50,052 bases of DNA from positions 1 to 50,052 of the forward strand of contig JAFGDR010000045.1 in NCBI GenBank assembly GCA_016932035.1, in the 5' to 3' direction. A program made the position numbers and the translations under genes. Positions within the stretch are counted from its first letter, which is position 1, and the number at the start of each line of letters is the position of its first letter. The notes below the pieces were generated by a model. The model did no database searches. It had not been told where the DNA came from and saw only the letters and a program-made list of their open reading frames with translations. Below are positions 1 to 50,052 of this stretch, in pieces. This DNA comes from Candidatus Cloacimonadota bacterium (GTDB lineage: Bacteria > Cloacimonadota > Cloacimonadia > JGIOTU-2).

Positions 1-93
1 TGACATAGTTTTGTATGCATTTTTTTTTAATCAAAATTTTTTGAATAAAATAAAAAAAGCAAAAAGTCTAATCAAAATCAATGGAGGATATTG

Positions 94-3000
94 ATGAAAA
101 AGATAGCACTTTTAATGGTTTTTTGCCTCGTGCTTTTTTCCTCGATTGCATATGCAAAACAGTATAATGACAGTTGGGGAGATCACGGATTTAGCATTCT
201 TCGGCAAAATTCCTCCGATCTTTCACTGAACTTTTCCATTCAGGAATATTTTACCACTGATACGGAAGTTGACGGTGAAACGCTTCAAACCATTCACATT
301 CCCGGTGTTTTCCTTCCAAATAATGAAGGTGCACCAGACCTTCCAGGCATGAGCAGATACATCGCTATTCCGGAAGGAGCTTCTGTTACGTTTGAAATAG
401 TTGATTATCGAACAGAAGTTGTTCCCAGCATGGATATCGCACCAGCACCCCGTATTCCACTCGATACTGAAGACGGTCCACTCGATTATCACAAAGACTT
501 GCAGATATACTCAAAAGATGAGTTTTATCCTGCACAACCAGTTGTAATCTCTGACGTCAGACAGATTCGCGGCGTTGATGTTGTTATCGTTGGAATCACG
601 CCATTCCAGTACAATCCTATTACAAAAGAGATGGTCGTGTATCGCGACTTGCAGATCGACCTCAAATTTAACGGCGGTAATGGACAGTACGGTGAAGACA
701 GACTTCGCAGCAGATGGTGGGATCCGATTTATGCCCAATCAATCCTCAACTATGACGTAATTCCTGAAAAAGATTATTCAAATACTTCATCGAAAGATAA
801 CGGATGTGAATATCTTATTATTATACCAGATCATCCTGACTTCATCACATGGGCAGATACAGTTAAAAGCTTCCGCCAAAAACAGGGTATCGTTACAAAA
901 GTAGTTACCCTTTCAGACATCGGCAGCAACTCAACATCTGCATTGGAAAATTACTTCAATACTGCATACAACACATGGGATCCTGCTCCATCAGCAGTTC
1001 TCTTATTGGCAGATTACGGCACAGAAGGTCCTACAGGTACGAGTATCATCTCTCCTTCCTTCGGCAGCTGCGTTTCAGATAACGTTTATGCTGATGTTGA
1101 TGGTGATGATCTTCCTGATATCCACTTTGCTCGTATTACTGCTCGTAACTACAGCGAACTTGAAGTTACGATCTCAAAGTTCTTAGATAATGAAACCGAT
1201 CCCCCTACAAATCCTGATTTTTATGATCATCCAGTCACCGCCCTTGGCTGGCAGACTGAACGCTGGTTCCAAATCTGCTCAGAAACTGTAGGCGGTTTCT
1301 GGTCAAATATACTTGGAAAAAACCAGGTCAGAATAAATGCCATTTATAGCGGTAATCCAAATGGTGGTGTATGGTCAACAGCGACGAACACTGCCACCGT
1401 TCTTGCTTATTTTGGTCCTGCCGGATTAGGTTATATCCCTACAGATCCCTCAACCCTTGGCGGATGGACCGGCGGGAACGCCACAATGGTTAACAATGCC
1501 ATCAATAGTGGAGCATTCATGCTTCAACATCGTGACCATGGTGGTACAAGCGGATGGGGTGAACCTGACTATGGAAATAGCGATTTAGGCGGATTGTATA
1601 ACGATGATCTTGTATATGTATTCTCAATCAACTGTCTCACAGGAAAGTTTAATAATTCCTCAGAATGTTTTGCTGAAGCAATGCATCGTTATGAACATCG
1701 TGCACTTGGTATCATTGCTGCGTCAGAAACATCCTACTCCTTTGTGAATGACACATATGTCTGGGGTATGTATGACCTTATGTGGCCGCAATTCATGCCG
1801 GATTATGGCGCAAGTCCCACTAACTCTGACTGGATCTACCCCTGCATGGGTAATTCCGCAGGTAAGATTTTCCTCGAAGGTTCTAGCTGGCCATATAATA
1901 CAAGCAATAAACAAATTACCTATTACCTTTTCCATCATCATGGAGACGCCTTCCTGACTGTCTATTCTGAAATACCTCAGAATCTTGCGGTTACACACGA
2001 CGCAGCTATGCTGAGTGGTATGACGACATTTAATGTTTCAGCTAATCTCGGTGCTGAAATTGCTCTATCAGTTGATGATGAAATAATTGGAACAGGAATC
2101 GGCATGGGATTATCCCCGACTCCCATTTCTATCGAATCTCAACTCCCTGGAGTAAATGTTCTTGTAACTGTTGTAAAGCAAAATTACTATCGTTATGAAC
2201 AGATCGTTAATGTCATTCCACCTTCCGGACCATATATAATTTATGAAAGCCACTCTATCAATGATGCAGGAGCAAATGATAATGGCGTTATTGATTACGG
2301 CGAAGATATATTACTTGGACTGACATTAAAGAATGTTGGTGTGCAAGCTGCAGATAATGTCATTGCTACCCTTTCTACCGCTGATGATTGCATCAACTTC
2401 ACCGATAACTCAGAGAACTTCGGAACGATCGGTGCCGATCAATCATCAACAATGACTGATGCATATGAATTTACTGTTTCAAATAGTGTTGAAGACCAGC
2501 ATTATGTCCTTCTCGACGTAAGCGTTGAAGGAGATCCCGGCGTCAAAGAAACCTGGGATACATCATTTGGTATTGTCATCAATGCCCCGCACTTTGTCGT
2601 AGGTTCACTCTCAATCAACGATTCAGGCGGCAACAACAATGGTCGTCTTGATCCTGGTGAAACCGTTACCATAACTGTCGAAGCAACCAATGACGGACAT
2701 GCAATGTCGCCTGACGCAACTGGTACACTTGTCAGCAATAATGGGTATGTTGATATTACTACTGGCACCTATGATTTCGGAACCTTCAATGTTAATCAAC
2801 CCAAAACAGCATTGTTTGAACTTACGGTTGATAACGACGCTCCTACCGGTGCAAGCATACCTCTTGAATTCAATGTTACGGGTGGAAACTACAGTGCTAC
2901 CGAAATGTTCTATGAATATATCGGACTTTCTATTGAGGATTTCGAAACCGGTGACTTCAGTGCTTATAACTGGGTTATGGGTGGAGATGCAGACTGGACT

Positions 3001-3954
3001 ATTGATGAGACCAATGCATATGAAGGTAACTACTGTGCACGTTCCGGTGCTATCGGCAATAATTCAGAAACTGAACTTTCATTGACAATCGACACAAATG
3101 CCGGTGACATCTCATTCTTTAGAAGAGTCTCTTCAGAAAACAATTACGACTACCTTGAATTCTATATTGACGGTGCACTACAAGGCGAGTGGGCTGGCGA
3201 AGCAAGCTGGGGAGAAGTATCTTATCCAGTCTCAGCTGGAACACATACCTTTAAGTGGGTGTATGACAAAGACTATACTCAGACAGGTGGTCAGGATTGC
3301 GCATGGATCGATTATATTACCTTCCCGCCAGTTCTTTCACCATTCCCTGTATTCTATCTCTCACCTGGCTCTCTTGATTTCGGTCAAGTTGAAGTCGGTC
3401 ATGATTCTACAAGACAATTTACGATCTATAATCTTGGCAGCGGGACACTGACCGGTTACATCAGCACTCCTACATGCTATTCGGTTGCAGAAACAGGTAC
3501 CACTCCCCGAAGAAACCAACTCGATTACTCGATTGGTATGGGCGGCAGCCAGACATATGACCTGACCTTCCTTCCGCAGAATGCTCAAAACTATGACGGT
3601 GAAGTAATGATACAGATCAATCCATTCTCATTTGACATTCTTGAAGTCTTCGGTACTGGTGTTCCTGAAATTGGTGTTGACGATAATACCTTCTTCGAAA
3701 GAACTGAAATTCTTGGCAGCTTCCCGAATCCTGCAAAAGGATCGGCAGTTATTCAGTATCACCTTAAAGGCAGCATCCTCAACCAAAATGCTGAGATCAA
3801 GATATACAATATCCACGGAGAGTATGTTAAAACAGTAAACGGAACCAGTGGTAAAGCGTATATAGACACTTCTGATATGGCAACAGGTATCTATTTCTAC
3901 AAACTTGTGAACCAGAATCTTGATGAAGTAAAAAAGATGATACTTGTGAAATAA
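94..3954 (+). CDS. Secreted C25 (gingipain-type) cysteine protease with C-terminal sorting domain
   Basis: Secreted cysteine endopeptidase, probably cell-surface bound or released. Residues 1-21 form a signal peptide (MKKIALL... ending AYA). A prodomain follows to about 230, then the C25 catalytic domain (about 235-600), with the catalytic His in the HRDHGG motif (His 479 or 482) and the Cys in INCLTG (Cys 514). Downstream are two CARDB-like beta modules (about 725-945, each with a D-x-G-x-x-D-x-G-E motif), a jelly-roll-like module (about 945-1065) and a module starting LDFGQVEVG (about 1085-1180). The last 90 residues, with FPNPAKG and ending KKMILVK, match type A sorting domains of the type IX (Por) secretion system. 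I start at ATG 94, six bases after GGAGG (83-87), rather than at TTG 91. It stands alone before a terminator. Substrate specificity cannot be read from the sequence. Confidence 0.9.
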   Translation: MKKIALLMVFCLVLFSSIAYAKQYNDSWGDHGFSILRQNSSDLSLNFSIQEYFTTDTEVDGETLQTIHIPGVFLPNNEGAPDLPGMSRYIAIPEGASVTFEIVDYRTEVVPSMDIAPAPRIPLDTEDGPLDYHKDLQIYSKDEFYPAQPVVISDVRQIRGVDVVIVGITPFQYNPITKEMVVYRDLQIDLKFNGGNGQYGEDRLRSRWWDPIYAQSILNYDVIPEKDYSNTSSKDNGCEYLIIIPDHPDFITWADTVKSFRQKQGIVTKVVTLSDIGSNSTSALENYFNTAYNTWDPAPSAVLLLADYGTEGPTGTSIISPSFGSCVSDNVYADVDGDDLPDIHFARITARNYSELEVTISKFLDNETDPPTNPDFYDHPVTALGWQTERWFQICSETVGGFWSNILGKNQVRINAIYSGNPNGGVWSTATNTATVLAYFGPAGLGYIPTDPSTLGGWTGGNATMVNNAINSGAFMLQHRDHGGTSGWGEPDYGNSDLGGLYNDDLVYVFSINCLTGKFNNSSECFAEAMHRYEHRALGIIAASETSYSFVNDTYVWGMYDLMWPQFMPDYGASPTNSDWIYPCMGNSAGKIFLEGSSWPYNTSNKQITYYLFHHHGDAFLTVYSEIPQNLAVTHDAAMLSGMTTFNVSANLGAEIALSVDDEIIGTGIGMGLSPTPISIESQLPGVNVLVTVVKQNYYRYEQIVNVIPPSGPYIIYESHSINDAGANDNGVIDYGEDILLGLTLKNVGVQAADNVIATLSTADDCINFTDNSENFGTIGADQSSTMTDAYEFTVSNSVEDQHYVLLDVSVEGDPGVKETWDTSFGIVINAPHFVVGSLSINDSGGNNNGRLDPGETVTITVEATNDGHAMSPDATGTLVSNNGYVDITTGTYDFGTFNVNQPKTALFELTVDNDAPTGASIPLEFNVTGGNYSATEMFYEYIGLSIEDFETGDFSAYNWVMGGDADWTIDETNAYEGNYCARSGAIGNNSETELSLTIDTNAGDISFFRRVSSENNYDYLEFYIDGALQGEWAGEASWGEVSYPVSAGTHTFKWVYDKDYTQTGGQDCAWIDYITFPPVLSPFPVFYLSPGSLDFGQVEVGHDSTRQFTIYNLGSGTLTGYISTPTCYSVAETGTTPRRNQLDYSIGMGGSQTYDLTFLPQNAQNYDGEVMIQINPFSFDILEVFGTGVPEIGVDDNTFFERTEILGSFPNPAKGSAVIQYHLKGSILNQNAEIKIYNIHGEYVKTVNGTSGKAYIDTSDMATGIYFYKLVNQNLDEVKKMILVK

Positions 3955-3974
3955 ATAATCTCATAATTGATATA

Positions 3975-4007
3975 AAACCTCGGATCTTTCGGTCCGAGGT
4001 TTTTTTA
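3975..4007 (+). terminator. Rho-independent terminator after the C25 protease gene
   Basis: The arms CCTCGGA (3978-3984) and TCCGAGG (3993-3999) form a perfect 7-bp stem, extended by AAA/TTT, followed by a run of seven T. The four A on the left side give a weak T-tract on the minus strand, so it may also serve the convergent methyltransferase gene. Confidence 0.9.
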
Positions 4008-4022
4008 TTTTATAATGAATGT

Positions 4023-4781
4023 TTATTCTTTCTTAGCGATAATTTTCATGCCCTTGGATTCCATAGTAAAGGGTGACTTTTGCCAATCTCCATAGATCGC
4101 ATCAACCTTCATCCCGCCCTGCTCGATTAATTTTTCTATCTCATTATAATCATATAACCTCATTGAGAAGGGCACATCTTTTCTTATCCCATCACGGATG
4201 ATGACCCGGTCGTCGAACAAGCGGCCTGTTTTGGGGTCAAAGGTATTGCGGTCTATCATGAGATCCTGCCTGACTTCATAGACATAATAAGGTAAGAAGT
4301 CTTTGAGGAAAGCATCCCGATTAAAGGTATCAAAACAGAACAAACCACCCGGAACGAGAGCTTTTGAAATATTCTTTAGAACTTCAAGATTTTCATCATC
4401 GGAAAAATAGCCAAAAGCATTGAAAAGTAAAAATGCCCGGTCAAACTCTTCATTAAATTCAACTTCACGCATATCTTTCTTTATAAAATTAATCTTCAAA
4501 CCCTCATATTCAGCTCTCTTTTTGGCAGCATCGATAAAGCCGTCCATGCGGTCGATACCCGTAACATGATGCCCTAATTTCGCCAACTTAAGAGAATGAC
4601 GTCCAAAACCGCAAGCCACGTCAAGAATGGACATGGGCTTATTCATACCAAGCTCTTCAACAAGAAATTGTATCTCTTTATCCGTCCTCTCATCAGTGAG
4701 AACATTACCATAAAAATACATGTAATCCTGTGGATCGAATACATCAACTGTATCTTGTTTAGATTCTTTATTTTTTGACAT
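4023..4781 (-). CDS. Class I SAM-dependent methyltransferase
   Basis: Probable small-molecule or tRNA/quinone-type methyltransferase of 252 residues. The SAM-binding motif I is clear (ILDVACGFGRH, residues 52-62), followed by the acidic end of strand beta2 (GIDRMDGFI) and a motif IV-like stretch (RAFLLFNAFGYF). This is the Methyltransf_25/11 type of Rossmann fold; the substrate cannot be told. I place the start at 4781, six bases after a GGAGG (4787-4791), which drops 28 residues of upstream open frame that have no ribosome binding site. It is transcribed divergently from rmuC, with back-to-back TTGACG/TTGACA boxes in the gap, and convergently with the protease gene. Confidence 0.85.
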   Translation of the reverse strand: MSKNKESKQDTVDVFDPQDYMYFYGNVLTDERTDKEIQFLVEELGMNKPMSILDVACGFGRHSLKLAKLGHHVTGIDRMDGFIDAAKKRAEYEGLKINFIKKDMREVEFNEEFDRAFLLFNAFGYFSDDENLEVLKNISKALVPGGLFCFDTFNRDAFLKDFLPYYVYEVRQDLMIDRNTFDPKTGRLFDDRVIIRDGIRKDVPFSMRLYDYNEIEKLIEQGGMKVDAIYGDWQKSPFTMESKGMKIIAKKE

Positions 4782-4828
4782 ATAAACCTCCGAAGTTATA
4801 CAAATTAATTTTAAGAATTGTTTGAGGA

Positions 4829-4834
4829 CGTCAA
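4829..4834 (-). promoter_or_regulatory. TTGACG -35-like box before the methyltransferase gene
   Basis: On the minus strand, TTGACG lies 47 nt before the start codon. TTAAAAT occurs about 14-15 nt further on as a possible weak -10. It is back-to-back with the rmuC box at 4849. Confidence 0.4.
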
Positions 4835-4848
4835 TTTTTATGGAAATT

Positions 4849-4854
4849 TTGACA
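4849..4854 (+). promoter_or_regulatory. TTGACA -35-like box before rmuC
   Basis: TTGACA lies 52 nt before the rmuC ATG. No TATAAT follows at 16-18 nt; the spacing region reads AAAAAT. Confidence 0.45.
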
Positions 4855-4906
4855 TAAATCCTCATTCATTCAAAAATTCATTTGAAATAATTTTCGGGAT
4901 GTTGAA

Positions 4907-6304
4907 ATGATAAATATTTTAATTTCTGTCATAGCCGGCTTGGTTATCGGCATTGTTGTTACATACATGCTCACGCATAAGAAAATATCTTCCCTTGAGA
5001 AAACAATGCATCAGAGTGACAATCTGCAGAATGCGAAAATCGTTGCTGAAACAAAACTCGAGCAGAATTTGCAATATATCGAAGAGATAAAACAGGAAAA
5101 AGCAAAAAGTGGGGAAACCATCTCCGCCCTGCGGGAACAGCTCGAGAAACAAAAAGAAGAAAGTGCACGTCTTGAAACAAAAGTTCGGGAAACAGAAAAA
5201 AATATCGAAGAACAGAAAGAGCTTCTCAAACAGGCAACTGAAAATCTGCGAGACACCTTTAATGCTCTCTCATCGGAAGCGCTGAAAAGCAATAATGAAA
5301 CCTTTCTGAAACTTGCTAAACAAAATCTCGAAACAATGCTTGAAAAGACAAAAAGCGAGTTTGGTAAGCAGGCAATCGAACAAACCCTCGAACCCTTGAA
5401 AGACTCTCTCGAACGATATAATCGGGAGATTAAAACAATTGAAAATCTAAGAAAAGAAGACCTCGGCAGCTTGAAGGAACAGATCACCCAACTGGCACAA
5501 TCAAGTGAAAATCTCCAGAAAGAAACTGCTCATCTCAAGAATGCACTCAAGCGTCCGGAAGTTCGCGGAAGATGGGGTGAACTCCAATTGCGTCGTGCAG
5601 TTGAGTTGGTCGGCATGTCCGAACATTGCGATTTCACCGAGCAAGTCAGTGTCAAAACAGAAGATGGTCAACTCCGTCCAGATCTGATCGTATACCTGCC
5701 CGGACAACGAAGTATTGTTGTGGACTCAAAAGCACCGACCAAGTTTTTCATAGAAGCATATGAAGCAGAAACAGAAGAAAAAAGAGAATCAGCAAAATTA
5801 TCGTATGCAAAAGCAGTTCGCCATCACATGAATGACCTTGCAAAGAAAAATTATTGGAAGCAGTTTGAGAATGCACCGGATTTTGTTGTCCTCTTTTTAC
5901 CCGGTGAATCATTTTTTTCAGCAGCTCTGGAGCTGGACAACAAACTCATCGAGGACGGCATTCAGAACAAGGTTATCATTGCAACTCCCACAACCTTCAT
6001 CGCATTGCTCAGAACCGTTGCTATGAGCTGGCAGCAGCAAAATCTTACAGAGAATGCCAAACAGATCGCTGAAGCGGGAACCGAATTGTATGAACGCATC
6101 TGCACATTCCAGGAGCACCTTGATAAAATCGGTTCGAGTCTCGATTCATCAGTGAAACATTATAACAAAGCGGTTGGTTCTTTTACAAGCAGGATTGTTC
6201 CCGGTGCGCGCAAGCTCGAAGAACTGGGCGTTCAGCAAACAAAGAAAAATCTCCAGGAAACTCAGGAAATCGATACGAATCCGCGGGAAATTACGTTGGA
6301 TTAA
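4907..6304 (+). CDS. rmuC: DNA recombination protein RmuC
   Basis: RmuC-family protein of 465 residues, the usual length. In E. coli RmuC limits recombination at inverted repeats; the family carries a PD-(D/E)XK-like nuclease fold. An N-terminal membrane anchor (residues 1-23) is followed by a long coiled coil (about 25-200, rich in Glu/Lys/Gln) and the RmuC core (about 200-440). The core shows RGRWGELQLRR, the acidic LRPDLIVYLPG segment and VVDSKAP, typical of the nuclease-like centre. The ribosome binding site is poor (only GGGATG shortly before the ATG). It is expressed divergently from the methyltransferase gene and followed by a gene-poor stretch. Confidence 0.93.
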   Translation: MINILISVIAGLVIGIVVTYMLTHKKISSLEKTMHQSDNLQNAKIVAETKLEQNLQYIEEIKQEKAKSGETISALREQLEKQKEESARLETKVRETEKNIEEQKELLKQATENLRDTFNALSSEALKSNNETFLKLAKQNLETMLEKTKSEFGKQAIEQTLEPLKDSLERYNREIKTIENLRKEDLGSLKEQITQLAQSSENLQKETAHLKNALKRPEVRGRWGELQLRRAVELVGMSEHCDFTEQVSVKTEDGQLRPDLIVYLPGQRSIVVDSKAPTKFFIEAYEAETEEKRESAKLSYAKAVRHHMNDLAKKNYWKQFENAPDFVVLFLPGESFFSAALELDNKLIEDGIQNKVIIATPTTFIALLRTVAMSWQQQNLTENAKQIAEAGTELYERICTFQEHLDKIGSSLDSSVKHYNKAVGSFTSRIVPGARKLEELGVQQTKKNLQETQEIDTNPREITLD

Positions 6305-6628
6305 ATCCTTAATATTAAATTGGAGCTTAAAATAAGTTTGTAAAGAAAGAATTTATATCCAATACCCAACACGGAATTACCAAGTATGAAGGAAAAAAAA
6401 GTAGCAGATAATATTCCTTCTCAAATATAAAAAATGACAAATATTGTACACCTGAATAAGCAGAGACGCAAAAAGTTGAGAGAGACCAATGAGTTGCCCT
6501 CAATGCTTTCATCCGAGTGTTGATATAGTTCTACGAGAGTCAGATATAAATGGACATTGAACATTCCCTGTTGGTTGTTGGAAATTCAATAGTTAAGTAA
6601 CTAGCCACTCAGAATTATGATAAAAAAA
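6305..6628. other. Gene-poor intergenic stretch
   Basis: I see no convincing gene. The short open frames here have no ribosome binding site, signal sequence or recognisable motif. The only structure is the imperfect inverted repeat at 6556-6590. The stretch ends at the 3' end of the minus-strand tRNA. Confidence 0.6.
6556..6590. repeat. Imperfect inverted repeat, possible interspersed element
   Basis: ATTGAACATTCC (6556-6567) is mirrored by GGAAATTCAAT (6580-6590) around a TG-rich loop. Its style (short TTGRA/ATTC units) resembles interspersed intergenic repeats of other bacterial genomes, but only one copy is visible here. Confidence 0.4.
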
Positions 6629-6704
6629 TGGTGGGCGATGAAGGATTCGAACCTACGACTTCTTCCTTGTAAGGGAAGCACTCTAGCCTCTGAGTTAATC
6701 ACCC
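6629..6704 (-). tRNA. tRNA-Val (anticodon UAC)
   Basis: The minus strand folds into a full 76-nt tRNA. The acceptor stem is GGGTGAT/ATCGCCC with one G-T pair. The anticodon stem CTTCC/GGAAG encloses the loop CTTACAA, giving anticodon TAC (valine GUA/GUG). The T arm carries GGTTCGAATCC, and the 3' end is ACCA, so CCA is genome-encoded. It is isolated and faces rmuC. Confidence 0.95.
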
Positions 6705-6748
6705 ACGTGAGCCATAATGTATAGATACTCCTCCAAACGTCAAGAATA

Positions 6749-6754
6749 TTGACA
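6749..6754 (+). promoter_or_regulatory. TTGACA box 32 nt before the DUF4159 start
   Basis: Exact TTGACA. The start codon at 6787 has no Shine-Dalgarno sequence, and a transcript starting about 35 nt after the box would begin at or next to the ATG (leaderless). Confidence 0.45.
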
Positions 6755-6786
6755 TCGAAAAGACATCCCGATTTCATGCAAACCTG

Positions 6787-7446
6787 ATGAAAAAATTCTA
6801 TTTCTTTCTCATAATTCTGTTTTCAATTCCTATCATCCTTTTAGGAGAAATGGAACTCACGATCGCACGTCTCCAATATGACGGCGGTGGAGATTGGTAT
6901 AATGACACATCTGTTATCCCGAATCTCTGTGAAGAAATCAATGAACGCACAACGATCAAAGCATCTGAAGAACAGGCGATCGTATCTCTGAAAAACAATT
7001 CTCTTCTTGATTATCCCCTCCTCTATGTAACAGGTCACGGCAATATCAGTTTCTCAGATGAAGAAAATGAAAATCTGAGAAATTATCTCGAAAAAGGTGG
7101 ATTCCTCTACATCGATGACGATTATGGGTTGGACAAATATATTCGCCGAGAACTTGCGCTGGTTTTTCCTGATAAAACGCTTCAAGAATTACCTGCAACC
7201 TTCCCGCTTTTTGACTGCTTTTATACCTTCCAAAACGGCATTCCAAAGATACATGAGCATGATGGCATGCGACCCCAGGCATTTGGACTGTTCGACGATT
7301 TTGGACGTTTGATGGTTTTATATACCTACGAAACGAATATCAGCGACGGCTGGGCATCTCCCGAGGTTCATAATGATCCTGCACATATTCGCGAGCAGGC
7401 ATTCAAAATGGGAATCAATATTGTATATTATGTTCTCACTAATTAA
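6787..7446 (+). CDS. DUF4159 domain protein, exported
   Basis: Exported protein of 219 residues of the DUF4159 family, function unknown. Residues 1-21 form a signal peptide. The mature part opens with the family hallmark LTIARLQYDGGGDWYND, then contains LLYVTGHGNISF and a GGFLYIDDDYG loop typical of the fold, which is reminiscent of class I glutamine amidotransferase-like (GATase) folds. The GHG sits where such folds carry the nucleophile elbow, but no Cys is present there, so I do not assign an activity. In related genomes DUF4159 proteins often lie near MoxR/VWA genes; none is seen here. There is no Shine-Dalgarno sequence before the ATG. The LpxH-like gene follows after 9 nt, probably in the same transcript. 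Confidence 0.85.
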   Translation: MKKFYFFLIILFSIPIILLGEMELTIARLQYDGGGDWYNDTSVIPNLCEEINERTTIKASEEQAIVSLKNNSLLDYPLLYVTGHGNISFSDEENENLRNYLEKGGFLYIDDDYGLDKYIRRELALVFPDKTLQELPATFPLFDCFYTFQNGIPKIHEHDGMRPQAFGLFDDFGRLMVLYTYETNISDGWASPEVHNDPAHIREQAFKMGINIVYYVLTN

Positions 7447-7455
7447 AGGAAAATC

Positions 7456-8184
7456 ATGAAAATCATCTGCATATCCGATCTTCATCAGCGCTTTTTTGTT
7501 GATAAAGAAGAGCAGGAAAAACTCGATATCTTCTACTCATTTCTCGATTCCCTGGCACAAGATCCTCCCAACAAACTCATCATTGCTGGCGATCTTTTTG
7601 ATGTATGGTTTGAATACGCGATGGTCATCCCGAAAGCATTCTTCGATACACTTCACAAACTTAAAATTATTGTTGAAAAAGGAACGAAAATCATCTATGT
7701 GGCTGGAAATCACGATTTTGTTTTCAAGGATTTCTTCCAAAAAGATTTGAAAGGTGAAGTATATGAGAATGACTACACATTTATCTGCGGCAGAAACAAA
7801 TTTTACGTTTCACACGGGGACGAGTATACTTCAAATGATCTTCAATACCATGTGCTTAAAAATTTTCTGCGGAGTCCGGTTGTTCATACAATATTCGGTT
7901 GGCTTCATCCTGATCTTGGTTTGAAAACGGGTAGACTCATGTCACGCTCCAGCAGGAAGCATAATAAATCACCGAAAACGCTTGTAAGGCAGGAAAAGGG
8001 GTTGATAGAATATTCTGAAAAATTATTTAGTGCAGGGTATAATTACACAATTATGGGGCATATTCACAGCCCGCAAATGCTTGCTGTCAATAACGGAACA
8101 TACATAAATCTTGGTGATTGGATTCGCCATTACAGTTATCTTGAAATAATTGACGACAAGGTTGAGCTTAAAACCTGGAAATAG
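7456..8184 (+). CDS. lpxH: UDP-2,3-diacylglucosamine hydrolase-like metallophosphoesterase
   Basis: Calcineurin-like metallophosphoesterase of 242 residues, close in length and motif order to LpxH, which cleaves UDP-2,3-diacylglucosamine to lipid X in lipid A synthesis at the inner membrane. All metal ligands are visible: ISDLH (Asp8, His10), GDLFD (Asp46), GNHD (Asn85, His86), SHGDEY and GHIHSP near the end. A charged loop with LMSRSSRKHNK lies in the position of the LpxH cap. The start has AAAGGAAA just upstream. LpxH is plausible given waaA elsewhere in the window, but LpxH and other UDP-sugar phosphoesterases are hard to separate by eye. Its stop is one base from the stop region of the convergent lipoprotein gene, with no terminator between. 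Confidence 0.8.
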   Translation: MKIICISDLHQRFFVDKEEQEKLDIFYSFLDSLAQDPPNKLIIAGDLFDVWFEYAMVIPKAFFDTLHKLKIIVEKGTKIIYVAGNHDFVFKDFFQKDLKGEVYENDYTFICGRNKFYVSHGDEYTSNDLQYHVLKNFLRSPVVHTIFGWLHPDLGLKTGRLMSRSSRKHNKSPKTLVRQEKGLIEYSEKLFSAGYNYTIMGHIHSPQMLAVNNGTYINLGDWIRHYSYLEIIDDKVELKTWK

Positions 8185-8185
8185 A

Positions 8186-9490
8186 TCAGTTATAGAGGAG
8201 TGGAAGAATAGATATTTTCACCCCTTCTTCTAAAGTGTTCCCTTCGTAATCAGACGTGTCCTCATTTATAATAAGCGAATACGGCACGTAATTATTCAAC
8301 ATGTCTTTGGGTTTAACAATAAATGAATAACCTCTTTCTTTAGTAATATCGAGTTCGACAGATTTATTATTTTCTGAGTTCACAAGCATAACTGAGAGCG
8401 CATCTTGGGGAATTATTTTATTGAATTTAATAATAAATTCCGGTGTAAGTGTTGTGACGGTTTGTCCATCTTCGTGAGACAGGGAATCGAGCTCAAGCCA
8501 GGTGGTATCTGGTGGTTGTGTATTGATGAAACTCATAGAGTCGATCAGTGTAGTATTATTCTTGTAATCAGTAAGATCCTGTATCGTCAAGAGATATGAA
8601 TTCGTATCTGTCACTGCTGTGATGCACTCAATTTTTGATCCGTTTATCACATATTCATAAATCTGTATACTTCTGCCTGATTCTTTCTCATCAATAGTTA
8701 ATGATGAAAAATCTTTTATGTCTTCACTCACATTAATAGTTAATGATTGAGCGTTTTGAGGAGTGATACTTTTTACTGCCGGGCTGATCGTATCCTGTAG
8801 AGTAAGAGTCAGTGTAACCTTGGTTTGATCTTCATTCAGGATTACTATCTTTTCTTGAAATAACTCTTTTGATCTATCAATTCCCAAATTCCTATTTTCA
8901 TCAAGAAATGCTCGGATAGATATATTGTTTGAAGGCAAATTCTCAAAGAAGAACGGTTTAATTTCTTCTGAGTTTTGTGATGTTATAAGCAACGTATCCT
9001 CAGTATTATAGAGTTCAACGTAATAAATCCCTTTACGTCTAGGTGCACGATCCTCGAGTTGCAGATTCACATCGAGTCTATTTGAAATGAGGCTGTCAGA
9101 TGTGGAGAATACAAAAGAGTGCGCTTTTTCGAGAGCATTATCCCGAAGGTCTGTACAACGCGTATCTATAGTCATCAGGTATGTTTGGCCTTGCTTTAAA
9201 TCCTCTTTGAATTGTACAGTAACAGATTGTTTGCCTGATGATATTTTCTTTTTGATAATAGGCGGATAGATCGTTAATGCATCTTCAAAGGAACGTTCAT
9301 CGATGGTTTCAGTAAAAGTGAAAATCACTTTGTCATCACTGAAATTTTTAGTGCCATTTCCAGGTTCAACATCGATTATTTCTGGTGGAGTCGTATCCTT
9401 AGGACCTCCCGTCGGCGGTTTATCTTTGCCGCACGAGATCATGATGAGTACTATCATAATTATGATAATAATATGCCAAACATTTTTCAT
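8186..9490 (-). CDS. Ig-like (Big_5/SbsA-type) lipoprotein
   Basis: Lipoprotein of 434 residues. A hydrophobic leader ends in LIMISCGKDKP, a lipobox-like site with Cys at about residue 20. The PPTGGPKDTTPP signature right after the Cys is characteristic of a Bacteroidota/FCB lipoprotein family with a bacterial Ig-like (Big_5) domain; that domain follows (IIDVEPGNGTKNFSDDKVIFTFTE...). The middle part (about 140-225, LEDRAPRRKGIYYVELYNTEDTL) looks like a carboxypeptidase-regulatory-like beta sandwich, and two more Ig-like modules fill the C-terminus. Probably anchored in the outer membrane; the function is not known. No ribosome binding site precedes the ATG, and a TTGACA box lies 30 nt upstream. 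Confidence 0.8.
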   Translation of the reverse strand: MKNVWHIIIIIMIVLIMISCGKDKPPTGGPKDTTPPEIIDVEPGNGTKNFSDDKVIFTFTETIDERSFEDALTIYPPIIKKKISSGKQSVTVQFKEDLKQGQTYLMTIDTRCTDLRDNALEKAHSFVFSTSDSLISNRLDVNLQLEDRAPRRKGIYYVELYNTEDTLLITSQNSEEIKPFFFENLPSNNISIRAFLDENRNLGIDRSKELFQEKIVILNEDQTKVTLTLTLQDTISPAVKSITPQNAQSLTINVSEDIKDFSSLTIDEKESGRSIQIYEYVINGSKIECITAVTDTNSYLLTIQDLTDYKNNTTLIDSMSFINTQPPDTTWLELDSLSHEDGQTVTTLTPEFIIKFNKIIPQDALSVMLVNSENNKSVELDITKERGYSFIVKPKDMLNNYVPYSLIINEDTSDYEGNTLEEGVKISILPLLYN

Positions 9491-9520
9491 ATGAGAAACA
9501 GAAACTTGACGGGATTTTCA

Positions 9521-9526
9521 TGTCAA
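9521..9526 (-). promoter_or_regulatory. TTGACA box 30 nt before the Ig-like lipoprotein start
   Basis: Exact TTGACA on the minus strand. The spacing would place transcription start at about the A of the ATG, matching the absence of a Shine-Dalgarno sequence. Confidence 0.45.
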
Positions 9527-9563
9527 GATAACTTACTTCGAATTCAACAAATCAAGGTATAAC

Positions 9564-9569
9564 TTGACG
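9564..9569 (+). promoter_or_regulatory. TTGACG box before the SPOR lipoprotein gene
   Basis: TTGACG lies 49 nt before the ATG at 9619, inside the second copy of the direct repeat. No clear -10 follows at 16-18 nt. Confidence 0.4.
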
Positions 9570-9618
9570 AGATTTTTTCAAAAATGTTGATTTTATGTAA
9601 AATAATATGGGGGCTTAC

Positions 9619-10065
9619 ATGAAAAGAAAAGTTCTTGCGATTATCATTTTGGTAGTAGTTCTTATTGTGTCACTTGCAATTATGCAGGGATGCGGCAAGA
9701 AGAAAACTGACCAAGCAAAACCACCTGTAGAAAAGCAGGAAACCACGCAGCCCGAAGAACAGACACAGCAGACCACCCAGCAAACTCAGCAGACAGTTCC
9801 AAAGAAGGTGCCTCCTGAAAAAGCAAAAGCCTATGAACTTCAGGTTGCAGCCAGTCCGAGCTATGCAAACATCATTACTGAGAAGAACAAACTTGCCCAA
9901 TACGGATATGAGACTAAGATAACAACTACCAAGAAAAACGGAAAGCTCTATTATCGTCTGCGTCTTAAGGGACTCTATACTGCAACAGAAGCAAATGAGC
10001 TTGGTAAGGAGCTTGCAGCTAAGTTTCCTTCTATCAACGAATACTGGTTGGCAAAAGTTAACTAA
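9619..10065 (+). CDS. SPOR-domain lipoprotein
   Basis: Envelope protein of 148 residues. A hydrophobic leader ends in MQGCGKKK, a probable though imperfect lipobox, so it is likely a lipoprotein. A Gln/Thr/Pro-rich linker (about 26-65) leads to a C-terminal SPOR domain (about 73-148: YELQVAASPSYANIITEKNKL...YYRLRLKGLYTATEANELGKEL). SPOR domains bind peptidoglycan lacking stem peptides, commonly at division sites. I start at ATG 9619, preceded by GGGGG (9609-9613), rather than ATG 9607, which has no ribosome binding site. A hairpin terminator follows before alr, which also acts on peptidoglycan. Confidence 0.85.
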   Translation: MKRKVLAIIILVVVLIVSLAIMQGCGKKKTDQAKPPVEKQETTQPEEQTQQTTQQTQQTVPKKVPPEKAKAYELQVAASPSYANIITEKNKLAQYGYETKITTTKKNGKLYYRLRLKGLYTATEANELGKELAAKFPSINEYWLAKVN

Positions 10066-10086
10066 CTCATTATCAATACTATAACG

Positions 10087-10121
10087 ATCCCGACATTCTT
10101 CCTCTGAATGAAGGGATTTTT
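10087..10121 (+). terminator. Hairpin terminator between the SPOR gene and alr
   Basis: ATCCC (10087-10091) pairs with GGGAT (10113-10117), with an inner ATTC/GAAT pairing, followed by TTTTT. It ends only 9 nt before the alr start codon, so alr must be reached by read-through or by a promoter overlapping the hairpin. Confidence 0.7.
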
Positions 10122-10130
10122 CTATCTTTA

Positions 10131-12074
10131 ATGAAAAAAGATAAAGAACTCTTTCGAAGCTGGACCATTATCGATCTCGATAACTTCAGGTATAATGTTG
10201 AAAAACTGAAGAATATTTTACCTGAAGAAACTGAATACATGCAAATCGTCAAGGCAGATGCTTATGGCCATGGGTCTGTTGAAATAGCTCGAGAAACAGC
10301 AAAACTCGGTATCAATTGGCTGGGAGTGGCAAACAGTGACGAAGGAGTTTTACTCAGATTGGAGGGCATCAAACAACGCATTCTTGTTCTAAGTCCTTCT
10401 TTTGAGAGCGAAATCGATACACTCGTCTCATATGATCTGACGCCATCCATCTCTGATATGCCATTTGCCAAAGCTTTGAATGCTTATGCAAAAAAGCATA
10501 ACAAACATATACCAATACATGTCCTTTTTGATACGGGAATGGGACGCGCAGGATTCATGTGGACTGATGTACAAGACATCGCTGAGCAAATTAAGTCATT
10601 CAGAAATCTGCAGATCGAAGGAATCTCTTCGCATTTTTCCATGAGCGAATCATCAGAGATATCCTTTGCAGAAAAGCAAAATGAACGGTTCCAAGAAATC
10701 ATTAAAGTATTTAAAGAAATCGGGATTGATCCGCCGTTAAAACACATCTCAAACAGTGCTGCTATCGTAAACTTCCCGCAATCTCATCTTACAATGATCC
10801 GTGCCGGACTTCTTTCTTATGGAATTTATACAGCAGAAAACCTGCACGATAAAATCGACCTCAAACCCGTGATGACCTTCAAGTCAAAGATTGGATTGAT
10901 CAAAGAGTTCCCTGAAGATATGGGAATAAGTTACAATCAGACTTATAGAACAAAATATCCAATTCGTGCAGCTATCCTGCCAATCGGATACGGTGACGGT
11001 TATAATTATCTCCTTTCAAACTGCGGAAAAGTGATTGTGCATGATACAATGTGCACTATTCTTGGGCGTGTTACAATGGATATGATCGTTGTTGATATCT
11101 CGAATGTTAAAAATGCAAAGATCGGTGATGAAGTCACGCTGATCGGTCATGAAAAAACCAGCGCCATAACCATCGAAGAACTGAGTTCTTTCTATGATGG
11201 ATTATCCTATGAAATGGCATGTAATCTTGGACGTCGTGCTCAGAGGATCTATATCCGTGAAAACAAAGATGCAACTATAGAGCCCATATCCCGCAGAACA
11301 TTCATAGCGAAAGATTTTACTGATACAACACTCGAAAAAGTAATAGAAACTTCACTTAATCAACGCTTGAACAGCAGCGAAATCGGGAGTATCGTATATA
11401 GCGAAGTCCTGAAAAATCTCTTCTATAGGGCAGACCGAGAAATGAGCTGGAAAAGGGACTTTATTCACGAAGTACAGCTTTCGGAAACAGAACTCGATCC
11501 GATCGTATCACAATTCTTCTATCAAACCAAAACAAAGCTACATTACAAAAAAAGGCTCACTCACGATTCCTTTAAGATCGTTTGTGCTACATCACCAAAA
11601 GCCCTCGAACAGTTCATTCTTGCACCGGATGTGGAGTATCGCTGGCTCCTTGATAGCAAGATCGACCTGGTGAACTCATTTACAATCGATAAGATCATGA
11701 TTGACGACCTCATACTTCATCATACTATTATTCAAAACGGAACATCACAGAGCGAATCATCCAACCTTGAGATCGAATGTTCCCATCCCAGACTTCGCGA
11801 ACTTCTCGGCAAGGAAGTGCAGTTCACGATCGACACAAGCACCTATTACCCAAAAGACAAGCATCAACTTACCATCTACATTGCAGAACTCACAAAAGGG
11901 ATCACCATGACCTTTGATTATTCCAGAACAAATATCAAAAAAGTTGAGATCGTACCGATCTTTTCCGGTAAAGAGAAATACCCCCAGGAAAGGATAAAGG
12001 GTAAAAAGATCATCATGAAGAGTTCATCAGAGGAATGGTTCTTCCCAAACAGCGGCGTTGTGTTTGTCTGGTGA
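10131..12074 (+). CDS. alr: Alanine racemase with an unidentified 260-residue C-terminal extension
   Basis: PLP enzyme converting L- to D-alanine for peptidoglycan. The racemase part (about residues 8-378) is complete: the PLP lysine lies in VKADAYGHG (Lys41), followed by the barrel motifs FDTGMGRAGF and HFSMSES. The second catalytic base is in ISYNQTY (Tyr268), then LPIGYGDGY and LGRVTMDMIVVD of the C-terminal beta domain. A normal Alr of 360-390 residues would stop here, but the frame continues without a break to residue 647. The extension has a helical start with RADREMSWKRDF and then a beta-rich segment ending WFFPNSGVVFVW; I do not recognise it. Base composition does not change across the junction. 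There is no Shine-Dalgarno sequence before the ATG. Confidence 0.92.
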   Translation: MKKDKELFRSWTIIDLDNFRYNVEKLKNILPEETEYMQIVKADAYGHGSVEIARETAKLGINWLGVANSDEGVLLRLEGIKQRILVLSPSFESEIDTLVSYDLTPSISDMPFAKALNAYAKKHNKHIPIHVLFDTGMGRAGFMWTDVQDIAEQIKSFRNLQIEGISSHFSMSESSEISFAEKQNERFQEIIKVFKEIGIDPPLKHISNSAAIVNFPQSHLTMIRAGLLSYGIYTAENLHDKIDLKPVMTFKSKIGLIKEFPEDMGISYNQTYRTKYPIRAAILPIGYGDGYNYLLSNCGKVIVHDTMCTILGRVTMDMIVVDISNVKNAKIGDEVTLIGHEKTSAITIEELSSFYDGLSYEMACNLGRRAQRIYIRENKDATIEPISRRTFIAKDFTDTTLEKVIETSLNQRLNSSEIGSIVYSEVLKNLFYRADREMSWKRDFIHEVQLSETELDPIVSQFFYQTKTKLHYKKRLTHDSFKIVCATSPKALEQFILAPDVEYRWLLDSKIDLVNSFTIDKIMIDDLILHHTIIQNGTSQSESSNLEIECSHPRLRELLGKEVQFTIDTSTYYPKDKHQLTIYIAELTKGITMTFDYSRTNIKKVEIVPIFSGKEKYPQERIKGKKIIMKSSSEEWFFPNSGVVFVW

Positions 12075-12104
12075 TCGTTACACATCAGGAATATCCTAAA
12101 AAAA

Positions 12105-12110
12105 TTGACA
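12105..12110 (+). promoter_or_regulatory. TTGACA box before the MCE operon
   Basis: Exact TTGACA, 39 nt before the mlaD ATG. The region 17 nt on reads TCTCAA, not a Pribnow box. GGAG at 12141-12144 is the ribosome binding site. Confidence 0.5.
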
Positions 12111-12149
12111 TAAATATCATTTGAATCTCTCAACATTTGTGGAGAATAT

Positions 12150-13052
12150 ATGGTTTCAAAATCTCAGAAAATCAGGTTAGGCATTTTTGCGTTAGTTGGC
12201 ATTGTCTTTTTGGTAATCCTTGTCGGAATTATTGTTGGATCAAAACTTTTTGATAAAAAGGACTTCTACTTTATTGCTTATAAGGGACAATCAGTCAGTG
12301 GATTGAACGTTGGAAGTGCCGTTCAATATCATGGTATCCGTGTTGGCAGGATCGAAGATCTCTCTATTGATAAAGAGGATGTAACAACAGTGATCGTTGA
12401 AATAAGCGTAAAAGCAGGAACCCCGATCAAGAAGGATGTTAAAGCAGTTATGGCTGCGGTCGGTATAACCGGTTTGAAGCAGATCGAATTGGTAGGTGGC
12501 GATCCCAGAGAAGTGAATCTAAAACCCGGATCCTATATCCAGCCGGGTGAATCAACCCTCGATATTATAACAGATAAAGCCCAGGATATTGCTGAAAAAG
12601 TTGATGAAATTCTGCGTAACATTGCCAATATTTTTAATGAGGAAACCCAGGAAAATATTCAGGAAGCTGTTGCAAACACGAATAATTCATTAAAAAACCT
12701 TAACCTCATACTTGATGAGAACAGGGCAGGTCTTAATGAGAGCATTCAAAACATAGCCCGGATCTCATCAGAACTTGCCGATCTACTCTCCACCATCAAT
12801 GATGTAACCCAACAACTTGATCTCGACCAATTTAATGCAACCATCAGTAATATTAATACATCCGTGTATGATCTGACTGAAGCGTTCAATAATATCAATT
12901 ATACAGTTCTTGAGAGTCGGGATGATGTGGTTGAAACGATTAGACTCCTCAAAGAAACCATGCAGAATATTAATGAATTTTCTCGCATGATTTCTGAGAA
13001 TCCATCACTGCTCTTCAAATCATCAAAGGACTCATATCAAGGAGGTCCATAA
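12150..13052 (+). CDS. mlaD: MlaD-like MCE-domain protein
   Basis: Periplasmic, membrane-anchored MCE protein of 300 residues, the lipid-binding subunit of an MCE/Mla ABC transporter that moves phospholipids between the two membranes. An N-terminal membrane helix (about 8-31) is followed by one MCE domain (about 38-115, with GQSVSGLNVGSAVQYHGIRVGRIEDL). A long helical, Asn/Ile-rich tail (about 140-290) probably forms a coiled coil or extends the ring. GGAG lies five bases before the ATG. The stop codon overlaps the next start (TAATG), so the two genes are translationally coupled. Confidence 0.92.
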   Translation: MVSKSQKIRLGIFALVGIVFLVILVGIIVGSKLFDKKDFYFIAYKGQSVSGLNVGSAVQYHGIRVGRIEDLSIDKEDVTTVIVEISVKAGTPIKKDVKAVMAAVGITGLKQIELVGGDPREVNLKPGSYIQPGESTLDIITDKAQDIAEKVDEILRNIANIFNEETQENIQEAVANTNNSLKNLNLILDENRAGLNESIQNIARISSELADLLSTINDVTQQLDLDQFNATISNINTSVYDLTEAFNNINYTVLESRDDVVETIRLLKETMQNINEFSRMISENPSLLFKSSKDSYQGGP

Positions 13053-13705
13053 TGAAGAACAAATATATCACATGTGTTTTTCTCATTCTTTTTCTTATCG
13101 TTGTAGGATGCTCCAGAATGCAATGGGCGCACTTTTATCTGCTTGATTATGTTCCACCGATTACGAAGTCTGATATTCTTGAAGAGCCATTCCCCTATAC
13201 TATTCAGGTCAAAGATTTCAAGATCGATAAAACATATGATAATTCCCGAATCGTTATTCGACAATCCGCTCATGAGGTTTATTACGATCGTTGGAGTTTG
13301 TGGGCACGCCGTCCTCAAGATGCAATGTCCGCACTCATCATAAACCATATAAGAGCATTGAATCTTGTGACAGAATGTAAGAAAACATTCCTTGATCAGC
13401 GTCCCGACTATATCATTACGGGCACGATACATAATATCGAAAAGTATGTCAGCGATCTCCCGCTGAATGAATTCCAACGAGCTGATATACGTATGACGAT
13501 TCAGATGTTACGAGAGAAAACAAATAATACTGTTGTTTCTTACGAGGTGAAACGTTATGCACCTCTATATACAGAGAGTATGAGTTTCTTTGCAAAGACG
13601 CTCAGCGATACTTTAAAAAACGAGATTACTATTTTCCTGAGAAAAGTACAGGAATATTTTGAACAATTGCAAGCAAATCAACCCGTCACTGTGCCGGGCA
13701 AGTAG
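13052..13705 (+). CDS. PqiC/ABC-auxiliary-type lipoprotein of the MCE system
   Basis: Lipoprotein of 217 residues with a signal ending IVVGCSRMQ (Cys20). The sequence after the Cys (HFYLLDYVPP) and later VKDFKIDKTYDNSRIVIRQSAHEVYYDRWSLWARRP fit the ABC-type transport auxiliary lipoprotein family (PqiC, DUF330). There a strand carrying YLL and a W-x-x-P motif are usual; these proteins sit in the outer membrane or periplasm and work with MCE proteins. The start overlaps the mlaD stop and has GGAGG just upstream inside mlaD. The call rests on motif pattern and context, which agree. Confidence 0.78.
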   Translation: MKNKYITCVFLILFLIVVGCSRMQWAHFYLLDYVPPITKSDILEEPFPYTIQVKDFKIDKTYDNSRIVIRQSAHEVYYDRWSLWARRPQDAMSALIINHIRALNLVTECKKTFLDQRPDYIITGTIHNIEKYVSDLPLNEFQRADIRMTIQMLREKTNNTVVSYEVKRYAPLYTESMSFFAKTLSDTLKNEITIFLRKVQEYFEQLQANQPVTVPGK

Positions 13706-13724
13706 TATATATTGCGGAGGATAG

Positions 13725-15296
13725 ATGAAAAAAATAATTTTTATAACCTTTATATTGATTGGAGCATTGATTACATGTGCTTATGGGCAAACGCAACCGA
13801 GTTCGAATTTATGTCTTGAAGAAAAATACAAAACCTGGTATACACCGGAACCTTTAAGACAACTCGAAGAGGAAGGAATCGATGACCAGCTTGGCATGGG
13901 GAGAATTTTCGTCCCTGCAATGTCCGATCCTCAACTTGAACCAGAATATTTGATCTTTCAAAACGGGAAAATTGTTCGGGATAGATGTCCTGTTGGGCAG
14001 AGCATTTTCATGGACCCTGGAACATACACCCTTGTTGTTGGATCAGCAATCCATGAAGATCAAAATGTCGAAGTAAACATAACACTTAAAGCAGGACAGA
14101 CAAAGATCATTGAACCTATCTGGGGCGGACTCATCGTTAAGATTATCGATGAAAATCGTGACTTCCTTCGTGAACCATATGAAATATATGCTATCAATGA
14201 CTATATTAACAGCATAGGAACGAAATATAGTGCTGAAGAAGATGAGCCGGGAGAAAAGCAGGAAACATGGCTCCTGAAACCTGGTGTTTATAAGGTCATC
14301 AAATATGGTGAGTCACCAAAAACATATACAAACTTTACAACCATACGCGTTATGGAAGGTGTACTTGAAGAACTCACTATCGTTCTTAATTCCTCGACCG
14401 ATAACTTTATTGGGGCTGGTATCCTGCCGGAAATGAAGGAATCGGACCTTAAACATGCATGGAATTACTATACATCCATCAAAGGTAATTTCTTGCTGAG
14501 CAGCGATAATTCTGCAAACAAAGATGAATCTACAACCAATATTACCTTGAGCGCTAAACTGGATAATGAAATCAAATATGATGAATTCCCCTATTATTTC
14601 AATTCAAGACATAATTTGAATATTGGTTTCACGAAAGAACAGGATAAAGACTTTCGAATTTACTCAAATTCTCTGGAACTCCAACCTACCTTTATTTTCT
14701 ATTTTATTCGATCTCTCGGTGTCTATGCACGTCTTCGTGTTGAATCGAGCGTTTTCCCGACGAAGTTCTACTTTACAGCAAGCCAACCTTTTATATATAA
14801 AGTCAATACAGAAGGAGATACGGTTGATACTATAACGGATGAAGATAATGTTCAAATTTCTCCAATGCTCTATCCTCTCAATCTTGAAGAAGGTATTGGT
14901 CTCAATCTAACTGTTTTCAATACAAATACCAGCAACCTTTATATCAAAACGGGACTCGGTCTTTCTCAAACGATCAACTCCAATGTATATGAGCAGAATG
15001 GCACACAAGCAAATGTGTTTAATGAACTCGAATCCGTAAGTTTGAGAGGTTTCGAAGGAACGGTTGATGGTGATTTCCGCATTACTAATAACATCAACTA
15101 TGTTTTTGAATTCTATACCCTTTATCCTTTTGAAAAGGACAGAAAACAGATCATACGACTTGATAATACATTTAGTTTCAGGATCTCAAGCTATGTGTCT
15201 CTGGACTACACTATTACCATCAAGCAGGAAGAAGCGAAGGATTGGACATTGGTCGATCACAATCTCTCACTTGGTTTGACGATCATTTCATTCTAA
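13725..15296 (+). CDS. Putative outer-membrane beta-barrel protein in the MCE operon
   Basis: Exported protein of 523 residues with signal peptide 1-21 (ending CAYGQ). I do not recognise a named family. The N-terminal half (about 65-235) looks like one or two beta-sandwich modules (FMDPGTYTLVVGS, LLKPGVYKVIKYG), resembling PEGA or carboxypeptidase-regulatory repeats. The C-terminal half (about 255-523) consists of alternating amphipathic strands with many aromatic ends and terminates in an aromatic residue (LGLTIISF), as outer-membrane barrels do. A strong GGAGG precedes the start. It sits between the lipoprotein and permease genes of an MCE operon, so it may be the outer-membrane partner of that system; this role is inferred from position only. 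Confidence 0.6.
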   Translation: MKKIIFITFILIGALITCAYGQTQPSSNLCLEEKYKTWYTPEPLRQLEEEGIDDQLGMGRIFVPAMSDPQLEPEYLIFQNGKIVRDRCPVGQSIFMDPGTYTLVVGSAIHEDQNVEVNITLKAGQTKIIEPIWGGLIVKIIDENRDFLREPYEIYAINDYINSIGTKYSAEEDEPGEKQETWLLKPGVYKVIKYGESPKTYTNFTTIRVMEGVLEELTIVLNSSTDNFIGAGILPEMKESDLKHAWNYYTSIKGNFLLSSDNSANKDESTTNITLSAKLDNEIKYDEFPYYFNSRHNLNIGFTKEQDKDFRIYSNSLELQPTFIFYFIRSLGVYARLRVESSVFPTKFYFTASQPFIYKVNTEGDTVDTITDEDNVQISPMLYPLNLEEGIGLNLTVFNTNTSNLYIKTGLGLSQTINSNVYEQNGTQANVFNELESVSLRGFEGTVDGDFRITNNINYVFEFYTLYPFEKDRKQIIRLDNTFSFRISSYVSLDYTITIKQEEAKDWTLVDHNLSLGLTIISF

Positions 15297-15297
15297 C

Positions 15298-16395
15298 ATG
15301 AGTTCCTTTGAATATAAGGATAATACGATTGTCCTCCAAAACGAGTTGACGATCGAAAATGCAGAAGCATTCCTTAAATTTGTTTCTACAAATCTTTCTT
15401 CTATTAGACAAAATGCATCTCTCACTATCGATGCTCATAATCTTGAGTCAATTGATAGTGCTGGTGTTGCAGCAATAGACCAAGTTATCGATAACCTTAA
15501 GAAATTATCGATTAAAACCGATATCGTCAACACTTCTGACAAAGTACAGAAATCGCTCACAGCTTTTTCATCGCTGGATTTAACGCAAAAGGATTTCAAC
15601 AAACCCAAAAAGTTAGGATATCTTGAAAACCTTGGAGATAAGGGTTATACCCTCTTTGACAACATTAAATATTTCATATATCTGGCAGCAGATATGTTTT
15701 ATTGGGGATTAGCCGGCATTTTTTCAAAAAAAGGACAGCGTAAAGGAGAGTTCGTTGTACAGGGCAACCTGATAGGAGTAAATGCACTACCTATTGTCGG
15801 ATTGATCTCTTTTCTTGTCGGCTTTATTCTTTCTCTCCAGTCTGCACAGCAATTAAGAAGTTTTGGGGCAAATATATTTATCGTCGATCTTATTGCTATT
15901 TCAATGACTCGTGAAATGGGTCCCCTCATGACTGCCATCATTCTTGCAGGCAGAAGCGGTTCAGCAATTGCATCAGAAATTGCCACAATGAAAATTTCAG
16001 AAGAACTCGATGCTCTCAAAACTATGGCTTTAAATCCCATCAAATATGTTGTTCTGCCAAAATTATATGCAATGACAATCTCAACTCCGCTCCTTACGAT
16101 CTTTGCTGACATCATCGGTATAGCCGGCGGTTTCCTGATCGGTATCACATATCTGAAACTCAGTCCAACCGCGTTTGTGGACAGAATGGCAAATGTCATG
16201 GTTCTCAAAGACATCATCACCAGTGTGGTAAAAAGCTTTGTGTTCGCATGGCTGATCACAATCGTTGGTGTCTTCTTTGGACTGCGTGCCAAAGGTGGTG
16301 CCGGTGGTGTGGGTCGCTCGACAACTGCATCGGTTGTTACTGCAATATTTATGGTAATTGTTGCTGATTCCGTGCTTGGATTACTTTTCTACTAA
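15298..16395 (+). CDS. mlaE: STAS-MlaE fusion, MCE transporter permease
   Basis: Inner-membrane permease of the MCE lipid transporter, 365 residues. Residues 1-100 form a STAS domain (LQNELTIENAEAFLKF, SIDSAGVAAIDQVID), the role played by the separate MlaB in E. coli. Residues about 125-365 are the MlaE/YrbE permease, with FVVQGNLIGVNALPIVGLI, LRSFGANIFIVDLIAISMTREMGP and EELDALKTMALNP, all typical. The ATG lies one base after the previous stop, without its own strong ribosome binding site, which suggests translational coupling. Such STAS-MlaE fusions are known in many Gram-negative genomes. Confidence 0.93.
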   Translation: MSSFEYKDNTIVLQNELTIENAEAFLKFVSTNLSSIRQNASLTIDAHNLESIDSAGVAAIDQVIDNLKKLSIKTDIVNTSDKVQKSLTAFSSLDLTQKDFNKPKKLGYLENLGDKGYTLFDNIKYFIYLAADMFYWGLAGIFSKKGQRKGEFVVQGNLIGVNALPIVGLISFLVGFILSLQSAQQLRSFGANIFIVDLIAISMTREMGPLMTAIILAGRSGSAIASEIATMKISEELDALKTMALNPIKYVVLPKLYAMTISTPLLTIFADIIGIAGGFLIGITYLKLSPTAFVDRMANVMVLKDIITSVVKSFVFAWLITIVGVFFGLRAKGGAGGVGRSTTASVVTAIFMVIVADSVLGLLFY

Positions 16396-16400
16396 TCTTT

Positions 16401-17141
16401 ATGAATAAAACAATCGAGATAAAAGACCTTGTTACAGAATATGATGGTCGAAGGATTCTCGATGGTATAACCCTCGATATTTATGAAAATGAAGTTTTTA
16501 TCATTCTCGGTGGAAGCGGGTGTGGTAAAACAACCCTTCTCAAGCACATAATAGGTTTGTTGAAACCGGTATCCGGTTCTATAAAAATTTTTGGTCAGGA
16601 AACAACGACCATGGAAGAGGAAGATTTTGAGGATATCCTCATGAAATGCGGCGTTCTTTTTCAAAATGGTGCACTCCTGAACTCACTTTCCATCGGAGAA
16701 AATGTTGCGATTCCGCTTGAACAGCACTCAAACCTCGATCGTGATCTGATAAACAGGATCATCGAGACGAAGCTTAATCTTGTCGAACTTGCTCATGCTA
16801 TGTACTTATCGCCAGCTGAACTTTCCGGTGGCATGAGAAAACGCGCAGCACTTGCGCGTGCAATAGCACTCGATCCCCAACTCCTCTTTTGTGACGAGCC
16901 TTCAGCCGGGCTGGATCCGATAACGTCAGCAGCGATCGATAAGCTACTCCTGCAGATGAAACATCAGCTCAACATGACGATCACTGTTGTCACACACGAA
17001 CTTGCGAGCATTCATAGAATTGCAGACAGGATCGTTTTTCTGGATAAGGGAAAAGCACTGTTCGTTGGTACGCTCAAAGAAGCACTGAATTCGGACATCA
17101 AAGAGATCCAGGAATTCTTTACTGTCGGAAGGTTCGAATAA
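16401..17141 (+). CDS. mlaF: MlaF-like ABC transporter ATPase
   Basis: ATP-binding subunit of the MCE transporter, 246 residues. Walker A (GGSGCGKTT, about 37-45), the Q loop (LFQNGALLNSLS), the signature LSGGMRKRAALARA and Walker B with LLFCDEPSAGLDP, plus the switch His (VTHEL), are all intact. The LSGGMRKR form of the signature and the GALLNSL segment are typical of MlaF/TTG2A. It follows mlaE after 5 nt in the same operon. Confidence 0.94.
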   Translation: MNKTIEIKDLVTEYDGRRILDGITLDIYENEVFIILGGSGCGKTTLLKHIIGLLKPVSGSIKIFGQETTTMEEEDFEDILMKCGVLFQNGALLNSLSIGENVAIPLEQHSNLDRDLINRIIETKLNLVELAHAMYLSPAELSGGMRKRAALARAIALDPQLLFCDEPSAGLDPITSAAIDKLLLQMKHQLNMTITVVTHELASIHRIADRIVFLDKGKALFVGTLKEALNSDIKEIQEFFTVGRFE

Positions 17142-17142
17142 T

Positions 17143-17820
17143 ATGATCGGGACTCTGGTAAACGTTGGTGCAGTTATTATGGGGAGTACGATTGGGCTTG
17201 TTCTTAGAAAACAGCTTCCCCAAAAACTAACTACTATTGCTTTTCAGTCGATCGGGCTTTTCACTATTTTTCTGGGATTTACCATGGCACTGAAAACCGA
17301 GCACTATCTCATCCTGATATTCAGTCTTATATTCGGTTCGATCATTGGACAGCTCATCGATATCGATGCATGGCTTATGAGGATAAGCGAATCATTAAAG
17401 AAAAAATGGCATTCTAAAAATGATAAATTTTCAGAAGGATTGGTCACAGCGTTTCTCCTTTTCTGCATGGGTTCAATGACGATACTTGGCGCAATCGAAG
17501 AAGGACTTGGTGGCGATCCGAATCTTCTTCTTGCCAAATCCCTTCTTGATGGGTTTGCTTCGATAGCACTTGCGGCAGCCCTTGGAATCGGTGTTATGCT
17601 TTCAGTTATTCCGCTTCTTATCTACCAGGGTGGGTTGACCCTCTGTGCAAAACTTTTTGAACAGTCTGTGACAGTTCCCATCATGAATGAACTAACTGCA
17701 GTTGGAGGTATCATTCTTATCGGTTTGGGAATTTCAATTCTTGAAATCAAAAAATTAAAAGTAATAAATATGCTGCCGGCTTTGGTCATAGCAGTAGTGC
17801 TTACAATAATTTTTGTATGA
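17143..17820 (+). CDS. DUF554 (YqgA-type) membrane protein
   Basis: Integral membrane protein of 225 residues with about six hydrophobic segments. It begins MIGTLVNVGAVIMGSTIGL and contains FCMGSMTILGAIEEGLGGD and LLAKSLLDGFASIALA, the hallmark segments of DUF554/YqgA. The function is unknown. It starts one base after the mlaF stop and thus shares its transcript, but DUF554 genes occur in many contexts, so a role in lipid transport should not be assumed. Confidence 0.88.
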   Translation: MIGTLVNVGAVIMGSTIGLVLRKQLPQKLTTIAFQSIGLFTIFLGFTMALKTEHYLILIFSLIFGSIIGQLIDIDAWLMRISESLKKKWHSKNDKFSEGLVTAFLLFCMGSMTILGAIEEGLGGDPNLLLAKSLLDGFASIALAAALGIGVMLSVIPLLIYQGGLTLCAKLFEQSVTVPIMNELTAVGGIILIGLGISILEIKKLKVINMLPALVIAVVLTIIFV

Positions 17821-17864
17821 ACGTGGTTCAAAAGCTAATCAAAACAAAAACTCCTGGAGGAGCA

Positions 17865-18365
17865 ATGAAAAAACTACTCTTACTTGTTGTGGGTGTCATC
17901 TTCATAACAATGGCACTGTATGCAGACAACCTTTCACCAGTCGGTTGGTGGAAAACCATCGATGATGAGTCTGGTGAAGCTAAATCAATTGTTAACATAT
18001 GGATTGAAAATGGAACAATGTATGGCAAGATCGTGAAACTGTTCCGTAAACCCGATGAGGATCAGAATCCTGTATGCGCAAAAGGTTCAGGCGACCTTAC
18101 TGGAAAACCAATGCTTGGTTCCACCATTATGTGGGGATTGACTGAAGATAAAGACGGATGGTGGGATGGTGGAAAGATCCTCGATCCGAAAAAAGGAAAG
18201 ATCTATAATTGTAAGATCCGCACAATAGAAGAAGGTGCAAAACTTCAAGTGCGTGGTTACATCAAAGCAATCATTCAAATAGGCAGAAGCCAGGTTTGGG
18301 AACGGGTACCTGAACCAGTCGAGGTAGAACAACCCAAAAAGGTCATTGAAGAAGGAAATAAGTAA
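17865..18365 (+). CDS. DUF2147 exported protein
   Basis: Exported protein of 166 residues with signal peptide 1-20 (ending LYADN). The mature part fits DUF2147: GWWKTIDDESGEAKSIVNIW, a KIVKLFRKPDED segment, a WGLTEDKDGWWDGGKILDP segment and the closing LQVRGYI...WERV. The family is a small beta barrel; some members are linked to stress or organic-acid tolerance, with no firm mechanism. The start chosen (17865) follows TGGAGG closely; an open frame reaching back to 17817 would overlap the previous gene and has no ribosome binding site. It ends the MCE operon before a clear terminator. Confidence 0.85.
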   Translation: MKKLLLLVVGVIFITMALYADNLSPVGWWKTIDDESGEAKSIVNIWIENGTMYGKIVKLFRKPDEDQNPVCAKGSGDLTGKPMLGSTIMWGLTEDKDGWWDGGKILDPKKGKIYNCKIRTIEEGAKLQVRGYIKAIIQIGRSQVWERVPEPVEVEQPKKVIEEGNK

Positions 18366-18387
18366 AAACTCTATTAATAAAAAAAAG

Positions 18388-18428
18388 AAACCACCTTATA
18401 AGAGCAAATCCTGTAGGGTGGTTTTTTT
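18388..18428. terminator. Bidirectional terminator between the DUF2147 gene and pckA
   Basis: AAACCACC (18388-18395) and GGTGGTTT (18417-18424) form a perfect 8-bp stem, followed by T on the right and preceded by a long A run on the left. It can therefore end transcription from both convergent sides. Confidence 0.85.
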
Positions 18429-18443
18429 ATATTTATAATTTAA

Positions 18444-20087
18444 CTATTTTCCCGGGCATTCAGCTCTGACCTTGGGATCGATATTCTTGTCACCATAAGC
18501 TTTATCATAATGAGCGCTGAATTCCTGGGCTAATCTTCGGGCACGAACATCATACGCATCCTTATCTGCCCATGTATTTCGCGGATTAAGTATCTCTTCT
18601 TGTATTCCGGGGCATTCCAATGGAACATATAAATGAAGAAGTGTATTCTCTCGATACACAACCTTCTCAAGAACTCCGCTGAGTGCTGCATCGACCAATT
18701 TTCTCGTTAAATTGATATCCATGCGAGAGCCAACACCATAGGGTCCACCGCTCCATCCTGTATTAACAAGATACACATGTGTGTTATGTTCCATCATTTT
18801 TTCTCCCAGCATCGATGCATAGACATCCGGATTTCTGGGCATGAAAGGTGCACCGAAAAATCGTGAGAAGGTCGATACCGGTTCTACAATTCCAGTCTCT
18901 GTACCAGCAAGTTTGCTCGTGTAACCCATCAAAAACCAAAGCATCGCTTGTTCAGGATTGAGCTTTGCAATTGGCGGTATCACAGCATTGGCATCGGCAG
19001 TGAGGAAGAGGATGGTTGTCGGATGTCCTGATTTGGATGAATGTTTTATATTCGAGAGAAATGTTAAAGTATATGAGCCGCGCGAGTTTGGTGTCAACCG
19101 CTCATCATCGACGTCAAAATGTCCGTTTGGATACATCATGCAATTCTCGATGATCGCACCGTGCTCAAGATAATCAGCATTATGAAACACTGCGTGGAAT
19201 ATTTCCGGCTCCTTATCAGCCCTGAGATTAATTAACTTTGCATAACAGCCATTCTCAAAATTAGCAATGCCCTTTTCACTCCAACCGTGTTCATCGTCAC
19301 CAAGAAGAGCGCGCTTTGGATCGGCAGAAAGGGTGGTTTTGCCTGTGCCTGATAGACCGAGAAGTAGAGCGGAATCTCCATTCTCTCCTTCATTTGCAGA
19401 GCAATGCAAAGGTAAAATACCTTCTCCGGGAAGATAATAGTTCATCACTGTGAACATAAGCTTCTTTACGCTGCCGCCATATGCAGAACCATACACAACA
19501 CCGATTCGATTATCAAAATCCATAACTATTGCCATGTTTGATGTTTTTCCATCCGGCAAAGTGCGGAGTCGATCATTATATCGTTCTCTATCAAGTTTAT
19601 CATATGGAAGGACGAGAATAGTGAATCCTCTCTCGGCAAAAACACTATCTGAAAGGTCATCAGGAACTGGGCGGAACATATTGTCTGTAAAGAGTGCTGT
19701 CAATGCCTTATCACAGATTGTTCTAACGGGTAACGCATAGGATGTTTCAGCGCTGAGCACCCTGTTTGTCATGTAGATCTTTTCCTTGTTGGAAAAAGTC
19801 TTCAATGTGTCTTCGAGGATCATATCAAAGGTTTCCGGATCTAGCGGGATGTTGTTCGGTGAATGCCAATCAATATCTCCTTCACTTTCAGGTCTTTGTA
19901 CAATAAGCGTATCCTTCGGGCTTCTTCCTGTTGATTCGATGGGTGTCCAGGTTGTGCATGAACCGTTAGCAGATATGACCGCTTCACCGTCATCGATGGA
20001 TCGCTGGATCATTTCAGCACGTGGAATATCTTCCAGAATATGAGGATGATTTTCAAGCAACCTGTTGAGTTTTGCAAAAAATTCCAT
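18444..20087 (-). CDS. pckA: Phosphoenolpyruvate carboxykinase (ATP)
   Basis: Catalyses oxaloacetate + ATP to PEP + CO2 + ADP, linking the C4 acid pool to gluconeogenesis or running in reverse in fermentative bacteria. The protein has 547 residues, normal for the ATP-dependent form. Visible motifs are RSPKDTLIVQRPE (substrate arginine region), the kinase P-loop GLSGTGKTT (Lys250), LLGDDEHGWSEKG (metal-binding aspartates) and the adenine-binding region near SRMDINLTR. GTAGGAGC precedes the ATG. It is transcribed alone, divergently from the gene at 20271, with a long (about 180 bp) control region. Confidence 0.96.
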   Translation of the reverse strand: MEFFAKLNRLLENHPHILEDIPRAEMIQRSIDDGEAVISANGSCTTWTPIESTGRSPKDTLIVQRPESEGDIDWHSPNNIPLDPETFDMILEDTLKTFSNKEKIYMTNRVLSAETSYALPVRTICDKALTALFTDNMFRPVPDDLSDSVFAERGFTILVLPYDKLDRERYNDRLRTLPDGKTSNMAIVMDFDNRIGVVYGSAYGGSVKKLMFTVMNYYLPGEGILPLHCSANEGENGDSALLLGLSGTGKTTLSADPKRALLGDDEHGWSEKGIANFENGCYAKLINLRADKEPEIFHAVFHNADYLEHGAIIENCMMYPNGHFDVDDERLTPNSRGSYTLTFLSNIKHSSKSGHPTTILFLTADANAVIPPIAKLNPEQAMLWFLMGYTSKLAGTETGIVEPVSTFSRFFGAPFMPRNPDVYASMLGEKMMEHNTHVYLVNTGWSGGPYGVGSRMDINLTRKLVDAALSGVLEKVVYRENTLLHLYVPLECPGIQEEILNPRNTWADKDAYDVRARRLAQEFSAHYDKAYGDKNIDPKVRAECPGK

Positions 20088-20237
20088 TGTAGCTCCTACA
20101 AAAATTATTTATTTTAGATATGAAAAAATAGCTTCATTTATAATTTAAACAGAAGAAGAAATAATCAAGATATCAAATTGTTTTTCAACCTCTGTGGTAT
20201 ATAAAATATATGTTGCATTGGTACGACTCAAATTTCT

Positions 20238-20243
20238 TGTCAA
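20238..20243 (-). promoter_or_regulatory. TTGACA box upstream of pckA
   Basis: Exact TTGACA on the minus strand, 150 nt before the pckA ATG, which would give a leader of about 120 nt. AT-rich TATATTTTATATA lies about 28 nt after the box. Confidence 0.4.
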
Positions 20244-20270
20244 TGATTTCTCATACAATGGAGTCGTGAC

Positions 20271-20786
20271 ATGTACTCAAAGAATATGGTTCATCTCATA
20301 GGTTCGCATCTTGAACGTTATCCGCTGATGGAAATGAGAGATATTTATAAGCTGCTCTACCAAAGTATTATGGGACCTGCACACCTTTTTGCGAATGAAG
20401 AAAATGCGTTTTTATCTCTCGAAAAGGAATTCGATAATGCCGAGCAATCTTATGAGAAATCTGTATTTATCGATATTTCACTTGAACAAGAGATTGTCAG
20501 AATTAATATACCAGTTTTTAAACGATATGGTTCTCCACAACAGCTCTGGGAAATGCTTCTTGAAACTAGGAGAAAAATCAAACCGGATAAAGAAAAACTA
20601 AAATCATATTGGATAGAACTAAAAACATATATTGAGAACGGTCATATTTCTAAACTCCATATAGAAAATTGGGATAATTTAAACACGGAACTTCATCAAC
20701 GTGATTTCCCATCATTGAGTCATTCCAAATTGTATAAAACCGCCTATAAACCGTCATATAGGGTTGTTCTGAAAGAGCTTGTTTAA
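20271..20786 (+). CDS. Conserved hypothetical protein
   Basis: Protein of 171 residues, mostly helical, soluble, with no signal or membrane segment. It shows the pattern HLERYPLMEMRDIYKLLYQSIMGPAH near the N-terminus and SKLYKTAYKPSYRVV at the C-terminus. I have an impression of small uncharacterised proteins with a D-(V/I)-Y-K-L-(I/L)-x-Q start and a P-x-Y-R-V end, but cannot name a family or function. GGAG (20260-20263) seven bases before the ATG supports the start. It stands alone, divergent from pckA, and is followed by repeat-rich DNA. Confidence 0.7.
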   Translation: MYSKNMVHLIGSHLERYPLMEMRDIYKLLYQSIMGPAHLFANEENAFLSLEKEFDNAEQSYEKSVFIDISLEQEIVRINIPVFKRYGSPQQLWEMLLETRRKIKPDKEKLKSYWIELKTYIENGHISKLHIENWDNLNTELHQRDFPSLSHSKLYKTAYKPSYRVVLKELV

Positions 20787-20835
20787 CGAACTTTAATCAT
20801 CTGGTTTATACTTATCAACGAAAAATTTTCGAGTA

Positions 20836-20875
20836 GGGAGATCCTTCGGTCGTTTCTCTCCCTCAAGGATGACAA
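20836..20875. repeat. Hairpin repeat with two nested inverted repeats
   Basis: GGGAGA (20836-20841) pairs with TCTCCC (20857-20862), and ATCCTT (20841-20846) with AAGGAT (20865-20870). The two pairings interlock, so they are alternatives. The sequence (GAGATCCTTCGG... CTCAAGGATGACA) is of the same kind as widely scattered intergenic repeats in bacterial genomes. Confidence 0.5.
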
Positions 20876-20918
20876 TTCACAATTTTTTTTCTAGTTGCGC
20901 TTAGTTCTTCACAACAAT

Positions 20919-20969
20919 CTTTGCGAAGATCGTCCGCCAGTGGGCAGACAAGTCCAACCATTCGCAAGG
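20919..20969. repeat. Nested palindromic element next to the recO stop codon
   Basis: Outer arms CTTTGCGAA (20919-20927) and TTCGCAAGG (20961-20969), inner arms GTCCGCC (20932-20938) and GGCAGAC (20943-20949) around a short loop. This resembles REP-like or MITE-like hairpins. It ends three bases before the recO stop codon and lacks a T-tract on either side, so it is not a plain terminator. Confidence 0.55.
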
Positions 20970-20972
20970 TTT

Positions 20973-21722
20973 CTACAAAACTTCCAAACTCCTCAAATGT
21001 ATTTTTTTATGAAGATGATGGCTGAGATATGTTTGGAATACCGTATTAATCGTTTTAATGTCCTGGTCTGAGATATCATAGGATTCAATATCCGGTAGGT
21101 TTTTCAGAGTCAAGAGGATATCTCGCGTTGACTCATTAATTTGAAATTGCTCAATTGCAGCTTTTTTACGACTGCAATTACTACAAATAAAGCCATTGTG
21201 AGCAAATGAGATTCCTTGAAATAGATCGCTGTTCAATGTACCGCAAACCTGGCATGTGTTAAATCTAAGTGAGAATCCCAGGAAGCCGGCAACCCGAAGG
21301 AGGAATCGCCAGAAAACGAGGATGTGATTGCTTTTCACTTGTGGAAGAAATTCATAAAATTGTGTCAGAAGAACATAGAATTTTTCATAATCATCTTCTT
21401 CAAACATAAGCTGGATATAAAGCTCAGCAGCAGCATGAGCCAGAGCAGTCATTGTAAAATCAGAGGAAAGTCTCCTATGATCCTCGATGAGAGAAATTTC
21501 TTTCAGGAGAGAAAGTGTCGTATCTTTCTTATATAATACGATCTCATAATTACCGAGAAGCTGGATCAGTCCGTAATACTTGTTTTTAGGATTTCGTGTT
21601 CCCTTTGCTATTACACCGATGTGCCCGAACTCCTTTGAGAAAAATTGTATGATCTGACTGGTATTGCTGTACTCGGTAACCTTCAGTGCAAAGGCATTGC
21701 ACTTTTCGATACGCTGGTTCAT
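20973..21722 (-). CDS. recO: DNA repair protein RecO
   Basis: RecO of 249 residues, the usual size. It loads RecA onto SSB-coated single-stranded DNA together with RecR in the RecFOR pathway. The N-terminal OB fold (about 8-80) contains FGHIGVIAKGTRNPKNKYYG, and a helical domain follows. The zinc site is complete: CQVC (Cys157, Cys160) and CSNC (Cys180, Cys183). It starts six bases after the glmS stop, in the same leftward operon. Confidence 0.92.
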   Translation of the reverse strand: MNQRIEKCNAFALKVTEYSNTSQIIQFFSKEFGHIGVIAKGTRNPKNKYYGLIQLLGNYEIVLYKKDTTLSLLKEISLIEDHRRLSSDFTMTALAHAAAELYIQLMFEEDDYEKFYVLLTQFYEFLPQVKSNHILVFWRFLLRVAGFLGFSLRFNTCQVCGTLNSDLFQGISFAHNGFICSNCSRKKAAIEQFQINESTRDILLTLKNLPDIESYDISDQDIKTINTVFQTYLSHHLHKKIHLRSLEVL

Positions 21723-21728
21723 CTCACA

Positions 21729-23567
21729 TTATTCGACAGTCACACTCTTTGCCAGATTCCTCGGTTGATCCACATCGAGTCCACGCTGAACAGCTACATG
21801 ATATGCAAGAAGTTGGAGCGGGATCACTGTCAGAAGTGGGGTAAGTGCAGGAAGTGTTCGTGGTATAAAAATGATGTCATCAGCGAGATCCTCAAGCCCA
21901 TTGCTGGGCTCATTCGCGATTGCAATGATCTGTCCTTTTCGTGCTTTGACTTCCTGTATATTGCTTATGATCTTTGCATAGACAAAATCGTCAGGTGCAA
22001 TGATCACGACCGGCATATTCTCATCAATCAGGGCAATTGGACCGTGCTTCATCTCTGCCGCAGGATATCCTTCCGCGTGAATATATGAAATTTCTTTGAT
22101 CTTCAGCGCTCCTTCCAAAGCAACAGGATAGTTAATACCCCGTCCAAGGTAGAGGGCATTGGTTACATTTTTATATTTTTCAGCCACCATTTTGATCGCT
22201 GCATCCATCTTCAGAATCTCTTCAACCTTACTGGGTATTGATTTAAGTTCCTTGAGATATTGTGCTCCGTCTTGGGGTGAAACCATTCGCATCCTACCCA
22301 ACAGAAGGGCTAGAAGAAAGAGAACTGTTATCTGCGAAGTGAATGCTTTTGTAGATGCCACACCGATCTCTGCACCTGCATGAATGTATGATCCGAAATC
22401 AGTTTCTCGAGCAATGCTACTTCCCACGACATTAGTAATACCCATAACGCGCGTACCTCGCGCTTTTGCCTCTCTAAGCGCTGCAAGTGTATCGGCTGTC
22501 TCACCCGACTGGCTGATTACAATGACAAGTGTTTCAGGAGTAAGAATCGGATCGCGATATCGAAACTCAGAAGCATATTCAACCCGAACTGGAATCTTTG
22601 CAATGTCCTCGATGAGATATTGTCCTACAAGACCAGCGTGCCACGATGTTCCGCATGCCACGATGCAGATTCTGTTAATCTTGTTCAACTGTTCGGTTGT
22701 TAGATTAATACCGCCAAGACGAGCTGTGTTATACATATCCATGATCCTGCCGCGAAAGGCATTGGCAATTGTTGTTGGCTGTTCGAATATCTCTTTCTGC
22801 ATAAAGAAATCGAACTCACCTTTATCTATCATAGAGATATCCCAGTTGATTTTGCTGATCTCTCGCTGGACTTCATCGTCGGCAATTGTTTTGATCGTAA
22901 AATCATGTGCAGAAACCTCTGCTGTCTCATCATCCTGAAGGTAGATCACATTCTTTGTATGCACAACAAGCGCTGCCGCATCAGAAGCAATAAAATTCTG
23001 ACCTTCTCCAACACCAATAATGAGTGGACTCCCGCGACGTGCAGCATAGAGTTTATCCGGAATATCCCTGTTTATAATTGCAACTCCAAGTGTGCCCTGA
23101 ACCTGCTTGAGCATCATTCGAACTGCGGTATGCATATCATGACAGTCTGCATAGAACTGTTCGACGAGATGAGCAATAATTTCTGTGTCCGTATCACTTA
23201 TAAATGTATGCCCCTCTTTTTCCAACTTGTCTCGAAGGGGCTGGTAATTTTCCAGAATGCCGTTATGAACAACGGCTATTTTACCTGTGCAATCGATATG
23301 GGGATGAGCATTCAGTGTGGTAGGTTCACCATGGGTAGCCCAGCGCGTATGAGCTATTCCAAGATGGGATTCAAAATTCACATCATTGGGTATAGACTGT
23401 TCAAGCTCAACGATCTTGCCCTCTTTTTTATGAATAACAAGGTCTACATCTGAATTAATAAGCGCAACACCCGAGGAATCATATCCTCGATATTCAAGGC
23501 GCTTGATACCCTCTATTACAATTGGTAATGCTTGTTTAGGTCCGATATATCCCACTATTCCACACAT
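21729..23567 (-). CDS. glmS: Glutamine--fructose-6-phosphate aminotransferase (isomerizing)
   Basis: Makes glucosamine-6-phosphate from fructose-6-phosphate and glutamine, the entry step to UDP-GlcNAc for peptidoglycan and lipid A. The protein has 612 residues, full length. It begins MCGIVGYIG with the catalytic Cys2 and has the glutaminase motifs RWATHGEP and VVHNGILENY. Two SIS domains follow, with ACGTSWHAG, SQSGETADT and ISYIHAEGYPAAEMKHGP, and the C-terminus ends DQPRNLAKSVTVE. GGAGT precedes the ATG and overlaps the end of the upstream MFS gene. No glmS ribozyme is expected or possible here, because the upstream gene abuts. Confidence 0.97.
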   Translation of the reverse strand: MCGIVGYIGPKQALPIVIEGIKRLEYRGYDSSGVALINSDVDLVIHKKEGKIVELEQSIPNDVNFESHLGIAHTRWATHGEPTTLNAHPHIDCTGKIAVVHNGILENYQPLRDKLEKEGHTFISDTDTEIIAHLVEQFYADCHDMHTAVRMMLKQVQGTLGVAIINRDIPDKLYAARRGSPLIIGVGEGQNFIASDAAALVVHTKNVIYLQDDETAEVSAHDFTIKTIADDEVQREISKINWDISMIDKGEFDFFMQKEIFEQPTTIANAFRGRIMDMYNTARLGGINLTTEQLNKINRICIVACGTSWHAGLVGQYLIEDIAKIPVRVEYASEFRYRDPILTPETLVIVISQSGETADTLAALREAKARGTRVMGITNVVGSSIARETDFGSYIHAGAEIGVASTKAFTSQITVLFLLALLLGRMRMVSPQDGAQYLKELKSIPSKVEEILKMDAAIKMVAEKYKNVTNALYLGRGINYPVALEGALKIKEISYIHAEGYPAAEMKHGPIALIDENMPVVIIAPDDFVYAKIISNIQEVKARKGQIIAIANEPSNGLEDLADDIIFIPRTLPALTPLLTVIPLQLLAYHVAVQRGLDVDQPRNLAKSVTVE

Positions 23568-23569
23568 GA

Positions 23570-24805
23570 CTACTCCTTTCTAAAAATTTGTGATGCTACC
23601 TGGATTCCTTTTTTCTCATTAACTGACTGAAGAACGAGGAAACCAGCTATAAAGAACGCTGCGATGCTTAATATTGCCAATCTTTGACTATGAAAGATCA
23701 GCACGAGCAATCCATAAATAAGCGGTCCGATGATAGCAGCTGCTTTACCGCTCACTGCGTAAAATCCAAAGAATTCAGCATGCTTATCTTCTGGTGTGAG
23801 AAGCGATAGCAGCGATCTGCTTGCCGACTGACTCGATCCGATCGCAATACCGGCGAGTAATCCGACACCATAAAACTGCGTAACATTCGGGCAGAAATAT
23901 GCCCAGACAACAACTGCGATCCAGATTAGCAGTGTTGTTGATATCGTTCTTTTTGCACCGATTTTGTCAACTACAAATCCAAAAATAATGGCTCCAATAA
24001 AAGATGTTATATTAGCAAGTATAAAATAAATAATGAGTTGAGCTCCGGTCATACCGAATCTCCGAGCCCCATAGATAGCCGCAAAAACAATAACAGTCTT
24101 GATGCCGTCATTGTATATAAAATATGAAATCAAAAATTTATAAAGCTCTTTCAGGTCCTTTATATGAAGAAATGTATTTCTTATACGAGCGTACCCGATC
24201 TTAAGATAATTTGTTTTTGATACACTATGCTGTCTGTTACCTTCTTTAATAAAAACAAAGGTCGGTATGGCAAAAATCCCGAAAAAGAGAGCGATCGTTG
24301 GAAAAACAAGGATAACATTGTTTTCAATAAACAGGTATGAGAGCAACAAGGCGCACAATCCACCAATATATCCGATCCCCCAGCCGAGTCCTGAAATTTT
24401 ACCGATGTTCTCTTTCGTAGTGATTTCCGGCAGAAAGGCGTTATAAAACACATTTCCACCCTCGTAACCGATATTAGCTATCATGAAAATGAGCATACCC
24501 CACAATATAGTGCCGGCTCTGGTAAAGTAGAGAAGAGCTGTAAAAACGACTGATGTGTAACAGAACACAAAAAGGAATTTTTTCTTTGAATGAGTATAAT
24601 CAGCAATAGCTCCAAGCATAGGAGAAATCAGAGCAATAATCAGCATAGACAAACTAACCGAAACTCCCCAAAGTGAATCTCCAACTCCTTCTTTTCCTAC
24701 AATAACAGTTTTGAAATATACACTGTAAACAACCGTAACGATCACCGTTGTGAATGATGAATTGGCAAAATCATAACTGATCCAGCCGAGTATGTTCTTT
24801 TTCAT
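23570..24805 (-). CDS. MFS transporter of the UMF1/Atg22-like family
   Basis: Integral membrane transporter of 411 residues with about 12 hydrophobic segments. The start GWISYDFANSSFTTVIVTVVYSVYF is the hallmark of the UMF1/Atg22-like branch of the major facilitator superfamily, and SQSASRSLLSLLTPEDKHAEFFGFY in the second half is also typical. The substrate is unknown; eukaryotic Atg22 exports amino acids from the vacuole. It is followed directly by glmS and recO. The only purine-rich ribosome binding site (GGAGGG) lies within the terminator hairpin upstream, 15 nt before the ATG. Confidence 0.88.
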   Translation of the reverse strand: MKKNILGWISYDFANSSFTTVIVTVVYSVYFKTVIVGKEGVGDSLWGVSVSLSMLIIALISPMLGAIADYTHSKKKFLFVFCYTSVVFTALLYFTRAGTILWGMLIFMIANIGYEGGNVFYNAFLPEITTKENIGKISGLGWGIGYIGGLCALLLSYLFIENNVILVFPTIALFFGIFAIPTFVFIKEGNRQHSVSKTNYLKIGYARIRNTFLHIKDLKELYKFLISYFIYNDGIKTVIVFAAIYGARRFGMTGAQLIIYFILANITSFIGAIIFGFVVDKIGAKRTISTTLLIWIAVVVWAYFCPNVTQFYGVGLLAGIAIGSSQSASRSLLSLLTPEDKHAEFFGFYAVSGKAAAIIGPLIYGLLVLIFHSQRLAILSIAAFFIAGFLVLQSVNEKKGIQVASQIFRKE

Positions 24806-24812
24806 TGTATAT

Positions 24813-24836
24813 AAAAAAAGCCCTCCGGAAAGGGCT
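24813..24836 (-). terminator. Terminator after the TPR protein gene
   Basis: On the minus strand AAGCCCT and AGGGCTT form a 7-bp stem followed by a run of T. It lies between the TPR gene and the MFS gene. Confidence 0.85.
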
Positions 24837-24851
24837 TATGGCATCAAAAAA

Positions 24852-25544
24852 TTATGCATCCTGCAGCAGCTGTTCAATATATTCCAATTGCTGCTTTGCC
24901 TTATAAAAGTTTGTTGTAGTATTATATTTATCAACAATAATGGAATAATACTTTGTGGCTTGATCATAATTATCCGTTTCAAAGTAATATTCGGCGATCT
25001 TATAGGCGAGTTGGGGCACATTGTAAGAATCAGGAAATTTCTTCATCAATCTGCCCAGGAACTCATAATATGCTTCGTCTCCCTTTTGAACGCGCGTACA
25101 TTCTGCCAAACCAAGCCATGCAGCTTCCTTGAGAACCTGTTGTTTCAGTTTAGATTTTGCTTTTTTAAAATATGTCTCTGCAAGGTCAGCATCCGGATCA
25201 CTCTTCTCAATATTGATTTTACCAAGGTAGAGATATGTCAAGCCACTGTATTTTGATGATCCATACTCATCCAGTAATTGAAGGAATGCTTCTTCAGCTT
25301 TGTCACCTTGATTAGCATCATAAAGAGCGAGAGCTTCATCAAACTGCCTGAGAGCCATAATGTTTACTTTTCCGGAGTGTGACGTCAGGGAAACGATCAA
25401 AACGATGATTACAATTACTGCTCCCACACCGAATGCAACTTTTTTCCAATGATTCTGCAAAAATTCATAAAAGAGCAGAGCATTCGTTACGAACTTATCT
25501 TCTTTTATTTCGTGGTGTTTATGTTTTTTAATCTTCTTTGCCAT
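24852..25544 (-). CDS. Membrane-anchored tetratricopeptide repeat protein (YfgM-like layout)
   Basis: Protein of 230 residues. A short Lys/His-rich cytoplasmic N-terminus (KKIKKHKHHEIKEDKF) leads to one membrane helix (about 35-54), then TPR repeats to the end (for example ALALYDANQGDKAEEAFLQL, AETYFKKAKS, AYKIAEYYFETDNYDQATKYY). The layout equals YfgM/TPR_21 proteins, which act with the Sec translocon and periplasmic chaperones; the N-terminal FVTNALLFYEFLQNHWK fits. The exact function is open. The start is supported by GAAGGA eight to nine bases upstream and a TTGACA box 55 nt upstream. Confidence 0.75.
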   Translation of the reverse strand: MAKKIKKHKHHEIKEDKFVTNALLFYEFLQNHWKKVAFGVGAVIVIIVLIVSLTSHSGKVNIMALRQFDEALALYDANQGDKAEEAFLQLLDEYGSSKYSGLTYLYLGKINIEKSDPDADLAETYFKKAKSKLKQQVLKEAAWLGLAECTRVQKGDEAYYEFLGRLMKKFPDSYNVPQLAYKIAEYYFETDNYDQATKYYSIIVDKYNTTTNFYKAKQQLEYIEQLLQDA

Positions 25545-25599
25545 ACGAAATTTCCTTCATGATTTTCAATAGGACACTTATTCTGAGACCGATATTATT

Positions 25600-25605
25600 T
25601 GTCAA
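25600..25605 (-). promoter_or_regulatory. TTGACA box before the TPR gene
   Basis: Exact TTGACA on the minus strand, 55 nt before the ATG; AATAAG follows at 17 nt. Confidence 0.45.
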
Positions 25606-25626
25606 AAGATAAATATGTAATTTTCC

Positions 25627-26751
25627 TTATTTTCTATTGTTTTTTTTCTTCCACGAAAAAAGGTGCAACTTCCCGCCAATTCCAACAATCGTTATGTAAA
25701 AAGGTTGGAGAAGTGCCCATAACGGGAAAAGAATGATAGAATTCTTTAAGAGATCGAAACGCTTTATTCCTCTTTGCAAGATAATATATTCGCCGATGCT
25801 CTTCAAGACCCATGCTCCAAGGGCATAAAGAGGAATAAAAAATAATCCAACAAGTATCATCAGATTAAGCAAAAACACATCCGCTAGATAGAAGTAAAAT
25901 TCAACATTCAATGATATTTGTGCTTTTTCATTGGATGCCCAGCGTGTTCGTTGATTTAAAAAATTTCCCAGTTTCGTCTCTGATTTTGTAAACGCCTGTG
26001 TCTCTTTTCCAAATGCAAAACGTATCTCATAACCTGCATTGCGGATAAGCTGCATCATCAGAACATCATCACCGGAGATGTAATTTTTAATCCTATCATA
26101 CCCGCCTACTTTATCAAATGCTTCCCGTGTGAACCCTACATTCTGACCACTGCACGAGAAAGCTCTTCCTGTACCAAGCGCACCTGCTGCGGCAAAGAAG
26201 AGTCCTGCCGTATCAATGTATTCATATTTTTGAAAGAGCGTAGCTGCTTTCCAATCAGGAATAAATGGAGTGGATAATCCCGCAACCATGCCAACTCCTC
26301 TTCCGAAGTATCGGATCATCCCTGAAATCCATTGGTATGTAACAATGCAATCTGCATCTGTGCAGAGGATTATCTCTCCCCTACTTTTTTCTACAGCTTG
26401 TGCCAATGCATTTTTTTTTCGGGATACAACATCATCAAAAAACGTTACGGAAAATAGTATAAGATTATTACTCTTCTTTTGAAAATCCTGCACGATTTGA
26501 GCTGTTGAATCTTCAGACTGATCGTCTGCAATGATTATCTCAAACTCATCTTCAGGATAATCCTGATTGATAAGAGATGTCAGTAATTGGGAAATTGTGT
26601 CTTCTTCATTTCGCGCAGCAACGACGATCGATATAAATGGTTTGGCACTTGTTGCAGCAGGATATTTCCTTCCCAGTCCCCGATAAAAAATCACAATAAA
26701 TATGATGTAATATATAAGTAGAATGCCCAGAATAGTTATTAAGAAGATCAT
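25627..26751 (-). CDS. Membrane glycosyltransferase, family 2
   Basis: Inner-membrane glycosyltransferase of 374 residues with an N-terminal membrane helix, a GT2 catalytic domain and two or three C-terminal membrane helices. Catalytic motifs are FISIVVAARNEEDTI, the nucleotide-binding ADDQSEDS, the metal-binding DADC, the base region GDDVLMM and QRTRW (the QxxRW motif of processive GT2 enzymes). The GQNVGFTREAFDKVGGYD segment fits this group too. The sugar and acceptor cannot be told. Its start overlaps the stop of the PBP1A gene (ATGA), so the two are translationally coupled. Confidence 0.85.
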   Translation of the reverse strand: MIFLITILGILLIYYIIFIVIFYRGLGRKYPAATSAKPFISIVVAARNEEDTISQLLTSLINQDYPEDEFEIIIADDQSEDSTAQIVQDFQKKSNNLILFSVTFFDDVVSRKKNALAQAVEKSRGEIILCTDADCIVTYQWISGMIRYFGRGVGMVAGLSTPFIPDWKAATLFQKYEYIDTAGLFFAAAGALGTGRAFSCSGQNVGFTREAFDKVGGYDRIKNYISGDDVLMMQLIRNAGYEIRFAFGKETQAFTKSETKLGNFLNQRTRWASNEKAQISLNVEFYFYLADVFLLNLMILVGLFFIPLYALGAWVLKSIGEYIILQRGIKRFDLLKNSIILFPLWALLQPFYITIVGIGGKLHLFSWKKKNNRK

Positions 26752-28910
26752 TCACCGCGATGTGTTTTGATGCTTTTCTTATAATCCATCGTACGATAAT
26801 ATTCATCCATATCTATAAACAGCGTATCGATCGTAAGATCCTGGTAGCCGAGGGGTTCAAAATTGTATCCAAGGCTGTCTGAAAGGATTGTGGGCTCGGT
26901 TCCTCGAATAAAAACCTCTTCTGTTACTTCCTTTTCAAAGGGCTGTGCAAGAAGTCCTGTTTTTTCTGAAATCGTGACATGAACCATGTTATCCGGTTCC
27001 TCGAATTCATAGAGTTTCCTGTTGATAATTGCTTCACCGGTTGAGTCTTTAGGTGAGCTGTTATATACTGCTCGCTTCATGATAAAAGGCCAGGGTGGTA
27101 CTGCCACGTATGCTCCTGCCTGACCTTTTCCAAGGGTAATGTTGTCATCGAAGCCAACCCAGATCCCGAGCACCATTTGTGTTGTATAAGCAATACACCA
27201 AGCATCCTGGAAGTTATCGGTTGTGCCTGTTTTACCTGCTGCAGGAAGATAAAAACCACGCCAGCGAATACCTCCGGCAGTTCCACCGTCAACAACGGAT
27301 TGCATCAAATTTGTCATAAGATATGCAATCTCTTCACTAATGACCTGAGAGGAGTGAGGTAGATATTCTTCGAGCATCTTTCCCGTCTCATCATCAATTC
27401 GTGTGATATAGATTGGATCGACACGCTTACCGCCATTTGCGAAGGGGCAGTATGCGGCGATAAGCTCAGCAGGATAAACCTCTGCAGATCCCAATGAAAG
27501 TGCAGGGAAAGGATAAAGTGGACTGTCTATTCCAAGACGCTCTGCATATTTAATAACCTCATAGGGAGTAAGGTCCATGAATATCTTAATAACCGGGATA
27601 TTCCTTGAATGTTTCAATGCAATACGCAGTCGAGTTAATCCATAGAATTTATCTGCATAGTTGGGGGGTTCCCAGTGTGTTGAATCATTTTGCAAAAAGA
27701 TTACTGGAAGGTCATTAATCATAGTTGCTGCAGTATAGCCATTTGCTATCGCTGCGGTATAAATGAATGGCTTGAATGCTGAACCGGGCTGCCTTCGTGC
27801 TTGTTGCACGCGGTTGAATTTACTGTGATTAAAATTCCTTCCCCCGAGCATCGAGCGGACATATCCCGTGTTTGGTTCTATCGCAAATATACCACCTTGC
27901 ACATATTTTGTATCAATATCAAAGGTATCTGCTGGAAAGTCTTCATATTTGACATCATAATTCAACTTGTTCTCGAACTCAACAAGATGTCTGTTCAAAA
28001 CAGAATCCGCATAATTGGTCAGGTCGACATCGAGAGGTGTATAAACCTGTAATCCACCATTGTACAGCATGGATGTGCCGTATTTTTGCTCAACATACTT
28101 CCGGACATACTCAAGATAATAATCAACCGGCTGTTTGGCTTTTTTTCTTGTTTTGATCTCAATTGTATCATAGTAGGCTTTATAATATGCTGTTTCATCG
28201 ATATATCCAAGATCATACATCTGGGCGAGGACAAACTTGCTTCTTCGAACCACCTCATCATAGTGAAGACGAGGATTTAGATAGGTTGGTGCTTGTGGAA
28301 TTCGGGCAAGCAATGCACACTCCGCGAGTGTCAGGTCTTTTGATGATTTCCCAAAATAATTCTGTGCAGCGGATTCCACACCGTAGTTGCCACCGCCAAG
28401 ATATGTTTTATTGAGATACATTTCCAGTATCTGATCTTTTGAGAAAGTGCGTTCTATCTTAAAACTCAATAGTGCTTCTTTGACCTTCCTATCCATCGAC
28501 TGCTCAAGATTCAGGAACATATCACGTGCAAGCTGCTGTGTAATAGTACTGGCACCCTGCTGGATGCTTCCTGCTGTAAAATTTGCCAGGAAAGCTCGAA
28601 GGATCGATGTAAAATCAATACCGGTATGATCATAAAAATTCTCATCTTCCATTGCAACAAAGGCATTGATCAATGTGTCGGACATTTCCGAAAGAGGAAC
28701 ACTTCTGCGGTGCTCGCTGGCGAATATCTTAACAAGATTGCCATCTTTATCAAACACCTTTGTGCCATTCATGAGTTCGTATTCTTCAAGCTGTGATATG
28801 GGTGGGAGTTCAAGGCTGTAATGATAAATAAGCCCTGCAAAAAGGCCTACAAAAAACAAACAAATGCAGGCAACAATAAAAAATACATTCCAGAATTTAA
28901 CTTTTTTCAT
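26748..28910 (-). CDS. mrcA: Penicillin-binding protein 1A (bifunctional transglycosylase/transpeptidase)
   Basis: Class A PBP of 720 residues that polymerises and crosslinks peptidoglycan at the outer face of the inner membrane. A short cytoplasmic tail and a membrane helix (about 7-29) are followed by the GT51 domain, with the catalytic Glu88 in AMEDENFYDH, then GASTITQQLAR and MYLNKTYLGGGNYG. The transpeptidase has the nucleophile in GSAFKPF (Ser377, Lys380), the SRN motif in KHSRNIP and the KTGTTDN box. The C-terminus is short compared with E. coli PBP1a. No Shine-Dalgarno sequence precedes the ATG; a TTGACA box lies 32 nt upstream. It is the first gene of a two-gene operon with a GT2. 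Confidence 0.95.
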   Translation of the reverse strand: MKKVKFWNVFFIVACICLFFVGLFAGLIYHYSLELPPISQLEEYELMNGTKVFDKDGNLVKIFASEHRRSVPLSEMSDTLINAFVAMEDENFYDHTGIDFTSILRAFLANFTAGSIQQGASTITQQLARDMFLNLEQSMDRKVKEALLSFKIERTFSKDQILEMYLNKTYLGGGNYGVESAAQNYFGKSSKDLTLAECALLARIPQAPTYLNPRLHYDEVVRRSKFVLAQMYDLGYIDETAYYKAYYDTIEIKTRKKAKQPVDYYLEYVRKYVEQKYGTSMLYNGGLQVYTPLDVDLTNYADSVLNRHLVEFENKLNYDVKYEDFPADTFDIDTKYVQGGIFAIEPNTGYVRSMLGGRNFNHSKFNRVQQARRQPGSAFKPFIYTAAIANGYTAATMINDLPVIFLQNDSTHWEPPNYADKFYGLTRLRIALKHSRNIPVIKIFMDLTPYEVIKYAERLGIDSPLYPFPALSLGSAEVYPAELIAAYCPFANGGKRVDPIYITRIDDETGKMLEEYLPHSSQVISEEIAYLMTNLMQSVVDGGTAGGIRWRGFYLPAAGKTGTTDNFQDAWCIAYTTQMVLGIWVGFDDNITLGKGQAGAYVAVPPWPFIMKRAVYNSSPKDSTGEAIINRKLYEFEEPDNMVHVTISEKTGLLAQPFEKEVTEEVFIRGTEPTILSDSLGYNFEPLGYQDLTIDTLFIDMDEYYRTMDYKKSIKTHRGE

Positions 28911-28942
28911 ACGTTACATTTTTTCGCAGGATTCCATTGAAC

Positions 28943-28948
28943 TGTCAA
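28943..28948 (-). promoter_or_regulatory. TTGACA box 32 nt before the PBP1A start
   Basis: Exact TTGACA on the minus strand. As with the boxes at 6749 and 9521, the distance predicts a start of transcription at or near the ATG of a gene without a Shine-Dalgarno sequence. Confidence 0.45.
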
Positions 28949-29051
28949 AACTTAATTAAATAATATGTGAATACTCTAATTGTGTAAATCTAAATAAGGA
29001 AGAAGTGAATTTCAATAATTTGTCAGTATGACAGATCAAAAATCAAATATT

Positions 29052-31757
29052 TTATCTTCCAATTGTTTTTTTCAAACGAATGACGAATACTGCACCTTTT
29101 GGTGTATTATTCTGAATGAAGACTTCTCCACCATAATCATCTATAGTCTTTTTTACAATGTACAGACCTATACCAGTATGCCCATTTTTCCCAAATTGGA
29201 AACCTTTATCGAATACCTTATGTTTAATTTCATCAGGTATACCAATCCCATCATCGGCAAATTTGATATCGCAATAATCTTCATTATACGTGATATCAAT
29301 GTCGAGTTTTGTACTCTTTGCGTGCATTTCCGCATTATTGATAATATTCTCAAATACGGAATATATCGCATTATCAGCATATGCTTTGCCGGTACCTGTA
29401 ACATTGAATGCTATATCCGGATAATCTTTGATAATTTCTTTTATCACATTATCAATTTGGTACTCATTTAAATCAGAATGAGAATCCAGGAAGCGCTCCT
29501 GTTCTCGTTGATGTTTTATTGTAATGAGACTTTTTTCTACTCGTTTATCAATCTCCTCGAGCATTGTTTTATCCTGCTCTTCATGGTAAATATCCAGAGC
29601 GCTTTTTATCACGATAAGATCATTGGCAATATCGTGACGTAAGATAGAATTTGCTGTTTTGAGACGCTCTCGATTTACTTTTAACTCATCTTCTGCTTGT
29701 TTACGATTTATAGCAAGAGCTATTTCTTCGGAAATAAAGTTTAGAATTTCAATATCTTTTTCTGTATAAAGGTTTGGATCATCATAGCTTTGAACTGCAA
29801 TTACACCGATTACTTTGTTTTCCAATTTAAGAGGTACACCTAACCAGATTTCAGAAGAAGAACCAATTGTTTCAATTAATCCATTTTTTATTAATTTTTT
29901 TACAACATCCTTCGTAGCAAAAAGAGATTTGCCGGTTTTGATGACATATTTTGTAATAGTCTTGCCTGCAGGAAATGTATCAAATGCGTCTTTTTCATCA
30001 ACATCAAAAGGGAGAGAGATCATATCAGTTTTTTCATTATATAAAGCAATATAGAAATTTGTAGTATCAATTACATCTCCCAGAAATTCTCTGATCTTGC
30101 TGTAAAGCTCATTGATATTATCAGTTGTATTCAGAGCATTTGAAATGTTGAATAATGTTTTTTGAATTCTCTCTGCTTCCTTGCGTTCGGTTATATCATG
30201 AGCAATATAAAGTACCGTATTGGGGGTTTTGGGGGTTGCTCTACCCTCGAACCAAATAACTTTATTTTTTATTTTTAGGGGGTATTCTATCTTGACAATT
30301 CTATCTTCATCAAGTGATTTATGAATCACTGAAAGAAATTTATCAGCTTCATTAAGGGGAAAGATCTCATGTAAGGTTTTTCCTAATATTTCAGCTGCTG
30401 GTTTATAAAGAAGGTCGGGCGAAGTAGGTGCGATATTAATATATCTTCCTTCCCGATCCAATTCTAAAACGATATCGGTCATTGCCCTAAAAAGAGCTCT
30501 CAAATTCTGTTCCGATCTTTTGAGCTTTTCTTCTGCATGCTTGCGTTCTGTGACATCTTCTGTAAGAATAATAACCTTTTCAACCTCTCCTTTTTCATCT
30601 ACGATTGAATAAAAATACTGTGAGATCCACTCAGCTTTATTCTCTTTGTTTCGTGAAAGTTGAACATCTTGAATAAAATACTGTCCACCTTCCGAATATA
30701 CTCTCCTAATTTCATCAAGATGATCATGCAGGTATGAATCTTTTTCATCAAAAACAAGTTTATTTCTTTTTTGATGAGCTGCTGAAATATCTTTTTCAGA
30801 AGATCCCCAGAGGGTCTTCCAAGCTTTATTTGATAATAGAAGTGTGCCATTTTTATCTCTCACAGAAATACCAATTGGTGAATTCTCGATCACAGTTCTG
30901 TTTAATTGTCCGCTTTCAGCTAAGGCTTTCTCTACCAGTTTGCGCTCAGTGATATCTTGGACTATGGCAATGATTATGGGTTCGCTTCTTAAAGTGATAG
31001 CAGTTATATGGACTTCAACCGGATACTGTGATCCATCTTTTCTATAGTGAGTAGAGAATACTTGTTCATGTTCGCCATATTGAAGTTTCTCCCAGATATT
31101 TTTCCGAAAGTCCCTTGTGATGCTTTGATGGTCTACATCAGATACCCTCATTTTGAGGAGTTCTCTTTTGGTATAACCAGTATAGTCACTAGAAGTTTTG
31201 TTCACAAGAATAAATTCTCCATCAAGATTATGTGCAAAAACAGCAAAAGGTATATTTTCAATTACGAGCGTTAAGGCTTCTTCACTCTCCTTTAATTCAT
31301 TTGTTCTTTTATATACCGAAACATCTAATTGTTCTTTTTCTGCACGGAGTTTATCTTCAGCTTTTTTAATTCTCAACATTGCATTGATCTGAGCAGTGAG
31401 TTCTCCGGCATCAATCGGTTTGGCTAAAAATACATCGGCTCCAGCTTCCAGGCATTGAATACGGGTGTCAGCATCGGTTTTCGATCCTGTGTGTATTATT
31501 ATTGGTATAAGCTTTGTTTTTTCATCTTTCTTCAATCTCTTGCATACTTCAATTCCATTCATTTCGGGCATAACAACGTCTGAAATAATGACATCCGGCA
31601 GTACATCCTTCGCTACTTTTAGCCCTTCTTTCCCTGAATCTGTTGTTATTACGACACAATTCGGGATTAATAATTCAAGTGAATCTTTAACTGCTTCCAG
31701 ATTTTCTTTTGTATCATCGATTATTAAAATCTTATTCATAATACTTCTTTCGCCCAT
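29052..31757 (-). CDS. Hybrid sensor kinase: REC - three PAS - GAF - histidine kinase
   Basis: Soluble signalling protein of 901 residues without membrane segments. Order: receiver domain (about 7-130; phospho-acceptor Asp60 in IISDVVMPEMNG), PAS 1 (about 155-270), PAS 2 (about 280-400), PAS 3 (about 410-525), each ending in a DITERK/DVTERK linker. A GAF domain (about 540-690) follows, then a dimerisation helix with the phospho-His in ILRHDIAND (His708) and an ATPase domain with NNAEMHA, DDGIGIP and GHTGIGLYIVKK. The H-box form R-H-D-I is common in archaeal and some bacterial PAS kinases. Two starts are possible: ATG 31757, directly abutting the stop of the upstream kinase gene, or ATG 31739 (MNKILIIDD), which has AAAGAAG upstream. 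It has no output domain of its own. Confidence 0.9.
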   Translation of the reverse strand: MGERSIMNKILIIDDTKENLEAVKDSLELLIPNCVVITTDSGKEGLKVAKDVLPDVIISDVVMPEMNGIEVCKRLKKDEKTKLIPIIIHTGSKTDADTRIQCLEAGADVFLAKPIDAGELTAQINAMLRIKKAEDKLRAEKEQLDVSVYKRTNELKESEEALTLVIENIPFAVFAHNLDGEFILVNKTSSDYTGYTKRELLKMRVSDVDHQSITRDFRKNIWEKLQYGEHEQVFSTHYRKDGSQYPVEVHITAITLRSEPIIIAIVQDITERKLVEKALAESGQLNRTVIENSPIGISVRDKNGTLLLSNKAWKTLWGSSEKDISAAHQKRNKLVFDEKDSYLHDHLDEIRRVYSEGGQYFIQDVQLSRNKENKAEWISQYFYSIVDEKGEVEKVIILTEDVTERKHAEEKLKRSEQNLRALFRAMTDIVLELDREGRYINIAPTSPDLLYKPAAEILGKTLHEIFPLNEADKFLSVIHKSLDEDRIVKIEYPLKIKNKVIWFEGRATPKTPNTVLYIAHDITERKEAERIQKTLFNISNALNTTDNINELYSKIREFLGDVIDTTNFYIALYNEKTDMISLPFDVDEKDAFDTFPAGKTITKYVIKTGKSLFATKDVVKKLIKNGLIETIGSSSEIWLGVPLKLENKVIGVIAVQSYDDPNLYTEKDIEILNFISEEIALAINRKQAEDELKVNRERLKTANSILRHDIANDLIVIKSALDIYHEEQDKTMLEEIDKRVEKSLITIKHQREQERFLDSHSDLNEYQIDNVIKEIIKDYPDIAFNVTGTGKAYADNAIYSVFENIINNAEMHAKSTKLDIDITYNEDYCDIKFADDGIGIPDEIKHKVFDKGFQFGKNGHTGIGLYIVKKTIDDYGGEVFIQNNTPKGAVFVIRLKKTIGR

Positions 31758-33827
31758 TTATAATGGAATAATAAGCATAAAACTCGTTCCGTTTTGAAGG
31801 TGGACCGTCATGCTGCCCTCAAGTTGTTGAACAAGCATTTGCACAATTGATAGTCCAAGAGTCTTTGGATGAATTTCATCATAATCTTCAGAAATTCCTA
31901 TCCCATTATCTGAAATAGTTACTTCAAGTGCATTTTCTCTTTTATGAAGTCGAATATGGATATCTCCAGTATCTCTTCCCTCAAAAGCATATTTGATTGC
32001 ATTGGTCAGGAGTTCGTTCAGGATCAATCCGAGTCTATCAAGGATCTCAATTCCGGCAGTTACTTCATCCATTGTATAATGCATTGTTACTCTGCCCTTA
32101 AGATCATAATTATATCTGATCTGATTAGCGAGTTCTTCGATGTATTTACCCACACTCACTTCGGACATATACGGTGAACCCAGCAACAACTCATATGCCT
32201 TTGCCATTGCTTGGATCCTATCCTGGCTTGCTACAAATCCTTTATGTGCATCTTCCTTTGTTTTAATCTCCTCTTGCTGAAGATGAAGAAGTCCTGATAT
32301 CACCTGCAGATTATTTTTTACTCTGTGATGGATTTCTCGAAGGAGCAGCTCTTTTTCTTTGAGCGACCGGTTGAGTTGTCCTTCTGTTTCCTTCCTGACC
32401 AGTATCTCATTTTTCAATTCTTCTGTTCGAGTTTCGACCATCGCTTCAAGTTTCTCGGACATTTTTTCACTTACCCTATACTTGTTCAAAAGGAGAAAGA
32501 TGATAATGACCAGAAAGACTAAAATAATGATTATCGACGTGTGAAGTATTGTCTGCCTTTTGATCTCGAGTTCTTTGATCTCACTGTCTTTTCTAAGAAT
32601 TTCAAGTTCAGCATTCTTTTTTTCAATAAAATACTCGAACTCAACATCCTGGATGTTACTGATCAGTGTTTCATCATATATCTTGTCCTTTAGATTTGCA
32701 TATTCAAGGAGATTATCATAGGATTTTTTATACTCGCCCAATGCAGCGTAGGCTTTTGAAAGGTTGAGATAGATATCGCTTGAAATTGCCGGCTCAATAT
32801 TTGTTCTGGTTATGTCCAGTGCTTTCATAAGATATTCGATTGCTTGATCGTACTTTCCAAACCTGATGTTAAGGGTTCCAATATTTCTCAGTGAGCTTGC
32901 AATGAGGGACTGGTTCTCTCTTTCTCTTCTTAAGGCAAGAGCATTTTGATTGTACACCAGCGCATTTTCATAATGTCCGAGATTCATTTCAATATATCCA
33001 AGATCGGTGTATGCAACAGATTGAAGGTATAAGTTATCCTCATGTACGGCAAATTCGAGCGCTTTGAGTTCATTCTGAAGTGCCAGATCCCAGTTTTTTT
33101 CATCAAGATAGGTTTGACCTATGATGTAGTGGGCATATCCCTTTTGATAAAGGGACGAGTCATCTTCATCTAAAACTTCATTCATACATGTGCGGGACTT
33201 CTCCCATTCACCCATCCTTTGATATGATCTGCCAAGACGAATTATCGAATTATAGTATTCTTTCGAAAAACCATTGTCCCTGGCAAGAACCAGTGCTTCC
33301 TCGAGATATTGTACTGCATTATTATAGTTCTTTAATACGATGAACAAATCACCGATAAGGATCTTAGTAGCAATGACATTTTTGTAGTCCTGAAGTCTTT
33401 CGAAATTCTCGAGCGCTTTTATGGATGCTTCATATGCCTGTACGTATTCTCCCATCCTTTCTAAATTTGAGGCTGCTGTCAGGTATGCATGTGCGCTGCT
33501 CTCTCTGTCTTCGGGATTCAAATTTCCTCCAATAAGAAATTCGAGACTTTGAAGAGATTCCTCATACAATCCCATAAGACGTTTTGTTTGAGCAAGCAGA
33601 AGATGTGTTTTGCGCTCAAGAGCTTCATCCGGATAATCTTCCAGTATTTCAAGGGCTTGGGAACAGATCTCCACTGTTTTAGCGAGATCTTCATTCTGCA
33701 TACTTTCGGCAAGTTGAATGAGCTGTTCAACCGACTTATATGCTTCCTGATTCTTCGCAAAAAGTGAGATTGATACACAAATAATAACAAGTAAGAATAG
33801 AGTTTTTCTTACTAATAACCCTTTCAT
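31758..33827 (-). CDS. TPR-sensor histidine kinase, HisKA_2 type
   Basis: Membrane-bound sensor kinase of 689 residues. A signal or anchor helix (1-23) is followed by a periplasmic array of TPR repeats (about 30-390, for example EKSRTCMNEVLDEDDSSLYQ and ALVYNQNALALRRERE). A membrane helix (about 430-450, ILHTSIIIILVFLVIIIFLL) and a coiled coil lead to a HisKA_2 domain (EIHHRVKNNLQVISGLLHLQ, His501) and an ATPase domain with LILNELLTNAIKYAFEG, DNGIGI and TLGLSIVQML. This TPR-TM-HisKA_2 layout is common in the FCB group. Its TAA stop is immediately followed by the ATG of the hybrid kinase, so the two kinases are one transcription unit. Confidence 0.92.
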   Translation of the reverse strand: MKGLLVRKTLFLLVIICVSISLFAKNQEAYKSVEQLIQLAESMQNEDLAKTVEICSQALEILEDYPDEALERKTHLLLAQTKRLMGLYEESLQSLEFLIGGNLNPEDRESSAHAYLTAASNLERMGEYVQAYEASIKALENFERLQDYKNVIATKILIGDLFIVLKNYNNAVQYLEEALVLARDNGFSKEYYNSIIRLGRSYQRMGEWEKSRTCMNEVLDEDDSSLYQKGYAHYIIGQTYLDEKNWDLALQNELKALEFAVHEDNLYLQSVAYTDLGYIEMNLGHYENALVYNQNALALRRERENQSLIASSLRNIGTLNIRFGKYDQAIEYLMKALDITRTNIEPAISSDIYLNLSKAYAALGEYKKSYDNLLEYANLKDKIYDETLISNIQDVEFEYFIEKKNAELEILRKDSEIKELEIKRQTILHTSIIIILVFLVIIIFLLLNKYRVSEKMSEKLEAMVETRTEELKNEILVRKETEGQLNRSLKEKELLLREIHHRVKNNLQVISGLLHLQQEEIKTKEDAHKGFVASQDRIQAMAKAYELLLGSPYMSEVSVGKYIEELANQIRYNYDLKGRVTMHYTMDEVTAGIEILDRLGLILNELLTNAIKYAFEGRDTGDIHIRLHKRENALEVTISDNGIGISEDYDEIHPKTLGLSIVQMLVQQLEGSMTVHLQNGTSFMLIIPL

Positions 33828-33923
33828 GACAGATTACCTCTACTTTCTTGAATCCGTACCATGAACAGCATCATATTCCTGAGCACGAATAAATCGAGAA
33901 TAGAAAAGTGGCTGAGTTTTTTT

Positions 33924-33929
33924 TGTCAA
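33924..33929 (-). promoter_or_regulatory. TTGACA box upstream of the two-kinase operon
   Basis: Exact TTGACA on the minus strand, 96 nt before the TPR kinase ATG; TTTCTA follows at 17 nt. Confidence 0.45.
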
Positions 33930-33964
33930 TCTTTTATGTATCCCTTTTTGATAGTTTTTTCAAT

Positions 33965-34492
33965 TTAGTATTTTTGCAGCGATTCAAAAGTTCTAAGTTG
34001 TATCTTTTTATATAACACCACGACAAGTATTCCTGTTATCAGTCCGCTGACAAGTCCTATAAGGAGTATGATTGGAAAAAGAACAAAAATCCTTAACGTA
34101 TGCACAAAAAGAAAATATCCTAAAATCAGCTGTGTAAGCAAGTGAGAAACAGCACCGGTTATACTAACACCGATCAGACTTACCGGAATTTTGCTCTTAT
34201 ATACTGCATACATCACAAGCAATGAGACCAAGCTGCTTACTAAGGAAAAGAGCACAAACGGTGTAAAAAGCAGTCCTGAAAAAAGGTTGCCTATGATGAC
34301 CTTCGACATCGTCACGACGAGAGCTGAAACAAAATCAAGCTGTACAAGAATAAGTAATATAAAAACATTTGCCAGTCCGATCCTCATAAAAGGCAGCGGT
34401 TTGGGTATGACACTTTCCACGATAAAAAGCAATACAGCCATGATCGAGTAAGCCGAGAGAAGGAGGATTCTTTGTTCCTGGAATTTCATCAT
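33965..34492 (-). CDS. Gx transporter family membrane protein
   Basis: Integral membrane protein of 175 residues with five or six helices, of the Gx transporter / heptaprenyl diphosphate synthase component I family. The typical start is seen (EQRILLLSAYSIMAVLLFIVE, then PLPFMRIGLANV). Despite the old synthase name these proteins resemble small ECF-type S components, and their substrate is not established. The start overlaps the stop of the NusG-II gene by 4 bases; the pairing of these two families is common in other bacteria. Confidence 0.85.
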   Translation of the reverse strand: MMKFQEQRILLLSAYSIMAVLLFIVESVIPKPLPFMRIGLANVFILLILVQLDFVSALVVTMSKVIIGNLFSGLLFTPFVLFSLVSSLVSLLVMYAVYKSKIPVSLIGVSITGAVSHLLTQLILGYFLFVHTLRIFVLFPIILLIGLVSGLITGILVVVLYKKIQLRTFESLQKY

Positions 34493-34860
34493 CTTGTAAT
34501 ATAGTCGAGGTCAGACTTTTTCTTTAAATAAATTATCGTTTCATTTGGAAGGCACACGATCACATCATTAGCAAATTTCAGCCATCCGTGCTTGACGCAT
34601 ATCTTTTGCGGACAATCAGAATCCTTGACCCTGATCTTTCCTCCTTTGACCTCAATCACCATGCCATTGTCGAGTTCATAGATCTGATCTTTTTCTAAAG
34701 ATATAGTTTCAGTATTGTCTTCGAATTTGATCACAGCCCATTCTGTCTCATGTCCATTCTTATAAATAATCAATGCTGATATAATTATAATGAGAATAAT
34801 CAGAAATATCAGCACACCATCTGCAAAGGTAAAATGAGAGAGTAATTCCCGCTTAATCAA
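34489..34860 (-). CDS. NusG domain II-containing membrane protein
   Basis: Small protein of 123 residues with one membrane helix (about 13-34) and a compact beta domain of the NusG_II type. The conserved core GGKIRVKDSDCPQKICVKHGW contains the paired Cys and His (DCP..IC..HGW) of the family, and the tail IVCLPNETIIYL also matches. It usually occurs with a Gx transporter gene, as here, and is sometimes linked to flavin or membrane redox modules. It overlaps its neighbours on both sides (4 and 8 bases), so it is embedded in the operon. Confidence 0.85.
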   Translation of the reverse strand: MIKRELLSHFTFADGVLIFLIILIIIISALIIYKNGHETEWAVIKFEDNTETISLEKDQIYELDNGMVIEVKGGKIRVKDSDCPQKICVKHGWLKFANDVIVCLPNETIIYLKKKSDLDYITR

Positions 34861-35848
34861 AAAGGTGTACTCCGTATATCTTATGTCCGCATGTCATGCA
34901 GCAATTATTTTCATCGATATTGCTCACTGAAGTGTAGAATCCCGAACGTTTGATAAGCAGTTCATGACAGCTTGGGCAGTATGTATCATGGGTTTCATGT
35001 AGATGAATATTTCCAACGTAAACATAGGATAGTATCTTTTTTCCGATCTCGTATGCCATTTCAAGCGTTTCAGGTTTTGTAGGTGGTTTTTTCATTTTGT
35101 ATACAGGGAAATATCGTGAAAAATGAAGAGGAATATCTTTATTTATACCTGCCACAAATTCAACGAGTTCCTCGATCTCTTTTCTCGAATCATTCAAGTC
35201 AGTTATGATAAGATTCGTGATTTCGATATGTGTGTGCTGCGCAGCAAGGTTGATCGTATTTTTTACCGCTTCAAGGCGTCCGGAACAGTATGTTTTATAA
35301 AAATCATTAGCAAATGCCTTCAGGTCTATATTCATGGCATCGACATAAGGAAGGAGCTTCTTCACCGGCTCGGGATTGATAAATCCGTTCGATACGAGTA
35401 CGACCTTGAGATCGTGTGCTTGCAATACTTTAGCTGTATCAAGAATATATTCGTACCAGATAAGCGGTTCTGTGTACGTATAGGCAACACCGATTGAATT
35501 ATATTTCTTGCAGAGTGCAATCAGGTCTTCAGGATGAAGAGTGCTTGTTGGTGCTTTTTGCTGGGATATGGAATAGTTCTGGCAAAAATCGCAGGTAAGA
35601 TTACACCCGTTTGGACCGATCGAGAGTATATCCTTTCCCGGACAGAAATGATAGAGCGGTTTTTTTTCAATAGGATCCATTGAAATCGAGATTGTCTCAC
35701 CATAATTCTCAGCATACAGCGTTCCACGTTCGTTCTTCCTGCCAAAACACATCCCTCGTTTTCCATCTGCAATCTCACACATTTGCGGACAGAGTAGGCA
35801 TTGTACCTTATTGCTTTCTAATTTCTTATAAAACTGTGCTTCTTTCAT
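34853..35848 (-). CDS. amrS: AmmeMemoRadiSam system radical SAM enzyme
   Basis: Radical SAM protein of 331 residues matching AmrS (PflA-like branch). The cluster motif is CNLTCDFC (Cys82, Cys86, Cys89). An N-terminal Cys-rich stretch (CLLCPQMC...GMC) binds further metal or iron-sulfur, and a C-terminal CPSC...CMTCG pair forms another possible zinc or cluster site. The usual partners of the three-protein AmmeMemoRadiSam set (AMMECR1 and MEMO) are not in this window, and the substrate is unknown. I start at ATG 35848, preceded by GAGGTG, rather than GTG 35854, which is part of that ribosome binding site. Confidence 0.9.
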   Translation of the reverse strand: MKEAQFYKKLESNKVQCLLCPQMCEIADGKRGMCFGRKNERGTLYAENYGETISISMDPIEKKPLYHFCPGKDILSIGPNGCNLTCDFCQNYSISQQKAPTSTLHPEDLIALCKKYNSIGVAYTYTEPLIWYEYILDTAKVLQAHDLKVVLVSNGFINPEPVKKLLPYVDAMNIDLKAFANDFYKTYCSGRLEAVKNTINLAAQHTHIEITNLIITDLNDSRKEIEELVEFVAGINKDIPLHFSRYFPVYKMKKPPTKPETLEMAYEIGKKILSYVYVGNIHLHETHDTYCPSCHELLIKRSGFYTSVSNIDENNCCMTCGHKIYGVHLFD

Positions 35849-35866
35849 AGTCACCTCGCCAACAGT

Positions 35867-37105
35867 TTACAGGAACTTCTCGATCATGTTCAAGGTTTTC
35901 TCAAGAGCATCCCTGTTCTTTTCCATTACTTCTTTTGCTTTCTGCCCCATCTCGACTCGCTTTTGAGGATCATTAAACAAATTAAAGATTACATTCTGCA
36001 ATTCATTCTTGTCCGAGATAACTATTGCATCAGCATTTTTGAGCATTTCGACGGATTTCATACAGCTTGAATGATACGGCCCCATGATAATTGGTTTGGC
36101 GAAATAAGCTGGCTCAAGTGGATTATGACCGGTAAAATCATAGAAGCTGCCGCCGACTAACGCAATATCTGAAACGGCATATGCTTTTGTCAATTCGCCC
36201 ATTGTATCAATGAGAATGAGTCGTTTTGGTGATGATAAATCGGATAATTTTCTGTACTCAATATTATTATCTTTAAGAATTTTCTCAACTTCATCAAGCC
36301 GCTGAAGATGGCGTGGTGCGAGAATGATCTGGGAATCAACATTTTTTTCATTGAGAAAGGTATAGAGCTCTGCAACGATAAGTTCTTCGCCGGGTCGCGA
36401 ACTACCAAAGGTAATAATGAATGGTGAGGATAGATGCCATTCTTTCTTGATTTCAACAACATCAAACTCGGTAAGCTGGAGTGCATATTTCAGATTCCCT
36501 ATAACATGAACAGGGCTGGCTGTCACTTCCTCGAATCGTAACCTATCTTCATCGGTCTGAGTACCGATCTCATCAATGTGATTCAGCACTTTCCTGAAAA
36601 TAAAGGAAAATTTCTTATAATTCTTAACAGTTTTGGGAGCGATCCTTCCATTGATAAGAATAATATTCGACTTTAGCTTGTGAGCATAATGTATCAAAGC
36701 AGGCCATATCTCAGTTTCTGCAATGACAAGTAGATCGGGAGAAATTCTCTTTAGTGTTCGCAAAATTGAGAAAGGAATATCCAGAGGAAGAAGGATCGGA
36801 GTAACATTTTCCTGACAAGATGATGCAAATTCCTTCGTTCTTTCATGCCCGGTAGTTGTTGTAGTTGAAATGACTACATACCATTGATCGCTGTGTTTAT
36901 TTATAAACTCCCTAACAAGCGGTATAATGGCATGTATCTCACCAACTGATGCTGCGTGAAACCAGATAGTTTTTTTATTATGATGAGGAATTTGTATGAA
37001 TCCTAAGCGCTGTTTCCATTCGTAAGGATTCTTCAAATATTTAAAGAGAAAATATGGAGTAAGTAGAATAGAAAAAAAAGTAATGGCTGCAAGATAGGCA
37101 TACAT
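35867..37105 (-). CDS. waaA: 3-deoxy-D-manno-octulosonic acid (Kdo) transferase
   Basis: Transfers Kdo from CMP-Kdo to the lipid A precursor at the inner membrane (GT30). The protein has 412 residues, close to the usual 420. An N-terminal membrane helix is followed by the family signature RLGFIQIP...IWFHAASVGEIHA with the catalytic Glu. The second half has TFGSSRPGEE, LAPRHLQRL, VGGSFYDFTGHNPLEPA and GPYHSSC, the CMP-Kdo binding region. There is no good ribosome binding site, and the start lies just 5 bases after the pdxJ stop, suggesting coupling. With the LpxH-like gene it shows that the organism makes lipid A/Kdo. Confidence 0.94.
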   Translation of the reverse strand: MYAYLAAITFFSILLTPYFLFKYLKNPYEWKQRLGFIQIPHHNKKTIWFHAASVGEIHAIIPLVREFINKHSDQWYVVISTTTTTGHERTKEFASSCQENVTPILLPLDIPFSILRTLKRISPDLLVIAETEIWPALIHYAHKLKSNIILINGRIAPKTVKNYKKFSFIFRKVLNHIDEIGTQTDEDRLRFEEVTASPVHVIGNLKYALQLTEFDVVEIKKEWHLSSPFIITFGSSRPGEELIVAELYTFLNEKNVDSQIILAPRHLQRLDEVEKILKDNNIEYRKLSDLSSPKRLILIDTMGELTKAYAVSDIALVGGSFYDFTGHNPLEPAYFAKPIIMGPYHSSCMKSVEMLKNADAIVISDKNELQNVIFNLFNDPQKRVEMGQKAKEVMEKNRDALEKTLNMIEKFL

Positions 37106-37110
37106 AGCAT

Positions 37111-37818
37111 TCAGGAAATGAGTGCTTTCATCTCTTGAACAGCTCTTCCGAGCCCCACAAAAACTGCCCGTGAAATGATCGAATGCCCGATATTATATTC
37201 CTGGATATCCTCTATTCCTGCAAGATAATGTGCATTGAAATATGTAATTCCGTGACCCGCTGCCACATAGAGTCCTTGTTTCTTGCCTGTATGCACTGCT
37301 TCTTTGATGCGCTCCACTTCGCTGAGTATGTCTTGTTCGCTTTTTGCATTTGCAAAGTAACCGGTGTGGAGTTCGACGGCATCAGCCCCAAGCTTGTGTG
37401 CCATTTTTACTACTTCATTATCCGGATCGATGAACACGCTGACTGCAATCCCTGCTTCTTTCAGTGCATGTATTTTCTCTTCTAGACCTTTGAGTTCCAG
37501 GTTCAATCCGCCCTCTGTTGTAACTTCCTCACGTTTTTCAGGCACCAGCGTAACCGTATCCGGATGGACAGCTTTTGCTATGGCGACCATCTCTTCAGTT
37601 GGTGCCATTTCAAGGTTGAGTTTTGTCTGCACTGTTTCTCTGATAATCCTCAGATCTCTGTCCTGTATATGACGTCTATCTTCACGAAGGTGGATGGTGA
37701 TCTGGTCTGCGCCGTATTTTTCTGCAATAAAGGCTGCTTCCACCGGATCGGGCTCAAAGGTTTTGCGAGCCTGTCTGATCGTTGCTACATGATCGATATT
37801 AACACCTAATTTTGCCAT
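37111..37818 (-). CDS. pdxJ: Pyridoxine 5'-phosphate synthase
   Basis: Condenses 3-amino-2-oxopropyl phosphate with deoxyxylulose-5-phosphate to pyridoxine phosphate (vitamin B6). The protein has 235 residues, the normal length, forming a TIM barrel. Visible motifs are KLGVNIDHVATIRQAR, EKYGADQITIHLREDRRHI, NLEMAPTEEM, VTLVPEKREEVTTEGG and VAAGHGITY near the end. The start at 37818 has AGGAG seven bases upstream. An open frame reaching back to 37878 encodes an odd Phe/Val-rich leader derived from a hairpin repeat and is rejected. Confidence 0.95.
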   Translation of the reverse strand: MAKLGVNIDHVATIRQARKTFEPDPVEAAFIAEKYGADQITIHLREDRRHIQDRDLRIIRETVQTKLNLEMAPTEEMVAIAKAVHPDTVTLVPEKREEVTTEGGLNLELKGLEEKIHALKEAGIAVSVFIDPDNEVVKMAHKLGADAVELHTGYFANAKSEQDILSEVERIKEAVHTGKKQGLYVAAGHGITYFNAHYLAGIEDIQEYNIGHSIISRAVFVGLGRAVQEMKALIS

Positions 37819-37836
37819 AAAACTCCTGTTTATTTT

Positions 37837-37897
37837 AACCACGAAAAACACGAAAGAACAGAAATCCATTGATTTCATTTGCTTGTATTTCGTGGTT
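37837..37897. repeat. Inverted repeat upstream of pdxJ (CCACGAAA type)
   Basis: AACCACGAAA (37837-37846) and TTTCGTGGTT (37888-37897) are perfect 10-bp inverted arms. The left arm continues with AACACGAAAGAACA, a tandem-like ACGAAA motif. Such CCACGAAA/CACGAAA elements are scattered in intergenic DNA of many bacteria. Confidence 0.55.
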
Positions 37898-37904
37898 CAT
37901 TTTA

Positions 37905-38768
37905 TTATACAATATTTTCTCTTGGTTTGAAGCCCTTACCCAGAACTTGATGAACTTCCTGAATGATGACAAACGCATCGGGATCAGTTGATTTCACGAT
38001 CTCGGTGAGTTTTGCTACCTCGCGCCTGGAAACGATGCAAAGTATCACATCACGCTCTTTGCCTGAGTAAGCGCCCTCACTTTTCAAGAACGTCACACCC
38101 CTGTTCATTTTATCGAATATGAGTTCTTTTATTTCATCCGATTTATCTGATATAATAAGTGAAGCTTTTGCATAGCCGAGTCCGGCAATAATAACATCGA
38201 CAACTTTGCTGGAAATGTATAATGCAATAAATCCCCAGAGTGCAAACTCGACACCCCTGAAGCACAAACCCGCTATACTGATCACAACAAAATCTATGAG
38301 AATAAATGTATTACCAGCAGTCATGATCCTGTTCTGGCTGAATATCTGCGCAACAATGTCCGAGCCGCCTGTCGAGCCCTTTGCCTTAAAAACGATGCCG
38401 AGTCCAATACCAAGTAACAATCCGCCATACAAACTTGCGAGAAGAGGATTTTCGGTAAGCGCTTTAAGGTGAAGAATATTATTGAAAAAGTCTGTGAACA
38501 GTGAAAAGGTGATCATCCCAACAATTGTTCGAATGCCGAATCGTTTTCCCAGAATTTTCAATCCTATTAAGAAAAGCGGAATATTGAACACAAGCATGAT
38601 AATACCGATAGGGATGTGAAAGAGATAGTTGATAACAACTGCCAGACCGCTCACACCACCAGCAGCGATCTTGTTTGGAGACAAAAAAAGTACAATGGAC
38701 AAACCCATCAGAGCTGTTCCGATAAGAATGAAAAGATAATCTATGAGAATTTTAACTTTGATTTTCAT
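37905..38768 (-). CDS. YitT family membrane protein with DUF2179 domain
   Basis: Membrane protein of 287 residues. Five or six helices of the YitT/DUF161 type (LFLSPNKIAAGGVSGLAVV, KAKGSTGGSDIVAQIF) are followed by a cytoplasmic DUF2179 domain (about 205-287: RGVTFLKSEGAYSGKERDVILC, ending DAFVIIQEVHQVLGKGF). The family is widespread; the function is unclear, with transport of a small solute suspected for some members. It lies in a leftward run between the DPM1-like gene and pdxJ, separated from pdxJ by a repeat. Confidence 0.9.
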   Translation of the reverse strand: MKIKVKILIDYLFILIGTALMGLSIVLFLSPNKIAAGGVSGLAVVINYLFHIPIGIIMLVFNIPLFLIGLKILGKRFGIRTIVGMITFSLFTDFFNNILHLKALTENPLLASLYGGLLLGIGLGIVFKAKGSTGGSDIVAQIFSQNRIMTAGNTFILIDFVVISIAGLCFRGVEFALWGFIALYISSKVVDVIIAGLGYAKASLIISDKSDEIKELIFDKMNRGVTFLKSEGAYSGKERDVILCIVSRREVAKLTEIVKSTDPDAFVIIQEVHQVLGKGFKPRENIV

Positions 38769-38794
38769 GATAATAATTCGTTATAAATTATGAA

Positions 38795-39541
38795 CTATGA
38801 TTTCTTTTGCAGCTTTTTTTTACTTCGTCGCTCCCAGTATTCAGGGAAAAAACGAAGCTGCCAAACTCTGACAATTGCCTCTCTGACAATTTTTTTGGAC
38901 ATCTTGGATGTTCCGTTGACACGGTCATAAAAAACGATGGGAATCTCTTTTATGCGAAATCCCTTTTTCCAGACCTTGTAGTTCAGCTCTATCTGGAATG
39001 AGTAACCGTCCGACATCACGCTATCAAGATCGAGTGCTTCGAGCACTTCTTTTCTAAAGCATTTGTATCCGCCGGTTGGATCTTTTATTGGAAGCGATGT
39101 GATAAGGCGGACATATTTTGATGCGCCAATACTTAAAAGCAATCGTCTGAAGGGCCAGTTGACGACATTCACGCCGGTTATATATCGTGAACCAATGACC
39201 AAATCGTTAGTTTTGATTGCTTCAAGGAAGTTTGGGATGTCATCCGGATTGTGAGAGAAATCCGCATCCATTTCGAATACATAATCATAGTTATGTTCCA
39301 GCGCATATTTGAATCCTGCGATATAGGCACTTCCAAGACCCATTTTGCCTTCACGCTCAAGAATATGCACTTTCGGATTTGTTTTCATGATGTTCTTCAC
39401 GAGATCAGCAGTACCGTCCGGTGAATTATCATCAACGATCAGTATTTCGATACGTTTATCTTCCGAAAGAACTTTGGGTATGAGCTTTGGAATATTCTCA
39501 GATTCATTATAGGTCGGGATGATTATTAATGCTTTTTTCAT
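38795..39541 (-). CDS. Polyprenyl-phosphate mannosyltransferase (DPM1-like GT2)
   Basis: Cytoplasmic GT2 enzyme of 248 residues without C-terminal membrane helices, matching polyprenol monophosphomannose synthase. It would transfer a sugar, usually mannose, from GDP-mannose to a polyprenyl phosphate. Motifs are LIIIPTYNESENIPKLI, the nucleotide-binding VDDNSPDGTADLV, FEMDADFSHNPDDIP, GSRYITG, PIKDPTGGYKCFRKEVL and RVNGTSKMS. The C-terminus is Lys-rich (RRSKKKLQKKS). Donor and acceptor specificity are inferred from family resemblance only. A TTGACA box lies 57 nt upstream. Confidence 0.9.
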   Translation of the reverse strand: MKKALIIIPTYNESENIPKLIPKVLSEDKRIEILIVDDNSPDGTADLVKNIMKTNPKVHILEREGKMGLGSAYIAGFKYALEHNYDYVFEMDADFSHNPDDIPNFLEAIKTNDLVIGSRYITGVNVVNWPFRRLLLSIGASKYVRLITSLPIKDPTGGYKCFRKEVLEALDLDSVMSDGYSFQIELNYKVWKKGFRIKEIPIVFYDRVNGTSKMSKKIVREAIVRVWQLRFFPEYWERRSKKKLQKKS

Positions 39542-39598
39542 GTTCTCATTCCTCTCGATAGATTAAGATGAAATACGAATGCGTCCAGTTCATTTTTG

Positions 39599-39604
39599 TG
39601 TCAA
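39599..39604 (-). promoter_or_regulatory. TTGACA box before the DPM1-like gene
   Basis: Exact TTGACA on the minus strand, 57 nt before the ATG; no TATAAT-like element follows at 16-18 nt. Confidence 0.45.
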
Positions 39605-39654
39605 CTAATTTGTGCTTGAAGCAAAGACTTAAGTTGGGCTGCTTTCTTTATCCT

Positions 39655-39675
39655 GGTCAATTGGGGCAATTGACC
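39655..39675. repeat. Perfect 9-bp inverted repeat
   Basis: GGTCAATTG (39655-39663), GGG, CAATTGACC (39667-39675). No T-tract follows, and it is surrounded by other repeat-like DNA. Confidence 0.6.
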
Positions 39676-39720
39676 CTACATGTTCTAATTTTTGTTTTTA
39701 TATCTAAGAAAAGTAGTATT

Positions 39721-39743
39721 AAACTACAGAGATCACAGAGAAA
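39721..39743. repeat. ACAGAGA-type interspersed motif
   Basis: The stretch with CTACAGAGATCACAGAG resembles the CACAGAGACACAGAG motif seen repeatedly in intergenic regions of many bacteria. There is a single copy here, so support is weak. Confidence 0.3.
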
Positions 39744-39785
39744 AATCTAGGTGAATAATATCTTTCAAACCTCTCCCTTTTATTT

Positions 39786-39821
39786 CCTCTCCTTGCCAAG
39801 GAGAGGGTTAGGGTGAGGTAA
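39786..39821. repeat. Hairpin repeat overlapping the 3' end of the beta-helix gene
   Basis: CCTCTCCTTG (39786-39795) and CAAGGAGAGG (39797-39806) are perfect inverted arms around one base. The following GTTAGGGTGAGGTAA completes a sequence of the well-known GGAGAGGGTTAGGGTGAGG kind. The TTA at 39808-39810 is the stop codon of the minus-strand gene, so the repeat encodes its last residues. Confidence 0.6.
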
Positions 39822-42153
39822 ATTTCACCATCTTCCTCACAACAGCAGTTTCCTCGAACTCAAGAGAATAAAAATACACACCAGGAGCAGTGACATTCCC
39901 GTCCATATCTTTTCCATCCCATACAATCTCGTTTATTGCCCAGAAATGTTCATCTGGTCCGTAAAATCTTCGCACAAGCTGTCCTCGTAAATTGTAGATT
40001 GATAATGTGTATTCTCTCACCCTGTCATAATCCAATGACGTGAAAGAGATTGTGGTTTGATCTTTAAAAGGATTGGGTGTGTTCTTAAAGAAGTACAGAT
40101 TATTCACCATATTGGTATCCGGATCGACACTATATCCCTGCCACTCTAAAGCGCCCATATCGATTCTTCCACCATATACACGTGGGTTCCCCGCTAAGTC
40201 TAACCATGGAAGATTGAGTCCTGTTGTGTCGGGTGTGCCTGCATCAATACAGGGAGAAGTGCTCGATAAATAATAAGGATAATCTCCCGTACCCGTAAAC
40301 TGTGGATCTACATCAATATTACCGTCCAGCCAGTGTACTATGTTTGCCCCATTCTGGTTCCACACACCGTCGATACTATCTTTTATATCGTTATATTGAA
40401 TATCTAATGTAGAAATAATTCCATACGCTGAAAGATCATATATGAATACTTCACATTGAGTTGAATCCCACATTATATTATTCGTAAATGTAATATTTCC
40501 TCCTACATTCAAAGTAGATCTTTGTGAAGAATTGTTTGCGAAAGTATTATTAGTAAAAAACACATCACCTATCGGATCTGTGGATGAGCAAGACATTATG
40601 GAATTTGAAGGTGATGCATTATTTGTAACTATACAATTTCTGACCTCTAATGTGGGATTACAAAATTGCTGATAACTCATTAACATTAATGTTCTTTCAT
40701 CATTGTTATTACTATTATTATTAAAAATACAATTCTCAACAACTGCATAATCCACAGCATCTATTCGTATTGCAGTAAATGAATAAATACCATGGGCATA
40801 GTTGTCTGTAAAAATACAATTCTCTAATTTTGCATTGGTTTGTTCGTGATGGATTCCGCATATTTCATTTGAATCAATATTATTTACTAAAATGTTCTGA
40901 TACAATACTGAATCAGCTATATAGGTATAAATTGAACTTCCATACCTGAATATCATATCACTGAATTGTAAATCTTTAAAAGTAATATTCTTATTATCAT
41001 GAAAATTTAATATTGCACTTTGCAAGGTTATATCACTTTCAAAAGAGAAGTTGGTTATGTTAATATTTTCTTTTTCATTATAAATCATTATCAGGGTATT
41101 AAACAATGAATCATCACCAATAATCTTTGTGTCGATATTCTCCCCAACGAGTGATGTATTACTCTTCATAGAAATTGGAAATATCTGATCATTAAGTGTT
41201 TGTGAATACTCACCTTCTTCGACGTGAACGGTTTTTGGATTTAAGCTGTCTGACGCGATCCTGTCGGTTGCTAGTGCAATGGTTCTTAAAGGCTCGTCCA
41301 TCGACAATCCGCTGTTACTGTCATCCCCTTCTGAAGACACATATAAATCGTGGTTGATCTCTTCCATCCATGAATGTTGAATATCAAATGAAAACTCTCC
41401 TATATCATTTGGATAATATTGTATATACTCAGCAAAATACTTCTCAGGTTCAAAAACAGTAAATGTATCCACAACCACATGGATATGACATGAATCATAG
41501 GCATAGATATCCTGCCCAAGACCTGCATGATTGTTATAAATGTTACATAAATTATCAGGATCAAATGAAGGTCGGGAAAATATGTTATGAATTCCGCCTC
41601 CCGACATTGATTGATTTGTTTTAATTGTAACACCTGAGAGAAGTGGAGTGTATATATTATCATTCGAACCACAAATAAAAATCCCACCGCCCTGTTCAGC
41701 AATGTTATCTTTTATCATACAGTTTACAATCGAAATACCCGAACTTGATGAATAACCATGATGTGCAATGATACCACCACCCCTATTACCAGCTGACATA
41801 TCTGTTCCGGAACCATTTGTTATGGTAAATCCTCTGATGGTGGCTATCTCCCCATTTATCACCGTCACACAGCTTCCTGCTCTATTCCCATCGATGATCG
41901 TTGAATCTATATATACTTCATTTCCTGTGGTGAGTTCCAAGCTCGCCAAAGTAATGCTATGTCCATTAAAATTTACATTCTCTATATATCGTCCCGGATA
42001 AACCAGGACTACATCTCCATTTGCCGAGTAATCTATACCTTCCTGGATCGTTATGTAATCTCCAGTGCCGTCTATATCTACGATAATGGTATCAGTAAAT
42101 AAATGTGAAACCAATAATAATCCTGCACAACATAACAAAATCTTCTTACTCAC
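39808..42153 (-). CDS. Secreted parallel beta-helix protein with C-terminal sorting domain
   Basis: Exported protein of 781 residues with signal peptide 1-19. Residues 24-260 form a right-handed beta-helix (GDYITIQEGIDYSANGDVVLV, DGNRAGSCVTVINGEIATIR, GGIFICG) as in pectate-lyase-like or polymorphic outer-membrane proteins. A DUF1565-like segment (about 270-340, LYVSSEGDDSNSGLSMDEPLR) is followed by a second beta-helix (about 350-640) rich in Asn. A LamG-free tail with DPQFTGTGDYPYYLSSTSPCIDAG and ARVYGG-type motifs and a FlgD-like/type IX sorting domain (about 690-781: NTPNPFKDQTTISF, GVYFYSLEFEETAVVRKMVKF) complete it. Start is GTG 42153 with AAGGA seven bases upstream. The last residues (TSP) come from an overlapping repeat. 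Confidence 0.85.
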   Translation of the reverse strand: MSKKILLCCAGLLLVSHLFTDTIIVDIDGTGDYITIQEGIDYSANGDVVLVYPGRYIENVNFNGHSITLASLELTTGNEVYIDSTIIDGNRAGSCVTVINGEIATIRGFTITNGSGTDMSAGNRGGGIIAHHGYSSSSGISIVNCMIKDNIAEQGGGIFICGSNDNIYTPLLSGVTIKTNQSMSGGGIHNIFSRPSFDPDNLCNIYNNHAGLGQDIYAYDSCHIHVVVDTFTVFEPEKYFAEYIQYYPNDIGEFSFDIQHSWMEEINHDLYVSSEGDDSNSGLSMDEPLRTIALATDRIASDSLNPKTVHVEEGEYSQTLNDQIFPISMKSNTSLVGENIDTKIIGDDSLFNTLIMIYNEKENINITNFSFESDITLQSAILNFHDNKNITFKDLQFSDMIFRYGSSIYTYIADSVLYQNILVNNIDSNEICGIHHEQTNAKLENCIFTDNYAHGIYSFTAIRIDAVDYAVVENCIFNNNSNNNDERTLMLMSYQQFCNPTLEVRNCIVTNNASPSNSIMSCSSTDPIGDVFFTNNTFANNSSQRSTLNVGGNITFTNNIMWDSTQCEVFIYDLSAYGIISTLDIQYNDIKDSIDGVWNQNGANIVHWLDGNIDVDPQFTGTGDYPYYLSSTSPCIDAGTPDTTGLNLPWLDLAGNPRVYGGRIDMGALEWQGYSVDPDTNMVNNLYFFKNTPNPFKDQTTISFTSLDYDRVREYTLSIYNLRGQLVRRFYGPDEHFWAINEIVWDGKDMDGNVTAPGVYFYSLEFEETAVVRKMVKFTSP

Positions 42154-42226
42154 CAGACAATCCTTTTCTTACTCTTATTATTTTCATCTTTTATCCTTGT
42201 GCTTTCTAAAATTATGGATTAATTAT

Positions 42227-42232
42227 TGTCAA
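42227..42232 (-). promoter_or_regulatory. TTGACA box before the beta-helix gene
   Basis: Exact TTGACA on the minus strand, 73 nt before the GTG start, followed at 17 nt by TTAGAA. It is back-to-back with the box at 42257. Confidence 0.45.
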
Positions 42233-42256
42233 TGAGTATTTTCATTCACAAATATT

Positions 42257-42262
42257 TTGACA
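42257..42262 (+). promoter_or_regulatory. TTGACA box before the pilin-like gene
   Basis: Exact TTGACA, 44 nt before the ATG, followed by CAAATT at 16 nt and GTAAAA further on. Confidence 0.45.
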
Positions 42263-42306
42263 AGCTCAATCAGTTTTTCAAATTGTAAAACCAAATTGGA
42301 GGTGCG

Positions 42307-42711
42307 ATGGCACAGCAAAATGAAGCAAAAAAGGCGACATTGATAGAAGTTTTGATGGTTATACTGATCGTGGGTATAATCGTGATACTTGTTTTTCCTG
42401 CAATCGGTGAAAAACGCAACAGGGACAGAATGGATCTCGAGGTGTTCCCGACCTTTGATATCATTCTTCAAGCAAACGAGCAATTCAACGCAGATCAGGG
42501 TTATTATGCATTCGACATAACCATGCTCAACCTTACTGACGAGCTCGAAGGCAAACAATTTTTCGAATTTACTCTTACAGACACAACGGTTATTGCTACC
42601 ACGACGAACAAATTCGGTAAAGCCGGCGCACAGATCGTTTATAACTTTGACAAGGATTACTGGTCTGTCACAGGCACAGAGGATGTGATCGACGAGAGCT
42701 GGCTTCCTTAA
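42307..42711 (+). CDS. Type IV pilin/pseudopilin-like protein with atypical cleavage site
   Basis: Small protein of 134 residues. A short charged N-terminus (MAQQNEAKK) leads into ATLIEVLMVILIVGIIVILVFPAI, the layout of class III signals of type IV pilins and pseudopilins, with the conserved Glu at position 5 of the mature form (Glu14). Instead of the usual Gly before and Phe after the prepilin peptidase site it has Lys9 and Ala10, so processing is uncertain. The remaining 100 residues are a small alpha/beta head ending KDYWSVTGTEDVIDESWLP, similar to minor pseudopilins. GGAGG precedes the ATG closely. No other pilus gene is adjacent; a terminator follows. Confidence 0.72.
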   Translation: MAQQNEAKKATLIEVLMVILIVGIIVILVFPAIGEKRNRDRMDLEVFPTFDIILQANEQFNADQGYYAFDITMLNLTDELEGKQFFEFTLTDTTVIATTTNKFGKAGAQIVYNFDKDYWSVTGTEDVIDESWLP

Positions 42712-42733
42712 GAGATCATAAAACCAGTTTTAT

Positions 42734-42777
42734 AAAAGAATTGTATGCCCACAAGTTGCAATTCTTTTATTTTTTTT
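42734..42777 (+). terminator. Terminator after the pilin-like gene
   Basis: AAAAGAATTG (42734-42743) and CAATTCTTTT (42759-42768) form a perfect 10-bp stem with a 15-nt loop, followed by a T run. Confidence 0.88.
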
Positions 42778-42825
42778 GCTTTGATTCATGTTACCCGATC
42801 AGTTAAATATGGCAATCAATAGCTT

Positions 42826-43167
42826 ATGAAATATATCATGATCTTTCTTTTGGTTATTTTTGCATGTGGCATTGTACAGCGTGCAGAAGCTGAACCATTG
42901 AAATTCGTTGGAGAACCTCTTTTTGCACATGATTCCATTTCACACGTGCTTTCATCGGCTTTTGTGTATTGCTGGCAGTATGAGATGCTGAAAAATGCAG
43001 GGCACATGAAACCGGATTCAGCCAGGATCTGGTCTTTGAGTCTGACTGGAATAATTGGAATTTTTAAAGAAATTTTTGACGATAAAGTAAAAGGGCAGTA
43101 TTTTAGTTACAAAGACGTCGCCTGTAATCTAGCGGGTTCGCTGATGATGTTTGTACTTTGGAAATAA
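42826..43167 (+). CDS. YfiM/DUF2279-like small membrane or exported protein
   Basis: Protein of 113 residues. A hydrophobic leader (about 1-22, ending QRAEA) suggests export. The rest fits the YfiM/DUF2279 pattern: an Asp-x-x-x-His followed by a small-residue helix (HDSISHVLSSAFVY), LSLTGIIGIFKEIFDDKVKG, then SYKDVACNLAGSLMM. The function is unknown. There is no ribosome binding site; TTGATT (42781-42786) and TTAAAT (42803-42808), 16 nt apart, could be a promoter. Nine bases separate it from the RodZ-like gene. Confidence 0.68.
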   Translation: MKYIMIFLLVIFACGIVQRAEAEPLKFVGEPLFAHDSISHVLSSAFVYCWQYEMLKNAGHMKPDSARIWSLSLTGIIGIFKEIFDDKVKGQYFSYKDVACNLAGSLMMFVLWK

Positions 43168-43176
43168 AGGATCGCA

Positions 43177-43800
43177 ATGGCAATTAAATTTTCGCAGAAG
43201 GTTGTTGAAGAAAACCATGAAAGTCTCGGGGGATACCTGAGAGCCCACCGTATGTTCAAAGGCATCGATCTGGATGAGGTCCATGAACGCACGATGATCA
43301 AGATACAATTCCTGGAAGCTATTGAGAATGACACACTTCATGAACTGATCGATATCAGGTTTGCCCGAATGTATATTCTGAATTATACCCGTTTCATCGG
43401 TGCGAATATTAACAAAGCAATGACGCTTTATGCCAAGCAATATGATCTCGAAGAAAAGAAGAAAAGTGTTCCTTTGCAAAAGAAGAAGCAGACGTCAAAA
43501 AAAGTACTCATACCCAGGATCTTTTTTAAGATATCAGCCCTCGTGATCATTGTTGCCATCCTTTTCATGGTCGGGCTTCATCTTCAGAAAAAGGGTGTAT
43601 TGCACAGGAATCTATTTGAGGATAAAAATGCTTTGCTTACCCAGCAGAATGGAACAGATATCCTCAACAGTTCCGGTGAACTCGAACAGACCGAAACTCA
43701 GAAATACTCATATAAAAAAGAAGACCTTTATAAAAAATATATTCTCAAAGGGAAGGATGTACCCTGGCACGTGTTCCCCGAGTATGTGAAGAATCGATAG
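43177..43800 (+). CDS. RodZ-like protein (HTH_25 domain plus membrane helix)
   Basis: Protein of 207 residues. The N-terminal helix-turn-helix (about 15-90: LGGYLRAHRMFKGIDLDEVHERTMIKIQFLEAIEND, then RFARMYILNYTRFIG) is the RodZ type, which in other bacteria binds MreB rather than DNA and links cell shape to wall synthesis. A basic linker, one membrane helix (about 112-130) and a short periplasmic tail without a full RodZ beta domain follow. The tail is only about 70 residues, so this is a short RodZ. It lies 15 bases before the radical SAM gene. Confidence 0.82.
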   Translation: MAIKFSQKVVEENHESLGGYLRAHRMFKGIDLDEVHERTMIKIQFLEAIENDTLHELIDIRFARMYILNYTRFIGANINKAMTLYAKQYDLEEKKKSVPLQKKKQTSKKVLIPRIFFKISALVIIVAILFMVGLHLQKKGVLHRNLFEDKNALLTQQNGTDILNSSGELEQTETQKYSYKKEDLYKKYILKGKDVPWHVFPEYVKNR

Positions 43801-43815
43801 AACTCAAGGAATGAT

Positions 43816-46278
43816 GTGCAGACCGTTGACATTGAAAAATATCTCTATTTTGTTACTCGTCCCGGAAGATATACAAATAATGAACTGAACACAAAAAAGA
43901 AACAGGTCTCAGAAAAGTATTTTAACATCGCTCTTTGTTTCCCGGACCTTTACGAAGTGGGAATGTCCCATCTGGGATTGAAGATTTTATACACGATCCT
44001 TAACGCTCAAGACACTCTTGCTGCAGATAGAGTCTATGCGCCAGATCATGATTTGATTGAGCTGCTCAGGGAGAAGTCCATTCCTCTTTTTTCTATTGAG
44101 GATAAAGTGCCTTTAAAGAATTTTGATGTTGTCGGTTTTACCCTCCAGTATGAACTTTCATGCACTAATATCCTTCTTATGCTTGAACTCGGTCAGATAC
44201 CAATCCTGTCTGAAAACCGAATCCAAGAGGATCCGATCATCATTGCAGGTGGGCCGGGTGCTTTTAATCCGGAACCCCTTTCTCTTTTTATCGATGCTTT
44301 CGTTATTGGTGATGGAGAAGATGTTATACTTGAGATAGCTGAACTTCTTCGTGCTTATAAATCAAAAACACGAGAAGAGATACTCTATCTTCTTACCCAG
44401 ATCGAGGGAGTATATGTTCCTCGATTTTATGAGCAGGTCAAAGATGAGAATGGCACCTCGATCCGACCGACCAGAAACGATGTTCCTCAAACAATCAAGC
44501 GAAGGTTCTTCAAAGATTTCAATAATCCTGATAAAATGCACTCTCCGCAACTGATGCCAATTATCGATATTGTACATCGCAGACCAGCATTTGAGGTCAT
44601 GAGGGGATGCTCACGAGGTTGCCGATTTTGCCAGGCGGGAATGATCTATCGTCCCATACGGGAACGGGACAGCAGCCTGATCGAGAAACAAATCTACAGA
44701 GATATCGAAACAAACGGCTGGGAGGAAATATCTCTCAACTCACTTTCAACTTCAGATTATTCTTCAATCCAACCTCTTCTGTCATCGCTGATGCACGTAC
44801 TGCCGAAATCCAACATCACGATCTCTCTCCCCTCTTTAAGAATCGATACGTTTGAAGATAATTTTCAACCTCAACTAAGAAAAATACTCGGAAATACAAT
44901 AACTCTTGCACCTGAAGCCGGCTCGCAAAGACTCCGTGATAGTATTAACAAAAATATCTCAGAACAAGAAATTCTAACATCAGTTCAATGTGCTCTCAAT
45001 ATGGGTATCAGATCGATCAAGTTATATTTTATGGTCGGTCTTCCGGGTGAAACAGAAGAAGATATTGAAGAGATCATCACTCTTATCGAAAAGATGTATG
45101 CTATTAATCCGAAGAAAATTTCAAAGATTAACGTAAGCATTGCCCCATTTGTTCCGAAAGCACATACTCCCTTCCAGTGGTGCAGGCAGGATACAGTTGA
45201 GGAATTCCTCTATAAAATATCGTTGGTGAAGCATTACTTTTCAAACAGAAAAAAGATCTCGATTAAGTATCATACCTTAGAACAGTCCAAGCTCGAAGCT
45301 GTGATTGCACGTGGGGATAGAGATATTTCAAATGTAATCTTCACAGCTTACAAAGATGGTGCACTTTTTGACAGCTGGAATAACTCATTTGATTATATTG
45401 TTTGGGAACAAGCTGCTGAAAAAAATAATGTCGATTTTAATACATACAGATGTGAGATTCCTTCCAATTCCTTACTTCCCTGGGATCATATCGATTCGTG
45501 CATAAGGAAAGATTTCTTAATCGAAGAATTTAATAAGTCGATGCATTACCTGATAACAGAAGACTGCCGTACCGGAGTGTGTTCACAGTGTGGTGTTTGC
45601 GAAAATATGTCGCCAACCTTTAGCACAGAAGAAAGAGAAGAGAGTGTTTCTTCGCAGAACAAAGAAATTAATACAGAATCGGATGAATGTAGAATTTTTT
45701 ATAAGATTATCTATGAAAAAGGCGACAAATTACGTTTTATATCTCATAAAGAGCTGTCGGCATTGATCTATACGATCTTGAGAAAAAGCACCCTTCCGAT
45801 TTATTATACAAAAGGATTTAATCGACATCCAAAAATTTCCTTCTGTCCACCGTTAAGTCTCGGAATGACAGGCAAAAGAGAAAGTATAACATTTTCGATG
45901 ACAAAAAAAATGGATGAGCAACTAATCAGAAAAAAACTTGACGTGAATCTGCCGAAAGATTTTGTCATCAAAGAAGTGATTACTATAGATTCTTCGAAGA
46001 AAATGAATTATACAGAGGAATTGATAAGAATTACTTCTCCTGACAATTCGATAGATTGGAAAAAGATCGATGAATTTCAGGATATATTTTTTTATTCAGA
46101 ACGAAAAAATAATGAGATTTATTTGAATAATTTTTTTTTGGAAGTAACAATGCTTGCGAACGGAGTCGACATCTTAAAAAAGCTGGGGCTCAATATGTTT
46201 GAAATCCTCGAAAAGGCTTTTCACTATTCGCAGATGCAAATCGGAACATGTCATATTGAAAGAATAGAACTGTATTAA
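43816..46278 (+). CDS. B12-binding radical SAM protein fused to DUF2344
   Basis: Large protein of 820 residues joining two families that are often adjacent genes: the TIGR03960 B12-binding/radical SAM protein (about 1-600) and a TIGR03936/DUF2344 domain (about 625-815). The first part has the MSHLGLKILYTILN start of the cobalamin-type Rossmann domain and the cluster motif GCSRGCRFC (Cys265, Cys269, Cys272). A Cys-rich joint CRTGVCSQCGVC (about 580-592) precedes the DUF2344 part, which shows RFISHKELSALIYTILRKS and YTKGFNRHPKISF. The substrate is unknown. Start is GTG 43816 with AAGGA five bases upstream; nearby ATGs are out of frame. The following rng-rplU-rpmA order is common for this family. 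Confidence 0.9.
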   Translation: MQTVDIEKYLYFVTRPGRYTNNELNTKKKQVSEKYFNIALCFPDLYEVGMSHLGLKILYTILNAQDTLAADRVYAPDHDLIELLREKSIPLFSIEDKVPLKNFDVVGFTLQYELSCTNILLMLELGQIPILSENRIQEDPIIIAGGPGAFNPEPLSLFIDAFVIGDGEDVILEIAELLRAYKSKTREEILYLLTQIEGVYVPRFYEQVKDENGTSIRPTRNDVPQTIKRRFFKDFNNPDKMHSPQLMPIIDIVHRRPAFEVMRGCSRGCRFCQAGMIYRPIRERDSSLIEKQIYRDIETNGWEEISLNSLSTSDYSSIQPLLSSLMHVLPKSNITISLPSLRIDTFEDNFQPQLRKILGNTITLAPEAGSQRLRDSINKNISEQEILTSVQCALNMGIRSIKLYFMVGLPGETEEDIEEIITLIEKMYAINPKKISKINVSIAPFVPKAHTPFQWCRQDTVEEFLYKISLVKHYFSNRKKISIKYHTLEQSKLEAVIARGDRDISNVIFTAYKDGALFDSWNNSFDYIVWEQAAEKNNVDFNTYRCEIPSNSLLPWDHIDSCIRKDFLIEEFNKSMHYLITEDCRTGVCSQCGVCENMSPTFSTEEREESVSSQNKEINTESDECRIFYKIIYEKGDKLRFISHKELSALIYTILRKSTLPIYYTKGFNRHPKISFCPPLSLGMTGKRESITFSMTKKMDEQLIRKKLDVNLPKDFVIKEVITIDSSKKMNYTEELIRITSPDNSIDWKKIDEFQDIFFYSERKNNEIYLNNFFLEVTMLANGVDILKKLGLNMFEILEKAFHYSQMQIGTCHIERIELY

Positions 46279-46313
46279 TTTTTTAATTTTATTTATTTTT
46301 GGAGGCTTTTTTA

Positions 46314-47822
46314 ATGAAAAGTGAATTAGTGGTTAATATAAGCACATTCGCAAATCGGATGGCGCTCATCGAGAACAACAAACTTGTCGAATTGTTTATA
46401 CACCGAGAAGATCAAAATGAGATCGTTGGGAACATATACAAAGGAATCGTCAAAGATAATGTTCCGGGTATGGGGGCAAGTTTTATCGACATTGGACTGG
46501 AGCGAACGGCTCTTTTACATTTTAGAGATGCCGTGCCCGATTTCATGGATCTCGAAGAACTGGACGATGTCAATTTAAAAGAAATCAAGAACGACATCTA
46601 CAAGATGGGAGAATTACTTGAAGATGGGCAGGAAGTTATGGTTGAGGTGGAGAAAGCGCCAATTGGGAAAAAGGGCGCTCGTCTAACTGGTGAGATTTCC
46701 ATACCCGGTCGTTTCATGGTTTATATGCCAAACAAGAATTACATAGCCATCTCAAGAAAGATCAGTTCGAGCAAGGAAAAACGTCGCCTAAAACAAATAT
46801 TTTCTAATCTAAAAGAGAAAAATATCGGTCTTATTGTGAGAACTTTCGCAGAATATCATACCGAACAGGAATTCAAGAAGGAGTATCGAAACCTGAGAAG
46901 AACCTGGATGGAAATACAGGAAAAATTCAAAGAATCAAAAGAACCGACCTGTATTTATAATGATAATGATTTGACTTCAACGATTATTCGCGACCTTATC
47001 CATAAGAACATCGACAAGGTCATCATTGACTCAAAGAAAGTCCGTGCAAATGTGATCAAACGTCTTAAAATGATAGCCCCTGATTTCATTAAAAAGATCC
47101 GTCTCTACAGGGAGGATGCCAATATTTTCGATGCGTATGGGATCGAGAGAGAGATCTCAAAGATATTCCGTTCACGCATCTATCTTGATAGCGGGGGCTT
47201 TATTGTCATTCAGCAAACCGAAGCATTGGTCTCAATCGACGTGAACACAGGTAGTTTTGTCGGGAACAAAAGTCTTGAAAATACAGTGACCATAACAAAT
47301 ATTGAGGCAGCTAAAGAGATCGCTCGCCAGATCAGACTCCAGGACCTAACAGGCATGATCTTCATAGATTTTATCGATATGTACAAACCTGAAAACCGTC
47401 TCAAAGTACTCCAGACATTCCGTCAGGAGATGGCTAAGGATTACTGTCCAAATAAAATATTTTCTTCCAGTCCACTAAATATGGTAGAAATGACCAGAAA
47501 ACGGGCAAAAGGAAATCTTCTCTCGAATTTCTACGAACCATGCCCATCTTGTCAGGGAGCAGGGCGGGTATTGTCACGGATCAGCATACTCGATAATATT
47601 TTTCGCTGGCTGGATCGTGCTTCGAAATATCATACAAAAGATGAACTGGAAATACATATCCATCCATGGGTTTATGAATATATTCTGGAAAAAAAGCCCA
47701 CGATCAAAAAGGACTATCCTTTTACATGGAAATTCATCCTTAACGGTGAAATGGGGATTACCGATTTTAAGATTTTATCATCAAAATCTAAGAAAGATAT
47801 AACTGATCTTTATCAAGTTTAG
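46314..47822 (+). CDS. rng: Ribonuclease G (RNase E/G family)
   Basis: Endoribonuclease for rRNA maturation and mRNA decay, 502 residues, RNase G size without the long RNase E tail. The S1 domain (about 38-125: GNIYKGIVKDNVPGMGASFIDIGLERTALL) is intact. The catalytic aspartates lie in VSIDVNTGSF (Asp309) and MIFIDFIDM (Asp352), and the zinc link is CPSC (Cys410, Cys413). ATG 46314 is preceded by GGAGG (46301-46305); the in-frame TTG 46299 overlaps that site and is not used. It sits between the radical SAM fusion and the L21/L27 genes, as in many bacteria. Confidence 0.94.
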   Translation: MKSELVVNISTFANRMALIENNKLVELFIHREDQNEIVGNIYKGIVKDNVPGMGASFIDIGLERTALLHFRDAVPDFMDLEELDDVNLKEIKNDIYKMGELLEDGQEVMVEVEKAPIGKKGARLTGEISIPGRFMVYMPNKNYIAISRKISSSKEKRRLKQIFSNLKEKNIGLIVRTFAEYHTEQEFKKEYRNLRRTWMEIQEKFKESKEPTCIYNDNDLTSTIIRDLIHKNIDKVIIDSKKVRANVIKRLKMIAPDFIKKIRLYREDANIFDAYGIEREISKIFRSRIYLDSGGFIVIQQTEALVSIDVNTGSFVGNKSLENTVTITNIEAAKEIARQIRLQDLTGMIFIDFIDMYKPENRLKVLQTFRQEMAKDYCPNKIFSSSPLNMVEMTRKRAKGNLLSNFYEPCPSCQGAGRVLSRISILDNIFRWLDRASKYHTKDELEIHIHPWVYEYILEKKPTIKKDYPFTWKFILNGEMGITDFKILSSKSKKDITDLYQV

Positions 47823-47840
47823 GGGGTTTTTTCATAAAAC

Positions 47841-47846
47841 TTGACA
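47841..47846 (+). promoter_or_regulatory. TTGACA box before rplU
   Basis: Exact TTGACA just after the rng stop, 50 nt before the rplU ATG; TTGAAT follows at 15 nt. It suggests that rplU-rpmA have their own promoter besides read-through from rng. Confidence 0.5.
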
Positions 47847-47896
47847 TGGATTATGGGCACTTGAATTTTGCAGTTCCTAATTACAAGGAGTTAGAG

Positions 47897-48214
47897 ATGT
47901 ACGCAATAATAGATTTCAAAGGTCAGCAACACAGAGTTCAAAAAGACGATGTGCTCCATGTAGCATATCTTGAAGACAAAGAGATCGGCTCAGAAATAGA
48001 GATCGATTCCTTACTTCTACTTGAAGATGACTCAAAAACTCATATCGGCAAACCAACCGTTAAAGGTGCAAAGATCATTGCTGAAGTTCTTGGTCATGGA
48101 AGAGATAAAAAGATCATAGTTTTCAAGAAAAAAAGACGTAAGAGCTATAGCCGCAAGCAAGGTCATCGTCAGGACTTTACGGAAATCAAGATCAAAGAAA
48201 TTATTAAAAATTAG
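47897..48214 (+). CDS. rplU: 50S ribosomal protein L21
   Basis: Large-subunit protein of 105 residues, normal length. It begins MYAIIDFKGQQHRVQKDD and has KRRKSYSRKQGHRQDFTEIKI near the C-terminus, both hallmarks of L21. The start is fixed by AAGGAG (47885-47890); an in-frame upstream ATG at 47846 overlaps the TTGACA box and would add 17 residues foreign to the family. rpmA follows after 9 nt. Confidence 0.97.
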   Translation: MYAIIDFKGQQHRVQKDDVLHVAYLEDKEIGSEIEIDSLLLLEDDSKTHIGKPTVKGAKIIAEVLGHGRDKKIIVFKKKRRKSYSRKQGHRQDFTEIKIKEIIKN

Positions 48215-48223
48215 AGGATTATC

Positions 48224-48508
48224 ATGGCACATAAAAAAGGTGTAGGCAGTACTCAAAACGGTAGAGATAGTAACCCGAAATTTTTAGGCGTGAAAAAATA
48301 TGCCGGTCAATTCGTTGAAAAAGGAAATATCATCGTACGCCAAAAAGGCACAAAGATCCATCCTGGAAAAAATGTCGGACTCGGTAATGATTTTACCATT
48401 TATGCTCTTATCGACGGATTTGTTAAATTTGAGCCCTATAAATTCACTGGATTCCGCACAAAAAGAAAACGCACACGTCAGGTGAGCGTGTACGAAAAAT
48501 TGCAATAA
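48224..48508 (+). CDS. rpmA: 50S ribosomal protein L27
   Basis: Large-subunit protein of 94 residues near the peptidyl-transferase centre. It begins [22 protein letters not shown], the L27 signature, with no N-terminal extension of the Firmicute kind, so the tail reaching the P site is not made by prepeptide cleavage. [17 protein letters not shown] is also diagnostic. AGAGGAT precedes the ATG. A terminator follows. Confidence 0.97.
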
Positions 48509-48536
48509 TTTTTCTAAAATTCATAAAATTTACATC

Positions 48537-48568
48537 GGCAGTTGAAAATATTTGACTGCCTTTTTTTT
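48537..48568 (+). terminator. Terminator after rpmA
   Basis: GGCAGT (48537-48542) and ACTGCC (48555-48560) form a 6-bp stem, followed by eight T. The right arm also contains TTGACT, with possible promoter activity for dnaE. Confidence 0.85.
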
Positions 48569-48604
48569 ATCTCTACGAATAATGAAAATTATTTAGGAGA
48601 ACAT

Positions 48605-50052
48605 GTGTCCTTTGTCCATCTTCACAACCACACTCAGTACAGTCTTTTAGACGGTGCAAGCAGAATCTCCGACCTGATGAAGCTGGCTTCTGAATGGCAA
48701 ATGCCTGCAGTAGCGATGACCGATCATGGAAACATGTATGGAGCAATCGATTTTTACAAAACCGCAAAAGCCCATCATGTCAAACCTATTATCGGGATGG
48801 AAGGATACATTATCAACGGGAGCATTCTGTCTGAAAAAGACAAGCAGTGTCGCCGTCATCATATCACATTGCTTGTAAAAAATCAAACCGGATATCACAA
48901 CCTGATGAGACTCTCCAGCATTGCTTTCATCAAGGGACATTATTATAAACCAAGGATCGACAAAAAGCTCCTTTCGAAATACTCTGAGGGCTTGATCGGA
49001 ATGAGTGGCTGCATGCAGGGGGAAGTATCCCAAATGATCCTTCAAAACAAATATGACAAAGCAGTGCAGGTTGTCAAACAGTATCAGGAAATATTTGGTA
49101 AGGATGACTTCTATCTTGAAATTATGCGGCTTGGATTGGACAAAGAAGAGGATCTCATCAAACAGATCAGAAGACTCTCTGAAGAAACAGGTGCCGCGTT
49201 GGTGGCGACAAATGACTGCCACTTTATTAAACGCTCGGATGCCAAAGCTCAGGATGTACTTCTTTGCGTTCAGACAGGTAAGATCCTTGAAGATACCAAC
49301 CGAATGAAATTCACTACTGACCAGATATATTTTCGCAGTCCCAATGAAATGAAGAGCCTTTTCAGCGACATTCCAGAAGCTATTGATAACACCTTGAAAG
49401 TCGCCGAAAAATGTGATTTCGAACTCGATTACAAGGGATTCCTATTCCCGCATTTCACTATTCCGGAAGGCTATGCCGACGATTATGAATACCTCAGAAA
49501 ATTGGTTTATGAAGGTGTTGAAAAAAAATATTCTGACGTGACAGACGAGATAACAGACCGCATCGAGCATGAACTTGCCGTGATCAAAAAGATGGGATTT
49601 GTAAGCTATTTTCTGATCGTTTGGGATATTATACGAGAAGCACGAAAGATGGGTGTTGCAGTTGGACCTGGTAGAGGTTCTTGTGCAGGTAGCATCGTAG
49701 CATATCTAATCGATATAACAAAAATAGATCCTATACGATATAACCTATTCTTCGAACGTTTCCTGAATCCTGCACGTGTTAGCATGCCTGATATCGATAC
49801 GGATTTCTCAAATGAAACCAGACCAAAGGTCATCGATTATATTGTAAAAAAGTACGGACAGGAAAATGTAAGCCAGATTGGAACACTTGGAAGTCTGGGT
49901 GCAAAAATGGTTATACGTGACGTTGGCAGAGCAATGAGTGTTCCACTCTATGAAGTTGACGGCATCGCTAAGATGATTCCCGGCGGTCCTGAAGTTAGTC
50001 TCGAAAAAGCTTACGATCAAAATGAAAAACTTCGGGAACTCATAAACTCAAA
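48605..50052 (+). CDS. dnaE: DNA polymerase III subunit alpha (5' part, cut by the window end)
   Basis: The replicative DNA polymerase catalytic subunit. The first 482 residues are present and the frame runs off the right edge. The PHP domain (about 1-260) opens FVHLHNHTQYSLLDGA and has AMTDHGNMYGAIDFYK and GMEGYI, followed by NDCHFI. The polymerase core begins about residue 275, with GVAVGPGRGSCAGSIVAYLI and the catalytic aspartates in PDIDTDF (Asp396, Asp398). The start is GTG 48605, four bases after AGGAGA; the overlapping ATG at 48603 is out of frame. It follows the rpmA terminator with 36 bases between T-tract and start. Confidence 0.95.
   Translation, partial: MSFVHLHNHTQYSLLDGASRISDLMKLASEWQMPAVAMTDHGNMYGAIDFYKTAKAHHVKPIIGMEGYIINGSILSEKDKQCRRHHITLLVKNQTGYHNLMRLSSIAFIKGHYYKPRIDKKLLSKYSEGLIGMSGCMQGEVSQMILQNKYDKAVQVVKQYQEIFGKDDFYLEIMRLGLDKEEDLIKQIRRLSEETGAALVATNDCHFIKRSDAKAQDVLLCVQTGKILEDTNRMKFTTDQIYFRSPNEMKSLFSDIPEAIDNTLKVAEKCDFELDYKGFLFPHFTIPEGYADDYEYLRKLVYEGVEKKYSDVTDEITDRIEHELAVIKKMGFVSYFLIVWDIIREARKMGVAVGPGRGSCAGSIVAYLIDITKIDPIRYNLFFERFLNPARVSMPDIDTDFSNETRPKVIDYIVKKYGQENVSQIGTLGSLGAKMVIRDVGRAMSVPLYEVDGIAKMIPGGPEVSLEKAYDQNEKLRELINS

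Follow-up and report, generated by a model that had tools for sequence, protein, structure and literature searches.

A predicted outer-membrane β-barrel encoded beside, or fused to, a PqiC-like lipoprotein as a probable dedicated subunit of MCE transporters in Cloacimonadota and other phyla

What serves an MCE lipid transporter at the outer membrane when neither MlaA nor MlaC accompanies it? MlaE and MlaF form, with a hexamer of the MCE protein MlaD, a lipid transporter of the ABC class, and genes of this kind lie in a contig of a Candidatus Cloacimonadota bacterium (GenBank JAFGDR010000045.1; 50 052 nucleotides, referred to below as the window), which is one of the 66 contigs of a 2.44 Mb genome. 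The original prediction, made from the sequence alone, had described an exported protein between a PqiC-like lipoprotein and a STAS-MlaE permease, with N-terminal β-sandwich modules and C-terminal amphipathic strands ending in Phe. It was proposed to be a barrel that could provide a different outer-membrane end of the lipid path. Open-reading-frame calls and Pfam identities agree with this location and with the tight, co-directional order D, lipoprotein, barrel, E, F (Table 1): the first two genes overlap by one base, the later gaps are 19, 1 and 5 bases, and all of the genes are on the + strand.

Table 1. Features of the MCE operon, with positions in the window.
Feature	Positions	Strand	Description
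mlaD-like gene	12150..13052	+	300 aa; TM helix, single MCE domain (47-116); Pfam MlaD E 6e-14
PqiC-like outer-membrane lipoprotein	13052..13705	+	217 aa; Pfam ABC_trans_aux (PqiC family) E 7e-7; lipobox VVGC, residues 17-20, by pattern
Barrel protein, exported (predicted)	13725..15296	+	523 aa
Signal-peptide helix of barrel protein	13725..13784	+	Residues 1-20; AF2 helix 2-20
Two β-sandwich domains of barrel protein	13899..14420	+	Residues 59-142 and 143-232; AF2 model; presumed periplasmic
14-stranded barrel domain (predicted)	14460..15290	+	Residues 246-522; AF2 model, fold matches, strand alternation
STAS-MlaE fused permease	15298..16395	+	365 aa; Pfam MlaE E 2e-74, STAS E 1e-6
MlaF-like ATPase	16401..17141	+	246 aa; Pfam ABC_tran E 8e-30; NCBIfam best model MlaF, under its cut-off

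The operon contains the gene set of an MCE transporter, namely a STAS-MlaE permease, an MlaF-type ATPase and a membrane-anchored MCE protein. The last of these matches the Pfam MlaD model at 52.4 bits against a cut-off of 25.1, and the final ~150 of its 300 residues are likely to be helical, judging by coiled-coil-type Pfam side hits and by the length. The barrel gene is an ATG-initiated open reading frame that spans exactly 13725-15296 on the + strand and encodes a product with the C-terminus ...LTIISF. A pattern search for a standard lipobox in its signal peptide gave no match. Against Pfam and NCBIfam this protein gave nothing above cut-off, whereas its neighbours all exceeded the Pfam cut-off. 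The DUF481 model (PF04338) reached E = 0.015 (15.8 bits against a cut-off of 21.1), and 24 of the 35 aligned family members matched it at E 0.1 or better (best 9e-12).

The surroundings of the operon were also recorded. Upstream on the same strand (10131-12074) is an alanine racemase of 647 aa in which the strong Pfam matches are confined to residues 14-374; its last ~270 residues have no convincing Pfam match, yet are conserved among relatives of the same family. Closely 3' of mlaF and in the same direction are DUF554 and DUF2147 genes (17143-18365, +), which recur beside mlaF in congeners (both at L031, only DUF2147 at L032) and in none of the other families read. The source genome (G000) encodes three MCE proteins in all. 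One of its two other MCE neighbourhoods is MlaF-MlaD (contig C1, L064) and the other is MlaE-MlaF-MlaD followed by a predicted 283-aa lipoprotein (contig C40, L065); BLAST with the window operon found neither PqiC nor the barrel at either of them.

The fold of the barrel protein was predicted with AF2 from a 35-sequence alignment (mean pLDDT 85.9). The model consists of a signal helix (residues 2-20), β-sandwich strands between residues 59 and 232 that form two domains, and 14 long strands between residues 246 and 522, so that the sandwich modules and the C-terminal strands of the original prediction are both recovered, and structure prediction, for which a barrel-less outcome had been named as refutation, yields a 14-stranded barrel. 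Averaged over the family, the alternation of inward and outward hydrophobicity along the barrel strands is 2.47, compared with 1.04 +/- 0.21 for 2000 shuffles, none of which was as high. Comparison with solved folds using Foldseek and VIA-align, in which the matches span residues 244-523 and hence the barrel part only, gave Tsx (Z 15.0, r.m.s.d. 3.5 Å, 204 aligned residues), NanC (Z 13.3), KdgM (Z 12.8) and OmpG (Z 11.9). Outward-facing barrel positions are 59% ILVMFA; inward-facing positions are 16% KR, 17% DE, 36% NQSTH, 10% G and 16% ILVMFA. Residues G332, Y334, P384, G392, G410, G412 and G442 of the barrel are strictly or nearly conserved, as are G59, G99, Y101, G106, W133, L184, F204, T206, G230 and G232 in the sandwich domains. 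For the latter a weak PEGA-like hint was obtained in two of the 35 members (best E 0.032). The longest barrel loop (418-437) and the N-terminus are on opposite sides, an arrangement that periplasmic sandwiches would predict. The prediction thus combines an export signal, an even number of amphipathic antiparallel strands and a C-terminal aromatic residue (F or Y in 31 of the 57 family rows), and the protein is confidently predicted to be a 14-stranded outer-membrane barrel. With pTM values of 0.53 (window barrel model) and 0.44 (fused model, described below), the mutual placement of the domains is not given by the models.

The barrel was then sought in 124 genomes of the phylum, mostly metagenome bins in which absences can be gaps. 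Matches at E 0.001 or better were obtained in 113 genomes; those in G046, G055 and G070 were weak (E 3e-9 to 1e-4) and were discounted as other DUF481-like barrels, a type that was common as weak matches in this search. A strong homologue is therefore present in 110 of the 124 genomes, and in 66 of the 70 better genomes (68 in the raw tally). Among the 14 barrel-less genomes, five have no MlaE match at all and are all 54-72% complete; G003 (64% complete), G019, G046, G054, G055, G061, G070 and G102 have only a STAS-less MlaE, and in G112 the STAS-MlaE gene is cut by the contig end. Barrel-less genomes that still encode an MlaE thus retain only a STAS-less paralogue, with one contig-edge exception, and the seven such genomes besides G003 are taken as evidence of co-loss of the barrel and STAS-MlaE. 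Genus g9 of family f3 (Cloacimonas-like; G019, G046, G054, G055 and G070), in which the whole STAS-MlaE system and the barrel are missing and the STAS-less MlaE is kept, forms a natural deletion set.

Absence of the gene from the operon in close relatives had likewise been named as an outcome that would count against the prediction; close and distant relatives alike retain the gene at this place. On a contig of Candidatus Celaenobacter antarcticus the gene order is the same, with a barrel 77% identical to that of the window, and STAS-MlaE adjoins the barrel in 19 of the 20 phylum loci read with flanks. The operon is disturbed in three of these 20: at L036 MlaD-PqiC-barrel is present and MlaE is on another contig, at L033 a glucanotransferase takes the place of MlaD and PqiC upstream of the barrel, and at L037 (4093-9092) the row is ftsK, lolA, a PqiC-like lipoprotein and the barrel, with lolA replacing mlaD. 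Upstream neighbours were considered as a clue to the substrate and were rejected, being urocanase and UDP-glucose pyrophosphorylase in one family and SprA-like in another, and not conserved across families. MlaA and MlaC were each found in none of the 124 genomes, with E. coli and Caulobacter controls positive; the lipoprotein and shuttle of the classic Mla pathway are thus absent from this set, and a PqiC-homologous lipoprotein accompanies MlaDEF, as in the Mpc type. LpxC was found in 111 of the 124 genomes, which indicates that the cells can make lipid A. The LpxC domains (268 positions) are within open reading frames of mostly 464-510 aa, suggesting fusion to a second enzyme, perhaps of the FabZ type.

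In more distant families of Cloacimonadota there is no separate lipoprotein gene, and the barrel open reading frame is ~200 residues longer at its front; in many relatives PqiC and the barrel are one protein of ~700 residues. All 19 aligned fused members match ABC_trans_aux and retain the lipobox Cys. With a strict lipobox pattern, 21 of 30 rows (the broken L038 among them) were missed although many of the sites look genuine; by eye the Cys is in place in every one of these rows but L038. A model of the fused protein L041 (pLDDT 81.6, with a low-confidence linker at 203-228) matched E. coli PqiC through residues 26-200 (8q2c_A, Z 18.7, r.m.s.d. 2.9 Å, 162 aligned residues; 8q2d_A, Z 18.6) and Tsx through its barrel part (~420-705; Z 16.9). 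On a 58-row tree of the sandwich and barrel domains, built by a quick method, in which several forks have weak support and one branch (L145) is long, at least three changes between the fused and split states were counted over 56 rows, with L038 (broken) and L114 (cut) excluded. Fusion is present in four phyla: Cloacimonadota, Fidelibacterota, Spirochaetota and Myxococcota. Since proteins that are separate in the window are repeatedly one polypeptide elsewhere, a physical partnership of the PqiC-like lipoprotein and the barrel is suggested. In L038 (6258-8492, genome G051) the PqiC part of the fused gene contains a frame break, real or due to assembly error; in G090, of the same family, the fused gene is intact.

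Contigs of named genomes, from the phylum and beyond it, were scanned with a 65-residue MlaE alignment and 80 loci were kept. A full-length barrel is present in 63 of them (50 fused, 12 split and one cut) and a piece of barrel at a contig end in four more; as the loci were chosen by MlaE, the count tells how often MlaE brings the barrel and not the reverse. In 13 loci there is no barrel (L079, L107, L129, L130, L134, L136, L137, L139, L140, L143, L147, L148 and L150), some of them at contig ends, and in a later search the genomes of L107, L129 and L134 proved to carry one elsewhere. A PqiC-like gene occurs without a barrel at L130 and L137 (Spirochaetota), L139 (Calditrichota), L140 and L147 (KSB1) and L150 (Acidobacteriota), so the barrel is not required everywhere in such MCE and PqiC operons. 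Carriers outside Cloacimonadota are found in Fidelibacterota (L089, L094, L114), Delongbacteria (L128, L133, L135, L141), KSB1 (L116), Spirochaetota (L145) and Myxococcota (L144, L146); their profile E-values range between 1e-261 and 6e-30, the latter for a contig-end piece. The order is D-[PqiC-barrel]-E-F or D-PqiC-barrel-E-F in Delongbacteria, KSB1, Spirochaetota and Fidelibacterota, and E-F-D-PqiC-barrel in Myxococcota, where PqiC and the barrel are fused in some loci and split in others. The module is therefore common to at least six phyla, Cloacimonadota included. A common function is indicated most strongly by the persistence of the linkage despite an altered gene order, together with the fusion in four phyla.

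Searches of whole phyla gave matches in 35 of 245 Fidelibacterota genomes (15 strong at E 2e-169 or better, and one more contig-end piece), in two of 392 Spirochaetota genomes and in 115 of 377 Myxococcota genomes, the last a mixture with many barrel-only proteins. Among the sandwich-and-barrel loci read in Myxococcota, 14 of 22 are in MCE operons and eight are outside them (L174, which is near a contig start, L180-L183, L191, L214 and L215), and the fold is thus not exclusive to the MCE job. Of the nine barrel-only loci (L184-L190, L194 and L201; ~345-436 aa), none is in an MCE operon and none has PqiC or MCE genes nearby; L184 is above the DUF3078 cut-off.

The recurrent fusion and the co-loss with STAS-MlaE lead us to conclude that the product of 13725-15296 is probably an outer-membrane subunit dedicated to an MCE (Mla/Mpc-type) transporter, working with the PqiC-like lipoprotein. 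The idea that a barrel encoded in the operon is a different solution for the outer-membrane end gains support from the fusion to PqiC in most relatives and from the missing MlaA and MlaC. An ordinary outer-membrane channel gene that stands in the operon by chance and serves something else could be imagined from the Myxococcota homologues outside MCE operons, both barrel-only and sandwich-barrel, and from the wide spread of DUF481-type barrels as weak matches. This is made highly improbable by repeated fusion to PqiC, by loss along with STAS-MlaE and by a linkage that six phyla share in two gene orders, and a hitchhiking channel was rejected on the recurrent fusion and the co-loss. A barrel that merely anchors a PqiC ring, with lipid handed over at the inner leaflet and no role of the barrel in transfer, is a possibility that we hold to be doubtful. 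It would agree with the fusion to the PqiC domain, with the relatives that have PqiC only and with the view that PqiC alone stabilizes the outer-membrane contact of PqiB (PMC10897342); PqiC is, however, already lipid-anchored (its Cys is invariant in the 19 fused members), which makes a second anchor look redundant, and the conserved inward-facing residues of the barrel suggest more than anchoring.

That the barrel is itself the conduit, its lumen or a lateral gate serving as the lipid passage in the manner of LptD for LPS, is unlikely. Its dedication to a lipid transporter and the near-invariant barrel residues listed above would suit such a role, but the model has just 14 strands, the inward positions are polar or charged and unsuited to acyl chains, and fusion implies several barrels per needle if PqiC forms a ring. 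A path through the lumen of a single barrel is thus probably not used, as far as the model can tell, and the polar lumen makes passage around or between barrels likelier than passage through one. As to purpose, a nutritional role, with lipids or other hydrophobic compounds imported from outside, in place of upkeep of outer-membrane asymmetry appears rather improbable, if less so than the conduit: uptake of lipids or gamma-hexachlorocyclohexane by other MCE systems is known (PMC5561183) and a porin-like barrel would suit uptake, whereas near-universality in one phylum fits housekeeping better and LpxC is encoded in most of that phylum.

Beyond the partnership of a dedicated barrel subunit with PqiC, we infer the mechanism, including the ring, its stoichiometry, the lipid path and the direction. 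MlaF and STAS-MlaE would power an MlaD hexamer whose helical tail, ~225 Å long if a straight helix, has a length that fits crossing of the periplasm. PqiC-like domains would form a ring beneath the outer membrane, at its inner face, and receive the MlaD tip, with the β-sandwich domains as spacers holding the barrel to this ring. The part that MlaA with OmpC plays in E. coli would fall to the barrels, which would fix the ring in the outer membrane and open a way to the lipid of the outer leaflet; lipid would then pass between or around the barrels and along the central needle. As to direction, import from the outer membrane would be slightly favoured. Fusion fixes the ratio of PqiC to barrel at 1:1, so that if PqiC forms a ring in the fused proteins, the barrels do so as well. 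The PqiC of E. coli is an octameric toroid ~100 Å wide at the outer membrane, proposed to accept the tip of PqiB (PMC10897342). A 14-stranded barrel was computed to be ~35-37 Å wide, such that eight abreast need a ring radius of 45-49 Å, which fits an octamer of this size. By analogy, a PqiC ring of eight might tentatively be pictured as bearing six to eight of the 14-stranded barrels, arranged as a rosette about the MlaD tip, with the exchange site in the membrane inside or between the barrels and not in a lumen.

A barrel encoded with or fused to a PqiC-like lipoprotein may be the missing outer-membrane end of MCE transporters without MlaA and MlaC, and through the fusion both stoichiometry and contact can be tested directly. 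In the literature covered, which included few subscription papers and no preprints, we found no account of a PqiC-barrel fusion or of such a barrel in MCE operons. A 2017 survey of MCE neighbourhoods, covering Proteobacteria only, names the PqiC-type lipoprotein domain (DUF330) as the commonest downstream domain, and its main text contains no word starting with 'barrel' (PMC5561183). The Mpc-type set without a barrel is already known; the dedicated barrel in an Mpc-like MCE system appears, from the literature covered, to be new. In Brucella abortus the Mpc system (MpcEFDA; PMC12436622) resembles that of the window in its STAS-MlaE, MlaF, MlaD of ~300-330 aa with a long helical tail, PqiC-homologous lipoprotein and lack of MlaA and MlaC. 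Its STAS-MlaE, MlaF, long MlaD and PqiC homologue co-purify as one complex, for which a needle across the periplasm has been modelled (PMC12436622); assembly of the part without the barrel is thus established. The four-gene mpc operon has no barrel (PMC12436622), whereas the window has a sandwich-and-barrel protein beside, and in relatives fused to, the PqiC homologue.

In E. coli Mla a lipoprotein and a barrel (MlaA with OmpC) are likewise at the outer-membrane end (PMC10665443), but MlaA is of another family (PF04333) and OmpC is a general porin encoded elsewhere. In E. coli PqiABC, too, an MCE needle has at its outer-membrane end a lipoprotein of the PqiC fold (PMC10897342, 8q2c); this system differs in having no MlaE/MlaF-type transporter, a multi-MCE PqiB and no barrel partner described. 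The exopolysaccharide exporter PelB/PelC was among the fold matches of the window and fused models, and the likeness, a ring lipoprotein of PqiC-like fold (PelC) with an outer-membrane barrel (PelB), consists of these fold matches only; it exports polysaccharide and is not an MCE system. The PelB barrel is not known to be fused to the PelC ring protein. Chloroplast TGD1-5, an MCE lipid importer with TGD4 as a dedicated outer-envelope barrel, also resembles the window system, although TGD4 is not known to be linked to PqiC. In Veillonella parvula, MlaEFD lacks MlaA and MlaC, has a barrel at the outer-membrane end and implies several barrels per MlaD hexamer, as proposed here, but that barrel has ten strands and is the C-terminus of MlaD (PMC10665443). 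In the window MlaD is a separate gene of 300 aa and the barrel, with 14 predicted strands, is its own open reading frame tied to PqiC. If the rosette is correct, Veillonella has reached a similar one through barrels on MlaD. That study reports that MlaD bears no barrel in the FCB and PVC groups, and suggests that as yet unidentified proteins might serve there (PMC10665443); the barrel described here is a candidate for such an outer-membrane partner in FCB-related phyla.
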